Shown here one piece after another: positions 1-42,311 of a DNA stretch of 42,311 bases. A program made the position numbers and the translations under genes. Positions within the stretch are counted from its first letter, which is position 1; the number at the start of each line of letters is the position of its first letter. The notes under the pieces are model-generated. The model made no database searches. It was not told the DNA's origin and worked only from the letters and a program-made list of their open reading frames with translations. The stretch comes from an uncultured Mailhella sp. GTDB taxonomy: Bacteria; Desulfobacterota; Desulfovibrionia; Desulfovibrionales; Desulfovibrionaceae. Where the stretch lies: the NCBI RefSeq assembly GCF_944324995.1, contig NZ_CALUYL010000026.1, positions 1 through 42,311 of the forward strand, written 5' to 3'.

Positions 1-2408
1 CCCGCAAGACGCGCCACTTCAATGCCGTAGCTGCGATCGGCAGGGCCGGGAATGAGTCTGCGCAAAAACACGATGTCGCCGTTCCATTCACGCACGGCAA
101 TGTTCATGTTGCACACGCCGGGCAGCGCGCCCGCGAGCGACGTGAGTTCATGGTAATGCGTGGCAAAGAGCGTGCGGATGCTCCCCCCTGCCCGCCGCGC
201 GAGTTCCTCCACCACGGCCCAGGCCAGCGCCAGACCGTCGAAGGTGCTCGTGCCGCGTCCGATTTCGTCGAGAATGACCAGACTGCGCTTGTCCGCCTGA
301 CGCAGAATGCGCGCGGTCTCCATCATTTCCACCATGAACGTGCTCTGCCCCTGCGCCAGATTGTCCGACGCGCCCACGCGCGAGAAAATGCGGTCCACCA
401 GACCGATGCGCGCCTGCGCCGCGGGCACGAACGAGCCCATCTGCGCCATGATCGCAATGATGGCCGTCTGCCGCAGCACCGTGGACTTGCCCGCCATGTT
501 CGGCCCCGTGATGAGCACCAGATGCCGACTCGCGTCCATGGAAAGATCGTTGGGAATGAACGACGCCCGACCCGTGACGGCTTCCACCACCGGATGCCGC
601 CCCTGACGAATGACGATTTCCTGACTTTCGTCGAGTTCGGGTCTTGTCCAGCCGTTGCGCTCCGCGCCTTCGGCGAGCGACTGCCAGTAGTCGAGCCACG
701 AGAGGCGCGCGGCCATGCCCACGAGTCTGGGGCGGGAGGCCGCCACCTTTTCGCGCAGCTTCTGATAAAGCGCGTATTCCAGACTCTTGCGCCGTTCGGC
801 GGCGGTGAGCATTTTTTCCTCAAGTTCGCGCAGGGCGGGCGTGGTGAAGCGCTCGCTGTTGGCAAGGCTCTGCCGACGCTGAAAATACTCGGGAATCTCG
901 GCCTGCTGCGCGCGCGAAAGCTCGAAGTAGTAGCCGAACACGTGATTGTAGCCCAGCTTGAGCTTGGGCATGTTGTTCTTTTCCTGCTCTTCGCGCAGAA
1001 GATCCTGAAGACGTCCTTCACCGTGCTCCACGAGATCGAGCAGTTCGTCGAGGGCGGGATCGTAGCCCTGACGGAACAGGCCGCCTTCGGTGATCTGAGG
1101 GGGCAGATCGTCGCGCAGGGCCTTGGTGAGCAGATCGGTGATGTCTTCGAGCATGTCCCATTTCTTCAGCAGGCGCTGAAGCGCTGCGGGCAGGAGCACG
1201 CCGCGGCGGTCGTCGTCGGTGGAGAGCCCCTGTTCCGGGAGCGCCAGCGCCGCGCGCACCGCGGGCAGGCAGCTCAGACTTTCGCGCAGGGCCGCAAGGT
1301 CGCGCGGCTGGCAGCGGTTGAGCGAAATGCGCGTGGACAGCCGTTCGATGTCGTACACGTTTTCGAGGGCGTCGCGCAGGGCGCGGCGCACGTCGGCGCG
1401 CTTCCAGAAGAATTCCACCACGTCCTGCGTTTCGACGATGGGTTCCAGCCGACGCCAGGGGCAGCGCATGCGTTCTTCGAGCAGGCGGCCGCCCATGGGG
1501 GTGCGGGTGTTGTCCATGACGGCCCAGAGCGTGCCGGCGCCGCGTTTGCTGTCCATGCGGCAGAAGAGTTCGAGATTGCGTTCGGTAATTTCGTCGAGAA
1601 TGAGATAGCGGCCCTTGTCCAGCGGACGGAACGGCGCAAGCTGCGCCGGATCGCGTTTCTGCATCTGCTCAAGATAGGCCACGAGCGCGCCGCAGGCCTG
1701 CATGAGTTCGGGACTTTTTTCCAGACCGAGGGCGGCTTCTTCCTGCACGTGCTGGGCGGCGAGCACGCGTTCGCGCGCGCCTTCGAGCTCGAAATGACTG
1801 CGCACCGGAACCCGCACCACCTGCATGCCGGGCAGGGAGTTCAGCGAAAGGGGAATGTCGCCCTTGTCGGGCATGAGCAGCTCGCGTGGAGCCATTTTGA
1901 GGGCCCACTGCTTGAGCTCCTCCTCGCGCGAGGACTGAATGCCGGTCCATGCGCCGGTGGACACGTCGAGCCAGGCAAAGCCGCCCGCGCCGCGCGAGGC
2001 GTTCCAAAACAGCGCGCCGAGATAGGTGTGGGCCTTGGCTTCGAGGTTGGCGTCTTCGAGGGCGGTGCCGCTGGTCATGACGCGGGTGACGGCCCGCTTG
2101 ACCAGACCGCGCGCCTGCCTGGGATCTTCCATCTGATCGCAGAGGGCGATTTTGTAGCCCTTGCGCACAAGCACGCTGATGTAGTTTTCCGCCGCGTGCC
2201 AGGGCACGCCGCACATGGGCACGCCGCCCTCGTCGCGACTGCGGCTTGTGAGGGCGAGTTGAAGTTCGCGCGAGGCTATTTCGGCGTCTTCAAAGAAAAG
2301 TTCGTAGAAGTCGCCCATGCGGTAAAAGAGCAGCGTATCGGGATAATCCTTTTTGATTTCCAGGTATTGCCGATACATGGGCGTAAGTTTCGGTGCAGTG
2401 TCGCTCAT
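1..2408 (-). CDS. mutS: DNA mismatch repair protein MutS (3' end outside window)
   Basis: MutS recognises base mismatches and small loops in DNA and starts MutL-dependent repair. The minus-strand frame from the ATG at 2406-2408 stays open to the window edge, giving 802 codons; bacterial MutS is usually about 850-880 residues, so only the C-terminal end is missing. Near the N-terminus the stretch reading YRMGDFYELF carries the Phe-x-Glu mismatch-contact motif. The ATPase P-loop GPNMAGKST lies at about residues 635-643 and the Walker B/signature region reads LVILDEIGRGTSTFDG, so the ATPase site is intact. The gene is host-like in GC content. A long GC-rich repeat tract lies upstream, so no close operon partner is visible on the 5' side. 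Identification is secure. Confidence 0.97.
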   Translation of the reverse strand, partial: MSDTAPKLTPMYRQYLEIKKDYPDTLLFYRMGDFYELFFEDAEIASRELQLALTSRSRDEGGVPMCGVPWHAAENYISVLVRKGYKIALCDQMEDPRQARGLVKRAVTRVMTSGTALEDANLEAKAHTYLGALFWNASRGAGGFAWLDVSTGAWTGIQSSREEELKQWALKMAPRELLMPDKGDIPLSLNSLPGMQVVRVPVRSHFELEGARERVLAAQHVQEEAALGLEKSPELMQACGALVAYLEQMQKRDPAQLAPFRPLDKGRYLILDEITERNLELFCRMDSKRGAGTLWAVMDNTRTPMGGRLLEERMRCPWRRLEPIVETQDVVEFFWKRADVRRALRDALENVYDIERLSTRISLNRCQPRDLAALRESLSCLPAVRAALALPEQGLSTDDDRRGVLLPAALQRLLKKWDMLEDITDLLTKALRDDLPPQITEGGLFRQGYDPALDELLDLVEHGEGRLQDLLREEQEKNNMPKLKLGYNHVFGYYFELSRAQQAEIPEYFQRRQSLANSERFTTPALRELEEKMLTAAERRKSLEYALYQKLREKVAASRPRLVGMAARLSWLDYWQSLAEGAERNGWTRPELDESQEIVIRQGRHPVVEAVTGRASFIPNDLSMDASRHLVLITGPNMAGKSTVLRQTAIIAIMAQMGSFVPAAQARIGLVDRIFSRVGASDNLAQGQSTFMVEMMETARILRQADKRSLVILDEIGRGTSTFDGLALAWAVVEELARRAGGSIRTLFATHYHELTSLAGALPGVCNMNIAVREWNGDIVFLRRLIPGPADRSYGIEVARLA

Positions 2409-3571
2409 GGTGTTCTCGACGAAGGCCCGGCGCGGGTCAATGGGGGCGCGGGCCGGGAATGCGCGCCGATCTGCGCTCCGACCGCGGATGCGGGGAGCGG
2501 TTCCGAACGAGGGCCGTGGCGACCGGGCCGGGGGCACAAGCCGGGGCCCGCGGCCTGTCCCAGGGGAACCCGGGAACGGCCGACGCCGGAGACGTGAGCC
2601 GGGGCTCAGGCCCGAGGGGCGGCCCGAGAGGCCGACGCCCGGAAATTCGGTCCCGAAGGACGTTTTGCCGACGCCCGAAGCTCCGAGGCGCTGTCGCGCG
2701 GGTGTCTGCCGCGAGTCGGACGGGGGCCGAGGACACACGCCGGAGGCTCGGGCCGGGAGCTGCCCCGAAGGCCGGGGGAAGGCCGACGCCCGGAAATTTA
2801 CTTCGGCGCGCGGGGCTCCGAGTTCAGGCCGCCCGAGGGCGACCGGGGCAGTGTTTCAAGGCACCGACGCCGGGGGCCTGCCCGTGCCGCGGGGCCGGGG
2901 CCCGGGGGCGGCAAGTGCCGCCAGGCTCGGCGACCGGCGCTGCGGCTCCGGTAATGCCGACGCGCGGGGCCTTCCCTGTTCCGAGGGAACCGGGACGCAC
3001 GCCCGAGGGGCGGGGTCGGGGCTCAGGCCGGAACAGCCGACGCCGGGGGTACATGGCCGGGCCTGTTCCACGGAAAGCCGGGATGAACGCCCGAGGACGA
3101 TCTGCTCGGCCCGGGGAGGTCGACGCCAGGAAATTTGGTCCCGAAGGACGTTTTGCCGAGGCCCGAAGCATTCGGGATGCGGCTGCCGAAAACTCCGCCG
3201 CCACCGGCCCGAAAGCCGTTCGGCGAAAAGTTCCGCCCTCTCCGTATCCCGTCCCCGCAGACCGCGGGAAACAGCGCCCGAACCCCCAGCGCTCCCGGCC
3301 ACCCGGGGCGACCGGGGGCTGTGTTTCAAGGCGCTGACGCCGAGAGCCTCCGCGTTGATTCAGGTTCCCGAAACGCCTCTCCGAGACGCCGAGGCCGGGG
3401 CAGCAGACCAGAAGAACCGCAGCCCGAGGACGCCCCGGAAGAAGTCCAAACCGCTCCCAAAACACCGGAGCATCATTCCCTGCCCCGGATTTTCCGAAAG
3501 CGCAACACCCTGCCCCGAATCCGCGGCCGCGTCAAGCCGTAGCCGTCAGCGTCCGCAAAAAACGCGCAGGG
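2409..3571. repeat. GC-rich non-coding tract of degenerate repeats
   Basis: About 1.2 kb between mutS and the lapA terminator. Open frames exist on both strands only because GC content is extreme; they have Arg/Pro/Gly-rich compositions, no convincing ribosome binding site and no recognisable domain. The sequence is internally repetitive. A block containing GTCCCGAAGGACGTTTTGCC occurs at about 2650 and again at about 3138, preceded each time by GACGCC(C/A)GGAAATT. The same lead-in occurs a third time near 2784. A second motif, GTGTTTCAAGG followed by GACGCCG, occurs near 2850 and 3320. I see no gene here. Confidence 0.6.
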
Positions 3572-3606
3572 AAAAAAAGCGCACGAAACAATCCTGTTCC
3601 GTGCGC
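3572..3606 (-). terminator. Rho-independent terminator of the HIT-lapA unit
   Basis: On the minus strand a 12-bp stem (GCGCACGGAACA with TGTTTCGTGCGC, one G-T wobble) closes a 4-base loop and is followed by seven T. It starts 11 bases after the stop codon of the LapA-domain gene. Confidence 0.9.
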
Positions 3607-3617
3607 CTGCCTGACTG

Positions 3618-4052
3618 TTATTCAGCCGCGTTCTGCGCAGCTTCGGCCCGGGCTTCCGCTTCCTTGGCGCGGGCTTCGGCGTCCTTCAGATTCGCCGCCG
3701 CTTCCTTCAGCTTCGCTTCCGCTTCCTGAAGAGAGGCTTCCAGCTTCTGCTTTTCCGCCGTCATCTTGTCAAGACGCTTCTGCAGCGACGTCGCACGACG
3801 ACGAGCCGCAGACGCACGACCCGAAAGAGCCAGCCTGTCCCAGATCAGCATGAGCAGCACCACCGCCGCGCCCAGCGCAAAGCTGATGAGCAGCAGCGCA
3901 TAACGCGGAATCGGCGCCGTGGTGATCGCCGGCGCAAACATCGGATCCACCTTCAGCGAAACCGCGTCGGAGAACAACGGCTGGTTCTGCACAAAGAGCA
4001 TCATGACCACGAAGAACAGCAAAACCAGCAGAAAAACTTTGATATAGCGCAT
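3618..4052 (-). CDS. LapA-domain (DUF1049) inner-membrane protein
   Basis: A 144-residue membrane protein. Residues 1-20 form a first hydrophobic segment (MRYIKVFLLVLLFFVVMMLF) and about 50-70 a second (YALLLISFALGAAVVLLMLIW), the two-helix arrangement of LapA/LapB-associated DUF1049 proteins. In E. coli, LapA is linked to lipopolysaccharide assembly control. From about residue 80 to the end the chain is a long Ala/Glu/Lys-rich predicted coiled coil with heptad-like AEAKLKEA repeats, probably cytoplasmic. It starts 40 bp after the HIT gene and ends just before a strong terminator, so the two are probably cotranscribed. The family assignment is good; any specific role here is inference. Confidence 0.85.
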   Translation of the reverse strand: MRYIKVFLLVLLFFVVMMLFVQNQPLFSDAVSLKVDPMFAPAITTAPIPRYALLLISFALGAAVVLLMLIWDRLALSGRASAARRRATSLQKRLDKMTAEKQKLEASLQEAEAKLKEAAANLKDAEARAKEAEARAEAAQNAAE

Positions 4053-4091
4053 GACGTCTCCTTATCGCAGCAGCACACGCGGAAAAAAGGT

Positions 4092-4592
4092 TCAGGCAGA
4101 TTGCCCCGCCAGCCTGGCAAATACCGGCGCCATGCGTCGACGGGTTTCCACAAGAGCTTCAGGGATGACTCGTACATCGTCAAGCACAGCCATGAAGTTC
4201 GAGTCGCCGCTCCAGCGGGGAACGACATGCATGTGCATGTGCATGCCTATGCCCGCTCCCGCGGCTTCCCCAAGATTCAACCCCACGTTGATGCCCTGAG
4301 GATGACTCAGCTCCCGCAATACGCGACAGCTCAGCTGCGTCACCGCCATCAGATCGGCAGCCTCCTCCGCAGAAAGCTCCGTGATGTCGCTGACATGACG
4401 ATACGGTATCACCATCAGATGACCCGAGGCGTACGGATAACGGTTCAGCATCACAAATACATGACCGCTCCGATACACGATAAGCCGTTCTTCATCCAAC
4501 GCCGGATCCTCCGGCGCGCAAAGTACACACCCATCATGACACTTCGGCCCGAGAATATACTGCATTCTCCAGGGAGCCCACAGATTTTTCAT
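4092..4592 (-). CDS. HIT-family hydrolase, Ap4A phosphorylase-like
   Basis: A 166-residue histidine-triad protein. The triad HMHMHVV at residues 118-124 supplies the catalytic histidine that attacks the alpha-phosphate of nucleotide substrates. The N-terminus MKNLWAPWRMQYI, the Cys cluster at 18-25 (KCHDGCVLC), LNRYPYASGHLMVIP and PRWSGDSNFM match the subfamily of HIT proteins known as diadenosine-tetraphosphate phosphorylase-like, which cleave Ap4A and related alarmones. I chose the ATG at 4590-4592 because AGGAG lies 9 bases upstream. Longer in-frame extensions would leave the typical N-terminus internal. Substrate specificity is inferred from subfamily resemblance. Confidence 0.92.
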   Translation of the reverse strand: MKNLWAPWRMQYILGPKCHDGCVLCAPEDPALDEERLIVYRSGHVFVMLNRYPYASGHLMVIPYRHVSDITELSAEEAADLMAVTQLSCRVLRELSHPQGINVGLNLGEAAGAGIGMHMHMHVVPRWSGDSNFMAVLDDVRVIPEALVETRRRMAPVFARLAGQSA

Positions 4593-4744
4593 AAAGGTCA
4601 TCTCCTTTTGACACACTAGCACAGCACTACCGCACGGGCAAGTGCCCTCACTCAATCATGCCCGACGGAATGCAAAAAAATGTTCCAGAACCCCCGTACT
4701 AAAACATAACCCCGTCAACAGGCAACCCCCTCCCCTCTCCTATG

Positions 4745-4872
4745 AAGACAGAAAGGCAGAAAAGGCAGGAAGAGAGGAAAGACAAGAAAGGCAGAAAAGA
4801 CAGGAAAGGCATGCGGGGGAAATAATTCCCCCCGCGCCCCCCTGTTTCCGCCGACGGCTTCGCCATCGGCGG
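4745..4872. repeat. Dispersed repeat: purine tract, AT palindrome and hairpin
   Basis: A (GAAAGGCAGAAAAGGCAGG)-type purine tract at 4745-4810 is followed by the palindrome GGGGGAAATAATTCCCCCC (about 4815-4833), a C-rich run, and a hairpin CCGCCGACGGC-ttc-GCCATCGGCGG (4848-4872). The same arrangement recurs on the opposite strand at about 38088-38160, and its central palindrome recurs three times at 13.6-14.0 kb and once, degenerate, near 37795. No coding function is evident. The remaining sequence from 4873 to 5039 changes to AT-rich and holds no visible gene. Confidence 0.7.
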
Positions 4873-5039
4873 GGCGGGACTGTGGATTTTGCTAGCCCAA
4901 AGATTCAAACAGCATAATTGGATACTGGAGAACTTTGCTATTCAGAGAATAGCGCACGACACGTCGTCATGCGTGAAATAATTTACAAATGACTATTCAA
5001 AAAAGTATTGTAATTTTGAAGTCCACTATTCTTATTTAA

Positions 5040-6356
5040 TCACTCAGCAATATTAGGTAAATTAAATATCCACTTCAACCAACTAATAACTGAGCTTGAA
5101 CGCCTTTCTATTGTAGATGTATTTGTTCCACAAACATTTAATTCTCGCATTTTTTCACATACATATTCTTTAGTTGGCAAGTTACCATCATTATTAATTA
5201 TATAATCAAAAAAATATGAAAATATTTGATGTTCTAGTATTAAACTAACTAATTTTAACTGCCGTTCTTTATATGTCATACTACATAATAATATTCCAAT
5301 ATCACTTAATACTATTGTTCTATTTTCTATTTTTCTTTCAAAAATACCAAGATAAATACCAGCATTTACATAGTAATTATATTGCCGTTCCACAAAATTC
5401 ATCAATACTATTATTTGTTCTGCAGTCATTGGATTATTTTCCATATTTTCCAATAAAGAAATAAGACGACTTACAGAGTCAGCCTGAATAAATGGAGTAC
5501 TACTTTCGCTTATATTATCACTTTTAGTAACGATGGTATTCAGCCTAACTTCTATTAAATCTTCTAAAGAAATATGGATATCCTGTAATGAGTAATTTTT
5601 AGTTCGTACCAACTCAATGGAAGAGTAATCTTCAAGATGATTAAACTTATACTCAAATAAACGATATATCATATTTGAGTATACAGAAAATATCAATCGT
5701 ATTGGTTTTCTAACTTTAGCGCTCCATAATCTATATGGATAATACAACTGTCTTATATGAAAATCTTTATGTAATACATTCTTTGCTTCAAGAATAATAA
5801 CTTCTGTACTATTTTCAAAACCACCGTCTATTTCACACTGAGCATTATTTACGCTGATTCTACGTTTTATATTGCTATAACTATCTACCTCAAAATTAAA
5901 GCATCCTGTTCCCATACGACCATTAAAAGTCGCTACGGTATCGGATGCTTCAAGAAAGTCATCTAGTATTCCAGATAGAACAAGGATATTAATTGCACTT
6001 GTTTCTGAAGTTATGTTATTAATATTTATAGTCTCATAATTTTCAAGTTGAACTTGAGTCATTTGCTCAACTTTTTCTGTTAATTCAGGAAATTCTTTAT
6101 ACAATATGAAGTCACTGATAACATAAGAACTTCTACTATCAGGGAGAATATTCAGTTTATTCGACTTTAAAGCATTTGGTAAGCTTTCTGAACTATCCCA
6201 TTTTGCCATTAATCTTGCTTCTTTATATTCATTGATTTGAGCAGATGTAATGTTAAATATACCATTCTGTCTTACTTCTTGAATAATATTATACCTCATT
6301 AATAAAGTATTCCATGCTTCTTCTGTAGACATTCTCCTAGAAGTTTCATCAGGCAT
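5040..6356 (-). CDS. Type II restriction endonuclease, PD-(D/E)XK type
   Basis: A 438-residue protein encoded directly behind an adenine methylase, overlapping it by 8 bp. Function is inferred from this pairing and from a nuclease-like signature: Asp177 in QCEIDGG, followed by Glu190-Ala-Lys192 in VIILEAKN, the spacing expected for a PD-(D/E)XK site. The remainder is Ile/Asn/Tyr-rich without another motif I recognise; the C-terminal third could be a DNA-binding domain. Base composition is far more AT-rich than the surrounding genes, indicating acquisition from a low-GC donor. An alternative start at Met9 has AGGAG only one base ahead, so I kept the upstream ATG. The recognition site is not readable from sequence. 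Confidence 0.75.
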   Translation of the reverse strand: MPDETSRRMSTEEAWNTLLMRYNIIQEVRQNGIFNITSAQINEYKEARLMAKWDSSESLPNALKSNKLNILPDSRSSYVISDFILYKEFPELTEKVEQMTQVQLENYETININNITSETSAINILVLSGILDDFLEASDTVATFNGRMGTGCFNFEVDSYSNIKRRISVNNAQCEIDGGFENSTEVIILEAKNVLHKDFHIRQLYYPYRLWSAKVRKPIRLIFSVYSNMIYRLFEYKFNHLEDYSSIELVRTKNYSLQDIHISLEDLIEVRLNTIVTKSDNISESSTPFIQADSVSRLISLLENMENNPMTAEQIIVLMNFVERQYNYYVNAGIYLGIFERKIENRTIVLSDIGILLCSMTYKERQLKLVSLILEHQIFSYFFDYIINNDGNLPTKEYVCEKMRELNVCGTNTSTIERRSSSVISWLKWIFNLPNIAE

Positions 6357-7179
6357 ATATCAATACCTCGTTGATTTCTCCACGCTTTGCGGAATTACTA
6401 TTAATAACTCTTTTTGCTTGTACAGTTTTAATTGTATAATCTTTGTAAAGTTCACGAATTTCCAAACAATCAGAGTTAGATTGGACAAATCGAATACCTT
6501 TTTCTCTTAGTCTATCGCATTCCTGTTTTAACTCTTCTTGTTCTTTATATCCAAATCCATTTTCTGTATATCCAGTAAAATTTGCCGATCTAGAGAGCGG
6601 CATATATGGTGGATCAAGATAAACGAAACTTCCTTTTTTTACTTTTTTTAATACTTCTTTATAATCACCTTGTAATAATGTAATATCATTATCATTAAAG
6701 TATTTTGACATTGCTCTAATTACTGGTGCATTTACAATATTTGGATTTTTATATTTTCCATATGGAGAATTGAAATATCCAGATGAATTTACTCTATATA
6801 AACCATTATAACAAGTTTTATTTAAATATATTATTCTTGCAGCTTTTTCAATCAAAGAAATATTTTTATACTGTTCATCTCTATCAAGCTCTCGTATACT
6901 ATAGTAATATTCTTCTGAGTTGTTAGCATAATGAACTTGTAATATTTGAATTAATTGTTCAGGGTAAGATTTTACAACTTGATAAACATTCATTAATTCA
7001 GAATTATAATCATTTACAATAGCTTTCTTAGGTTGATGAGCGAATAATACAGCACCACCACCAAGAAAAGGCTCTATGTAAGTTCCCTTAGATTGAATTA
7101 GGGGGAGAATATCGTTTAAAAGTTGACGCTTACCGCCAACCCATTTCAGAATAGGCGCTACTAGCATATTTTTGGACAT
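6349..7179 (-). CDS. DNA adenine methylase, D12 class (Dam/DpnM-like)
   Basis: A 276-residue N6-adenine methyltransferase that would protect host DNA from the downstream endonuclease. The N-terminus APILKWVGGKRQLL is the family's first conserved block, IEPFLGGGAVLF is motif I (S-adenosylmethionine binding), and FVYLDPPYMPLSRSANF contains the catalytic DPPY motif IV. Length and order fit the Dam/DpnM group, whose members often methylate GATC; that specificity is a family-based guess. GGGAGGAG lies three bases before the ATG at 7177-7179. The gene is AT-rich like its partner, and a plausible sigma70-type promoter lies 30 bp upstream. Confidence 0.93.
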   Translation of the reverse strand: MSKNMLVAPILKWVGGKRQLLNDILPLIQSKGTYIEPFLGGGAVLFAHQPKKAIVNDYNSELMNVYQVVKSYPEQLIQILQVHYANNSEEYYYSIRELDRDEQYKNISLIEKAARIIYLNKTCYNGLYRVNSSGYFNSPYGKYKNPNIVNAPVIRAMSKYFNDNDITLLQGDYKEVLKKVKKGSFVYLDPPYMPLSRSANFTGYTENGFGYKEQEELKQECDRLREKGIRFVQSNSDCLEIRELYKDYTIKTVQAKRVINSNSAKRGEINEVLIYA

Positions 7180-7209
7180 CGGCTCCTCCCTTAAAACAAA
7201 ACTGCTATC

Positions 7210-7238
7210 GTCATACGGGAAGTTCTACAAAAGCTCAA
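7210..7238 (-). promoter_or_regulatory. Predicted promoter of the type II R-M cassette
   Basis: On the minus strand TTGAGC (7233-7238) and TATGAC (7210-7215) are separated by exactly 17 bp, about 30 bp ahead of the methylase start codon. The match is 4-5 of 6 at each element. It would transcribe methylase and endonuclease together. Confidence 0.55.
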
Positions 7239-7649
7239 GGAATATTTTCTTTTAAAATTGATTTATTTAATTTTTAATTAATTTATCATTTTTTTACTTT
7301 TCTTTACTTTGGTAAATCAGTTAACCGTTTTTTATAAAGAACATTTGATTGTAGTTTAAAAAGACCACACCCAAATGGATATTCTGTTGCCTCAAACAGT
7401 TACTATTAATTTTAAAAGGGATTCCCTCTTTCCCCGCAAATCTCTCCTCCTCTTCCGGCAACCGGCACACCTTTTCCGAACGCCCCTTCGGACAACAAAA
7501 AACCGCTTTCCGCGAAACGGTGACAAAGCGGTCGGAAAACGAAGGGGGAAGGACTGGGCGACGAGAGCGCCTCGACTGAAAGATCGGGGCGTCGATCTCC
7601 CCTGCCCTTCGGCCCCTCAAAATAAAAGTTTTAGGAAAGGGGATGGGGG
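7239..7649. other. Intergenic stretch with a decayed repeat copy, no gene seen
   Basis: The first 80 bases are very AT-rich; the rest is GC-rich. Around 7411-7460 the sequence AAAAGGGATTCCCTCTTTCCCC followed by GCAAATCTCTCCTCCTCTTC is a decayed relative of the right arm of the perfect hairpin at 7650-7702. No open frame here has a ribosome binding site or a recognisable product. Confidence 0.5.
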
Positions 7650-7702
7650 TGCGGGGGCAGGGGGAAAGCCCTTTTTCAAAAGGGGTTCCCCCTGCCCCCG
7701 CA
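7650..7702. terminator. Long perfect hairpin downstream of the porin-like gene
   Basis: A 17-bp perfect inverted repeat (TGCGGGGGCAGGGGGAA at 7650-7666 with its complement at 7686-7702) encloses a second small stem (CTTTT-tc-AAAAG). It lies 22 bp beyond the stop codon of the outer-membrane protein gene and may end its transcription, although no clear T run follows. A related degenerate sequence near 7411-7460 shows it belongs to a repeat family. Confidence 0.6.
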
Positions 7703-7724
7703 AATCTCTCCCCCTCCTCTCTTC

Positions 7725-8363
7725 TTAGAACGTAACTCTCAGGCCGAGGGAGAACTGATGCATGCTGAGGGATTCGGCGCGGAGGCTGTAGCCGTTGTAG
7801 CCGGTTTCGCTGTCGCCGCTGAAGAGGTAGCGGTAGCCGAGGTCGGCGGAGATATTGGGGGTAAAGAAGTAGGAGCAGCCGAGGCCGACCTGTGCGGCGA
7901 GCTTAATATCGGTATCGGAGGAGCCGAAGTGCTGGCCGTTCACATCGGCGCTGCCGCGGGTATTGGCGAAGAGGAGGCCGACGCCTGCGCCCACGTAGGG
8001 GGTGAAGTCCATGATGTTGGTGATGTCCCAGTAGCCGTTGACCATAAGGGTCTGGAGTCTGGATTCCGCCTCGCCGAAAGGAACGCTTTTATCGATGCGG
8101 CTGTTGTAGCCGTATTCGATTTCGGCGCGCAGGGGAGCGCCGTAGAGCACGCTGAAGTCGTAGCCGCCGGCGATGGAGAATCCGGCGATGCCGCGGGTGC
8201 TGTCCTTGGAGCCGGAGCCGCCGGGCGTGCTCACGTTCCAGTCGGTGCTCTGGAAGCCCGCAACAAACTTGGGAACGACGTAGATGCCGGAATCTGCGGC
8301 TCTGGCTGCGCAGGGCAGAGCCATCAGCAGCGCGAGAACGGCGGCAAGACAAAACTTCTTCAT
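7725..8363 (-). CDS. Outer-membrane beta-barrel protein, OmpW/OmpA-like
   Basis: A 212-residue exported protein. Residues 1-20 or so (MKKFCLAAVLALLMALP, then CAARA) form a signal peptide cleaved after ARA. The mature part alternates amphipathic strands such as FVAGFQ, AEIEYGYNS, YVGAGVGLLF and ISADLGYRYLF, and ends in LGLRVTF with the terminal Phe used as the outer-membrane insertion signal. The motif TPYVGAGVG and a DLGYRYLF strand are typical of 8-stranded porin-like barrels of the OmpA/Opa/OmpW group. The ATG at 8361-8363 is preceded by AAGGAG at 7 bases, better than any upstream start. The ligand or function is unknown; it is transcribed alone. Confidence 0.88.
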   Translation of the reverse strand: MKKFCLAAVLALLMALPCAARAADSGIYVVPKFVAGFQSTDWNVSTPGGSGSKDSTRGIAGFSIAGGYDFSVLYGAPLRAEIEYGYNSRIDKSVPFGEAESRLQTLMVNGYWDITNIMDFTPYVGAGVGLLFANTRGSADVNGQHFGSSDTDIKLAAQVGLGCSYFFTPNISADLGYRYLFSGDSETGYNGYSLRAESLSMHQFSLGLRVTF

Positions 8364-8596
8364 GAGTATTCTCCTTGTCATGAGCAAGACGGGCGCGCCC
8401 GCCGAAAAAAGAGCGTATATTTCTCTGGATAGAGAACCGCGCCGGTTAAGTCAACAACACAAGGGATTGCCGAGGTTTTCGGAGCATTTTGGGGAAGAAT
8501 TTGCCGCGGCGCGGGATGCCGGCAGGCACCGGGAACGAACGGGAGGTCGGGCAGGCGTCCGCGGGAGCCCAAGGGGCAAACGTCTGCCCGATGGCG

Positions 8597-9127
8597 TCAG
8601 GAAGGCGGATCGGTCACGGCGCATTCCAGGGCGTCCACGCGGCCGAGCCAGCCGCGGAGCTGTCCGCCGAGATCGGGATTGCGGCGGACGAGTTCGCAGT
8701 AGCGCCCACGGCGCAGGTGACAGATGGCGGCGGCGGTGTGCGCGTCGTTGCAGTGCCGGAAGGCGGAACGCAGGCGTTCGTTCCAGGCGAATCGGGGCGG
8801 GAAGCCCAGGGCCTGCCGGGCGGCGGCCGCGGCGTATTCCGGGCCCATGCCCACGGCGGTGTCGTAGAGCACCATGGCGCAGCGCGGCGGCACGTCGTCG
8901 AGGCGCAGCAGATTGCCGAAGGCGCGGCGCACCTCTCCCGCGGATCGCGACGCCGAACGCGGATCAATGCGCACGCCGAAGCGGCCTTCGTGCCCGCTCA
9001 CGCCGACGCCGCGTTCGCCGAGCAAAAGGAAGCTGCGCCCCTTTCCGGCGAAACCGGGGCCGCCCCCGGAACCCGTTTCCCAGCGGGACGTAAAACGATG
9101 CGCCTTCCTGAAAGATTTGTCCGTCAT
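8597..9127 (-). CDS. GH108-like phage lysozyme / peptidoglycan hydrolase
   Basis: A 176-residue protein resembling phage endolysins of glycoside hydrolase family 108. The N-terminal FRKAHRFTSRWETG (Glu17) corresponds to the FxxAxxFTxxWEGG block that carries the catalytic glutamate. The C-terminal half has the usual DDVPPRCAMVLYDTAVGMGP and the peptidoglycan-binding ending YCELVRRNP...LRGWLGRVDALE. The central DPGGxTxxG stretch is poorly conserved, so activity is uncertain. The ATG at 9125-9127 follows AAGGAG at 6 bases. There is no signal peptide, as expected for a phage enzyme released by a holin, but no holin is visible. It belongs with the phage-derived genes to its right. Confidence 0.7.
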   Translation of the reverse strand: MTDKSFRKAHRFTSRWETGSGGGPGFAGKGRSFLLLGERGVGVSGHEGRFGVRIDPRSASRSAGEVRRAFGNLLRLDDVPPRCAMVLYDTAVGMGPEYAAAAARQALGFPPRFAWNERLRSAFRHCNDAHTAAAICHLRRGRYCELVRRNPDLGGQLRGWLGRVDALECAVTDPPS

Positions 9128-9463
9128 GTTGAGCTCCTTTCGCTGTGCTGGTTGACGCCGCGCCCCGGACTCAGCGTATTTCCGGCGGCAGCGGCCCGGA
9201 CGCCCGAACGGGCTTTGACGCTTCTGCCCGACGAGCGCCCCGGCGTCTGTCATGTTTCTTTTGCGCAAGACACGCTGTTTCGGCCTGCCCGGTCTGCAAG
9301 ACGGAGGCTGCCGCCCTGCGGACGCTTTTCTTCGCGGCCCTGACGCGGCGAGGCTCGGCGTCTTGACCCGAAAAGGCGTTGCGTTTACCGTGAATCGACT
9401 TTCCTTCCGGCAGCCTTTCGTCCGCGCTCCCGGAACGACAACCGCAATCAAGGCAGGAGAATT
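9128..9463. other. Intergenic region with a relic of the 37-kb repeat
   Basis: Divergent spacer between the lysozyme and the small lipoprotein gene. At 9260-9278 it carries TTTGCGCAAGACACGCTGT, identical to 37845-37863. The similarity continues loosely to about 9310, but the hairpins that follow at 37 kb are not present. Open frames here are GC artefacts. Confidence 0.4.
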
Positions 9464-9634
9464 ATGCGAGCCGTTCAGCGCATTCTTGCAGCGGTCGTGC
9501 TGGCCGCTCTGGCTTTTTCGGCCGGATGTTCGTGGATCGGAGAAACCGCCGGTCGCGCCAAGGCCGGGGTGGAAAACGCCATCAGCGACACGAAATCCGG
9601 GTATCACAAGGGCTACGCCGAAGGAAAAAGCTGA
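9464..9634 (+). CDS. Small lipoprotein (56 aa)
   Basis: A short gene: ATG at 9464-9466 with AGGAG five bases upstream, TGA at 9632-9634. The product begins MRAVQRILAAVVLAALAF and continues SAGC, a classic lipoprotein signal with lipobox at about residues 18-21. The mature part is only about 36 residues (SWIGETAGRAKAGVENAISD, then a Lys/Gly/Tyr-rich tail). The size resembles an entericidin-like lipoprotein or the outer-membrane lipoprotein of a spanin pair, and the lysozyme next door makes a lysis role conceivable, but nothing in the sequence proves it. Its last 22 bases overlap the end of the convergent zinc-finger gene. Confidence 0.72.
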   Translation: MRAVQRILAAVVLAALAFSAGCSWIGETAGRAKAGVENAISDTKSGYHKGYAEGKS

Positions 9635-10143
9635 TCTTCCGCAGAACGCGTTGCGCGCGGCTCCATGCGCGGAGCCGGATCGGAACAGCCGACGGCCTCT
9701 GCGCCCGCCGCCCCGCTTGCGGAAGCCGTGTTCTGGCGAAGGCTCCCGGACGCGTTTCGACAGGCCGTGCGCGGAGCGCTTCCGACCGGAGACGCAGGAC
9801 GCGCAGAAACATGTCTTCCTGCCGCCGCTCCCGGGCGCGACGACGAACCGCGCGCCCGAACGCCGAAGAGTTGCGCCACGTTCAGCGATTCCGCGCCGAC
9901 GGGCAGCGCGTCGAGCAGCGCGTTGGCCCACACGTCTTCGGCTTCCGAGGCGTCGGCGGGGCCCCGCGCCCACGGATCTTCCATCGGACGCAGATGATCT
10001 CTGGCGTCCCGAAGCTCGGCGCGCAGCGCCCGACGCGTTGCATTCTGCCCCAGACGCCGACAGCGTTCGCTGCAAAACAGACGCCGCGCATTGGTCGATT
10101 CAAACCAGTTTCCGCATTCCTCAAACGCACACTTTTTCAACAT
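9613..10143 (-). CDS. FCS-type zinc-finger protein, phage-associated
   Basis: A 176-residue protein. The first 30 residues hold a compact treble-clef finger: Cys5-x4-Cys10, then Phe-Cys24-Ser-x2-Cys28 in RRLFCSERCRR, a pattern of small DNA/RNA-binding zinc modules found in phage and CGNR-like proteins. Residues 30-90 are charged and helical; the C-terminal half is Ala/Ser/Arg-rich, low complexity and probably disordered. AAGGAG sits six bases ahead of the ATG at 10141-10143, which supports translation. It lies downstream of the replication genes on the same strand, 584 bp away. The finger is clear; function is unknown. Confidence 0.65.
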   Translation of the reverse strand: MLKKCAFEECGNWFESTNARRLFCSERCRRLGQNATRRALRAELRDARDHLRPMEDPWARGPADASEAEDVWANALLDALPVGAESLNVAQLFGVRARGSSSRPGAAAGRHVSARPASPVGSAPRTACRNASGSLRQNTASASGAAGAEAVGCSDPAPRMEPRATRSAEDQLFPSA

Positions 10144-10726
10144 GTCTTTCTCCTTTTAATGACAGGGAACGCCCTCCCTGTTTGCCGACGCCATCCGAAC
10201 CGGCCGCCGGGCTTCCGAATCACGGCCATGCTTCGCCGCCCGCCCGGCCTCCGACCGACGCCTGCCGAGCCGGAGCGCGTGCCTGCCAAGCCCCGGCATC
10301 CGGAACCTGCCGCGGGCGATGGTCTTCCGCCGCTCCGCGCTCCGAGACTCCCGTGCTCGTCGATTGCCCCGGCCAGGCTGCGCCGTCTCTCACGCGTCAA
10401 ACATCCTCTCGCCCGCGTTCACGCCTCAGCCTCTCCGCTCCTCAAAACTCCTCAAGGCTCCAGAGGTTCCCGAAGCGCCCGGGATTTCCGAAGCCCTCCC
10501 CCCCCGCTTTCCCCGCGCATCGCGCCACGGCCTCCGAGCCGCGCCCTTCTGATTTCTCCGCCCACCGCGCCGCGCTCCGAGACTCCCGTGCATTCCCCCT
10601 CCAAAAGTCCCCGAGGCTCTGGAGCTTCCAAAACTCCCGAGGCGCACAGCTCCGCCCTTCCCGCGAATCTTTCCCTCACCGCGCCGCGCTCCGAGCTCCC
10701 CGTGAAGCCGAGGCAGACATCCGAAC
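10144..10726. other. Pyrimidine-rich intergenic tract with short repeats
   Basis: The + strand is strongly C/T-rich. The phrase CGCGCTCCGAGACTCCCGTGC occurs near 10335 and 10570, and a shortened form (GCGCTCCGAGCTCCCCGTG) near 10685. Frames on either strand lack ribosome binding sites and recognisable domains. I see no supported gene. Confidence 0.45.
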
Positions 10727-11326
10727 TCACGTTTCCCCCTTCCCCGGCGTCGCCTTCTTTTTTCCGCCGTCCAGCCTGCGGCGCAAAAGCGACGTCGTGA
10801 GACGCACCGGGCCGCGATCCAGTCCGGCCACGGCCTCCGCTCCCAGCGACAGCACATCCTCTCTCCCCGCCGCCTCCCGCCACGCCGACAGAAATTCCCG
10901 ACGCTTCCAGGAAAGATCCTCTTCCTTCCAGCGGCACACCCGTTCCCATCCCCCGAGCTGCCGCACCACGAATTCCGTCGTCGGATGCAGTTTCGGCGTC
11001 CGCCAGAATCCGCACGAACGCACTTGATCCAGCAGTCTGCCCCATTCCGCTTCCGCCTGAAGCGCAAGATTCCTCTCCCCGCGCACCGTGCCCGTCCGGG
11101 CGTCGAGCTCCCGCTGAATCAGCGCAAACGGCGGCAGACTCCCAAACCGCACCGATTCAAATCCGCAGCCCCGCACCACCGACAACACCGCACTTCGACA
11201 ATCCTCCACGCTGTACGCCGACATCAGCACCAGCCACAACGTCGCGGTATCCTCATCGAGCTCCGCGCTGTAATTCGAGGCAAGCATCCGTATCAACCGC
11301 ATTTTTTCTTCCGCATCCCTGTTCAC
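10727..11326 (-). CDS. Phage helicase-loader-like replication protein (DUF6475-like)
   Basis: A 199-residue protein translated directly after the replisome-organizer-like gene (4-bp ATGA overlap). Residues 1-70 form a helical domain (LRMLASNYSAELDEDTATLWLVLMSAYSVEDCRSAVL-type pattern ending in a Pro-containing FGSLPPFALIQREL). The middle reads WGRLLDQVRSCG...TTEFVVRQLGGWERVCRWKEEDLSWKRREFLSAW, the layout of phage replication proteins that follow a DnaD/O-like initiator and load the DnaB-type helicase. The last 25 residues are basic. It has no Walker motif, so it is not an AAA+ loader. Assignment rests on recall of the family pattern and on gene order. Confidence 0.6.
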   Translation of the reverse strand: MNRDAEEKMRLIRMLASNYSAELDEDTATLWLVLMSAYSVEDCRSAVLSVVRGCGFESVRFGSLPPFALIQRELDARTGTVRGERNLALQAEAEWGRLLDQVRSCGFWRTPKLHPTTEFVVRQLGGWERVCRWKEEDLSWKRREFLSAWREAAGREDVLSLGAEAVAGLDRGPVRLTTSLLRRRLDGGKKKATPGKGET

Positions 11327-12105
11327 GACCGCCCCTCCCGAAACGTCGCCGCTCCTTCAAACCGTTCCAGCGCCCGCCGCGCCGCTTCCTCGTTCCGCAT
11401 CTCGCGCCCCTGCGTCCGCGACGCGCTGCGCATTCCCCGCTTCGCCTCCCACGCGCGCACCGCCGCCCGCCAGTCACGCATCGGCGAGCCCCCCGCCTTC
11501 CAGCCCCGCGACGCGTAAAATTCCACAAATCCCCTGGCCGAAATCCCGTTGTTCCGCGACTCGCAGTACGCGCGCACCTCCGCTTCCGTCGGCGGACGAC
11601 ATCCCCCTTCCCCGGGAGGTCTTTTTTCCTGTTCCTCTTCCTCTTTAATCGACCCTCCGCACAGGGCCTCCATACGGTCGGACACCGTATCTACCCCCTC
11701 CCCGGGCCCGACATCCGCCGTGCCCGGCCCGAACAGCTCCGGATACCGTTCCCGAACCGCCCGGCGGATGCGCGCCGACGACAAACGCTTCCACAAGCCC
11801 CGCAGAGACTGCACCAGCCGCGGCGACGTCGAGGCCTGATGCTTCACAAAATTTACCAGCCACAAGAGCGTGCCGTCTTTCACCAGCTTGCCCGCGCGCT
11901 CCGCCTCGGCAATCAGCGCGTCCACCGATTCCGGCGACAGCCCCGTTTCGTAGGCCATGCGCCGCGTGGACACTTCCAGTACCCCGAGACTGTTCGTGTG
12001 CGGACACGTGATGAGGTACAGATATAAAAGCCGCCCTTCCGGGCCGAGTTCCTCCACGTAAGGATCGTTCCAGAAGCTCATGCGCAAGGTTCTGTATTCC
12101 GCCAT
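11323..12105 (-). CDS. Phage replisome organizer-like protein
   Basis: A 260-residue protein whose first 95 residues (YRTLRMSFWNDPYVEELGPEGRLLYLYLITCPHTNSLG-type pattern, then a winged-helix TGLSPESVDALIAEAERAGKL and WLVNFVKHQ) match the N-terminal DNA-binding domain of phage replisome organizers. The middle (about 130-180) is acidic and low complexity (KEEEEQEKRPPG). The last part, VEFYASRGWKAGGSPMRDWRAAVRAWE, resembles the C-terminal module in phage O/DnaT-like proteins that contacts the helicase or loader. AAGGAG lies eight bases before the ATG at 12103-12105. With its downstream partner it forms a replication-initiation pair, divergent from the S24 repressor. Confidence 0.72.
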   Translation of the reverse strand: MAEYRTLRMSFWNDPYVEELGPEGRLLYLYLITCPHTNSLGVLEVSTRRMAYETGLSPESVDALIAEAERAGKLVKDGTLLWLVNFVKHQASTSPRLVQSLRGLWKRLSSARIRRAVRERYPELFGPGTADVGPGEGVDTVSDRMEALCGGSIKEEEEQEKRPPGEGGCRPPTEAEVRAYCESRNNGISARGFVEFYASRGWKAGGSPMRDWRAAVRAWEAKRGMRSASRTQGREMRNEEAARRALERFEGAATFREGRS

Positions 12106-12770
12106 GTTTCCGACTCCTTGATCCGGGCGCTTCCCGTCCGGAACGACAGGGCGACCGATGCCGCCGATATCGCCGTCGCGTTCGACCGACGCAGCGAGTG
12201 AAAAAGGTTCCGCCGTTGATGCGCCTCACCCCGACGCCCCGAAGAGGCACGTCAGGTTCCGCAGCGTCCGGACTTCGCGGCGACGGCGTCAGTTGTTGAA
12301 TCTGACGCGCCCGCCCCTTCTCAGGCAATGGGCGCATCGACGGCGCACAGTCCGACTGGCCGACCCGGCCCGCCCCTTGCGAGGATGATTGCGGATATTT
12401 CCGCAGTTCCGCTCTTCGCGAGCAAGGAAACCGCTGCCACCATGAGCGCGTTTGCGGCGGATGTTTCCGCAGCCCCGCGGACGCCTTGAATGAGGAAGGC
12501 CGACGCCGCGGGCGACACCGCAGACCGACGCCTCCGCAAAGAGCGCCGGGAATCGCCCGGCGATGCAGCCGCCCGGCTCCGCGCTCTGCGGGCGATGGGA
12601 ACCGTCTCCGGCACGGACGCCTTCGAGGCCGCCTCCGCAGCGTTCAACTTCCGCGGCCCATCACGCGCAGGCCGCCACCGAATACGCACCGCGCGGGGCC
12701 GCCGAGGCCGAGCCGCTCGCAAAGGCTCCGCAGCCCTTCGTGCGCCGCGATTTCGGCCACGCTTCTGTTT
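12106..12770. other. Divergent spacer between repressor and replication genes; two palindromes
   Basis: About 660 bp where a lambda-like phage would have a Cro or CII gene. I find no small helix-turn-helix frame with a ribosome binding site. Alanine/arginine-rich frames occur on the minus strand but cannot be supported. Two related palindromes, TGCGGATATTTCCGCA at 12390-12405 and GCGGATGTTTCCGC at 12457-12470, lie 66 bp apart and may be binding sites for an unidentified regulator. Confidence 0.4.
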
Positions 12771-12774
12771 TATC

Positions 12775-12835
12775 TACAAATGCAGATAAATGTAAAGTAA
12801 AAAGTTTTACAAAAGCAGATTTTGCAAAAGCAAAA
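12775..12835 (+). promoter_or_regulatory. Operator cluster upstream of the S24 repressor
   Basis: An AT-rich control region inside otherwise GC-rich DNA. It holds TACAAATGCAGAT (12775-12787), TACAAAAGCAGAT (12808-12820, one mismatch) and a weaker third copy TGCAAAAGCAAAA (12823-12835). The first is identical, on the other strand, to 14620-14632 in the promoter of the nuclease gene. These are probably binding sites of the adjacent repressor controlling its own promoter and perhaps the divergent replication genes. Confidence 0.65.
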
Positions 12836-12855
12836 AAAATCGGTATGATGTCTTC

Positions 12856-13593
12856 ATGAAACTCGTCGAGTCCGCTCTCAGCATTCTGGAAGAGGCGGTT
12901 GCCCGCGACTTCAACGGCAACCTGCGTGAAGCCGCGCGCTTTTTCGACATCCCCTATCAGACCATGTACGCCTGGCTCAAGTCGAAAACCCGCGTGCCCT
13001 CCCTCCGTTCCATGGAGCCCGCCCTCGAAAAGCTCGGCGTGTCATTCACTTCCCCGGAACGTGAAGCCGGTCGCCCCGTCTGCTTCGTGGACGCCGAAGT
13101 CGTTCCCGCCGGAAAGAACATCCAGCCCCCGGACGCCCAGGACTACTGGGCCGCTCCCCTCGTGGGCGAAGTCGGCGCAGGCCCCGGCTACATTCCGCAG
13201 GAAAAGGTCGAAAGCTGGTTCCTCGTGTACAAGTATCAGCCCGCCGTCATGCGCCGCCGCAACCTCCTCGCCGTCCAGATCGGCCCCAATTCCACATCCA
13301 TGGAGCCCGTGCTCCATCCCGGCGACATCGTGCTCGTCGACAGGGACGACAGAAACGTTCTCACCCCCGGACGCATGATGCTCGTCCTCGATCCTCAGGA
13401 CGGCTCCGGCATGATTAAACGCGTCTCCGTCGAAGACAAGCACAACGGCGATTACCAGATCACCTACTATTCCGACAACGCCGCCGACAACCCGCCCCGC
13501 GTCCTCAGCCTCATGGACGACTTCGACGGCGACTGGCAAAAATCCATCGTCGGCCGCGTCATCTGGTCCTGGTCCGACGTCAGTCAGAAATAA
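12856..13593 (+). CDS. S24-family (CI/LexA-like) phage repressor
   Basis: A 245-residue transcriptional repressor. Residues 15-60 hold a helix-turn-helix (NLREAARFFDIPYQTMYAWLKSK) that would bind the nearby operators. The C-terminal half is an S24 peptidase domain: Ser148 in PNSTSMEPVLHPGDIVLVDR and Lys188 in GMIKRV form the Ser-Lys dyad, and VGAGPG (Ala108-Gly109) is a plausible self-cleavage site. This architecture implies induction by RecA filaments during the SOS response, as in lambda CI, though that is inference. The operator cluster lies immediately upstream. Three 172-bp tandem repeats begin four bases after its stop codon. Confidence 0.92.
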   Translation: MKLVESALSILEEAVARDFNGNLREAARFFDIPYQTMYAWLKSKTRVPSLRSMEPALEKLGVSFTSPEREAGRPVCFVDAEVVPAGKNIQPPDAQDYWAAPLVGEVGAGPGYIPQEKVESWFLVYKYQPAVMRRRNLLAVQIGPNSTSMEPVLHPGDIVLVDRDDRNVLTPGRMMLVLDPQDGSGMIKRVSVEDKHNGDYQITYYSDNAADNPPRVLSLMDDFDGDWQKSIVGRVIWSWSDVSQK

Positions 13594-13596
13594 CGC

Positions 13597-14065
13597 GGGC
13601 TGATGTTTTGGTATGCGGGGCTCCGCCCCACGCCCCGCCGGGGGAAATAATTTCCCCCGAACCCCCTTGTTTTATCTGGAGTAGATGCCGAAAGGCGGGC
13701 AGAAGAAGGGGCGTCGGGTTCCCGATGCAGCGTCCGCTTCCGGGCAGCGCGGGGCCGTTTTGACGGCGCTGGCTGATGTTTGGTATGCGGGGCTCCGCCC
13801 CACACCCCGCCGGGGGAAATAATTTCCCCCGAACCCCCTTGTTTTGTCTGGAGTGGATGCCCAAAGGCGGCAGAGGAAGGGGCGTCGGGTTCCCGATGCA
13901 GCGCCCGATTCCGGGCAGCGCGGGGCCGGTTTGGCCGCGCGGGCTGATGTTTTGGTATGCGGGGCTCCGCCCCACGCCCCGTCGGGGGAAATAATTTCCC
14001 CCGATCCCCCTTGTTTTGTCTGGAGTGGATGCCGAAAAGCGGGCAGAGGAAGGGGCGTCGGGTTC
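13597..14065. repeat. Three tandem copies of a 172-bp repeat
   Basis: Copies begin at about 13600, 13773 and 13944 (periods 173 and 171; the third is incomplete) with CTGATGTTTTGGTATGCGGG. Each contains the small hairpin GGGGC-tcc-GCCCC, the perfect 19-bp palindrome GGGGGAAATAATTTCCCCC (13640-13658, 13812-13830, 13984-14002), the word CTTGTTTT(A/G)TCTGGAGT and a block ending near GGGGCGTCGGGTTC. Differences between copies are few, so the duplication is recent or maintained. The palindrome is shared with the elements near 4.8, 37.8 and 38.1 kb. Long frames through it on the minus strand are repeat translations, not a gene. Confidence 0.85.
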
Positions 14066-14588
14066 GACCTTCAACGCATCCGCCATTCCCGGCTTCGCCC
14101 CTCCCTTCCTCCAACGCTCCGCCATCGTCCGCCGCATTCCGTTCCGGGCCGACTGCACCGCATTGAGGCTCGCCCCCCTTCTCCCCCACGTTCCCAACGG
14201 TTGCCCCGCCGTGCCTTCTGCGTTCCCCCAGTTCCCGTTTCTTGCGTTTTCCCCTTCTTCATCACGCTCCTCGGCTGCTCGCCCCCGCTTCCGAGCTCTC
14301 CGCATCCGCGGCAATCCCGTCCCGCCTTCCCCGCAGCCCCCCCCGCTCACCCCGCCTCTTCCCTCCCTCCACCTCTCACCAACTCCCGCCCGAACGTCCC
14401 ATTCCCCGCCGCGCCCGTCGGCCCTCACTCCCGCCGCGCGCTCCTTTTGCAACACGCTCGTCCCTCAGCCGCCCCACGCCCTGATCCCCTCTTTTCCGCC
14501 CCTCCCCATCGTTCGCACCCTCTCATCCCCCTTTTTTCCCCATTGCTTCCCCAATCGCTCCCGCGGCGGTATTTCTTTTTTATGCTAT
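14066..14588. other. Strongly pyrimidine-biased intergenic tract
   Basis: About 500 bp in which the + strand is overwhelmingly C and T, with few purine runs, ending abruptly at the AT-rich operator region. No gene with a start signal is visible on either strand. Confidence 0.45.
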
Positions 14589-14589
14589 T

Positions 14590-14636
14590 TGCAAATGTAG
14601 ATTTTTTTATTGACTTGTAATCTGCATTTGTATAAA
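14590..14636 (+). promoter_or_regulatory. Promoter with paired repressor operators
   Basis: TTGACT (14610-14615) and TATAAA (14631-14636) make a sigma70-like promoter with a 15-bp spacer, about 75 bp before the nuclease start codon. The operator ATCTGCATTTGTA (14620-14632), exact reverse complement of the site at 12775, fills the spacer and enters the -10. A second site, TGCAAATGTAGAT (14590-14602), lies in the opposite orientation just upstream of the -35. A bound repressor would block polymerase. Confidence 0.72.
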
Positions 14637-14711
14637 TTCTCCACAGACGCCGGAACAAGCACGTCTTCCGCGCGCCTTGTCCGTCGTTTTCAACCGTCAA
14701 GGAGGCTTCTC

Positions 14712-15551
14712 GTGACCGATCATCTTTCCGCGTCCCAGCTCGTCATGTTCCAGCGCTGCGCCGAACAGTGGCGTCGCCGCTTTCTTGAGGAAGACTTCGC
14801 GCCCCCGGCGATTCCCGTGCTCGTCGGCCGCACCGTCCGCGAGGTCGCCCTCGCCGCCCTGCGCCGCAAGCTCGAATCCGACGCCTTCCCCGCACCCGAA
14901 GAACTCGCCGATCTTGCCGCCGACGCCTTCAACCGTCGCGCAGCCGAAGGCGTGTACGTCGCGCCTGAAGAGCTGTCCTCAGTCCGTGCCTCCCTCGTCG
15001 ATGCCAAAAACGCCGCGCTCGCCCTCGTCGCCCTCTTCCGCGCCGAAGTCGCTCCCCGGCTCGATCCCGTGCTCGCCGATGAACGCGTTCTGCTCGACCT
15101 CGGCCTCCCCATGCCCGTGGCCGTGGACCTTCACTGCCTCAACAGCAACGGCGAGGCGCATCACATCGCCACCGCCTCCAAACGCTGGAATCCCGACCGT
15201 GCCCACGCCTCGCCCGATCCCGCGCTTCGCCGCGAAGCCCTCCGGCAACGGACAGGCGACGCCCCCGCCTCCCTCGTTTTCGACGTGCTCGTCAGCTCCA
15301 GAACGCCCGCCCTCCAGCGTATCGAAACCTCCCGCGCTCCGGGCGACCTGCTCGCCGTGATACGCGCGTTCCGCTTCATGCTGAACGCCATCGACGCAGG
15401 CATCTTTCCGCCTGCCCCGCCCGAAAGCTGGATATGTTCCCCGCGCTGGTGCCCCTATTTCTACTCCTGTCACCATGTGCCCGCCCGGCGCAAAATCCTG
15501 CCCGTCGGCGTGCATGGCGCGGGAGCCCGCCTGCTCTCCGTCGTTCCGTAG
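14712..15551 (+). CDS. RecB-like PD-(D/E)XK phage nuclease, putative Fe-S protein
   Basis: A 279-residue protein starting at GTG 14712 behind AAGGAGG (6-base spacing); an upstream ATG at 14610 lies in the promoter and is rejected. The layout matches phage RecB/Cas4/AddB-like nucleases. Cys16 near the N-terminus (FQRCAEQWRRRF) and Cys242-x4-Cys247-x5-Cys253 near the C-terminus could hold a 4Fe-4S cluster. The stretch VFDVLVSSRTPALQRIETSRAPGD is the usual C-terminal core. The expected catalytic motif region reads VAVDLHCLNSNGEAHHIATASKRW: the Asp of the first motif is present, but the usual DYK is replaced by ATA, so catalysis is doubtful. It is followed by an unknown protein with a cysteine-rich tail; both appear to be under the S24 repressor. 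Confidence 0.68.
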   Translation: MTDHLSASQLVMFQRCAEQWRRRFLEEDFAPPAIPVLVGRTVREVALAALRRKLESDAFPAPEELADLAADAFNRRAAEGVYVAPEELSSVRASLVDAKNAALALVALFRAEVAPRLDPVLADERVLLDLGLPMPVAVDLHCLNSNGEAHHIATASKRWNPDRAHASPDPALRREALRQRTGDAPASLVFDVLVSSRTPALQRIETSRAPGDLLAVIRAFRFMLNAIDAGIFPPAPPESWICSPRWCPYFYSCHHVPARRKILPVGVHGAGARLLSVVP

Positions 15552-15613
15552 GCTGCGGGCAGCCAAGCCTCCATCGAATTTCGCAATCGTCACCTCATTC
15601 AAGGAGCTCAGTC

Positions 15614-16867
15614 ATGACTACGTTTCACGATCTTTCCCACGTTTCGGATCTGCCCCGGCATCATCCGTATTCCGCGGCGCAGGCCCGCGCCGTGGCGGAA
15701 TCCCGAAGCGCCCTGCTCGCCGCCGCCTCCCTGCCCCGCGATGAACGTCTGGTGCGGCATCGCCTGCTGTCTCTGTGCTCGGATCCGCATTTTGCCGTGT
15801 TCGCCCTGTGCTGCGACGCCCCTACTCTCACGCTCGCCGAAACCGCCGCGCGCCTCTGGGGCAACCTGACCTTCGGTCTGCGCGAGCGCGCCTGCGAGGC
15901 GCACATCTGCGAACAGGAGGCCTTTGCCTGCGATCTGGAAACCAACGTGCAGGCCGTGCGCCGTTTCCGCGCCCGCCGTGCAGGCGGAGAGGAAAACGCT
16001 TTTCTGCTGGCCGCGCTGCTCGACGTGCTGCCCGCGCCGCTCATGGCCGAAGCGCTGGAGCGCTGCCGCGCCACGCTCTCGGAACCGAGCGCCGCGCCCA
16101 CGGACGACACCACGCCCGATCCTGCGGCCGGAAGCGAAACTCCCGCGCCGTGCGAAGCCGCGCCGACATCCGAAGCCCCCGACCTCTGCTGCGAAAACAA
16201 AGAAGCGCCAGACGAAGCGCCGTCGCAAAAGCGCACTTCCCGCAAGGCGCGTATCAATGACGTGGCAGGCGAAGTGAAGGTTGATGCTGCCCCCGCAGGT
16301 TCCGCCAAGAAACGCGGCAGACCCCGCCGCGCCACGGACGACGCGACCAGCGCCCTGCCCGCGGCTCCCAGTGAAGACGAAGCGCGTCCCGTCGCTGCCA
16401 AAGCGGAAAAAGAACACGAGCCCGCGGCAGCAAAGAAGGCTCGACGCCGCTCCGCACCGGAAAACGAAAAGAACGCCGCGGGGAAAAATGAAGAGGCAGA
16501 GATCAGCGCCACGCCTGCGGCCAACGAAGAGGGAAACGGCGCGCAGACAGGCGCGACGCCGGACGCCGCCCCGGCGGAAGCGAAGATTTCCGGCGAAGAC
16601 GAACAGCAGGAGCCCGAAGACAAGCCGCAGGGTACGGCCCCGGACGGAGACCGGGAGGGGAAGCACACCGACGACGCCTCCGACTCTGCCGCCGGCGGGG
16701 ACGAGAGACCGCTCCCGGAAGCCGAGGCGAACGCCGCAGTGCCGACGCCGTCGCCCGTGCTGCGCTACCGTCCGGAACTCATCGGATGCCCGGAACTCGG
16801 CCGCGACGTGGACACGCTGGAGTGCCACGGCTGCCTCCGTCGCGGCGACTGCCCGGCCTACGCGTAA
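15614..16867 (+). CDS. Unknown protein: helical head, disordered middle, Cys-rich tail
   Basis: A 417-residue protein starting at ATG 15614 with AAGGAG seven bases upstream; upstream starts overlap the previous gene and lack a site. Residues 1-155 are folded and helical (YSAAQARAVAESRSALLAAA, LTLAETAARLWGNLTFGLRERACEAHIC). Residues 155-380 are a low-complexity Ala/Glu/Lys/Pro region with basic patches such as KKRGRPRRA, an AT-hook-like motif, and are probably disordered. The last 26 residues contain Cys392-x11-Cys404-x2-Cys407-x5-Cys413, a possible zinc or Fe-S site echoing the cysteines of the preceding nuclease. No known family is recognised. Position 62 bp behind the nuclease suggests a shared transcript and perhaps a joint function on DNA. 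Confidence 0.7.
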   Translation: MTTFHDLSHVSDLPRHHPYSAAQARAVAESRSALLAAASLPRDERLVRHRLLSLCSDPHFAVFALCCDAPTLTLAETAARLWGNLTFGLRERACEAHICEQEAFACDLETNVQAVRRFRARRAGGEENAFLLAALLDVLPAPLMAEALERCRATLSEPSAAPTDDTTPDPAAGSETPAPCEAAPTSEAPDLCCENKEAPDEAPSQKRTSRKARINDVAGEVKVDAAPAGSAKKRGRPRRATDDATSALPAAPSEDEARPVAAKAEKEHEPAAAKKARRRSAPENEKNAAGKNEEAEISATPAANEEGNGAQTGATPDAAPAEAKISGEDEQQEPEDKPQGTAPDGDREGKHTDDASDSAAGGDERPLPEAEANAAVPTPSPVLRYRPELIGCPELGRDVDTLECHGCLRRGDCPAYA

Positions 16868-16879
16868 ACGCTGACCATC

Positions 16880-16901
16880 GCCGGGCGCGTCTGCGCCCGG
16901 C
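16880..16901 (+). terminator. GC-rich hairpin after the Cys-tail protein gene
   Basis: A 9-bp perfect stem GCCGGGCGC-gtct-GCGCCCGGC with a 4-base loop starts 12 bases after the TAA at 16865-16867. Only two T follow, so it may act as a weak or Rho-assisted terminator. Confidence 0.6.
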
Positions 16902-17471
16902 TTCCGAACAAAGAAGATTCGAGGGCTGCGGGGGGGGATGTCGGAAGATGGCCTGCGCAGCGACGTTCGCGAGCAACTCCCGGGGAAAGCCTTGCGCCAC
17001 GACATCAGGGGCAGACATCACCAACACTGCCGGAAGAACTGGAGGGAGATGCTCGCGCAGCGCATCCAGAGGAGGAAGCATCCCGACTGTGATTCGGGCG
17101 ACGCCGCCGGGAAGCGGCCTCGCCGGGCGGAAACTTGAACGTGACGGCAATCGGGGCAGTGTCTTGGGAAAGGAAATCCGGCGTGACGCCGCAGAACCAG
17201 GACGAGTGACAGAACAACAAGGCTCAAGGGCACTACTGCGGGACTCACTGGAGCGACAACGCCCGCGGCCTCGCCCCGGTGCGGTAAAAACGGGCACAAC
17301 CGACGGGAACCGGGGCAATGCGTCCAATGACGCCACCGTAGGCGGGGCGACGTTGGCGGCGACTGAGGGCGACGATTTCCGGGGAAACATCGCTCTGGAG
17401 AGAAAAATCGGACGAAAACAACCGGGAACACCGAACGGCTCGCGCGACAACGCGCCCGCCGCTTTCGGCGA
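16902..17471. other. GC-rich spacer, no gene seen
   Basis: Convergent spacer between the phage-derived module and the polysaccharide cluster. Words such as CGGGGCAGTGTCTTGG (near 17152) and GACGGGAACCGGGGCAATGC (near 17300) recur loosely and resemble GACCGGGGCAGTGTTTCAAGG in the mutS-lapA tract. Long frames on both strands lack start signals and recognisable domains. Confidence 0.4.
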
Positions 17472-18335
17472 TTACAGTCCCTGAATTTTGGGAAGCCTGT
17501 CTTTGCCGCCCCACACGGGAATGCATTCAAACAGCAGCCAGCGCGTTTCCCGCCACGTGCGCACGCGCGTGATGACCGGAATGCCGAAGAGGCGATACCG
17601 GCGACGATCCACCAGATAGGTCCGGGCCATGGCCCAGAGCTCGGGGTTGTCGCGACGGGCAAAAGCAAGAACTCCTTGCTTGGCAGACTCCATTTTTTTC
17701 GCCTGACTGTGAGAAGTGTTTCCTTCCCAGGCCCGATACTGGAAAAGCGCCTCGGGCAACGTGGCAAAACAGGTGTACGGTATCATACGGCAGAACAGCG
17801 CATGATCCTCTGCCGGACTGAATATGGCTTCATAGCGGATGCCGTGCTCGATCAGCACCGACCGCCGAATCATGGACGCCGGATGACACATGCCTCCGCA
17901 ATGGATCATCAAACTTTTTTTCAAGGAAACGTCGTCCAGAGGCAGCTGTGACGTCTTCCGACCGCCGATTGTGGAAAACTGACAGCCTACCAGTCCTACA
18001 TCCGGGTGCTCGTCCAGAAAGGCAACCTCCTTTTCCAAACGCTCAGGAAGCGAGATGTCGTCATGATCCATGACGGCGATATATTCCCCCTGCGCCATGT
18101 CGAGCAGACGGTTGCGCGAACCGGAGATGCCGAGATTGCGCTCGTTCACGGCATAGACGATGCGCGGGTCATGGTACGACTTCACCACCTCCTCCACCTG
18201 CGGATCGGTGGAACAGTCGTTCAGAATGAGAAACTCGAAATCCGTGAACGTCTGCGCGAGCATGCTGTCCATGGCTTCGCGAAGGTGCTCCGGGCGAGTG
18301 TTGTACACCGGCATGAGTATGGAAACGCGGGGCAT
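17472..18335 (-). CDS. Family 2 glycosyltransferase
   Basis: A 287-residue cytoplasmic glycosyltransferase of the GT-A fold, last gene of the rhamnose-type polysaccharide operon. VSILMPVYNTRPEHLREAMDSML is the nucleotide-sugar-binding start, FEFLILNDCSTD the second block and YIAVMDHDDISLPERL contains the Asp90-His-Asp92 metal-binding DxD motif. The C-terminal RRRYRLFGIPVITRVR may contact the membrane or acceptor. I chose the ATG at 18333-18335 because it begins the conserved domain and lies eight bases after the preceding gene; a longer frame would run back into that gene. Donor and acceptor cannot be told from sequence. Confidence 0.9.
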   Translation of the reverse strand: MPRVSILMPVYNTRPEHLREAMDSMLAQTFTDFEFLILNDCSTDPQVEEVVKSYHDPRIVYAVNERNLGISGSRNRLLDMAQGEYIAVMDHDDISLPERLEKEVAFLDEHPDVGLVGCQFSTIGGRKTSQLPLDDVSLKKSLMIHCGGMCHPASMIRRSVLIEHGIRYEAIFSPAEDHALFCRMIPYTCFATLPEALFQYRAWEGNTSHSQAKKMESAKQGVLAFARRDNPELWAMARTYLVDRRRYRLFGIPVITRVRTWRETRWLLFECIPVWGGKDRLPKIQGL

Positions 18336-18343
18336 GGCACAAC

Positions 18344-19279
18344 TCACTTTAATTGAAGGTACAGATAATACCAGAAAAGAGATTTCTTTTCCTTGACTTC
18401 GTAGAGGCATCTTTTTCTTTCCGAACAAAGATACTTCATAACGTGATATTTAATAATGTTCAGCAGTGAAATATATTTCCGATTCGGCTTATCCTTCAAG
18501 ATGATTTCGACAGGGTAATCCGTGTGGTAGTGAAGATGTTCCAAAACGCGTATTGCCACGTCGGTACTTGAAAAAACTGCTTTGCGTTTCACCAACGGAT
18601 TTCTGTCTTCCGCAAGCTGTACATCGGCACAGGCCGACCATGCATCGCCGGATGGTGCCAGAGCACGATATTTCTGAAAGTCCATGAGCGTATCCCCGAC
18701 AAAACCTGCCTGCTCCAAATAGCCAGAGAATTTCAGCTCGTGTTCCCTTATTTCCTCCCAATAGCTCCTGGCTTCAACAAGATTATCCCACCACAAGCGA
18801 AACGCTTCCGACTGAAGGATCCGTTTCCGAAACACATAGAAATAGGATTGAATATGTTCCGTCATCGGAAAGCGATTTCCGTCCGGCCCGATCAGCTTGT
18901 TCGGCAAATCCGGCTGACGGTTGATCCCCCAGAAGTCACAATCTCTGTCTTCCATCCGGTCAAAAACTTCTGAGAAGGGATATGCCGGACCGTAACAAGA
19001 ACAGTTACAGAGGACCAGTTCATCGTACTGTCGCACCTTGTCCCAGCCCACATAGGCAAGCCCGGCCTTCCATGCCGCGAAATCGATGCCGCGATTTTCC
19101 CGAACAAAGAAGTCCACGCCGATACCTTTTAGACACTTCCGTCCTTCTTCGGACAACGCGCCGTTAACGATCACCGCCACATCCTGCGCGACCTCGAAAA
19201 GTCCCCTGAGATAGTACACGACATGGTCATGCACATTCCCATGTTGTTCCCAAAATACATAAAGCGCGAGGCGGTTCAT
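18344..19279 (-). CDS. RgpF-family rhamnan synthesis protein (short paralogue)
   Basis: A 311-residue protein of the family typified by RgpF, implicated in assembling rhamnose-rich polysaccharide. The N-terminus NRLALYVFWEQHGNVHDHVVYYL, FFVRENRGIDFAAWKAGL, YDELVLCNCSCYGPAYPFSEVF and CDFWGINRQP are the recognisable core. It is closely related to the first 300 residues of the next gene upstream (KRLALYVFWEKDG..., LDFAAWKAAL..., ELILCNCSCYGPVYPFSESF), so the two arose by duplication. The C-terminal 60 residues are basic and hydrophobic and may attach to the membrane. It sits between the larger paralogue and the GT2 gene. Confidence 0.82.
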   Translation of the reverse strand: MNRLALYVFWEQHGNVHDHVVYYLRGLFEVAQDVAVIVNGALSEEGRKCLKGIGVDFFVRENRGIDFAAWKAGLAYVGWDKVRQYDELVLCNCSCYGPAYPFSEVFDRMEDRDCDFWGINRQPDLPNKLIGPDGNRFPMTEHIQSYFYVFRKRILQSEAFRLWWDNLVEARSYWEEIREHELKFSGYLEQAGFVGDTLMDFQKYRALAPSGDAWSACADVQLAEDRNPLVKRKAVFSSTDVAIRVLEHLHYHTDYPVEIILKDKPNRKYISLLNIIKYHVMKYLCSERKRCLYEVKEKKSLFWYYLYLQLK

Positions 19280-19380
19280 ACGAGCCTCAGCCGTGTCTTA
19301 TATCGATTCCCCACCTTCATACCGCTGGAAGGGATTCTTCCTACGACTTTCCCTCCAGTTTCATAAGTACCTCGCACAGG

Positions 19381-21288
19381 TCAATTTTCCTGTAACTTTT
19401 TTAATTTCTTGAAAAGATTATATTTCTTCTTATAGTAATTACGTATAAAACCAAATGTTATTTTTGAAAGAACTTTATATTTAAAATATTTAATCTTATT
19501 AAATTTCATATTTTCAACATATAAAAACTTATTTTTAATATCTCTGTCGAGTGCTTCAATCATTCCAGACCAGTTATTAAATTCATAAATCTTGTAAAGT
19601 CTTTTATTATATTCACGTATCATATATGTAATATTATTCATATATAAAGACGCATGAACATCTGGAGAACACCATACCGTATAGTAGCCTTCGTCCTGAA
19701 CTGCAAGCGGGTATATTCTTTCTATACCGTGGGAAATGGTGGAATCCAAGGGAAGCGGCTCGTCAGGGAAATCCTCATACTTCCAGTCATGGCGGAACAT
19801 GGCTGCAAGAGCCGTACCTCGGCACCAGAAGTACGCTCCGAAGGGAGCCACAGGATTATCATCTATGGGGCAGGAAAGAGAAAGCATCTCATAGGCCTCC
19901 GCCATTGACTTTTTGTTACGGAAAGACTCAGCCCCCAGCGTACAAAAATCCCCATAATACACCGTGGGCGGAACAAGCAGACCACAGAACGGTTCCTTAT
20001 GAAAAATTGCTATGATATTACGCACATAATCTTTGCTGTGCAGGCAGCATTCCATGCAGTGATAGCCGAAGTCCTCCCCCATTATCCGCCTAGAAAGCTG
20101 CTTCGACTTCTTGTCGTGAACACAGCAAATAAGTTCATGGTTCTGCAGAATATCCCGACCGGTAACAAGGTAGGCCGACACGTCCCTTCCCCGGTTGGGC
20201 TTAAGCCGATATTCCACACTGCGGAAGGGAAGCTTCGCCATTTCCGCCCGGTAGGTGTCTAGTGTATCTTCACGAGAAGAAATGATACAGATGTGTGCAT
20301 CTTCAGGCATAGAGGCGATGTAGCGACACATGGAGACGCACAGTTCAGGATAGTAGGCAAAGCAGAGAAGCGCCGTATCTGTTTTTTCTACCGTCTTCTC
20401 CGAAAGATTCGAAGGCAGAATATAATTGAGATGCAGTGCGTCCTTCACATCAGAAAATTTCTGTGTGGCAAGCAGATCCTCCCAGATAAAGGCCTCGGGA
20501 TAACTGGTGCGCTCTTTCAATAGACGAAAAACGTCTCCCGCCACATGTCCCATACATCTACGTATCCACCATCGCGAGCCACGCACAAAAAGCTTTCGCT
20601 TGATCAGAGGCATCCGATCTTCCACAAGCATTTTGTCCGCATAAAGTATCGTAGCATTGTCATTAGGTGCAAGATCAAAATATTTTTTCATATCCACAAG
20701 GCATGACGACGTATAGCCTGCGGACTCTAGGTATTCAGTAAACTTTACTTCATGATGTCCAACTTCTTCAAAATAGCTATTTGCAGGAACAAGATCTTCC
20801 CACCACCGGCGAAAATGGGTACTTCTGAATATCTTCTTACGAAAGACTATAAAAAAAGACTGAATATGCTCTTCAAGCCTGCTTTCCGGGTCATCAGAAA
20901 TGAGAAGTCGATCTATTTTCGGGTGCCGGGTCATACCCCAGAAATCACATTCTCGCGACTCCATGATCTGAAAGGATTCGGAAAAAGGATATACCGGCCC
21001 ATAGCAGGAACAATTACAGAGGATAAGTTCATCATATAGTGCGAGCTTATCCCATCCAATATCATCAAGCGCTGCCTTCCACGCCGCAAAGTCCAGTCCT
21101 TCATTTTTTCTGACGAAGATATCCACATCAGCGGCTTCAAGTTTTTTTCTTCCTTCAGCTGACAGCTTCCCGTTGACAATGACGGTAATATTCTGCGCGA
21201 CTTCCTTCAGCGCATTCAGGTAATAGGTCACATAGTCACGGACTATACCGTCTTTTTCCCAGAACACATAGAGAGCAAGACGTTTCAT
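19381..21288 (-). CDS. RgpF-family rhamnan synthesis protein (two-domain)
   Basis: A 635-residue protein. Residues 1-300 match the 311-residue neighbour; residues about 310-580 form a second RgpF-type region (ALLCFAYYPELCVSMCRYIAS, ICIISSREDTLDTYR, VEYRLKPNRGRDVSAYLVTGRDIL, LICCVHDKKSKQL and GAYFWCRGTALAAMF). Such proteins accompany dTDP-rhamnose genes and probably act as glycosyltransferases or modifiers of rhamnose-containing surface glycan. It starts three bases after rmlB, so translation may be coupled. The final 60 residues are Lys/Tyr/Phe-rich and encoded by AT-rich DNA, in contrast to the GC-richer body. Confidence 0.87.
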   Translation of the reverse strand: MKRLALYVFWEKDGIVRDYVTYYLNALKEVAQNITVIVNGKLSAEGRKKLEAADVDIFVRKNEGLDFAAWKAALDDIGWDKLALYDELILCNCSCYGPVYPFSESFQIMESRECDFWGMTRHPKIDRLLISDDPESRLEEHIQSFFIVFRKKIFRSTHFRRWWEDLVPANSYFEEVGHHEVKFTEYLESAGYTSSCLVDMKKYFDLAPNDNATILYADKMLVEDRMPLIKRKLFVRGSRWWIRRCMGHVAGDVFRLLKERTSYPEAFIWEDLLATQKFSDVKDALHLNYILPSNLSEKTVEKTDTALLCFAYYPELCVSMCRYIASMPEDAHICIISSREDTLDTYRAEMAKLPFRSVEYRLKPNRGRDVSAYLVTGRDILQNHELICCVHDKKSKQLSRRIMGEDFGYHCMECCLHSKDYVRNIIAIFHKEPFCGLLVPPTVYYGDFCTLGAESFRNKKSMAEAYEMLSLSCPIDDNPVAPFGAYFWCRGTALAAMFRHDWKYEDFPDEPLPLDSTISHGIERIYPLAVQDEGYYTVWCSPDVHASLYMNNITYMIREYNKRLYKIYEFNNWSGMIEALDRDIKNKFLYVENMKFNKIKYFKYKVLSKITFGFIRNYYKKKYNLFKKLKKLQEN

Positions 21289-21291
21289 GAA

Positions 21292-22305
21292 CTATCCCAG
21301 CTGTTCCAGATACCAGTCCACTGTCTTCACGATACCGGAGTCGAAATTTTCATCCGGCTTCCAGCCGAGTTCCGTCATAATCTTAGTCGGGTCGATGGCG
21401 TAACGCTGGTCGTGTCCGGGACGATCGGAGACAAACGTCATGAGCTCCTCGTACTTCGCCCCGTTTTTGCGCGGTCTCTTTTCATCCAGCACGGCGCACA
21501 CCTTGTGCAGAATCTGAAGATTGTTCCGCTCATTGTGTCCGCCGACGTTGTACGTCTCGCCGCTCCGTCCCTTGTGAAAAATGAGGTCGATGGCCTTGCA
21601 ATGGTCGAGCACGTAGAGCCAATCGCGGATGTTGGAACCGTTGCCGTACACCGGAATAGGCTCTTCCGCGAGGCACTTCGAGATGATGACCGGAATGAAC
21701 TTTTCGTGATGCTGCTTCGGGCCGTAGTTGTTCGAGCAGTTGGACGTAGTCACGTTCATGCCGTAGGTGTGATGGTAGGCCCGCACGATGAAGTCTGAGC
21801 CCGCCTTGCTCGCGGAATACGGGCTGTTGGGCGCATAAGCCGTCGTTTCGGCAAAATACCCCGTGGCCCCGAGCGTGCCGTACACTTCGTCGGTGGAAAT
21901 GTGATGGAAGCGTGCGCTCTCATAGCCGGGCTTCACCTTGCCGGGGGCGTCCATCCAGTGACGGCGCGCCGTCTCAATGAGCGTAAACGTGCCCATGTAG
22001 TTGGTTTCCATGAAGGCGCGGGGCCCCTTGATAGAATTGTCCACGTGGCTCTCTGCCGCAAAATGAATCACGCCCCGGATGTCGTATTCCGTGAACAGCC
22101 GCTCCACGAGTGTTTCGTCACAGATGTCGCCTTGAACGAAGACGTAATTGGGCATTCCCTCGCATTTCTTCAGGTTGTCGAGATTGCCCGCGTAAGTGAG
22201 CTTGTCGAGATTGACGACACGATACTCCGGGTATTTCGCACAAAAATACGGCACGAAGTTGGAGCCGATGAACCCGGCGCCGCCGGTAACGAGAATAGAA
22301 TACAT
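21292..22305 (-). CDS. rmlB: dTDP-glucose 4,6-dehydratase
   Basis: Second enzyme of dTDP-L-rhamnose synthesis: converts dTDP-glucose to dTDP-4-keto-6-deoxyglucose with bound NAD. The 337-residue extended SDR protein begins ILVTGGAGFIGSNFVPYF with the GxxGxxG dinucleotide motif, has VIHFAAESHVDNSI, the HISTDEVYG block with the active-site Asp-Glu, and the catalytic Tyr-x3-Lys in PYSASKAGSD. Length is normal. It is separated from rmlA-C-D by the AT-rich RgpF-kinase gene, which interrupts the usual rml order. Confidence 0.97.
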   Translation of the reverse strand: MYSILVTGGAGFIGSNFVPYFCAKYPEYRVVNLDKLTYAGNLDNLKKCEGMPNYVFVQGDICDETLVERLFTEYDIRGVIHFAAESHVDNSIKGPRAFMETNYMGTFTLIETARRHWMDAPGKVKPGYESARFHHISTDEVYGTLGATGYFAETTAYAPNSPYSASKAGSDFIVRAYHHTYGMNVTTSNCSNNYGPKQHHEKFIPVIISKCLAEEPIPVYGNGSNIRDWLYVLDHCKAIDLIFHKGRSGETYNVGGHNERNNLQILHKVCAVLDEKRPRKNGAKYEELMTFVSDRPGHDQRYAIDPTKIMTELGWKPDENFDSGIVKTVDWYLEQLG

Positions 22306-22377
22306 GATCTCTCCTGCTTATTCTTATTGGATAGATACACTTTTATCAAAAAAAATTAACATTCATTTTATCGTATA

Positions 22378-24324
22378 TTATCTATACACATTATTATATA
22401 TTTCTTTCTTTATAAGTTCATAAGAATACATATCATCCCACTCATATTTTCCTTTTCTATATTTATCACCAAGAACATAAAATACATGTCTATTTTTTAA
22501 AATATAGGGAATTTCTATTATTTTATTATTTACTATTTTGGTCATAAACTGAGTATCCAAAAGAATAATACGACCATCGTCACATATAAATATATTTGAT
22601 GGCCTAATATCCCTATGTATTAATTGCTCTTCCTGTAGAAACACTACCATTTTATAAATATTTTTGCATATAAAATCAGCCTGTTCTTTATTAATACCTA
22701 TTTCAAACTGTTGCTCTAAATTAATACCACTGAGCAATTCTGTTGCTATAAAGCAATATGACGATGAAACATGATAAGATACAGGTTGTAGAAAGAAAGG
22801 TGATTTTTGACTACACTTTAGAAGCATATTATATTCATTCAGACAAACAGAGCTATCCCCACCCCATTTAATAAAACATTTTTTACCATTCACGCTTCCT
22901 GTAAAAAATCGGCATCTCAAACCAGAAGGTGTGTCGACTTTTTTTACCTGTATATCATAAAAACCATGAGATGATAATATTTGAATAGGATATTCTGAAT
23001 GTAATTGTTCATTTTGTATATATTTTTTTATTAATTTCATATGTTTTGTATGAAAAACATAAGTTCCATATATAGAATATCCACTATTTTTAATGATAAT
23101 AGGAATTATACGTTCAAGAGCATGAGCTAGAGTGAATATCCCTCTTCTACTATAGTCAAATTTATTAATATCAATATTTAATTCTTTAATTTTTGTAATT
23201 AAACTTGCTCTCATAGCAAAGCATGACCCACCAACAAATGTGTAATCATCATCACAATGAATATTATAATAATGACAAAATCTTTTTATGAGATCAATTC
23301 TTCCCGCATTATCACGAAATATCAGGTTATTTGCACATATAATTCCTATTTTGTTATTACCATTCAATATATCAATAACTTTATGGACATTAAATAATCC
23401 AAGGATACCTTTATAGAGCTGCAGGAACCACTCCTTTCCAATAAACATTTTATTATATCCATATCTATTAGTGTATGATATACTTTTTGAATGTAAATGA
23501 TATATAATATCATATTTTTTTTCATCAACATTATTTATTAAATCAAGAAAAGGACCAATATCAAATCCCTTATTAGGGTATTCAATTACAGTAATTCTGT
23601 TATTTCTTTTTATTTTATTTATAACATCTTCATTTTTCATAATATCCGTATATGTTACAATGATATCACAATTATATGGGTCTATATTTTTTACATATTC
23701 TTCAATTTCTTTCCAAGCATTCATATAGTATAAATGTATATGGACTAATATCTTACAATTTTTGTATTTTTTTATATTATTATAACATATAATTCTTGAT
23801 ACACATCTCATAATATTATACACAAATCCATATTTATGAAATTCATATTTTTTACTACTATAAATTCTTCCTTCATAAAATCCATATCTATAGAAATGTT
23901 TCCATGCATTTATTTTTTTATTTCTAACATCTGAATGTACGCTAAGATAAAAATCTTCATCAAAACTGAATTTTATTATGAAAAGTTTTATTTTATTTAT
24001 AATATTATGTTTTATTTTTTTGTTACTTATATTATTTTTATCATGAATTTTTCTTCCTTCCTTATGTCCATAAAGAACATAATGTTTCCAAGGATTAATA
24101 CCTGATTCTGCAACATCTTGATTCAATTCAAGATATTCTTCAGCAGAAAACTGAAAACTACAAGGAAAACCGTTTGTCCTGCCTTCTTTCTTTCCATATC
24201 TGATATAATGTTCCCAAGGATCCATACCGGATTCTGCAACATCAGGATAAAGAAAAAGATAACCTTCTGCAAAAAAATTCTTGTGCAGGAAAGACAGATA
24301 ATATTTATACAGCAAATTTTTCAT
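22378..24324 (-). CDS. Fusion protein: YPDV repeats, RgpF-like domain and kinase domain
   Basis: A 648-residue protein with three parts. Residues 20-153 contain three YLxxxxDVAESGxxPWxHYxxYGxxEGR repeats (about 22-49, 64-91, 126-153), often found beside polysaccharide glycosyltransferases. Residues 190-435 are a RgpF-like domain (KILVHIHLYYMNAWKEIEEY, VIEYPNKGFDIGPFL, IIYHLHSKS). Residues 455-640 look like a complete protein/sugar kinase: Lys486 in CFIKWGG, Glu497, His570-Arg-Asp572, Asn577 and Asp590 in IILLDTQ. I chose the ATG at 24322-24324, nine bases after the rmlD stop with GAGAG between. The DNA is extremely AT-rich compared with rmlD and rmlB on either side, indicating recent insertion into the operon. 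It may build and phosphorylate a glycan; that is inference. Confidence 0.8.
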   Translation of the reverse strand: MKNLLYKYYLSFLHKNFFAEGYLFLYPDVAESGMDPWEHYIRYGKKEGRTNGFPCSFQFSAEEYLELNQDVAESGINPWKHYVLYGHKEGRKIHDKNNISNKKIKHNIINKIKLFIIKFSFDEDFYLSVHSDVRNKKINAWKHFYRYGFYEGRIYSSKKYEFHKYGFVYNIMRCVSRIICYNNIKKYKNCKILVHIHLYYMNAWKEIEEYVKNIDPYNCDIIVTYTDIMKNEDVINKIKRNNRITVIEYPNKGFDIGPFLDLINNVDEKKYDIIYHLHSKSISYTNRYGYNKMFIGKEWFLQLYKGILGLFNVHKVIDILNGNNKIGIICANNLIFRDNAGRIDLIKRFCHYYNIHCDDDYTFVGGSCFAMRASLITKIKELNIDINKFDYSRRGIFTLAHALERIIPIIIKNSGYSIYGTYVFHTKHMKLIKKYIQNEQLHSEYPIQILSSHGFYDIQVKKVDTPSGLRCRFFTGSVNGKKCFIKWGGDSSVCLNEYNMLLKCSQKSPFFLQPVSYHVSSSYCFIATELLSGINLEQQFEIGINKEQADFICKNIYKMVVFLQEEQLIHRDIRPSNIFICDDGRIILLDTQFMTKIVNNKIIEIPYILKNRHVFYVLGDKYRKGKYEWDDMYSYELIKKEIYNNVYR

Positions 24325-24332
24325 ATATTCTC

Positions 24333-25166
24333 TCAGAGTGACAAATACTTTTCCAGACACATCTTCAGACTCGACCGCCAGTGCGGAATGGACAGTCCAA
24401 AGTCCTTTTTAATTTTTGCCTTGTTAAGTACGCTGTAGGCCGGGCGGGCTGCGCGGGTCGGATATTCGGCGCTTTCGATGGGGCGCACGGCGCAGGAAAG
24501 GCCCGACTCTTCCATAATGGCGCAGGCAAAGTCGTACCAGCTGGCCACGCCTTCATTGCTGTAATGATAGATTTCCTTCATGCCGGGCCTGATCTGCGGC
24601 AGCACGGCAACAATGGAGGCGGCGAGATCGGCGGCATAGGTGGGCGTTCCCACCTGATCGAACACCACGCCGAGGCTCTCGCGCTGAGCGCCCAGGCGGC
24701 GCATGGTCTTCACAAAGTTGTTGCCGAAGCTCGAATACACCCACGAGGTGCGGATGACGATTGCCGTGTCTGCTTCACGAAGCGCGGCCTCTTCTCCTGC
24801 CAGTTTGGTGCGTCCGTATACGGAAACCGGATTCGGCGCATCACTCTCCCGATAGGGGAGATGTGCCGTGCCGTCGAACACGTAGTCCGTGGAAATCTGA
24901 ATGATGTTACGCCCGTAGCGAGCCAGAAGCTCAGGACCCACGCGGTTCGCACGGTCGGCGGCCTCGGCGTCGTCTTCGGCTTTGTCCACGGCGGTATAGG
25001 CCGCACAATTGATGACTGCATCAAATTTCCGCGCCGCAAAGAATGCCGAAACCGCGGCTTCATCGGTAATGTCGAGCTCGGCGCGGCCAGCGTATTCGGC
25101 CCGGTCGCCGAGAAGAAGACGCAGTTCCTGACCGAGCTGACCATTGGCTCCCGTGACTAGAAACAT
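24333..25166 (-). CDS. rmlD: dTDP-4-dehydrorhamnose reductase
   Basis: Last enzyme of dTDP-L-rhamnose synthesis, reducing dTDP-4-keto-L-rhamnose with NAD(P)H. The 277-residue protein begins MFLVTGANGQLGQEL (dinucleotide-binding), has VINCAAYTAVDKAEDDAEAA, IIQISTDYVFDG and the catalytic Tyr-x3-Lys in VYGRTKLAGEE. Its start overlaps the rmlC end by 10 bp, indicating translational coupling. Confidence 0.97.
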   Translation of the reverse strand: MFLVTGANGQLGQELRLLLGDRAEYAGRAELDITDEAAVSAFFAARKFDAVINCAAYTAVDKAEDDAEAADRANRVGPELLARYGRNIIQISTDYVFDGTAHLPYRESDAPNPVSVYGRTKLAGEEAALREADTAIVIRTSWVYSSFGNNFVKTMRRLGAQRESLGVVFDQVGTPTYAADLAASIVAVLPQIRPGMKEIYHYSNEGVASWYDFACAIMEESGLSCAVRPIESAEYPTRAARPAYSVLNKAKIKKDFGLSIPHWRSSLKMCLEKYLSL

Positions 25167-25705
25167 GTTTCAAACTCCGCGAAGTACGGATGCAGCTTGT
25201 CCTTGTCCGACGTGAGGGCGCGGGACATGTCGATGCGCCAGTCGATGGCAAGCGTGGGGTCGTCGAAGCGAATGCCGCCCTCGGATTCCTTGCAGTACAG
25301 GTTGTCGCACTTGTAGGCGAACACCGCGGTTTCGCTGAGCACGGAAAAGCCGTGGGCAAAGCCGCGGGGAATCATGAGCTGACGGTTGTTTTCCGCGGAG
25401 AGCTCCACGGCCACATGCTGCCCGTAGGTGGGAGAAGCGCGGCGGATGTCCACGGCCACGTCGAGCACCGTGCCCTTAAGCACGCGCACGAGCTTGGCCT
25501 GCGCGTGTTCGCCCTTCTGAAAATGCAGTCCGCGCACCGTGCCATAGCAGGATTTCGACTGATTGTCCTGCACGAAATCATAGTGAAGTCCCGCCGCCTC
25601 GAACGCCGCCCTGCTGTAGCTTTCAAAAAAGTAGCCGCGCGCGTCCGTGAAAATGCGGGGTTCGATGATGTACACGCCCTCGATGGCGGTTTTAATAAAG
25701 TTCAT
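25157..25705 (-). CDS. rmlC: dTDP-4-dehydrorhamnose 3,5-epimerase
   Basis: Third pathway enzyme, a cupin that epimerises C3 and C5 of dTDP-4-keto-6-deoxyglucose. The 182-residue protein has the family's IEGVYIIEPRIFTDARGYFFESY start, the catalytic-histidine block VRGLHFQKGEHAQAKLVRV, and the YKCDNLYCKESEGGIRFDDP ending. It overlaps rmlA by 14 bp and rmlD by 10 bp, so the three are one tightly packed unit. Confidence 0.97.
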   Translation of the reverse strand: MNFIKTAIEGVYIIEPRIFTDARGYFFESYSRAAFEAAGLHYDFVQDNQSKSCYGTVRGLHFQKGEHAQAKLVRVLKGTVLDVAVDIRRASPTYGQHVAVELSAENNRQLMIPRGFAHGFSVLSETAVFAYKCDNLYCKESEGGIRFDDPTLAIDWRIDMSRALTSDKDKLHPYFAEFETCF

Positions 25706-26579
25706 GTCGCTCCTCCAGAACCTTCATGAGATATTCGCGGTAGGCTCCCTTCTTCATGTCGTTGATGAGCGCTTCCATCTGTGACTCATCGATGAAGCCC
25801 TTGGCAAAGGCGATTTCCTCCACGCAGGCGATTTTGAGTCCCTGCCGCTTTTCGATGACCTGCATGAAGTGGGTGGCGTCGGCCAGGGAATCCGGCGTGC
25901 CCGCATCAAGCCACACGATGCCGCGGCCCATGGGCACCACGCTCATGCGGCCTTCCTTGAGATACATGTTGTTAAGATCCGTAATTTCGAGCTCCCCGCG
26001 CGGGGACGGCGTCAGGTTGGCGGCCTTTTCACACACGTCCGGCGGATAGAAATACAGCCCCACGGAGGCATAGTTCGATTTGGGATGCTCGGGCTTTTCC
26101 TCGATGCTGAGGGCCCTGCGGTTCTCGTCGAACTCCACCACGCCGAAGCGTTCGGGATCGGAAACATGATAGGCGAAGATCGTGGCCCGCGTGCCCATAT
26201 TCTGCTTCACGGTGCGGCGATAGATCTTCATCTGATGGCCCATGTAAAAGATGTTGTCGCCGAGAATGAGGCACACGTCGTCGCCGGCAGCGAAGTCGGC
26301 GCCGAGGGTGAAGGCCTCGGCTATGCCCCTGGGCTCGGGCTGCACCTTGTAGGAAAGCTTCAGGCCGAGCTGCGAACCATCGCCGAGCAGGCGCTCGATG
26401 TTCGGGGTGTCCTGCGGCGTGGAGATGATGAGGATTTCCCGAATGTCAAACAGCATCAGCGTGGAGAGCGGATAATAGATCATCGGCTTGTCGTACACGG
26501 GCAGAAGCTGCTTTGACGTGATGCGTGTAAGCGGGTAGAGCCTCGTGCCGCTGCCTCCGGCGAGAAGTATGCCTTTCAT
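25692..26579 (-). CDS. rmlA: Glucose-1-phosphate thymidylyltransferase
   Basis: First and usually feedback-inhibited enzyme of dTDP-rhamnose synthesis, joining dTTP and glucose-1-phosphate. The 295-residue protein begins MKGILLAGGSGTRLYPLT (nucleotide-binding loop), has KPMIYYPLSTLML, CLILGDNIFYMGH with the metal-binding Asp, FGVVEFDENRRALSIEEKP and IVWLDAGTPDSLADAT. Length is normal for the long-form enzyme. It is the first gene of the polysaccharide operon; an AGGA site precedes it, with a likely -10 box about 24-29 bp upstream of the ATG. Confidence 0.97.
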   Translation of the reverse strand: MKGILLAGGSGTRLYPLTRITSKQLLPVYDKPMIYYPLSTLMLFDIREILIISTPQDTPNIERLLGDGSQLGLKLSYKVQPEPRGIAEAFTLGADFAAGDDVCLILGDNIFYMGHQMKIYRRTVKQNMGTRATIFAYHVSDPERFGVVEFDENRRALSIEEKPEHPKSNYASVGLYFYPPDVCEKAANLTPSPRGELEITDLNNMYLKEGRMSVVPMGRGIVWLDAGTPDSLADATHFMQVIEKRQGLKIACVEEIAFAKGFIDESQMEALINDMKKGAYREYLMKVLEERHELY

Positions 26580-26602
26580 GTCTTTTCCTGGTTCATCATC
26601 GT

Positions 26603-26631
26603 ATTATACTTACGGAACGAAGCGTTGTGCC
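26603..26631 (-). promoter_or_regulatory. Predicted promoter of the rml operon
   Basis: On the minus strand a perfect TATAAT (26603-26608) lies about 24 bp before the rmlA ATG, with a weak -35 (GGCACA, three of six) 17 bp further upstream. The leader would be very short. The flanking DNA upstream is AT-rich. Confidence 0.5.
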
Positions 26632-26639
26632 CCATTCAC

Positions 26640-28165
26640 AAAACTGCCTCTGCCACTCTGCATAACTGACAGTATGATTTTAATCATTTTTTATTTTATG
26701 AAAAATTTATTTTAATTAATAATTTCAATAAGATATTTTATAATATGTTTGTTTTTACTCTTAGTTTTAACTGTCAGTTGTCTTAATCGCTTAATTCATA
26801 CGGAAAGACAAGTCGTTTCTTGGCACACTCTCTCCCGGCAGGGCGCTCTTCGGGGGGCAAAATCCACCGCGTTTCCGCTCGTTGTTTCCTGGTCTGTTCG
26901 ACAGCGTCAATTATTTGAATTAACAATATAAAAATAATAATTCCGGGGAGAATCTTCACTTCCCAAAAGGCCGAATCCATCCCCCTCATGTTCTGGAGGC
27001 CTGGGCCGACATATTACATCTTCGGTCATTAAAAAATTTTTTGTCAGTACGACTGACAGCATGATATATCGAGAAGTCTTCCCTTCGTCGAGGCCGAGAC
27101 GTCTGCGCCGAGGTCGCGCCAGAGCCCGAAATCGGCTCTCCGTCCTGCCTGCCACGCGCCCTGTTTGCATGCCCACCTTTTCCCCATAGACGCAGCATGC
27201 CGCTCGGTGGGGAGACACGGCAGCTTCGCCCTCGCTGTTCCCGGTTCCGACGTTTTTCCCTCCACCATGCCCCGAAGCCGCGCCCAGCGTCCGATCGTTC
27301 GGCAGCCTTTTCGGAAAATTCCTGCCCCGGAACGATTGCATCCGAACGCTTCCCGGCGTATCATTAAACGCATAACCTTGGAAAAACCCCTGCCGGGTCG
27401 GGTTCGTGACGCCGATTCCTCCTGCCGCGTTGCCGAGCCCGGCCCGTCCGGGAGAATTGCGGTCGCCCTGCCCTTCCCTCCGCACGCAGGAAGATGCCGT
27501 GAGGGACGAACACAGCTCCGGTTATTGCTCTCCCAACCACAGGGATGGAAACTTCACGACGTCGAGCTCCGCTGAACGCAGGACGACGCTCCCCCGGCCG
27601 CAGAGGGAAAGGTCGTGAAAGTGCGAGCTTCACAACCGGCAAAGCCCCCCCAAAAAAAGCACAGAAAGAGGCCGGAACGCACGTCGGTTCGGAGTGTACG
27701 AAAACATGCTTGCTCACCCTCGTGAGGGATGCCGAACACGTCCCCGCGAAGCTTCCCCGGTCGCATGCGCCCCATCCCTCACTCCGCGTCTTCCCGCCGT
27801 TCCCTCGACTTCAGAAAATCCCCAGCTTTCGCGCCGTTGCCGGAATTTCCCCGGCCGCGTCCCGCACTGACATCCAGGTTCCGCTTCTCCATGCCGAGCA
27901 CCCCGCGCCTCTTTTGTGGAATCCGGCGCGCTGCGCGTCTGCTCTCCCCGCCTCCCGCTCCACATCAGCATCCCAGATGCCTGCCCGATTCTCCTCCGTC
28001 GGCGAACACCCCCAAAAGACACAGCGTCCCTCGCTCCTCCCTCCCCCAAGAGCACGATATTCCTGAACACTTTCCCCGGCCCGCCGTCCCACGCGCTCCC
28101 GTCACGCGCCCATCTTCTGCGCCCCGCGACTCCCTCTGATTTTTTCCGCAACATCCGCGTTTCCC
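26640..28165. other. 1.5 kb intergenic stretch without a supported gene
   Basis: AT-rich from 26640 to about 27060, then GC-rich. At about 27032-27048 there is a short inverted repeat TGTCAG-tacga-CTGACA beside an AAAAAATTTTTT run, which could terminate minus-strand transcription. From about 27720 to 28140 the + strand is strongly pyrimidine-biased. Frames of up to about 190 codons occur on the minus strand but have no ribosome binding site or recognisable domain. A decayed gene cannot be excluded. Confidence 0.45.
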
Positions 28166-28167
28166 TC

Positions 28168-28196
28168 TTGACCCTATAGTCAGTAGAGGGTCTATG
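28168..28196 (+). promoter_or_regulatory. Possible promoter/operator upstream of the MBL hydrolase
   Basis: TTGACC (28168-28173) could be a -35 with a weak TCTATG -10 at 17-bp spacing. Overlapping it is the perfect inverted repeat GACCCT-11-AGGGTC (28170-28192), a plausible regulator site. It lies about 230 bp before the start codon, so it would imply a long leader. Confidence 0.35.
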
Positions 28197-28421
28197 TCTG
28201 AAAACAGCCTCTCGCTCTCGCCGAGTCGCCGCGGCCGAGATTCATCGGCATTACGCGGACACATCGACGGTAAGCTGGGCCGCTCTGCGGGAGCGCTCTG
28301 TCGGGGGCACGCCGAACGGATCTACCTGCGGAGTTCCGCAGAATACGCCGATCAGCAAGGCCCGACGACGCGCCGCCTTTTCCTTTTGACGGCACCATTT
28401 CGACAGCACAAGGAGAACATC

Positions 28422-29210
28422 ATGAAGATTCAGCAGATACGAAACGCCACGCTGCGCATCGAATACGCAGGCAAGACCTTTCTCACGGATCCCTGGCTCA
28501 TGGGCAAGGGCACGATGGGCACGTTCCGCTCGCTCGGCAACAAGTTCCGCTGCGAGCCGGAAAAGCTGGACATTCCCATGCCCATGACCGAGCTGCCCAT
28601 GCCCCCGGAAGACGTGCTCAGGGGCGTGGACGCCTACATCTGCACCCACGTGCATCCCGATCACATCGACATGTCGCCGGACGGCGCCATCGGCGGCAGC
28701 CTCGACAAGAACATTCCCGTGTTCGTGCAGAGCATGGAAGACGCGCATGCCTTCGTGCGTTCCGGCTTCACGGAAGTGACGGTCATGTATGAAAACAGCG
28801 AATTTGAGGGCGTGCATCTGGTGAAGGTTCCGGCCAGACACGGCACCAAGATTCCGTGCGGCCCGTCCTGCGGCGTGATGCTTCATCATCCCGCCGAAAA
28901 GACGCTGTATCTGGCGGGCGACACCATCTGGTACGACGCCGTGGAAAAGAACATCCGCACGTGGAATCCGGGAGTCATCGTGGTGAACGCCTGCGCGGCC
29001 GTGCTGCTCGACGAAGGACGCCTCATCATGGACGACGCCGACGTGGAAAAGACGGTGCTTGCCGCCGACGGCGCTCCCGTGGTGGTGAGCCACATGGACG
29101 CCGTGGCGCACGCGACCATCTCGCGGCCGGAAATGAAAAAGCGCCTCACGGAACGCGGCGTGTGGGACAAGGTGATCATGCCGGACGACGGCGAAACGCT
29201 GACGTTCTGA
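28422..29210 (+). CDS. Metallo-beta-lactamase-fold hydrolase (UlaG-like)
   Basis: A 262-residue metal-dependent hydrolase. The metal-binding motif His76-x-His78-x-Asp80-His81 appears in AYICTHVHPDHIDM, with further ligands likely in VPARHGT and LYLAGDTIWYD. The N-terminus IRNATLRIEYAGKTFLTDPWL and the overall length resemble the UlaG/YtnP-like group of MBL proteins, which includes L-ascorbate-6-phosphate lactonase, but the substrate cannot be deduced. AAGGAG lies six bases before the ATG at 28422, which is much better than upstream in-frame starts. It is probably transcribed alone. Confidence 0.9.
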   Translation: MKIQQIRNATLRIEYAGKTFLTDPWLMGKGTMGTFRSLGNKFRCEPEKLDIPMPMTELPMPPEDVLRGVDAYICTHVHPDHIDMSPDGAIGGSLDKNIPVFVQSMEDAHAFVRSGFTEVTVMYENSEFEGVHLVKVPARHGTKIPCGPSCGVMLHHPAEKTLYLAGDTIWYDAVEKNIRTWNPGVIVVNACAAVLLDEGRLIMDDADVEKTVLAADGAPVVVSHMDAVAHATISRPEMKKRLTERGVWDKVIMPDDGETLTF

Positions 29211-29971
29211 TGACTGACGACGCCCGGACCGGACACGGTTCGGGCAGCCGCCATGCGCGGGATGGCAGTCGCCCGGCGGCCCGACGACCGCGTGGCGGAC
29301 GTCAGTTCCCCGGCCTTTCCATGCCAAAGGCGCGGCGCAGACTCCCAGGAGCCGAAACAGAGCCCGCCTCTCCCATGACGGACGAGCGGCGGCCAGCGAC
29401 CGAGGAGCAAAGGCAGCGGCCCGGCCGTTCCGGATTCAGCGGCCCTGCGCAGACGCGGAATTTCTCATGACCCTCGCGCGACCGCCAGTCGGCAAAAGGC
29501 TGCCTCTCCGATGACCGGCAACGGCCCGCCCGGCAGGAAGCGTCCGGCCGTCTCATGACGCCTGCCCGAAGCCCGACTGACGCCCGACCGGCAACCAGCG
29601 CCGCAGGGACGACGAGACGGCAAGGGCCCGTGCGCTCCGAGTGAGGGGAACCACGGGCCCCGAGGAAGAAGACGGGCTCCCAAAAGGACGGACGAACAGG
29701 CCGGAACTCACGAACGGAATACAACACACATCCCCGGGGTGACGCGCTCCGGGGATGTTTCATGTCCGGCGGACGGCACGCCCGCGCATCTCTGCCCGTT
29801 ACGCGTAAAGAACGAAGGGGCCGTGAACACCTAAGCCCCATCCCGGCGATCTGCGACCTCTCGGGCATCTCTCTCGTGCGTTCCTCCGCTTCATGCGGTT
29901 CCTGCGTCTGCAACAGGACGGCAGAAAAACCGACTTTCCGACGGTCAGCAGTCACACGAACGCTTCCGTCT
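29211..29971. other. GC-rich spacer with one strong hairpin
   Basis: No supported gene. A perfect 10-bp stem ACATCCCCGG / CCGGGGATGT (29728-29737 and 29749-29758) with an 11-base loop is followed by TTTC on the + strand and could be a terminator, though it lies over 500 bp beyond the MBL gene. Frames on either strand are Arg/Pro-rich and lack start signals. Confidence 0.5.
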
Positions 29972-30000
29972 GATGTTATTTTCGTATAACATCATAACAT
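29972..30000. promoter_or_regulatory. Inverted-repeat operator upstream of the type I R-M operon
   Basis: GATGTTAT-tttcgt-ATAACATC (29972-29993) is a perfect 8-bp inverted repeat followed at once by a third half site ATAACAT (29994-30000), in an AT-rich island about 160 bp before hsdM. The arrangement suggests a regulator site or promoter region for the operon; no regulator gene is next to it. Confidence 0.5.
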
Positions 30001-30160
30001 AAAAATGATTTTTTACCAAAATCCGCACGCCGTACCTCAACGGAAATTCCGCTTTCCTCCCCCGGAACGTATTTGAAAAAATCCCGGCCCGCTGCTATTC
30101 TTGCCCATTCAGTTGAACAACGTTTCCGCAAACTCTGCGGGGACATGGACGGGAGAGCGT

Positions 30161-31732
30161 ATGGCCGACAACAAAAAGGAACAGGAACGGGCGGAACTGC
30201 ACCGCGTCATCTGGAACATTGCCAACGAGCTGCGCGGAAGCGTGGACGGATGGGACTTCAAGCAGTACGTCCTCGGCATGCTCTTCTATCGCTACATTTC
30301 GGAAAATCTTGCCGACTACATCAATCGGGGAGAGTGGGAAGCCGGAAACAAGAATTTCGACTACGTGATGCTCTCCGATGCCAAAGCGGAAAGCATACGG
30401 GAAGAAATGGTGAACACCAAGGGTTTCTTCATTCTGCCCAGCGAACTTTTCCAGAACGTGAGCCGTTACGCGGCCATGGACGACAACCTGAACGAAACGC
30501 TGGAAAAAGCCTTCCGGCATATTGAAGGTTCCGCCTCAGGCCACGACAGCGAAGACGACTTCAAGGGACTGTTCGACGACATCGACGTGAACAGCAAGAA
30601 GCTCGGCGACACGGTGCCGAAGCGCAACGAAAAACTCGTGAAACTGCTGCACAGCATAGGCGATCTGAAGCTCGGCAACTATCAGAACAACACCATAGAC
30701 GCCTTCGGCGACGCCTACGAATACCTCATGGGCATGTACGCCTCCAACGCAGGCAAGTCCGGCGGCGAATACTACACGCCGCAGGAAGTGTCGGAACTGC
30801 TCACCCGCATCACGCTGGTGGGCAGAACCGAGGTCAACAAGGTATATGATCCGGCCTGCGGTTCGGGCTCCCTGCTGCTCAAGTTCGCCAAGATTCTCGG
30901 CAGGGACAAGGTAAGGCAGGGCTTTTTCGGGCAGGAAATCAACATCACCACCTACAACCTGTGCCGCATCAACATGTTCCTGCACGACATCGAATACGAC
31001 AAGTTCGACATCGCCCTCGGGGACACGCTCACGGAGCCGCAGCACTGGGACGACGAACCCTTTGAGGCCATTGTTTCCAATCCGCCCTACTCCATCAAGT
31101 GGGAAGGGGAAGACAATCCGCTGCTCATCAACGATCCGCGCTTTGCGCCCGCCGGGGTTCTGGCTCCCAAGTCCAAGGCCGATCTCGCCTTCATCATGCA
31201 CTCGCTTTCCTGGCTGGCCACAAACGGCACGGCGGCCATCGTCTGCTTTCCCGGCGTCATGTACCGCGGCGGCAAGGAAAAGAAGATTCGCCAGTACCTC
31301 ATCGACAACAACTTCGTGGACTGCGTCATTCAGCTCCCCGCCAATCTCTTTTTCGGCACCAGCATCGCCACCTGCATCATGGTGCTGAAAAAATCCAAAA
31401 AGGAAAACAGCACCCTGTTCATCGACGCTTCCGCCCAGTGCGTGAAGGTGACGAACGCCAACAAGCTGACCGACGATAACATTCAGAACATTCTCGACGC
31501 GTACACGGCCCGCAAGGACGCAGAGCATGTGGCCAGACTGGTTCCCAATGACGAGATAGCCGCGCAGGACTACAATCTTTCCGTGAGCACCTATGTGGAG
31601 CAGGAAGACACGCGGGAAGTCATCGACATCCGCAAGCTGAACGAGGAACTCACGCAGATTGTGGCCAGAGAGCAGGAGCTTCGGCGGCAGATCGACGCCA
31701 TCATCGCCGAGATTGAAGGGGATAACCGGTGA
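30161..31732 (+). CDS. hsdM: Type I restriction-modification methyltransferase subunit
   Basis: HsdM methylates adenine at sites chosen by HsdS and is needed for the restriction complex. The 523-residue protein has the N-terminal helical domain ([28 protein letters not shown]), motif I Tyr229-Asp-Pro-Ala-Cys-Gly-Ser-Gly (S-adenosylmethionine) and the catalytic Asn307-Pro-Pro-Tyr310 in [13 protein letters not shown] coiled C-terminus ([23 protein letters not shown]) would contact HsdS. GGAG lies 5 bases before the ATG at 30161; a longer frame from 30101 has no site. Its stop overlaps the Fic start by four bases. Confidence 0.97.
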
Positions 31733-32271
31733 ACATCGACGAAATGAGCCTTCAAAACGCCCGGCGTCTTTTTGAATCCGGCGACATCGACCGCATGGAA
31801 GTGGGTACGACCCGCGGCCTGCAACAGATACACGAATATCTTTTCGACGGCCTTTACGACTTTGCCGGGCAGATTCGGGAAGTGAACATTGCCAAGGGAA
31901 ACTTCCGTTTCGCCCACAATCTGTACCTCAAGGCGGCGCTTGCGGCCATAGAAAACATGCCGGAGGGCACGTTTGAGGAAATCATTGCCAAGTATGTGGA
32001 AATGAACGTCGCCCATCCCTTCATGGAAGGCAACGGCCGCGCCACGCGCATATGGCTCGACATGATGCTGAAAAAACATCTCCGGCAGGTGGTAAACTGG
32101 CAGAACGTGGACAAAACGCTCTACCTTCAGGCCATGGAACGCAGCCCCGTCAACGACCTGGAACTCCGCGCCCTTCTCCAACCGAACCTGACCGACAGAA
32201 CCGACGACAGGGAAGTCATCTTCAAAGGCATTGAGCAGTCCTATTTTTACGAAGGGTACATCAAGGGATAG
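31729..32271 (+). CDS. Fic-family protein AMPylase, class III (self-inhibited)
   Basis: A 180-residue Fic protein starting at GTG 31729, overlapping the hsdM stop (GTGA). Fic enzymes transfer AMP or other phosphate-containing groups to protein hydroxyls. The complete active-site motif His96-Pro-Phe-Met-Glu-Gly-Asn-Gly-Arg104 is present, followed by [12 protein letters not shown]. The C-terminal helix contains Ser171-x3-Glu175-Gly176 (SYFYEG), which matches the inhibitory (S/T)xxxE(G/N) motif; its C-terminal position defines class III, in which the enzyme inhibits itself, often released on dilution or autoAMPylation. Being between hsdM and hsdS suggests it regulates or protects the restriction system, or acts as a toxin. 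The target is unknown. Confidence 0.93.
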
Positions 32272-32274
32272 ATC

Positions 32275-33525
32275 ATGAAAAACGTTTCCTGCAAACAAGG
32301 CTCTCTTCTGGATATGCCGCCACTTGAAAAAAAGACTCCTCCCCTGCCCGACATGAAAAAACGAATGAGCAAACTGGAAAGACTCATAGAAGAGCTCTGC
32401 CCTAACGGGGTGGAGTATAAAACAATAGATGACTGTATCAAAAAGATTGATAATATAAAATGGAAAAATGAAGAGTCTCTATTTCAATATATAGATTTGT
32501 CTTCGGTTGACAGGGAGACACATAAAATTATTGAAACCACAGAAATAAATAAAGATAGTGCTCCAAGCAGAGCCCAGCAGATAGTTAAATCTGGAGATAT
32601 TCTATTCGGTACGACACGACCACTTTTAAAAAGATATTGTCAAATTGATGAGACTTATCACAATCAGATTTGCAGCACAGGATTCTGTGTTCTTCGTCCT
32701 GATCTTTCTATAATAAATGCAAGATGGTTATATCATATAGTTTCTTCATTCACTTTTATGGACTATGTTGAAAAACATCAGCAAGGAGCAAGCTATCCAT
32801 CAATATCTGATTCTGATATAAAGAAATATAAAATTCCCGTTCCTCCTCTTCCTGTTCAGAAAGAAATTGTGATGATACTGGATATATTTTCAGAACTCAT
32901 TTCTGAACTTAATTTAGAGCTAAACAAAAGGAAGAGTCAATATAAATATTACATCAATAAATTGCTTACTTTTTCACAGCCGATTCCATTTGAACATTTA
33001 AAAGAACATATTATACTCAGAGACAATGAGAGAAAACCAGTAACAAAGAAAGATCGAATTTCAGGATGTTATCCTTATTATGGAGCAAATGGTATACAAG
33101 ATTATGTTGGAAATTTTATCTTTGATGGAACATTTTTATTGGTAGGAGAAGATGGAAGCGTTATTACAGAAAATGGAGCTCCAATATTAAATTGGGCAGT
33201 TGGTAAAATTTGGGTAAATAACCATGCACATATTTTAAGTGAAAAAAAAGGAACACTACTAAGATATCTTTATTATGCACTACAATGTGTAAATATCAGC
33301 TCTGTAGTAAGAGGTACTCCTCCAAAACTAAACCAACAAAATCTTAATAATATTAAGATTCCCGTTCCTCCCCTTGAAGAACAGAAACGCATCGTCTCCA
33401 TTCTCGACCGCTTCGACACTCTGTGCAACGATCTCTCCAGCGGTCTGCCCGCCGAAATAGAGGCCAGAAAAAAACAATACGAATACTATCGCGACAAGCT
33501 TCTTACCTTCAAGGAGGCAAAATGA
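32275..33525 (+). CDS. hsdS: Type I restriction-modification specificity subunit
   Basis: HsdS reads the bipartite DNA target for methylation and cutting. The 416-residue protein has two target-recognition domains, each ending in a conserved spacer: IPVPPLPVQKEIVMILDIF...KYYINKLLTF and IPVPPLEEQKRIVSILDRF...EYYRDKLLTF. The sequence MSKLERLIEELCPNGVEYK is the usual start, so the first 30 residues may be an extension and an ATG at 32365 is an alternative. DNA coding both recognition domains (about 32410-33360) is AT-rich whereas the ends are GC-rich like hsdM and hsdR, a mosaic pattern expected from domain shuffling. The gap to fic is 3 bp; the overlap with hsdR is 4 bp. Confidence 0.95.
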   Translation: MKNVSCKQGSLLDMPPLEKKTPPLPDMKKRMSKLERLIEELCPNGVEYKTIDDCIKKIDNIKWKNEESLFQYIDLSSVDRETHKIIETTEINKDSAPSRAQQIVKSGDILFGTTRPLLKRYCQIDETYHNQICSTGFCVLRPDLSIINARWLYHIVSSFTFMDYVEKHQQGASYPSISDSDIKKYKIPVPPLPVQKEIVMILDIFSELISELNLELNKRKSQYKYYINKLLTFSQPIPFEHLKEHIILRDNERKPVTKKDRISGCYPYYGANGIQDYVGNFIFDGTFLLVGEDGSVITENGAPILNWAVGKIWVNNHAHILSEKKGTLLRYLYYALQCVNISSVVRGTPPKLNQQNLNNIKIPVPPLEEQKRIVSILDRFDTLCNDLSSGLPAEIEARKKQYEYYRDKLLTFKEAK

Positions 33526-36500
33526 CCGGCTTCAACATGGTGGCCCAGTGCCCGGAAAGCACCGTGGTGGCCGCATACACACCTTCCGACGTGCGCTCCG
33601 ACGCCTACCAGAGCGAAGCGGCGCTGGAAAAAGAATTCATCCGGCAGCTCTGCTCGCAGGGGTACGAGTATCTCCCTCTGCACGAGGAAAAAACGCTGGT
33701 CGAGAATCTGCGCAGGCAGCTCGAACTTCTGAACAACTTCCGTTTTTCCGATGAGGAATGGACGCGCTTTTTTCATCAGCAGCTTGCCAACAAGCAGGAC
33801 GGCATTGAGGAAAAAACCAGGCGCATGCAGGAAGACAGCATCCTGAACCTTATCCGCGACGACGGCAGCACCAAAAACATCACCCTCATCGACAAGAAAA
33901 ATATCCACAACAACCGCCTTCAGGTCATCAATCAGTATGAGGAGCACGGCGGCACTCACGACACCCGGTACGACGTCACCATTCTGGTCAACGGCTTTCC
34001 CCTCGTGCATGTGGAACTCAAGCGGCGCGGCGTGGCCATACGCGAGGCCTTCAATCAGATAAAACGCTATCAGCGCGACAGCTTCTGGGCGTCCGGCGGA
34101 CTCTACGAGTATGTGCAGATATTCGTCATTTCCAACGGAACCCACACCAAATACTATTCCAACACCACGCGCGAATCCCACATCAGGGAGCAGAGCTCCG
34201 GGGGCAGAAGAAAAAGCAAAAAGACCAGCAACAGCTTTGAATTCACCTCGTTCTGGGCCGACGGCAACAACAAGCCCATCCCCGACCTCGTGGACTTCAC
34301 CAAAACCTTTTTATCAAAACACACCCTGCTGAACATTCTCACGCGCTTTTGCGTGTTCACCTCGGAAAAGCTCCTTCTCGTCATGCGTCCGTACCAGATC
34401 ACCGCAACGGAACGCATCCTTTCCCGCATAGAAATTTCCAGCAACTACCACAAGGAAGGCTCCCTCGATGCCGGTGGCTACATCTGGCACACCACGGGCA
34501 GCGGAAAAACGCTCACCTCGTTCAAAACCGCCCAGCTTGCCAGCCGTCTCCCCTGCATCGACAAGGTGCTCTTTGTGGTCGATCGCAGGGATCTGGACTA
34601 CCAGACCATGCAGGAATACGAAAAATTCCAGAAGGGAGCCGCCAACAGCAATACCTCCACAAAAGTACTGCAAAAACAGCTCGAAGACTCCGAATCGAAC
34701 ATCATCATCACCACGATTCAGAAGCTGGACACCTTCGTCAGCCGCAATCCAAAACACGACGTCTATAAAAAACACGTCGTCATCATCTTCGACGAGTGTC
34801 ACCGTTCCCAGTTCGGCGACATGCATCTGAAAATAGTCCATGCCTTCAGGAAATATCACATCTTCGGCTTCACCGGCACGCCCATCTTTGCCCAGAACGC
34901 CGGAAGCGGCGGCAATCTGCGACTCAAAACCACGCCGCAGGCCTTCGGCGATCAGCTCCACACCTACACCATCGTGGACGCCATCAACGACGGCAACGTT
35001 CTGCCCTTCCGCATCGACTACGTGAACACCATAAAAATGGCCGACGACGTTCGCGATGAACAGGTTCGGGCCATCAATACCGAAAAGGTTCTCAATTCCC
35101 CCGAGCGCGTCAGCGAAATAGTACGCTACATTCTCGATCACTTCGATCAGAAAACCAAGCGAAGCAGCTTTTATACCCTCAAAGGGCAGCGCGTGGCCGG
35201 GTTCAACTCCATTCTTGCCGTGAGTTCCATTCCCATGGCCATGAAGTATTATGCGGAGTTCAAACGGCAGCTCGAAGAACGCAAGAAGCAGCTCACCATA
35301 GCCACCATTTTCAGTTACGGAGCCAATGAAGACGCGCCGGAAGACTCGCTCGGCGACGAAAGCTTCAATACGGAAGACCTCGACCAGACCTCGCGCGACT
35401 TTCTCGACGACGCCATCAAAGACTACAATGCCGTCTTCCATACCAACTTCGATACGTCGTCCGACAAGTTCTACAATTTCTACAAAGACCTTTCGCTCAG
35501 GATGAAAAAACGGGAGGTCGATCTGCTCATCGTGGTGAACATGTTCCTCACCGGTTTCGACGCCACCACGCTGAACACCCTCTGGGTGGACAAAAATCTG
35601 AAAATGCACGGGCTCATTCAGGCATTTTCGCGCACCAACCGCATTCTGAATTCCGTGAAGACCTTCGGCAACATCGTCTGCTTCCGCGATCTCCAAAAGG
35701 AAACCGACGAGGCCCTCGCCCTGTTCGGCAACAAGGACGCCGGCGGCATCGTGCTGCTCAAAACCTACGACGCCTACTATCAGGGCTACGATGAAGACGG
35801 GAAACACAAGCCCGGCTACACCGAACTCATCAACGCGCTGCTCACGCGCTTTCCTCTCGGCGTCGCCATTGTCGGCGAACAGAACGAAAAGGACTTCATT
35901 TCCCTGTTCGGCGCCCTGCTCCGCCTGAAAAACATCCTCACCAGCTTCGACGAATTCGAGGGACAGGAAATCATTTCCACGCGGGATTTGCAGGACTATC
36001 AGAGCCGCTACCTCGACCTCTATCAGACATGGTCGAAGCACGAAGACGGCGAAAAGGAAGACATCAACGCCGACATCGTCTTTGAAATGGAACTCGTCCG
36101 GCAGGTGGAAATCAACATCGACTACATTCTGATGCTCATTGAAAAGTATCGAGATTCCCACTGCCGCAACAAGGAAATTCTCACCACCATCGACAAGGCC
36201 ATCGGTTCGAGCATCGAGCTGCGCAGCAAGAAAACGCTCATCGAAGAATTCATCGAGCGCATCAATGCGTCCTCCTCCGTGCAGGACGACTGGCAGAACT
36301 ATGTGCGGGAAAAGAAGGAAGCCGATCTTTCCGACATCATCGCCGAGGAAAATCTCAAGCCCGAACCTGCCGAAACGTTCGTGGACAACGCCTTCCGCGA
36401 CGGCACGCTGAAAACGACGGGAACCGACATCGACCGGATTCTTCCCCCCATGTCGCGCTTCGGCGACGACAATCGGGAATCCGTCAAAAAGCGCGTCATC

Positions 36501-36545
36501 AACAAGCTCCGGGCCTTCTTTGAAAAATACCTCGGCATAGTGTAA
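33522..36545 (+). CDS. hsdR: Type I restriction endonuclease / translocase subunit
   Basis: HsdR pulls DNA through the complex using ATP and cleaves it away from the target site. The 1007-residue protein starts at ATG 33522 (ATGA overlap with hsdS, AAGGAGG four bases upstream). The N-terminal nuclease signature is Asp151 with Glu165-Leu-Lys167 (VHVELKRRG). The helicase core has Walker A HTTGSGKT (323-330), DECH (424-427) in IIFDECHRSQFGD, FTGTPIF and the late motif QAFSRTNRI. The helical C-terminal region binds HsdM. All catalytic motifs are intact, so the system appears functional. This is the last gene of the operon. Confidence 0.97.
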   Translation: MTGFNMVAQCPESTVVAAYTPSDVRSDAYQSEAALEKEFIRQLCSQGYEYLPLHEEKTLVENLRRQLELLNNFRFSDEEWTRFFHQQLANKQDGIEEKTRRMQEDSILNLIRDDGSTKNITLIDKKNIHNNRLQVINQYEEHGGTHDTRYDVTILVNGFPLVHVELKRRGVAIREAFNQIKRYQRDSFWASGGLYEYVQIFVISNGTHTKYYSNTTRESHIREQSSGGRRKSKKTSNSFEFTSFWADGNNKPIPDLVDFTKTFLSKHTLLNILTRFCVFTSEKLLLVMRPYQITATERILSRIEISSNYHKEGSLDAGGYIWHTTGSGKTLTSFKTAQLASRLPCIDKVLFVVDRRDLDYQTMQEYEKFQKGAANSNTSTKVLQKQLEDSESNIIITTIQKLDTFVSRNPKHDVYKKHVVIIFDECHRSQFGDMHLKIVHAFRKYHIFGFTGTPIFAQNAGSGGNLRLKTTPQAFGDQLHTYTIVDAINDGNVLPFRIDYVNTIKMADDVRDEQVRAINTEKVLNSPERVSEIVRYILDHFDQKTKRSSFYTLKGQRVAGFNSILAVSSIPMAMKYYAEFKRQLEERKKQLTIATIFSYGANEDAPEDSLGDESFNTEDLDQTSRDFLDDAIKDYNAVFHTNFDTSSDKFYNFYKDLSLRMKKREVDLLIVVNMFLTGFDATTLNTLWVDKNLKMHGLIQAFSRTNRILNSVKTFGNIVCFRDLQKETDEALALFGNKDAGGIVLLKTYDAYYQGYDEDGKHKPGYTELINALLTRFPLGVAIVGEQNEKDFISLFGALLRLKNILTSFDEFEGQEIISTRDLQDYQSRYLDLYQTWSKHEDGEKEDINADIVFEMELVRQVEINIDYILMLIEKYRDSHCRNKEILTTIDKAIGSSIELRSKKTLIEEFIERINASSSVQDDWQNYVREKKEADLSDIIAEENLKPEPAETFVDNAFRDGTLKTTGTDIDRILPPMSRFGDDNRESVKKRVINKLRAFFEKYLGIV

Positions 36546-36589
36546 CCGTCTCTGTTCGTTGCATCTATTCAGCAACAGTGGAAAAGTTG

Positions 36590-36623
36590 CAGGAGCCGGA
36601 TTCCGCGCGGAGTCCGGCTTCTG
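36590..36623 (+). terminator. Hairpin after hsdR
   Basis: An interrupted stem CAG-g-AGCCGGA...TCCGGCT-t-CTG (36590-36623) with an inner CCGC/GCGG pair lies 45 bp beyond the hsdR stop codon. No T run follows, so terminator function is tentative. Confidence 0.4.
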
Positions 36624-36700
36624 CTGTCGCCCGGGGCGACATTTTCCCGCACCTGAGCAACACTGACTCCCGTCTGCTCTGGGCGAAGGCCCCACCCTCA

Positions 36701-36806
36701 CCCCGGATTTAAAACGTAAATCCCCGCAGTCTGTACGAACTGCGGGGACGCTTTTTGCTCTTCTGGCGGAGGGAGAGGGATTTGAACCCCCGGAGGTGTG
36801 ACCCTC
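36701..36806 (-). pseudogene. Truncated tRNA-Ser 3' half with its terminator (direct-repeat copy)
   Basis: This 106-bp block is nearly identical to 37112-37217. Bases 36764-36806 equal the variable arm, T arm, acceptor 3' strand and CCA of the intact tRNA-Ser; 36701-36763 repeats its downstream terminator region. Homology stops sharply at 36807, inside the tRNA just before the anticodon arm, so this copy cannot form a tRNA. It resembles the scar left by a tRNA-targeted integrative element or by an unequal duplication. It lies 219 bp beyond the type I R-M operon's last stop codon. Confidence 0.8.
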
Positions 36807-36878
36807 TGACAACAAAAATGCCCTTCTGCCCCTTAGGCACGTCTGCCCCGGATACGCTTTACTGACGCGGGACTTGCA

Positions 36879-36955
36879 CGACGGTCATTTCATTTAACGC
36901 CGGAAGTAAATTCCGGCTATTCATGACCGTCGGCCGGGCTCCTGATGTCGCCCGG
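36879..36955. repeat. Structured element copy 1 (two covarying hairpins)
   Basis: An outer stem CGACGGTCAT (36879-36888) pairs with ATGACCGTCG (36923-36932) and encloses an inner stem GCCGGAA (36899-36905) / TTCCGGC (36911-36917). A second hairpin CCGGGC (36934-36939) / GCCCGG (36950-36955) follows. The block continues with GGCCCCAGAGCGTTGAGA. Two more copies are at about 37407 and 37883. Confidence 0.8.
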
Positions 36956-37133
36956 GGCCCCAGAGCGTTGAGAGAACGGACGAGAAGAAACAGAAACGCA
37001 AAAAAAAGGCTCCGGGCGAAGGCCATTTCCAGCCCCGGCATTCTCCATTCCTTAAGAAACGACGGGAAAAGTGCGCCTTTGCCCGATGGGCACCCTTTTC
37101 CCCCTCCTACGCCCCGGATTTAAAACGTAAATC

Positions 37134-37157
37134 CCCGCAGTCTGCACGAACTGCGGG
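37134..37157 (-). terminator. Terminator of tRNA-Ser
   Basis: An 8-bp stem CCCGCAGT / ACTGCGGG with an 8-base loop lies 18 bases after the encoded CCA of the tRNA and is followed on the minus strand by GATTTACGTTTT. Confidence 0.75.
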
Positions 37158-37174
37158 AACATGTTTTGCTCTTC

Positions 37175-37262
37175 TGGCGGAGGGAGAGGGATTTGAACCC
37201 CCGGAGGTGTGACCCTCAACGGTTTTCAAGACCGCCGCAATCAGCCGCTCTGCCATCCCTCC
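37175..37262 (-). tRNA. tRNA-Ser (anticodon UGA)
   Basis: A complete 88-base class II tRNA including encoded CCA. The acceptor GGAGGGA pairs with TCCCTCC, followed by discriminator G and CCA. The anticodon stem-loop CGGTC-TTGAAAA-type reads TGA, giving serine UCN decoding. The long variable arm GAGGGTCACACCTC and the T loop TTCAAAT are present. Its 3' half and terminator are duplicated 411 bp downstream. Confidence 0.95.
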
Positions 37263-37406
37263 GGCTGAAAAATATCGGGTGACAGTGTACAGGCAAACAA
37301 CTTTGGCTGTCAAGGCGCAGCCCGGTCTGGGCGCGGGAGCAAAAACGCCCGGGTACCGCCATCACCCATCAGCTCCGGGCACGCTGTACGGCCTGCATCG
37401 TATACA

Positions 37407-37500
37407 CGACGGGCATTGCGTTTAACGGCGGGAGTGAATACCGGCTGATTATGCCCGTCGGCGCGACCGTCTGAAGACAGGTCGCGGGCCCCAGTGCGTT
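37407..37500. repeat. Structured element copy 2 (compensatory stem changes)
   Basis: The outer stem is CGACGGGCAT (37407-37416) with ATGCCCGTCG (37451-37460): the base that differs from copy 1 is changed on both arms. The second hairpin is CGCGACC (37462-37468) / GGTCGCG (37480-37486), entirely different in sequence from copies 1 and 3 yet still paired. The inner stem is weaker here, with two mismatches. It ends in GGGCCCCAGTGCGTTGA. Confidence 0.8.
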
Positions 37501-37576
37501 GAAAGTGTGTTTTCCTGTTTACCGTTGGGCACTGCCCTCAGTGTTCCCCCAAAAAATCTGGAAATCCCTTCCTTAC

Positions 37577-37780
37577 TCACGACTGTCCGGCGCAGGCCGG
37601 ACAGGAGTCGGCCACCGCAGGTGGGCGCAGCAGCGCACACCTGCACTGAGTACGCAGACCGAACTGCGCCTGCCAAGCACTCCGGCATCCGCAGTTCCTG
37701 CCTTTCCAAACGCCCGCCCGGATTCGGCAAGTCATCCTGCATCCGCCCTCCCACCCGCCGAACGGCGCAGCCTTCGGCGG
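37577..37780. other. GC-rich spacer with a small hairpin, no gene seen
   Basis: TGTCCGG-cgcagg-CCGGACA forms a 7-bp hairpin near 37585-37604. The rest has no supported coding sequence. A phrase near 37665-37700 (GCCTGCCAAGC...CCGGCATCCG) loosely resembles one near 10281-10310. Confidence 0.35.
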
Positions 37781-37783
37781 AAT

Positions 37784-37809
37784 CAGGGGGGCGCGGGGGG
37801 AATTATTTC
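37784..37809. repeat. Dispersed palindromic repeat, degenerate copy
   Basis: CAGGGGGGCGCGGGGGGAATTATTTC resembles the left part of the 38088-38110 copy but loses the C-rich right arm. A hairpin-like GCCGAACGGC...GCCTTCGGCGG precedes it, echoing the arrangement at 4.85 kb. Confidence 0.55.
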
Positions 37810-37882
37810 TGACCTTGCTCCCTCCCGAAGAACACGCAGCTCCGTTTGCGCAAGACACGCTGTACGGCTTGCATCGCTTGCA

Positions 37883-37970
37883 CGACGGCGGCTGCGCTTA
37901 ACGCCGGAAGTGAATTCCGGCTGCTTGCCTGCCGTCGGCCGGGCTCCTGACGTCGCCCGGGGCCCCAGAG
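37883..37970. repeat. Structured element copy 3
   Basis: The outer stem CGACGGC (37883-37889) pairs with GCCGTCG (37931-37937), again differing from copies 1 and 2 on both arms. The inner stem GCCGGAA (37903-37909) / TTCCGGC (37915-37921) and the second hairpin CCGGGC (37939-37944) / GCCCGG (37955-37960) are perfect. The left flank CACGCTGTACGGCTTGCATCG is shared with copy 2 and partly with a relic near 9260. Confidence 0.8.
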
Positions 37971-38087
37971 CTTCGAGAAACGGCCTTCCGGCGGCACTCC
38001 CCCCCTCGCCCTTTGCTTCGGGCATAATCTTCCCGTTCACCCTGTCCTGCCGAAGCAGCGTCAGCTGCGAGGCAGAATCAGGGGGGT

Positions 38088-38160
38088 GCGGGGGGAATTA
38101 TTTCCCCCGCATGCCTTTCCTGCCTTTTCTGCCTTTCCTCTCTTCCTGCCTTTCCTGCGT
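38088..38160. repeat. Dispersed repeat: palindrome plus pyrimidine tract
   Basis: The palindrome GCGGGGGGAATTATTTCCCC continues into a tract of TGCCTTTCCTGCCTTTTC-type units. It is the reverse complement of the 4745-4834 copy, including the purine/pyrimidine arm, although the two lie 33 kb apart. Confidence 0.75.
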
Positions 38161-38166
38161 TTTCCA

Positions 38167-38202
38167 CAAAAAAAGCCCCGCTTCGGGATGGGGAAGCGGG
38201 GC
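38167..38202 (-). terminator. Rho-independent terminator of the YbjQ-family gene
   Basis: On the minus strand a 10-bp perfect stem GCCCCGCTTC / GAAGCGGGGC with an 8-base loop is followed by seven or eight T. It starts about 20 bases after the stop codon of the gene at 38222. Confidence 0.92.
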
Positions 38203-38221
38203 GGGGATCATAGGGTACGGC

Positions 38222-38923
38222 CTAGAGATAGGGGGGGATATGGAACTTTTCGTCCTTGGCGGGGGCGAGTTCGGAGTAGCTTTCGGACGTGCCGGCCACG
38301 ATGGGCAGGCGTTCGGCCTTGAGGTTGTGGTATTCGACGGAGAGTTCGCGCATTTTGGTGAAGTCGGGCATGTTGACGGCGCCGTGTTCGAGCGCCGTGC
38401 CCACGCAGGACACGAGCAGCAGGCCGGTGGAGCCGCTCTTCACTTCGAGGCGGATGCCGGAAATCACGTTGGCGCCCATTTCGATGGCCTGCATTTTGGC
38501 CACGTTGATGGCGCGGCGTTCGGCCTGACGTATCTTATTAAGGTAGTCTTCGGATTCGCCGCCGAAAAAGTCGGTGAGCACGTTGGCCAGGCCCGTGAAG
38601 GCGCCCACGCCGATGACCGCGTAGCCCGACACCACGCCCTTGATGCCGCCGGACCAGGTTTCGGGATGCGGCGTGGTGAACACCTGGATTTCCTGAAGCA
38701 CCTTTTCCTGATATTCCTTGAGTTCCGCCTTGAGATCGCCGAGCCGTTCCTCGCGCACGAGAGAAAGTTCCTTTACCTTGTCCATGGCGCAGGACATGCA
38801 CATGTCCTCGGCGTCGATATCGAACCGTGCGAAGTCTGCGATGGTTTCCTTGCACAGATGCCGGATGCCTCCGCGCTTGCTGAATTTTCTGCCACAAATA
38901 CGACAATCCAAGGCCTGCTGCAT
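38222..38923 (-). CDS. YbjQ/UPF0145-family protein with N-terminal zinc ribbon
   Basis: A 233-residue protein. Residues 1-50 carry Cys7-x2-Cys10 (CRICGRKF), His22/Cys24 and Cys42-x2-Cys45 (MCMSC), suggesting one zinc site. Residues 85-185 are a YbjQ-like domain (GVVSGYAVIGVGAFTGLANVLTDFFGG, INVAKMQAIEMGANVISGIRLEV, LLLVSCVGTAL), a family whose members assemble as pentamers and are sometimes called heavy-metal-binding. YbjQ itself is about 107 residues, so the zinc ribbon and the coiled linker (about 50-80) are additions. The last 35 residues look disordered. Function is unknown; it is transcribed alone with its own terminator. Confidence 0.85.
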   Translation of the reverse strand: MQQALDCRICGRKFSKRGGIRHLCKETIADFARFDIDAEDMCMSCAMDKVKELSLVREERLGDLKAELKEYQEKVLQEIQVFTTPHPETWSGGIKGVVSGYAVIGVGAFTGLANVLTDFFGGESEDYLNKIRQAERRAINVAKMQAIEMGANVISGIRLEVKSGSTGLLLVSCVGTALEHGAVNMPDFTKMRELSVEYHNLKAERLPIVAGTSESYSELAPAKDEKFHIPPYL

Positions 38924-39476
38924 GCAAGTACCCGCCTTTTACGTTTGTTCCGAAGACGAGGGACGCTCCCCGGAACGTTGATGAAAAAGGAAGACGGAAC
39001 ACCGCTTCACAAAAAGTATAAAAAGGGTTGACGGTTATGGCAAGAGTCGGAAAGGGAATCCGAAAAGGACGCCGCAGCGGACGATCGGACTCGAACCCTG
39101 CGCGGCGCGGAAGACGAATCGGGTCATTTTAGTAAATGAAAAAAATAACATACCTTTTTTTATCGGAGAAAAATCCAGTCAAAAGGATGATTTTTTCGCG
39201 GGGATTTCTGGAAAGCTTCATAGATATTCCATGGTTAGGCGGAGAAATTCCGCGCATGCCCCTTGCGCCCGACCCGAGAGCCTTGCGCATGATGCAGAAC
39301 GAAACGCGATTTCACCATTGCAAGCCGCCTCTTTTTAAACTAATATAACAAAGTTCACTGGAACCGTCGCCGTAAAGGCAAGGAATTTCAAACGGTTCCG
39401 ACATGCCTCCCTTCCGGCCCGGCCGGAAGATGCGCACTGTCCTTTTTTATCACCTCAACCAGCACGAGGCATCGGG
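38924..39476. other. Divergent spacer upstream of the qrc operon
   Basis: About 550 bp between the YbjQ-family gene and qrcA. It should hold both promoters. TATAAC near 39343 is a possible -10 for qrc but has no well-placed -35. A 70-codon frame at 39136 has no ribosome binding site and no recognisable product. Confidence 0.4.
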
Positions 39477-40112
39477 ATGGAGGAGAGGAACAACACAACC
39501 ACACCGGCGACTGCGGCAAAAAAATGCAGCTGTGGCTGGGGCGCGTTTGTCGTGGGGCTGGTAGTGGCCCTTATTCTGGGATGGTGGGTTCTGCCCAACC
39601 TTATGAAGGAAACCAAAAAGCAGCCCATCGCCTTCAGCCACGTCGAACACGTACAGAAGCAGGGCATGACCTGTGAGCAGTGCCACTTCGTGCGCGCCGA
39701 CGGATCGTTCAGCGGAACGCCCACCACCGCTCAGTGCGCGGAATGCCATTTCACGGTTCTGGGCTCCAACCCTGAAGAAGCGCGCTTCGTCCGCGACTAC
39801 GTTCAGACGGGTCGCGAGATCAAGTCGGAATGGCTGATTTATCAGAAGCAGCCCGACAACGTGTTCTTCAGTCACGCTCTGCACTTCGGCGCGCTTGCCG
39901 AACTCAAGGGCCCCAAGGAAACGGCCGCGTTCTGCTCCAGATGCCACCTCAACGTGGCCGAAACGGACGTGCCGCCCGTCTATCGGGAAAACAGGCTTTC
40001 GGGATACTCCGAAAACACCATGCTGATGTGGGGGTGCGAACGTTGCCATGCCGAACATATGGCGATGGGCAACACCAACGCCAGCAATGCCTGCTTCACC
40101 TGCCACAAGTAA
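39477..40112 (+). CDS. qrcA: Menaquinone reductase multihaem cytochrome c subunit
   Basis: QrcA receives electrons from periplasmic type I cytochrome c3 and passes them to the membrane subunits that reduce menaquinone. The 211-residue protein has an uncleaved N-terminal anchor (about residues 22-44, GAFVVGLVVALILGWWVLP) and a periplasmic part with five CXXCH haem sites: CEQCH, CAECH, CSRCH, CERCH and CFTCH. QrcA is described as hexahaem, so the sixth site is not canonical here or is absent. Extra His residues (SHVEH, FSHALHFG) are likely distal ligands. It is the first gene of the operon, 18 bp before qrcB. Confidence 0.9.
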   Translation: MEERNNTTTPATAAKKCSCGWGAFVVGLVVALILGWWVLPNLMKETKKQPIAFSHVEHVQKQGMTCEQCHFVRADGSFSGTPTTAQCAECHFTVLGSNPEEARFVRDYVQTGREIKSEWLIYQKQPDNVFFSHALHFGALAELKGPKETAAFCSRCHLNVAETDVPPVYRENRLSGYSENTMLMWGCERCHAEHMAMGNTNASNACFTCHK

Positions 40113-40130
40113 GGCAAAAGCGAGGAAATC

Positions 40131-42203
40131 ATGGATAGACGAGGATTTCTTAAATTTGCCGCCGGCGGGACCGTGGGCCTCGTGGCGTCTCCCATCATCT
40201 GGAACACTCTTTACGACGCCGTGTACTGGACCCAGAACTGGGGCTGGATTCCGCGCCTCAAGAAGGGCGAAAGCGAATACCTGCCCACAGTGAGCAAACT
40301 GTGCCCGTCCGGCACTGGATTCCTTGTGCGCACCGTGGCCGGCGTGCCCGTGCGCACCATCGGCGACAAGAACAACCCCGTGACCCACGGGGCCATGACC
40401 GCGCTCGCCGCCGCCGAAGCCGAACTTCGCGTGAGCCCCGCGCGTCTCAAAACTCCGCTGCGCCGCTCCGCCGACGGCGCCTATGTGGCCATCACCTGGG
40501 AACAGGCCGAAGCCATCCTTAAAGAAAAAATGCAGGAAGCCGGCTCTTCCGTGGCCGCCGTGTCCGGCGATCCCACGTCGAGCATCAACGAAGTGCTCTC
40601 CTCCATTCTCAATCAGCGCGGCTCTTCCGACTTCTACTTCATGCCCGACGAGGAACTTCCCGCCGCCGCCGCATGGGAAGCCATGGGCGGTCAGGGCCGC
40701 CTGGGCTACGACATGGAAGGCAGCGACTGCATCCTCGCCGTGGGCGCTCCCGTGCTCGAAAGCTGGGGCGTCGTGGCCGCCAACCGCAGCCTGTTCAACC
40801 GCACGCATCCCGTGGCGGGCAAGGCCACCCAGAAGCTCATCTACGCCGGCGCCGTGCAGAACAACACCGCCGCAGGCGCCGATCTCTGGCTGCCCATGAA
40901 GCCCGGCACCGACATGGCCCTGCTGCTCGGCATCGCCCACCTCGTCATCAAGGCGGGCAAAACCGGCTTCGCCGCCGGGCTCGGCAACTTCGCCTCCTTC
41001 GCCGCGGCCTACACCCCTGAAAAGGTGTCCGGCATCACCGGCGTGCCCGTCGCGCGCCTCGAAGCCGCAGCCAAGGCCGTGGTCGAAGCGGAACGTCCGC
41101 TCGTCATCGCCGGTTCCGCGCTCGGCAGCGGCGGCGGCGCAGGCCCCGTCATGGCGGCCGTGGCCATCAACATGCTGCTCGGCAGCGTGAACAGAAAGGG
41201 CGGTCTGCTCGATCTGCCCTTCCCCGTGTCCGTCACCGCCCACGCCACCGACTACCGCGAAACCCTGCGCAAGCGCTTCGTGGACTACACCCAGGCCGTG
41301 GCCGCAGACAAGGTCAAGGCTCCCGCGCTCCTGCTCGTGTACGCCGCCAATCCGCTCTACGCCCTGCCCGCCGATTCCGGCATCGGGGCGACCATCAAGA
41401 AGGCCGGATTCTCCGTGGCCGTGGCCAGCTTCATGAGCGAAACCTGCGAAGCGTGCGATCTCGTGCTTCCCGCCGCCCTCGGCATGGAAGCCTTCGACGA
41501 CGTGCAGACCCCCTACGGTTCCGGCCGCGTGACCTACGCGCTCGCCCGTCCGGTGGCCAAGCCCTTCGCCGATGCCCGCAGCGCCGGTGAACTGTTCATC
41601 GCCCTCGCCCAGGAACTCAAGCTCGACCTCGGCGTCAAGGACATGCCCGAACTGCTGTACAAGCACGCCTACGCCCTCGGCGCGCCCTTCCGCGCCATGA
41701 TCAACGAAGGCGTCGTGCACACCGCAGGCGTCACCCTGCCCGCCTCCCCGCTGTTCTACAACTGGGAAGCCATTCAGGCCGCCGCTTCCGCCCGCGGCGC
41801 GGAAGGCGATCTGCAGGTTGCGCCCGTCACCGTGCTCGCCATGGGCACGCCGCAGACGGCCATTCCGCCCTTCGCCACCAAGGTCGTCACCGACTATCAG
41901 CTCAAGGGCAAGTACAGCGTGGCGCAGATGAACGGCGCCACCGCCGATAAACTCAAGGTAAAGGCCGGAGACCTCGTCAAGCTGGTTGCCGGCAACAATG
42001 TGGAAATCACCGTGGTTGCCGCCATTTTTGAAGGCATCCTGCCCGATACCGTTTCTCTGGTTGCCGGTCTTGGCCATACCGCCTTCGACCAGTTCAGCAA
42101 GGGCAAGGGCTCGAATGTCCTGGCGCTGACCAGCGTTTGCAGAGAACCCGGCACCGGCCTGCCGGTCTGGGGCCTTGCCGGCGTGAAGGCCGCAAGAGCA
42201 TAG
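40131..42203 (+). CDS. qrcB: Menaquinone reductase molybdopterin-oxidoreductase-like subunit
   Basis: A 690-residue member of the complex iron-sulfur molybdoenzyme fold. The N-terminus MDRRGFLKFAAGG carries a twin-arginine export signal, placing it in the periplasm. Catalytic family members start with a Cys cluster for 4Fe-4S; here only one Cys is seen (KLCPSGTGFLVRTV), which agrees with QrcB lacking the Fe-S and Mo cofactors and serving a structural or electron-routing role. Family segments such as AITWEQAEAIL, AANRSLFNRTHPVAG and the C-terminal beta-barrel (VKAGDLVKLV) are recognisable. GAGGAAATC precedes the ATG. It sits between qrcA and qrcC. Confidence 0.9.
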   Translation: MDRRGFLKFAAGGTVGLVASPIIWNTLYDAVYWTQNWGWIPRLKKGESEYLPTVSKLCPSGTGFLVRTVAGVPVRTIGDKNNPVTHGAMTALAAAEAELRVSPARLKTPLRRSADGAYVAITWEQAEAILKEKMQEAGSSVAAVSGDPTSSINEVLSSILNQRGSSDFYFMPDEELPAAAAWEAMGGQGRLGYDMEGSDCILAVGAPVLESWGVVAANRSLFNRTHPVAGKATQKLIYAGAVQNNTAAGADLWLPMKPGTDMALLLGIAHLVIKAGKTGFAAGLGNFASFAAAYTPEKVSGITGVPVARLEAAAKAVVEAERPLVIAGSALGSGGGAGPVMAAVAINMLLGSVNRKGGLLDLPFPVSVTAHATDYRETLRKRFVDYTQAVAADKVKAPALLLVYAANPLYALPADSGIGATIKKAGFSVAVASFMSETCEACDLVLPAALGMEAFDDVQTPYGSGRVTYALARPVAKPFADARSAGELFIALAQELKLDLGVKDMPELLYKHAYALGAPFRAMINEGVVHTAGVTLPASPLFYNWEAIQAAASARGAEGDLQVAPVTVLAMGTPQTAIPPFATKVVTDYQLKGKYSVAQMNGATADKLKVKAGDLVKLVAGNNVEITVVAAIFEGILPDTVSLVAGLGHTAFDQFSKGKGSNVLALTSVCREPGTGLPVWGLAGVKAARA

Positions 42204-42213
42204 GGGGGTCGTG

Positions 42214-42311
42214 ATGTCTTCTGAAGTCAAACAGTTCAAAATAAGATGGGGCATGGTCATCGACATCGACAAGTGTACGGGCTGCGGCGCGTGCATGGTG
42301 GCCTGCCAGGC
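42214..42311 (+). CDS. qrcC: Menaquinone reductase iron-sulfur subunit (5' end only)
   Basis: The first 32 codons are in the window, starting at ATG 42214 behind a G6 ribosome site. The chain MSSEVKQFKIRWGMVIDIDK is followed by CTGCGACMVACQ, the first Cys-x2-Cys-x2-Cys-x3-Cys cluster of a ferredoxin-type subunit. Gene order after qrcB supports QrcC, which relays electrons to the NrfD-like membrane subunit expected just beyond the window. Confidence 0.88.
   Translation, partial: MSSEVKQFKIRWGMVIDIDKCTGCGACMVACQ

Follow-up and report, generated by a model that had tools for sequence, protein, structure and literature searches.

The locus

The stretch of DNA analysed here, called the window in the following, is contig C26 (42,311 nucleotides) of a 2.9-Mb Mailhella genome, and around a tRNA-Ser(TGA) gene it carries three copies of a repeat of about 90 nt, which are found alike by direct reading, by repeat search and by alignment (Table 1). 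These copies and their stems had been described in the original prediction and are real; the outer stem given there for copy 3, CGACGGC/GCCGTCG, is present, but the actual stem is longer than noted. All three follow one plan: stem A, of about 10 bp, surrounds stem B, of 7 bp and with a GTGAA-type loop, together with an asymmetric internal loop, whose last letters are TTTAAC or CTTAAC, and a single T. On the 3' side of the core follow hairpin C and then GGCCCCAG(A/T)GC.

Table 1. Repeat copies and neighbouring features in the window
Feature	Positions	Strand	Sequence or remark	Basis
Copy 1, core	36879..36968	+		direct reading, alignment, covariance model
Copy 1, stem A	36879-36888 / 36923-36932	+	CGACGGTCAT/ATGACCGTCG	
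Copy 1, internal loop ..TTTAAC	ends at 36898	+		
Copy 1, stem B	36899-36905 / 36911-36917	+	GCCGGAA-GTAAA-TTCCGGC; loop GTAAA	
Copy 1, hairpin C	36934-36939 / 36950-36955	+	CCGGGC/GCCCGG; then GGCCCCAGAGC	
tRNA-Ser(TGA)	37175..37262	-	between copies 1 and 2	
Copy 2, conserved leader	37380..37406	+	CACGCTGTACGGCCTGCATCGTATACA	repeat search, alignment of 45 own-genome places
Copy 2, core	37407..37499	+		direct reading, alignment, covariance model
Copy 2, stem A	37407-37416 / 37451-37460	+	CGACGGGCAT/ATGCCCGTCG	
Copy 2, stem B	37427-37433 / 37439-37445	+	GGCGGGA-GTGAA-TACCGGC; two non-pairs	
Copy 2, alternative hairpin C	37462-37468 / 37480-37486	+	CGCGACC/GGTCGCG	
Extragenic module 5' of copy 3, bounding tandem units	37776..37809	+	GGCGGAATCAGGGGGGCGCGGGGGGAATTATTTC	repeat search, G041 units, site comparison
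Copy 3, conserved leader	37856..37882	+	CACGCTGTACGGCTTGCATCGCTTGCA	repeat search, alignment of 45 own-genome places
Copy 3, core	37883..37973	+	orthologue G041:487164	direct reading, alignment, covariance model
Copy 3, stem A	37883-37892 / 37927-37937	+	CGACGGCGGC/GC-C-TGCCGTCG; one bulged base	
Copy 3, stem B	37903-37909 / 37915-37921	+	GCCGGAA/TTCCGGC; loop GTGAA	
Copy 3, hairpin C	37939-37944 / 37955-37960	+	CCGGGC/GCCCGG	
End module 3' of copy 3	38041..38108	+	hairpin CCTGCCGAAGCAGCG..GCTGCGAGGCAG, then AATCAGGGGGGTGCGGGGGGAATTATTTCCCCC	repeat search, site comparison

The leader is common to copies 2 and 3, and the repeat search finds the extragenic module on both sides of copy 3, the second time at 38071-38104. 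In a genome of the same species that is assembled as a single contig of 3,168,613 bases (G041), the site holds two copies beside the same tRNA-Ser and a YbjQ-like gene. In the window, copy 1 sits on the opposite side of the tRNA, the last 43 bases of which are repeated at 36764-36806, so that it is flanked by two repeats of the tRNA end. It also adjoins a type I restriction system and is probably part of an integrated island.

A 25-letter core pattern with up to three mismatches allowed matches three times in the window and never in 100 shuffles of it. Folded singly against shuffles, copies 1, 2 and 3 reach z values of -2.5, -1.2 and -0.9 on the plus strand and of -3.1, -1.8 and -0.9 on the minus strand. 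As such one-copy folds barely beat the shuffles, the significance of the element comes from the comparison between copies.

Copy number and distribution

In its own genome, blastn finds 46 matches, one of them a 15-base fragment, and a covariance model built from 40 aligned own-genome copies (R1) finds 51. The same model matches in 15 of the 19 Mailhella genomes, the own genome included; as the remaining four give no match, the genus can do without the element. A broader model (R2) at E <= 0.01 extends the family to at least 50 of 247 Desulfovibrionaceae genomes and at least 11 of 44 genera, a lower bound because at most the best 17 candidates per genome were scored and the filters were strict. 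The covariance search that had been proposed from the letters of the window has thus returned the further structured copies that it was meant to find.

Copy number is very uneven between relatives. With R2 at a nominal E <= 0.05, and with the fold present in the fetched loci that were read, G050 has 148 matches among the best 150 candidates scored, followed by G137 (62), G255 (44) and G042 (16). Low numbers are found in G219 (11), G119 (10), G227 (5) and G251 (1), and two Mailhella genomes, G012 and G016, have no match at this cut-off.

The core is also present outside the phylum. A pattern scan of named genomes gave at least 93 stretches, and the 80 matches listed include at least 11 loci, in at least seven Clostridia genomes, where the core comes with a stem A of complementary arms. 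Their neighbouring hairpins are of their own type, AT-rich in some, and one of them holds a 115-bp tandem array. An even sample of 200 genomes from one Clostridia order gave eight that match, one of which is the centre genome itself. Three of the eight (G331, G385 and G399) match only in the 22-nt stem-B hairpin, which lies within other dispersed repeats, and they are not counted as members. As for phages, a 141-base piece of G050 had no match among 50,697 phage records; the core is present in three IMG/VR stretches, and a predicted provirus contig carries copies, one of them beside a tail tube gene.

No Rfam family exceeds its gathering cut-off in the window except the tRNA, and in five further loci compared in E-value mode only a tRNA reached the cut-off, so that a tRNA or other known RNA is rejected as the identity of the repeat. 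This agrees with the earlier statement that the element matched nothing recognisable. The literature searched, which left subscription journals and preprints aside, holds no recognisable description of it either, and the repeat family is apparently undescribed so far. A covariance model therefore now exists for an element that is absent from Rfam and abundant in some genomes, such as G050.

Conservation of the fold

The core of the family has about 55 nt. It is made up of stem A, an internal loop YTTRAC with a single T opposite, stem B of 7 bp, and a pentaloop RTRAA that an A-T pair closes; hairpin C usually comes after it. Among the 40 own-genome copies, 12 of 28 pairs show changes on both sides, with a covariation of 0.252 against 0.119 +/- 0.008 when shuffled. 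In 51 Mailhella rows, aligned by fitting to the model, which favours structure, 20 of 23 pairs vary on both sides, 94.6% of cells are paired, and the score is 0.474 against 0.153 +/- 0.010 shuffled and 0.033-0.065 slid.

An alignment made with MAFFT, independently of structure, joins 21 Mailhella rows with 11 from other Desulfovibrionaceae and 16 from Clostridia (48 rows); the rows had been selected through hits of the model or of the pattern, a choice that favours conserved letters, but most of stem A is not covered by that pattern. In this two-phylum alignment both partners vary in 10 of the 12 pairs tested, and the covariation score is 0.428, compared with 0.151 +/- 0.014 shuffled and at most 0.104 slid. 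Paired cells make up 87.5% overall, 96.1% in stem B and 75.3% in the inner stem A. Invariant or nearly so are the loop letters TT-AC and T-AA, the opposing T, the A-T pair closing the pentaloop, the stem B pairs in columns 21-39, 23-37 and 24-36, and one C downstream. Stem A and the remaining pairs of stem B are free in their letters, stem B as a whole less so: several of its seven pairs hardly vary, so that there the letters are conserved as well.

Even between distantly related gut bacteria, the fold is kept better than the letters. As the stems change together across two phyla while the loops stay, these alignments support selection on the structure itself. The original prediction had drawn this conclusion from the window, and it is now backed across Mailhella, the Desulfovibrionaceae and the Clostridia; the three window copies alone do not carry it. 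At the site of copy 2, hairpin C in G041 is of the other form throughout, as one block, which shows that alternative stems are exchanged between copies within the species, and three copies are weak evidence for selection because hairpin C is swapped as a block between strains. The paired changes among them can accordingly not be taken as independent, as they had been, and within-species covariation is at least in part exchange between copies. The earlier interpretation is, overall, partly supported.

Template-switch correction between the arms of quasi-palindromes is well established, and it would maintain complementarity without any selection. That hairpins are exchanged or rewritten as blocks fits such a purely mutational origin of the pairing, but template switching has no means of keeping YTTRAC, which is not palindromic, the T opposite it, the RTRAA loop and a 7-bp stem B over two phyla. 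The conserved loops therefore largely refute this explanation, which we regard as highly improbable.

Gene context and transcription

In G050, where 80-84% of the sequence is coding, none of 56 copies lies inside a predicted gene. Compared with 320 spacers of at least 150 bases, spacers with copies are more often convergent (21/54 vs 61/320, p 0.002) and less often divergent (5/54 vs 74/320, p 0.019); between genes of the same direction, 13 copies have (+,+) and 15 (-,-) neighbours. The 35 arrays in G041 are distributed over 15 convergent, 10 (-,-), 6 (+,+) and 3 divergent spacers, with one array lacking a predicted downstream gene. Gene calls in both genomes come from a home-made codon model. 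A coding function is rejected: long open frames cross the window copies, yet none of the 35 arrays in G041 and none of the 56 copies in G050 falls within genes recognised by codon usage. A riboswitch or leader is rejected as well, because orientation and position relative to the genes are not fixed in either genome.

A small RNA gene or element is another explanation, in which the units would be transcribed and the hairpins would act as RNA, be it as a regulator, a protein sponge or a stabiliser of 3' ends. Conserved unpaired loop letters combined with variable stems are typical of structured RNAs, the enrichment between convergent genes would suit such a role, and a minus-strand promoter-like site (37475-37448) overlaps copy 2. 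This site is however one of only two, both on the minus strand, in the scanned stretch 36500-38300; the other lies at the tRNA, copies 1 and 3 have none, and the terminator-like sites listed for the stretch all fall outside the cores. Orientation is independent of the neighbouring genes in G050 and G041, as the same-direction counts show, and the lack of an Rfam match likewise speaks against an RNA. The same holds for the absence of a strand bias in mismatched pairs: 53 distinct B stems contain 12 G.T against 15 A.C, and a looser set that includes two stem A pairs contains 35 against 41. With no strand preference, this comparison does not distinguish the DNA from the RNA form. We consider an RNA element improbable.

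Transposon ends in relatives

In G050 the repeat is an element of 128 bp with sharp ends, of which 0.8 Mb contain 56 distinct near-full copies, 28 on each strand. TA is found at 52 left ends, at 51 right ends and at both ends of 47 copies. The flanks show no excess of matches of 2-6 bases, that is, no longer target duplication, with one 7-base match among the 56. Two other elements with ends of the same type have inserted into core copies, splitting CTTTTAAGACG and with TA on both sides; these nested insertions are sister elements with different insides.

The repeats of G050 and of Desulfovibrio sp. ZJ369 (G119) have inverted ends of the TARAGCA type, like IS630 elements of the same genomes. 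IS630 transposases of G050, G119 and G042 adjoin such ends, both being seen at L408, L409 and L412 and one at L407, L414 and L416, and the four proteins scanned with NF033545 (NCBIfam) all score above its cut-off. In G119 the repeat end TAGAGCATATTGCTTTTAA and the IS end TAGAGCATTTTGCTTTTAA agree nearly letter for letter, and the likeness is weaker in G050. Judged by these ends, the core in G050 and G119 is most likely transposon cargo.

Of the features of an IS630-mobilised MITE, inverted ends are found in G050 and G119 and TA, as counted there, in G050; the Mailhella copies of the window have neither. No TA or inverted ends were detected in the Mailhella form, and PF13358 has no match in G000, G041 or G017, the three Mailhella genomes scanned with it. 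G255, with its 44 matches, has neither a Y1 nor a DDE_3/IS630 transposase, and IS630 therefore fails to explain all of the spread.

The core is joined to different ends in different genera. At four of 28 loci examined (L164, L165, L170 and L188, from G085, G072, G183 and G042) the element is flanked by direct repeats of 18-25 bases, each a whole or partial copy of a palindrome that is specific to the site. Longer direct repeats of other kinds are found at L172 (57 bases), L053 (33 bases) and L052 (77 bases), and most of the 28 loci are without flanking direct repeats.

Relation to known repeats

The RUP element of pneumococcus, a short intergenic repeat of 107 bp with TA ends and 108 copies, is mobilised by IS630-Spn1, and the form in G050 and G119 resembles it in its TA ends and in terminal repeats like those of an IS630 of the same genome (PMC2229807). 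The accessible part of that source describes no folded core common to other genera for RUP, and the Mailhella form differs further, in that neither TA or inverted ends nor, in three genomes searched, an IS630 were detected. CIR of Caulobacter and Brucella, as given in the same part of the source, likewise has two folded arms and a structure conserved between genera, with GANTC in its terminal loop (PMC2229807), whereas the conserved loops of the new family are YTTRAC and RTRAA. Comparable too are Correia/NEMIS and ERIC elements, with about 107-155 bp, TA at their ends and stable hairpins in their transcripts, but they have other sequences and other hosts, and no core common to different phyla is described for them in that part (PMC2229807).

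REP sequences and BIMEs are, in the accessible portion of their description (PMC3733652), extragenic and palindromic, placed downstream of genes and between convergent genes, as clusters and as singletons. The Mailhella and G050 repeats resemble them in being extragenic and palindromic and in their placement at gene ends and between convergent genes. A REP is a single hairpin of 20-40 bp with an unpaired GTAG/CGTC tag, whereas the new family has three stems in about 90-150 nt and the bases after its stem B are paired and variable. Read on the reverse strand, some copies have GTAG at the position of the tag, and others have GCAG, GTAA, ACAG or ATAG; two bases at this position are in fact paired across the stem, and they covary with their partners (T-A, T-G, C-G).

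A linked transposase of the REP type, which the original prediction had suggested looking for, was not found. PF01797 (Y1) has no match in the copy-rich genomes G050, G137 and G255; it is present in all ten of ten Mailhella genomes, where eight Y1 frames read by eye are IS200-like and the two that were scanned pass the IS200 and fail the RAYT cut-off. Where a mobiliser can be named, it is IS630. A REP with its RAYT is rejected both by the tag, which is not conserved, and by the transposases, and a RAYT is strictly excluded only for the three copy-rich genomes. The YTTAAC of the core resembles the core of integron attC sites, for which paired outer boxes RYYYAAC/GTTRRRY and an integron integrase would be expected; here the motif lies internally and no partner box is seen.

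Arrays in Mailhella and their possible upkeep

With nhmmer, the pieces fetched from G041, chosen mainly where matches were already known, contain 70 copies (59 on the plus and 11 on the minus strand) in 35 arrays (27 and 8) of one to four units each. The tandem unit has about 293 bp, and 25 of 35 spacings are 287-297 bases. Unit boundaries in Mailhella are direct copies of the extragenic module and not inverted ends. One site (C5:59339) is filled in the genome of the window and empty in G041, the difference being a unit between two copies of the end module; as it spans two module copies, it fits recombination between repeats, either as a gain or as a loss. Two others in the G000/G041 comparison (C24:50179 and C11:12274) are rearranged, and no clean empty site can be read there.

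Proteins of the second Mailhella species (G008) are 58-98% identical to those of G041 in the compared pieces. Nine G008 pieces, fetched because they hold copies, contain 12 of the 16 listed copy clusters; their genes match genes at 198-666 kb of G041, and the order is kept apart from a single flank gene, which matches best at 284 kb. Five of the 12 clusters share their intergenic interval with a G041 array (705k with 199k, 884-886k with 346k, 917k with 380k, 951k with 396k, and C28:377k with 487k, the site of the window itself). Two are possibly shared, namely C28:237k by one flank only and 755k, where G041 has partial copies only, and five have no G041 copy in the interval (916.6k, 948.5k, 972k, 979k and C28:336k). 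This recurrence of sites fits a function and equally fits old insertions under slow loss.

The reading that we favour, with chances that we judge evenly balanced, is a selected hairpin module at gene ends, similar to REP/BIME, that has spread as transposon cargo. The functional part of the repeat would be the folded core of about 55 nt, non-coding and interspersed, carried in some genera as cargo of IS630-type mini-transposons. The Mailhella copies would no longer transpose; recombination between copies, tandem and dispersed, would add, remove and homogenise them. The hairpin may be retained as a putative site where a host protein binds at transcription-unit ends, the candidate bound form being single-stranded DNA, cruciform DNA or a transcribed hairpin; proposed roles, by likeness to REP/BIME, are those of a boundary or in termination, RNA ends or topology.

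A serious rival, if an unlikely one, is a purely selfish repeat, in which the fold would serve only to multiply the element, as a hairpin that some transposase or recombinase recognises, or to make its insertion tolerable, with no function for the host, and the Mailhella arrays would be gene-converted relics. The abundance of almost identical copies on the two strands of G050, the IS630-type ends with TA flanks, the copies in a predicted provirus contig and the uneven copy numbers all point this way. IS630 transposases, however, act on terminal repeats, and this gives no cause to keep an internal loop and stem across two phyla. The same core with different ends in different genera also argues against it, as do arrays at orthologous sites in two species whose stems differ yet mostly pair, which suggests upkeep without transposition.

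Short repeats with a fold, among them REP, ERIC and RUP, are common, and whether their fold serves the host or their own spread is an old question. The family offers a clean test of the purpose of such a fold, since one and the same core, with variable stems and fixed loops, is carried by different vehicles and occurs in two phyla. Two states of it are available, an active-looking mini-transposon in two Desulfovibrionaceae relatives and immobile-looking arrays in Mailhella.

Confinement to one chromosome segment

A scan of G041 gives 66 matches with E <= 0.01 among the best 150 of 3128 candidates, and all of them, 56 on the plus strand, lie within 199,041-732,032, that is, in 0.53 Mb or 17% of the chromosome. 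Sixteen 20-kb samples from outside this segment hold no copy by nhmmer, and the one weak match beyond it (804281, E 0.019) was not detected by nhmmer in that piece. If the 35 arrays had been placed independently, all of them would fall into 17% of the chromosome with a probability of about 1e-25, a figure that arrays derived from one another would invalidate. Such confinement of the strong matches is not predicted by the usual biology of repeats.

Another reading, to which we give a low probability, would make the Mailhella arrays a segment-specific chromosome element, in which one protein would bind the core and mark or organise a single 0.53-Mb stretch of one arm. Sites and region would be partly conserved between species, the stems rewritten by compensatory change, and the element would be former transposon cargo. 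If true, what was once cargo of a transposon would have turned into a site of regional chromosome structure. The usual marks of a replication origin disagree in G041: the GC skew, taken from 20-kb samples, switches sign near 0 and 1.6 Mb, but dnaA (578,884-579,357) lies inside the repeat segment, about 1 kb from an array.

Probable mobile settings of the core

A predicted provirus contig holds three copies of the core, as recent mobility would give; one of them separates a tail tube gene from the open frame that follows. The sole core copy of another genome, G007, lies on contig G007:C165 and is flanked on both sides by an exact direct repeat of 77 bp. In the relative G050, in which the core is most likely carried by mini-transposons, other short elements start with the same kind of end and differ inside, so that several cargos are carried by ends of this type. 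Many dispersed copies of a hairpin resembling stem B (GGCGGAAGTGAATTCCGCC) are found in three Clostridia (G385, G399 and G331; L367-L392), embedded in a repeat which is otherwise unlike the core element.

Other repeats and the surroundings of the arrays

The 172-bp tandem repeat, in which the palindrome GGGGGAAATAATTTCCCCC is present, is a further extragenic repeat family, distinct from the core arrays. The module with GGGGGAATTATTTCCCCC encloses the arrays and also occurs apart from them, as at 4815. The 117-bp direct repeats, which contain the final 43 bases of tRNA-Ser(TGA) followed by a hairpin, are likely an attachment-site pair; a type I restriction system (32275-36545) adjoins them. In G041, a single-contig genome of the same species, the neighbour gene of this tRNA-Ser reads by eye as integrase-like. 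In G041 the repeat segment includes dnaA, with an array at a distance of about 1 kb from the gene, and the sign changes of the GC skew fall elsewhere.

Coordinates of repeats, modules and related features
Feature	Location	Position
Core copies	Predicted provirus contig L405	1420-1474, 10048-10104, 10853-10907
Short elements, core mini-transposon-type start	G050	C1:353375, C39:266051, C39:285797, C39:321179
Tandem repeat, 172-bp unit, about 2.7 units (by eye)	Window	13600-14060
Extragenic module: palindrome GGGGGAATTATTTCCCCC with GC hairpin and TTTCCTGCC runs	Window	4815-4832, 38091-38108
Direct repeat, 117 bp, 92%	Window	36690-36806, 37101-37217
dnaA region	G041	G041:578344-579816
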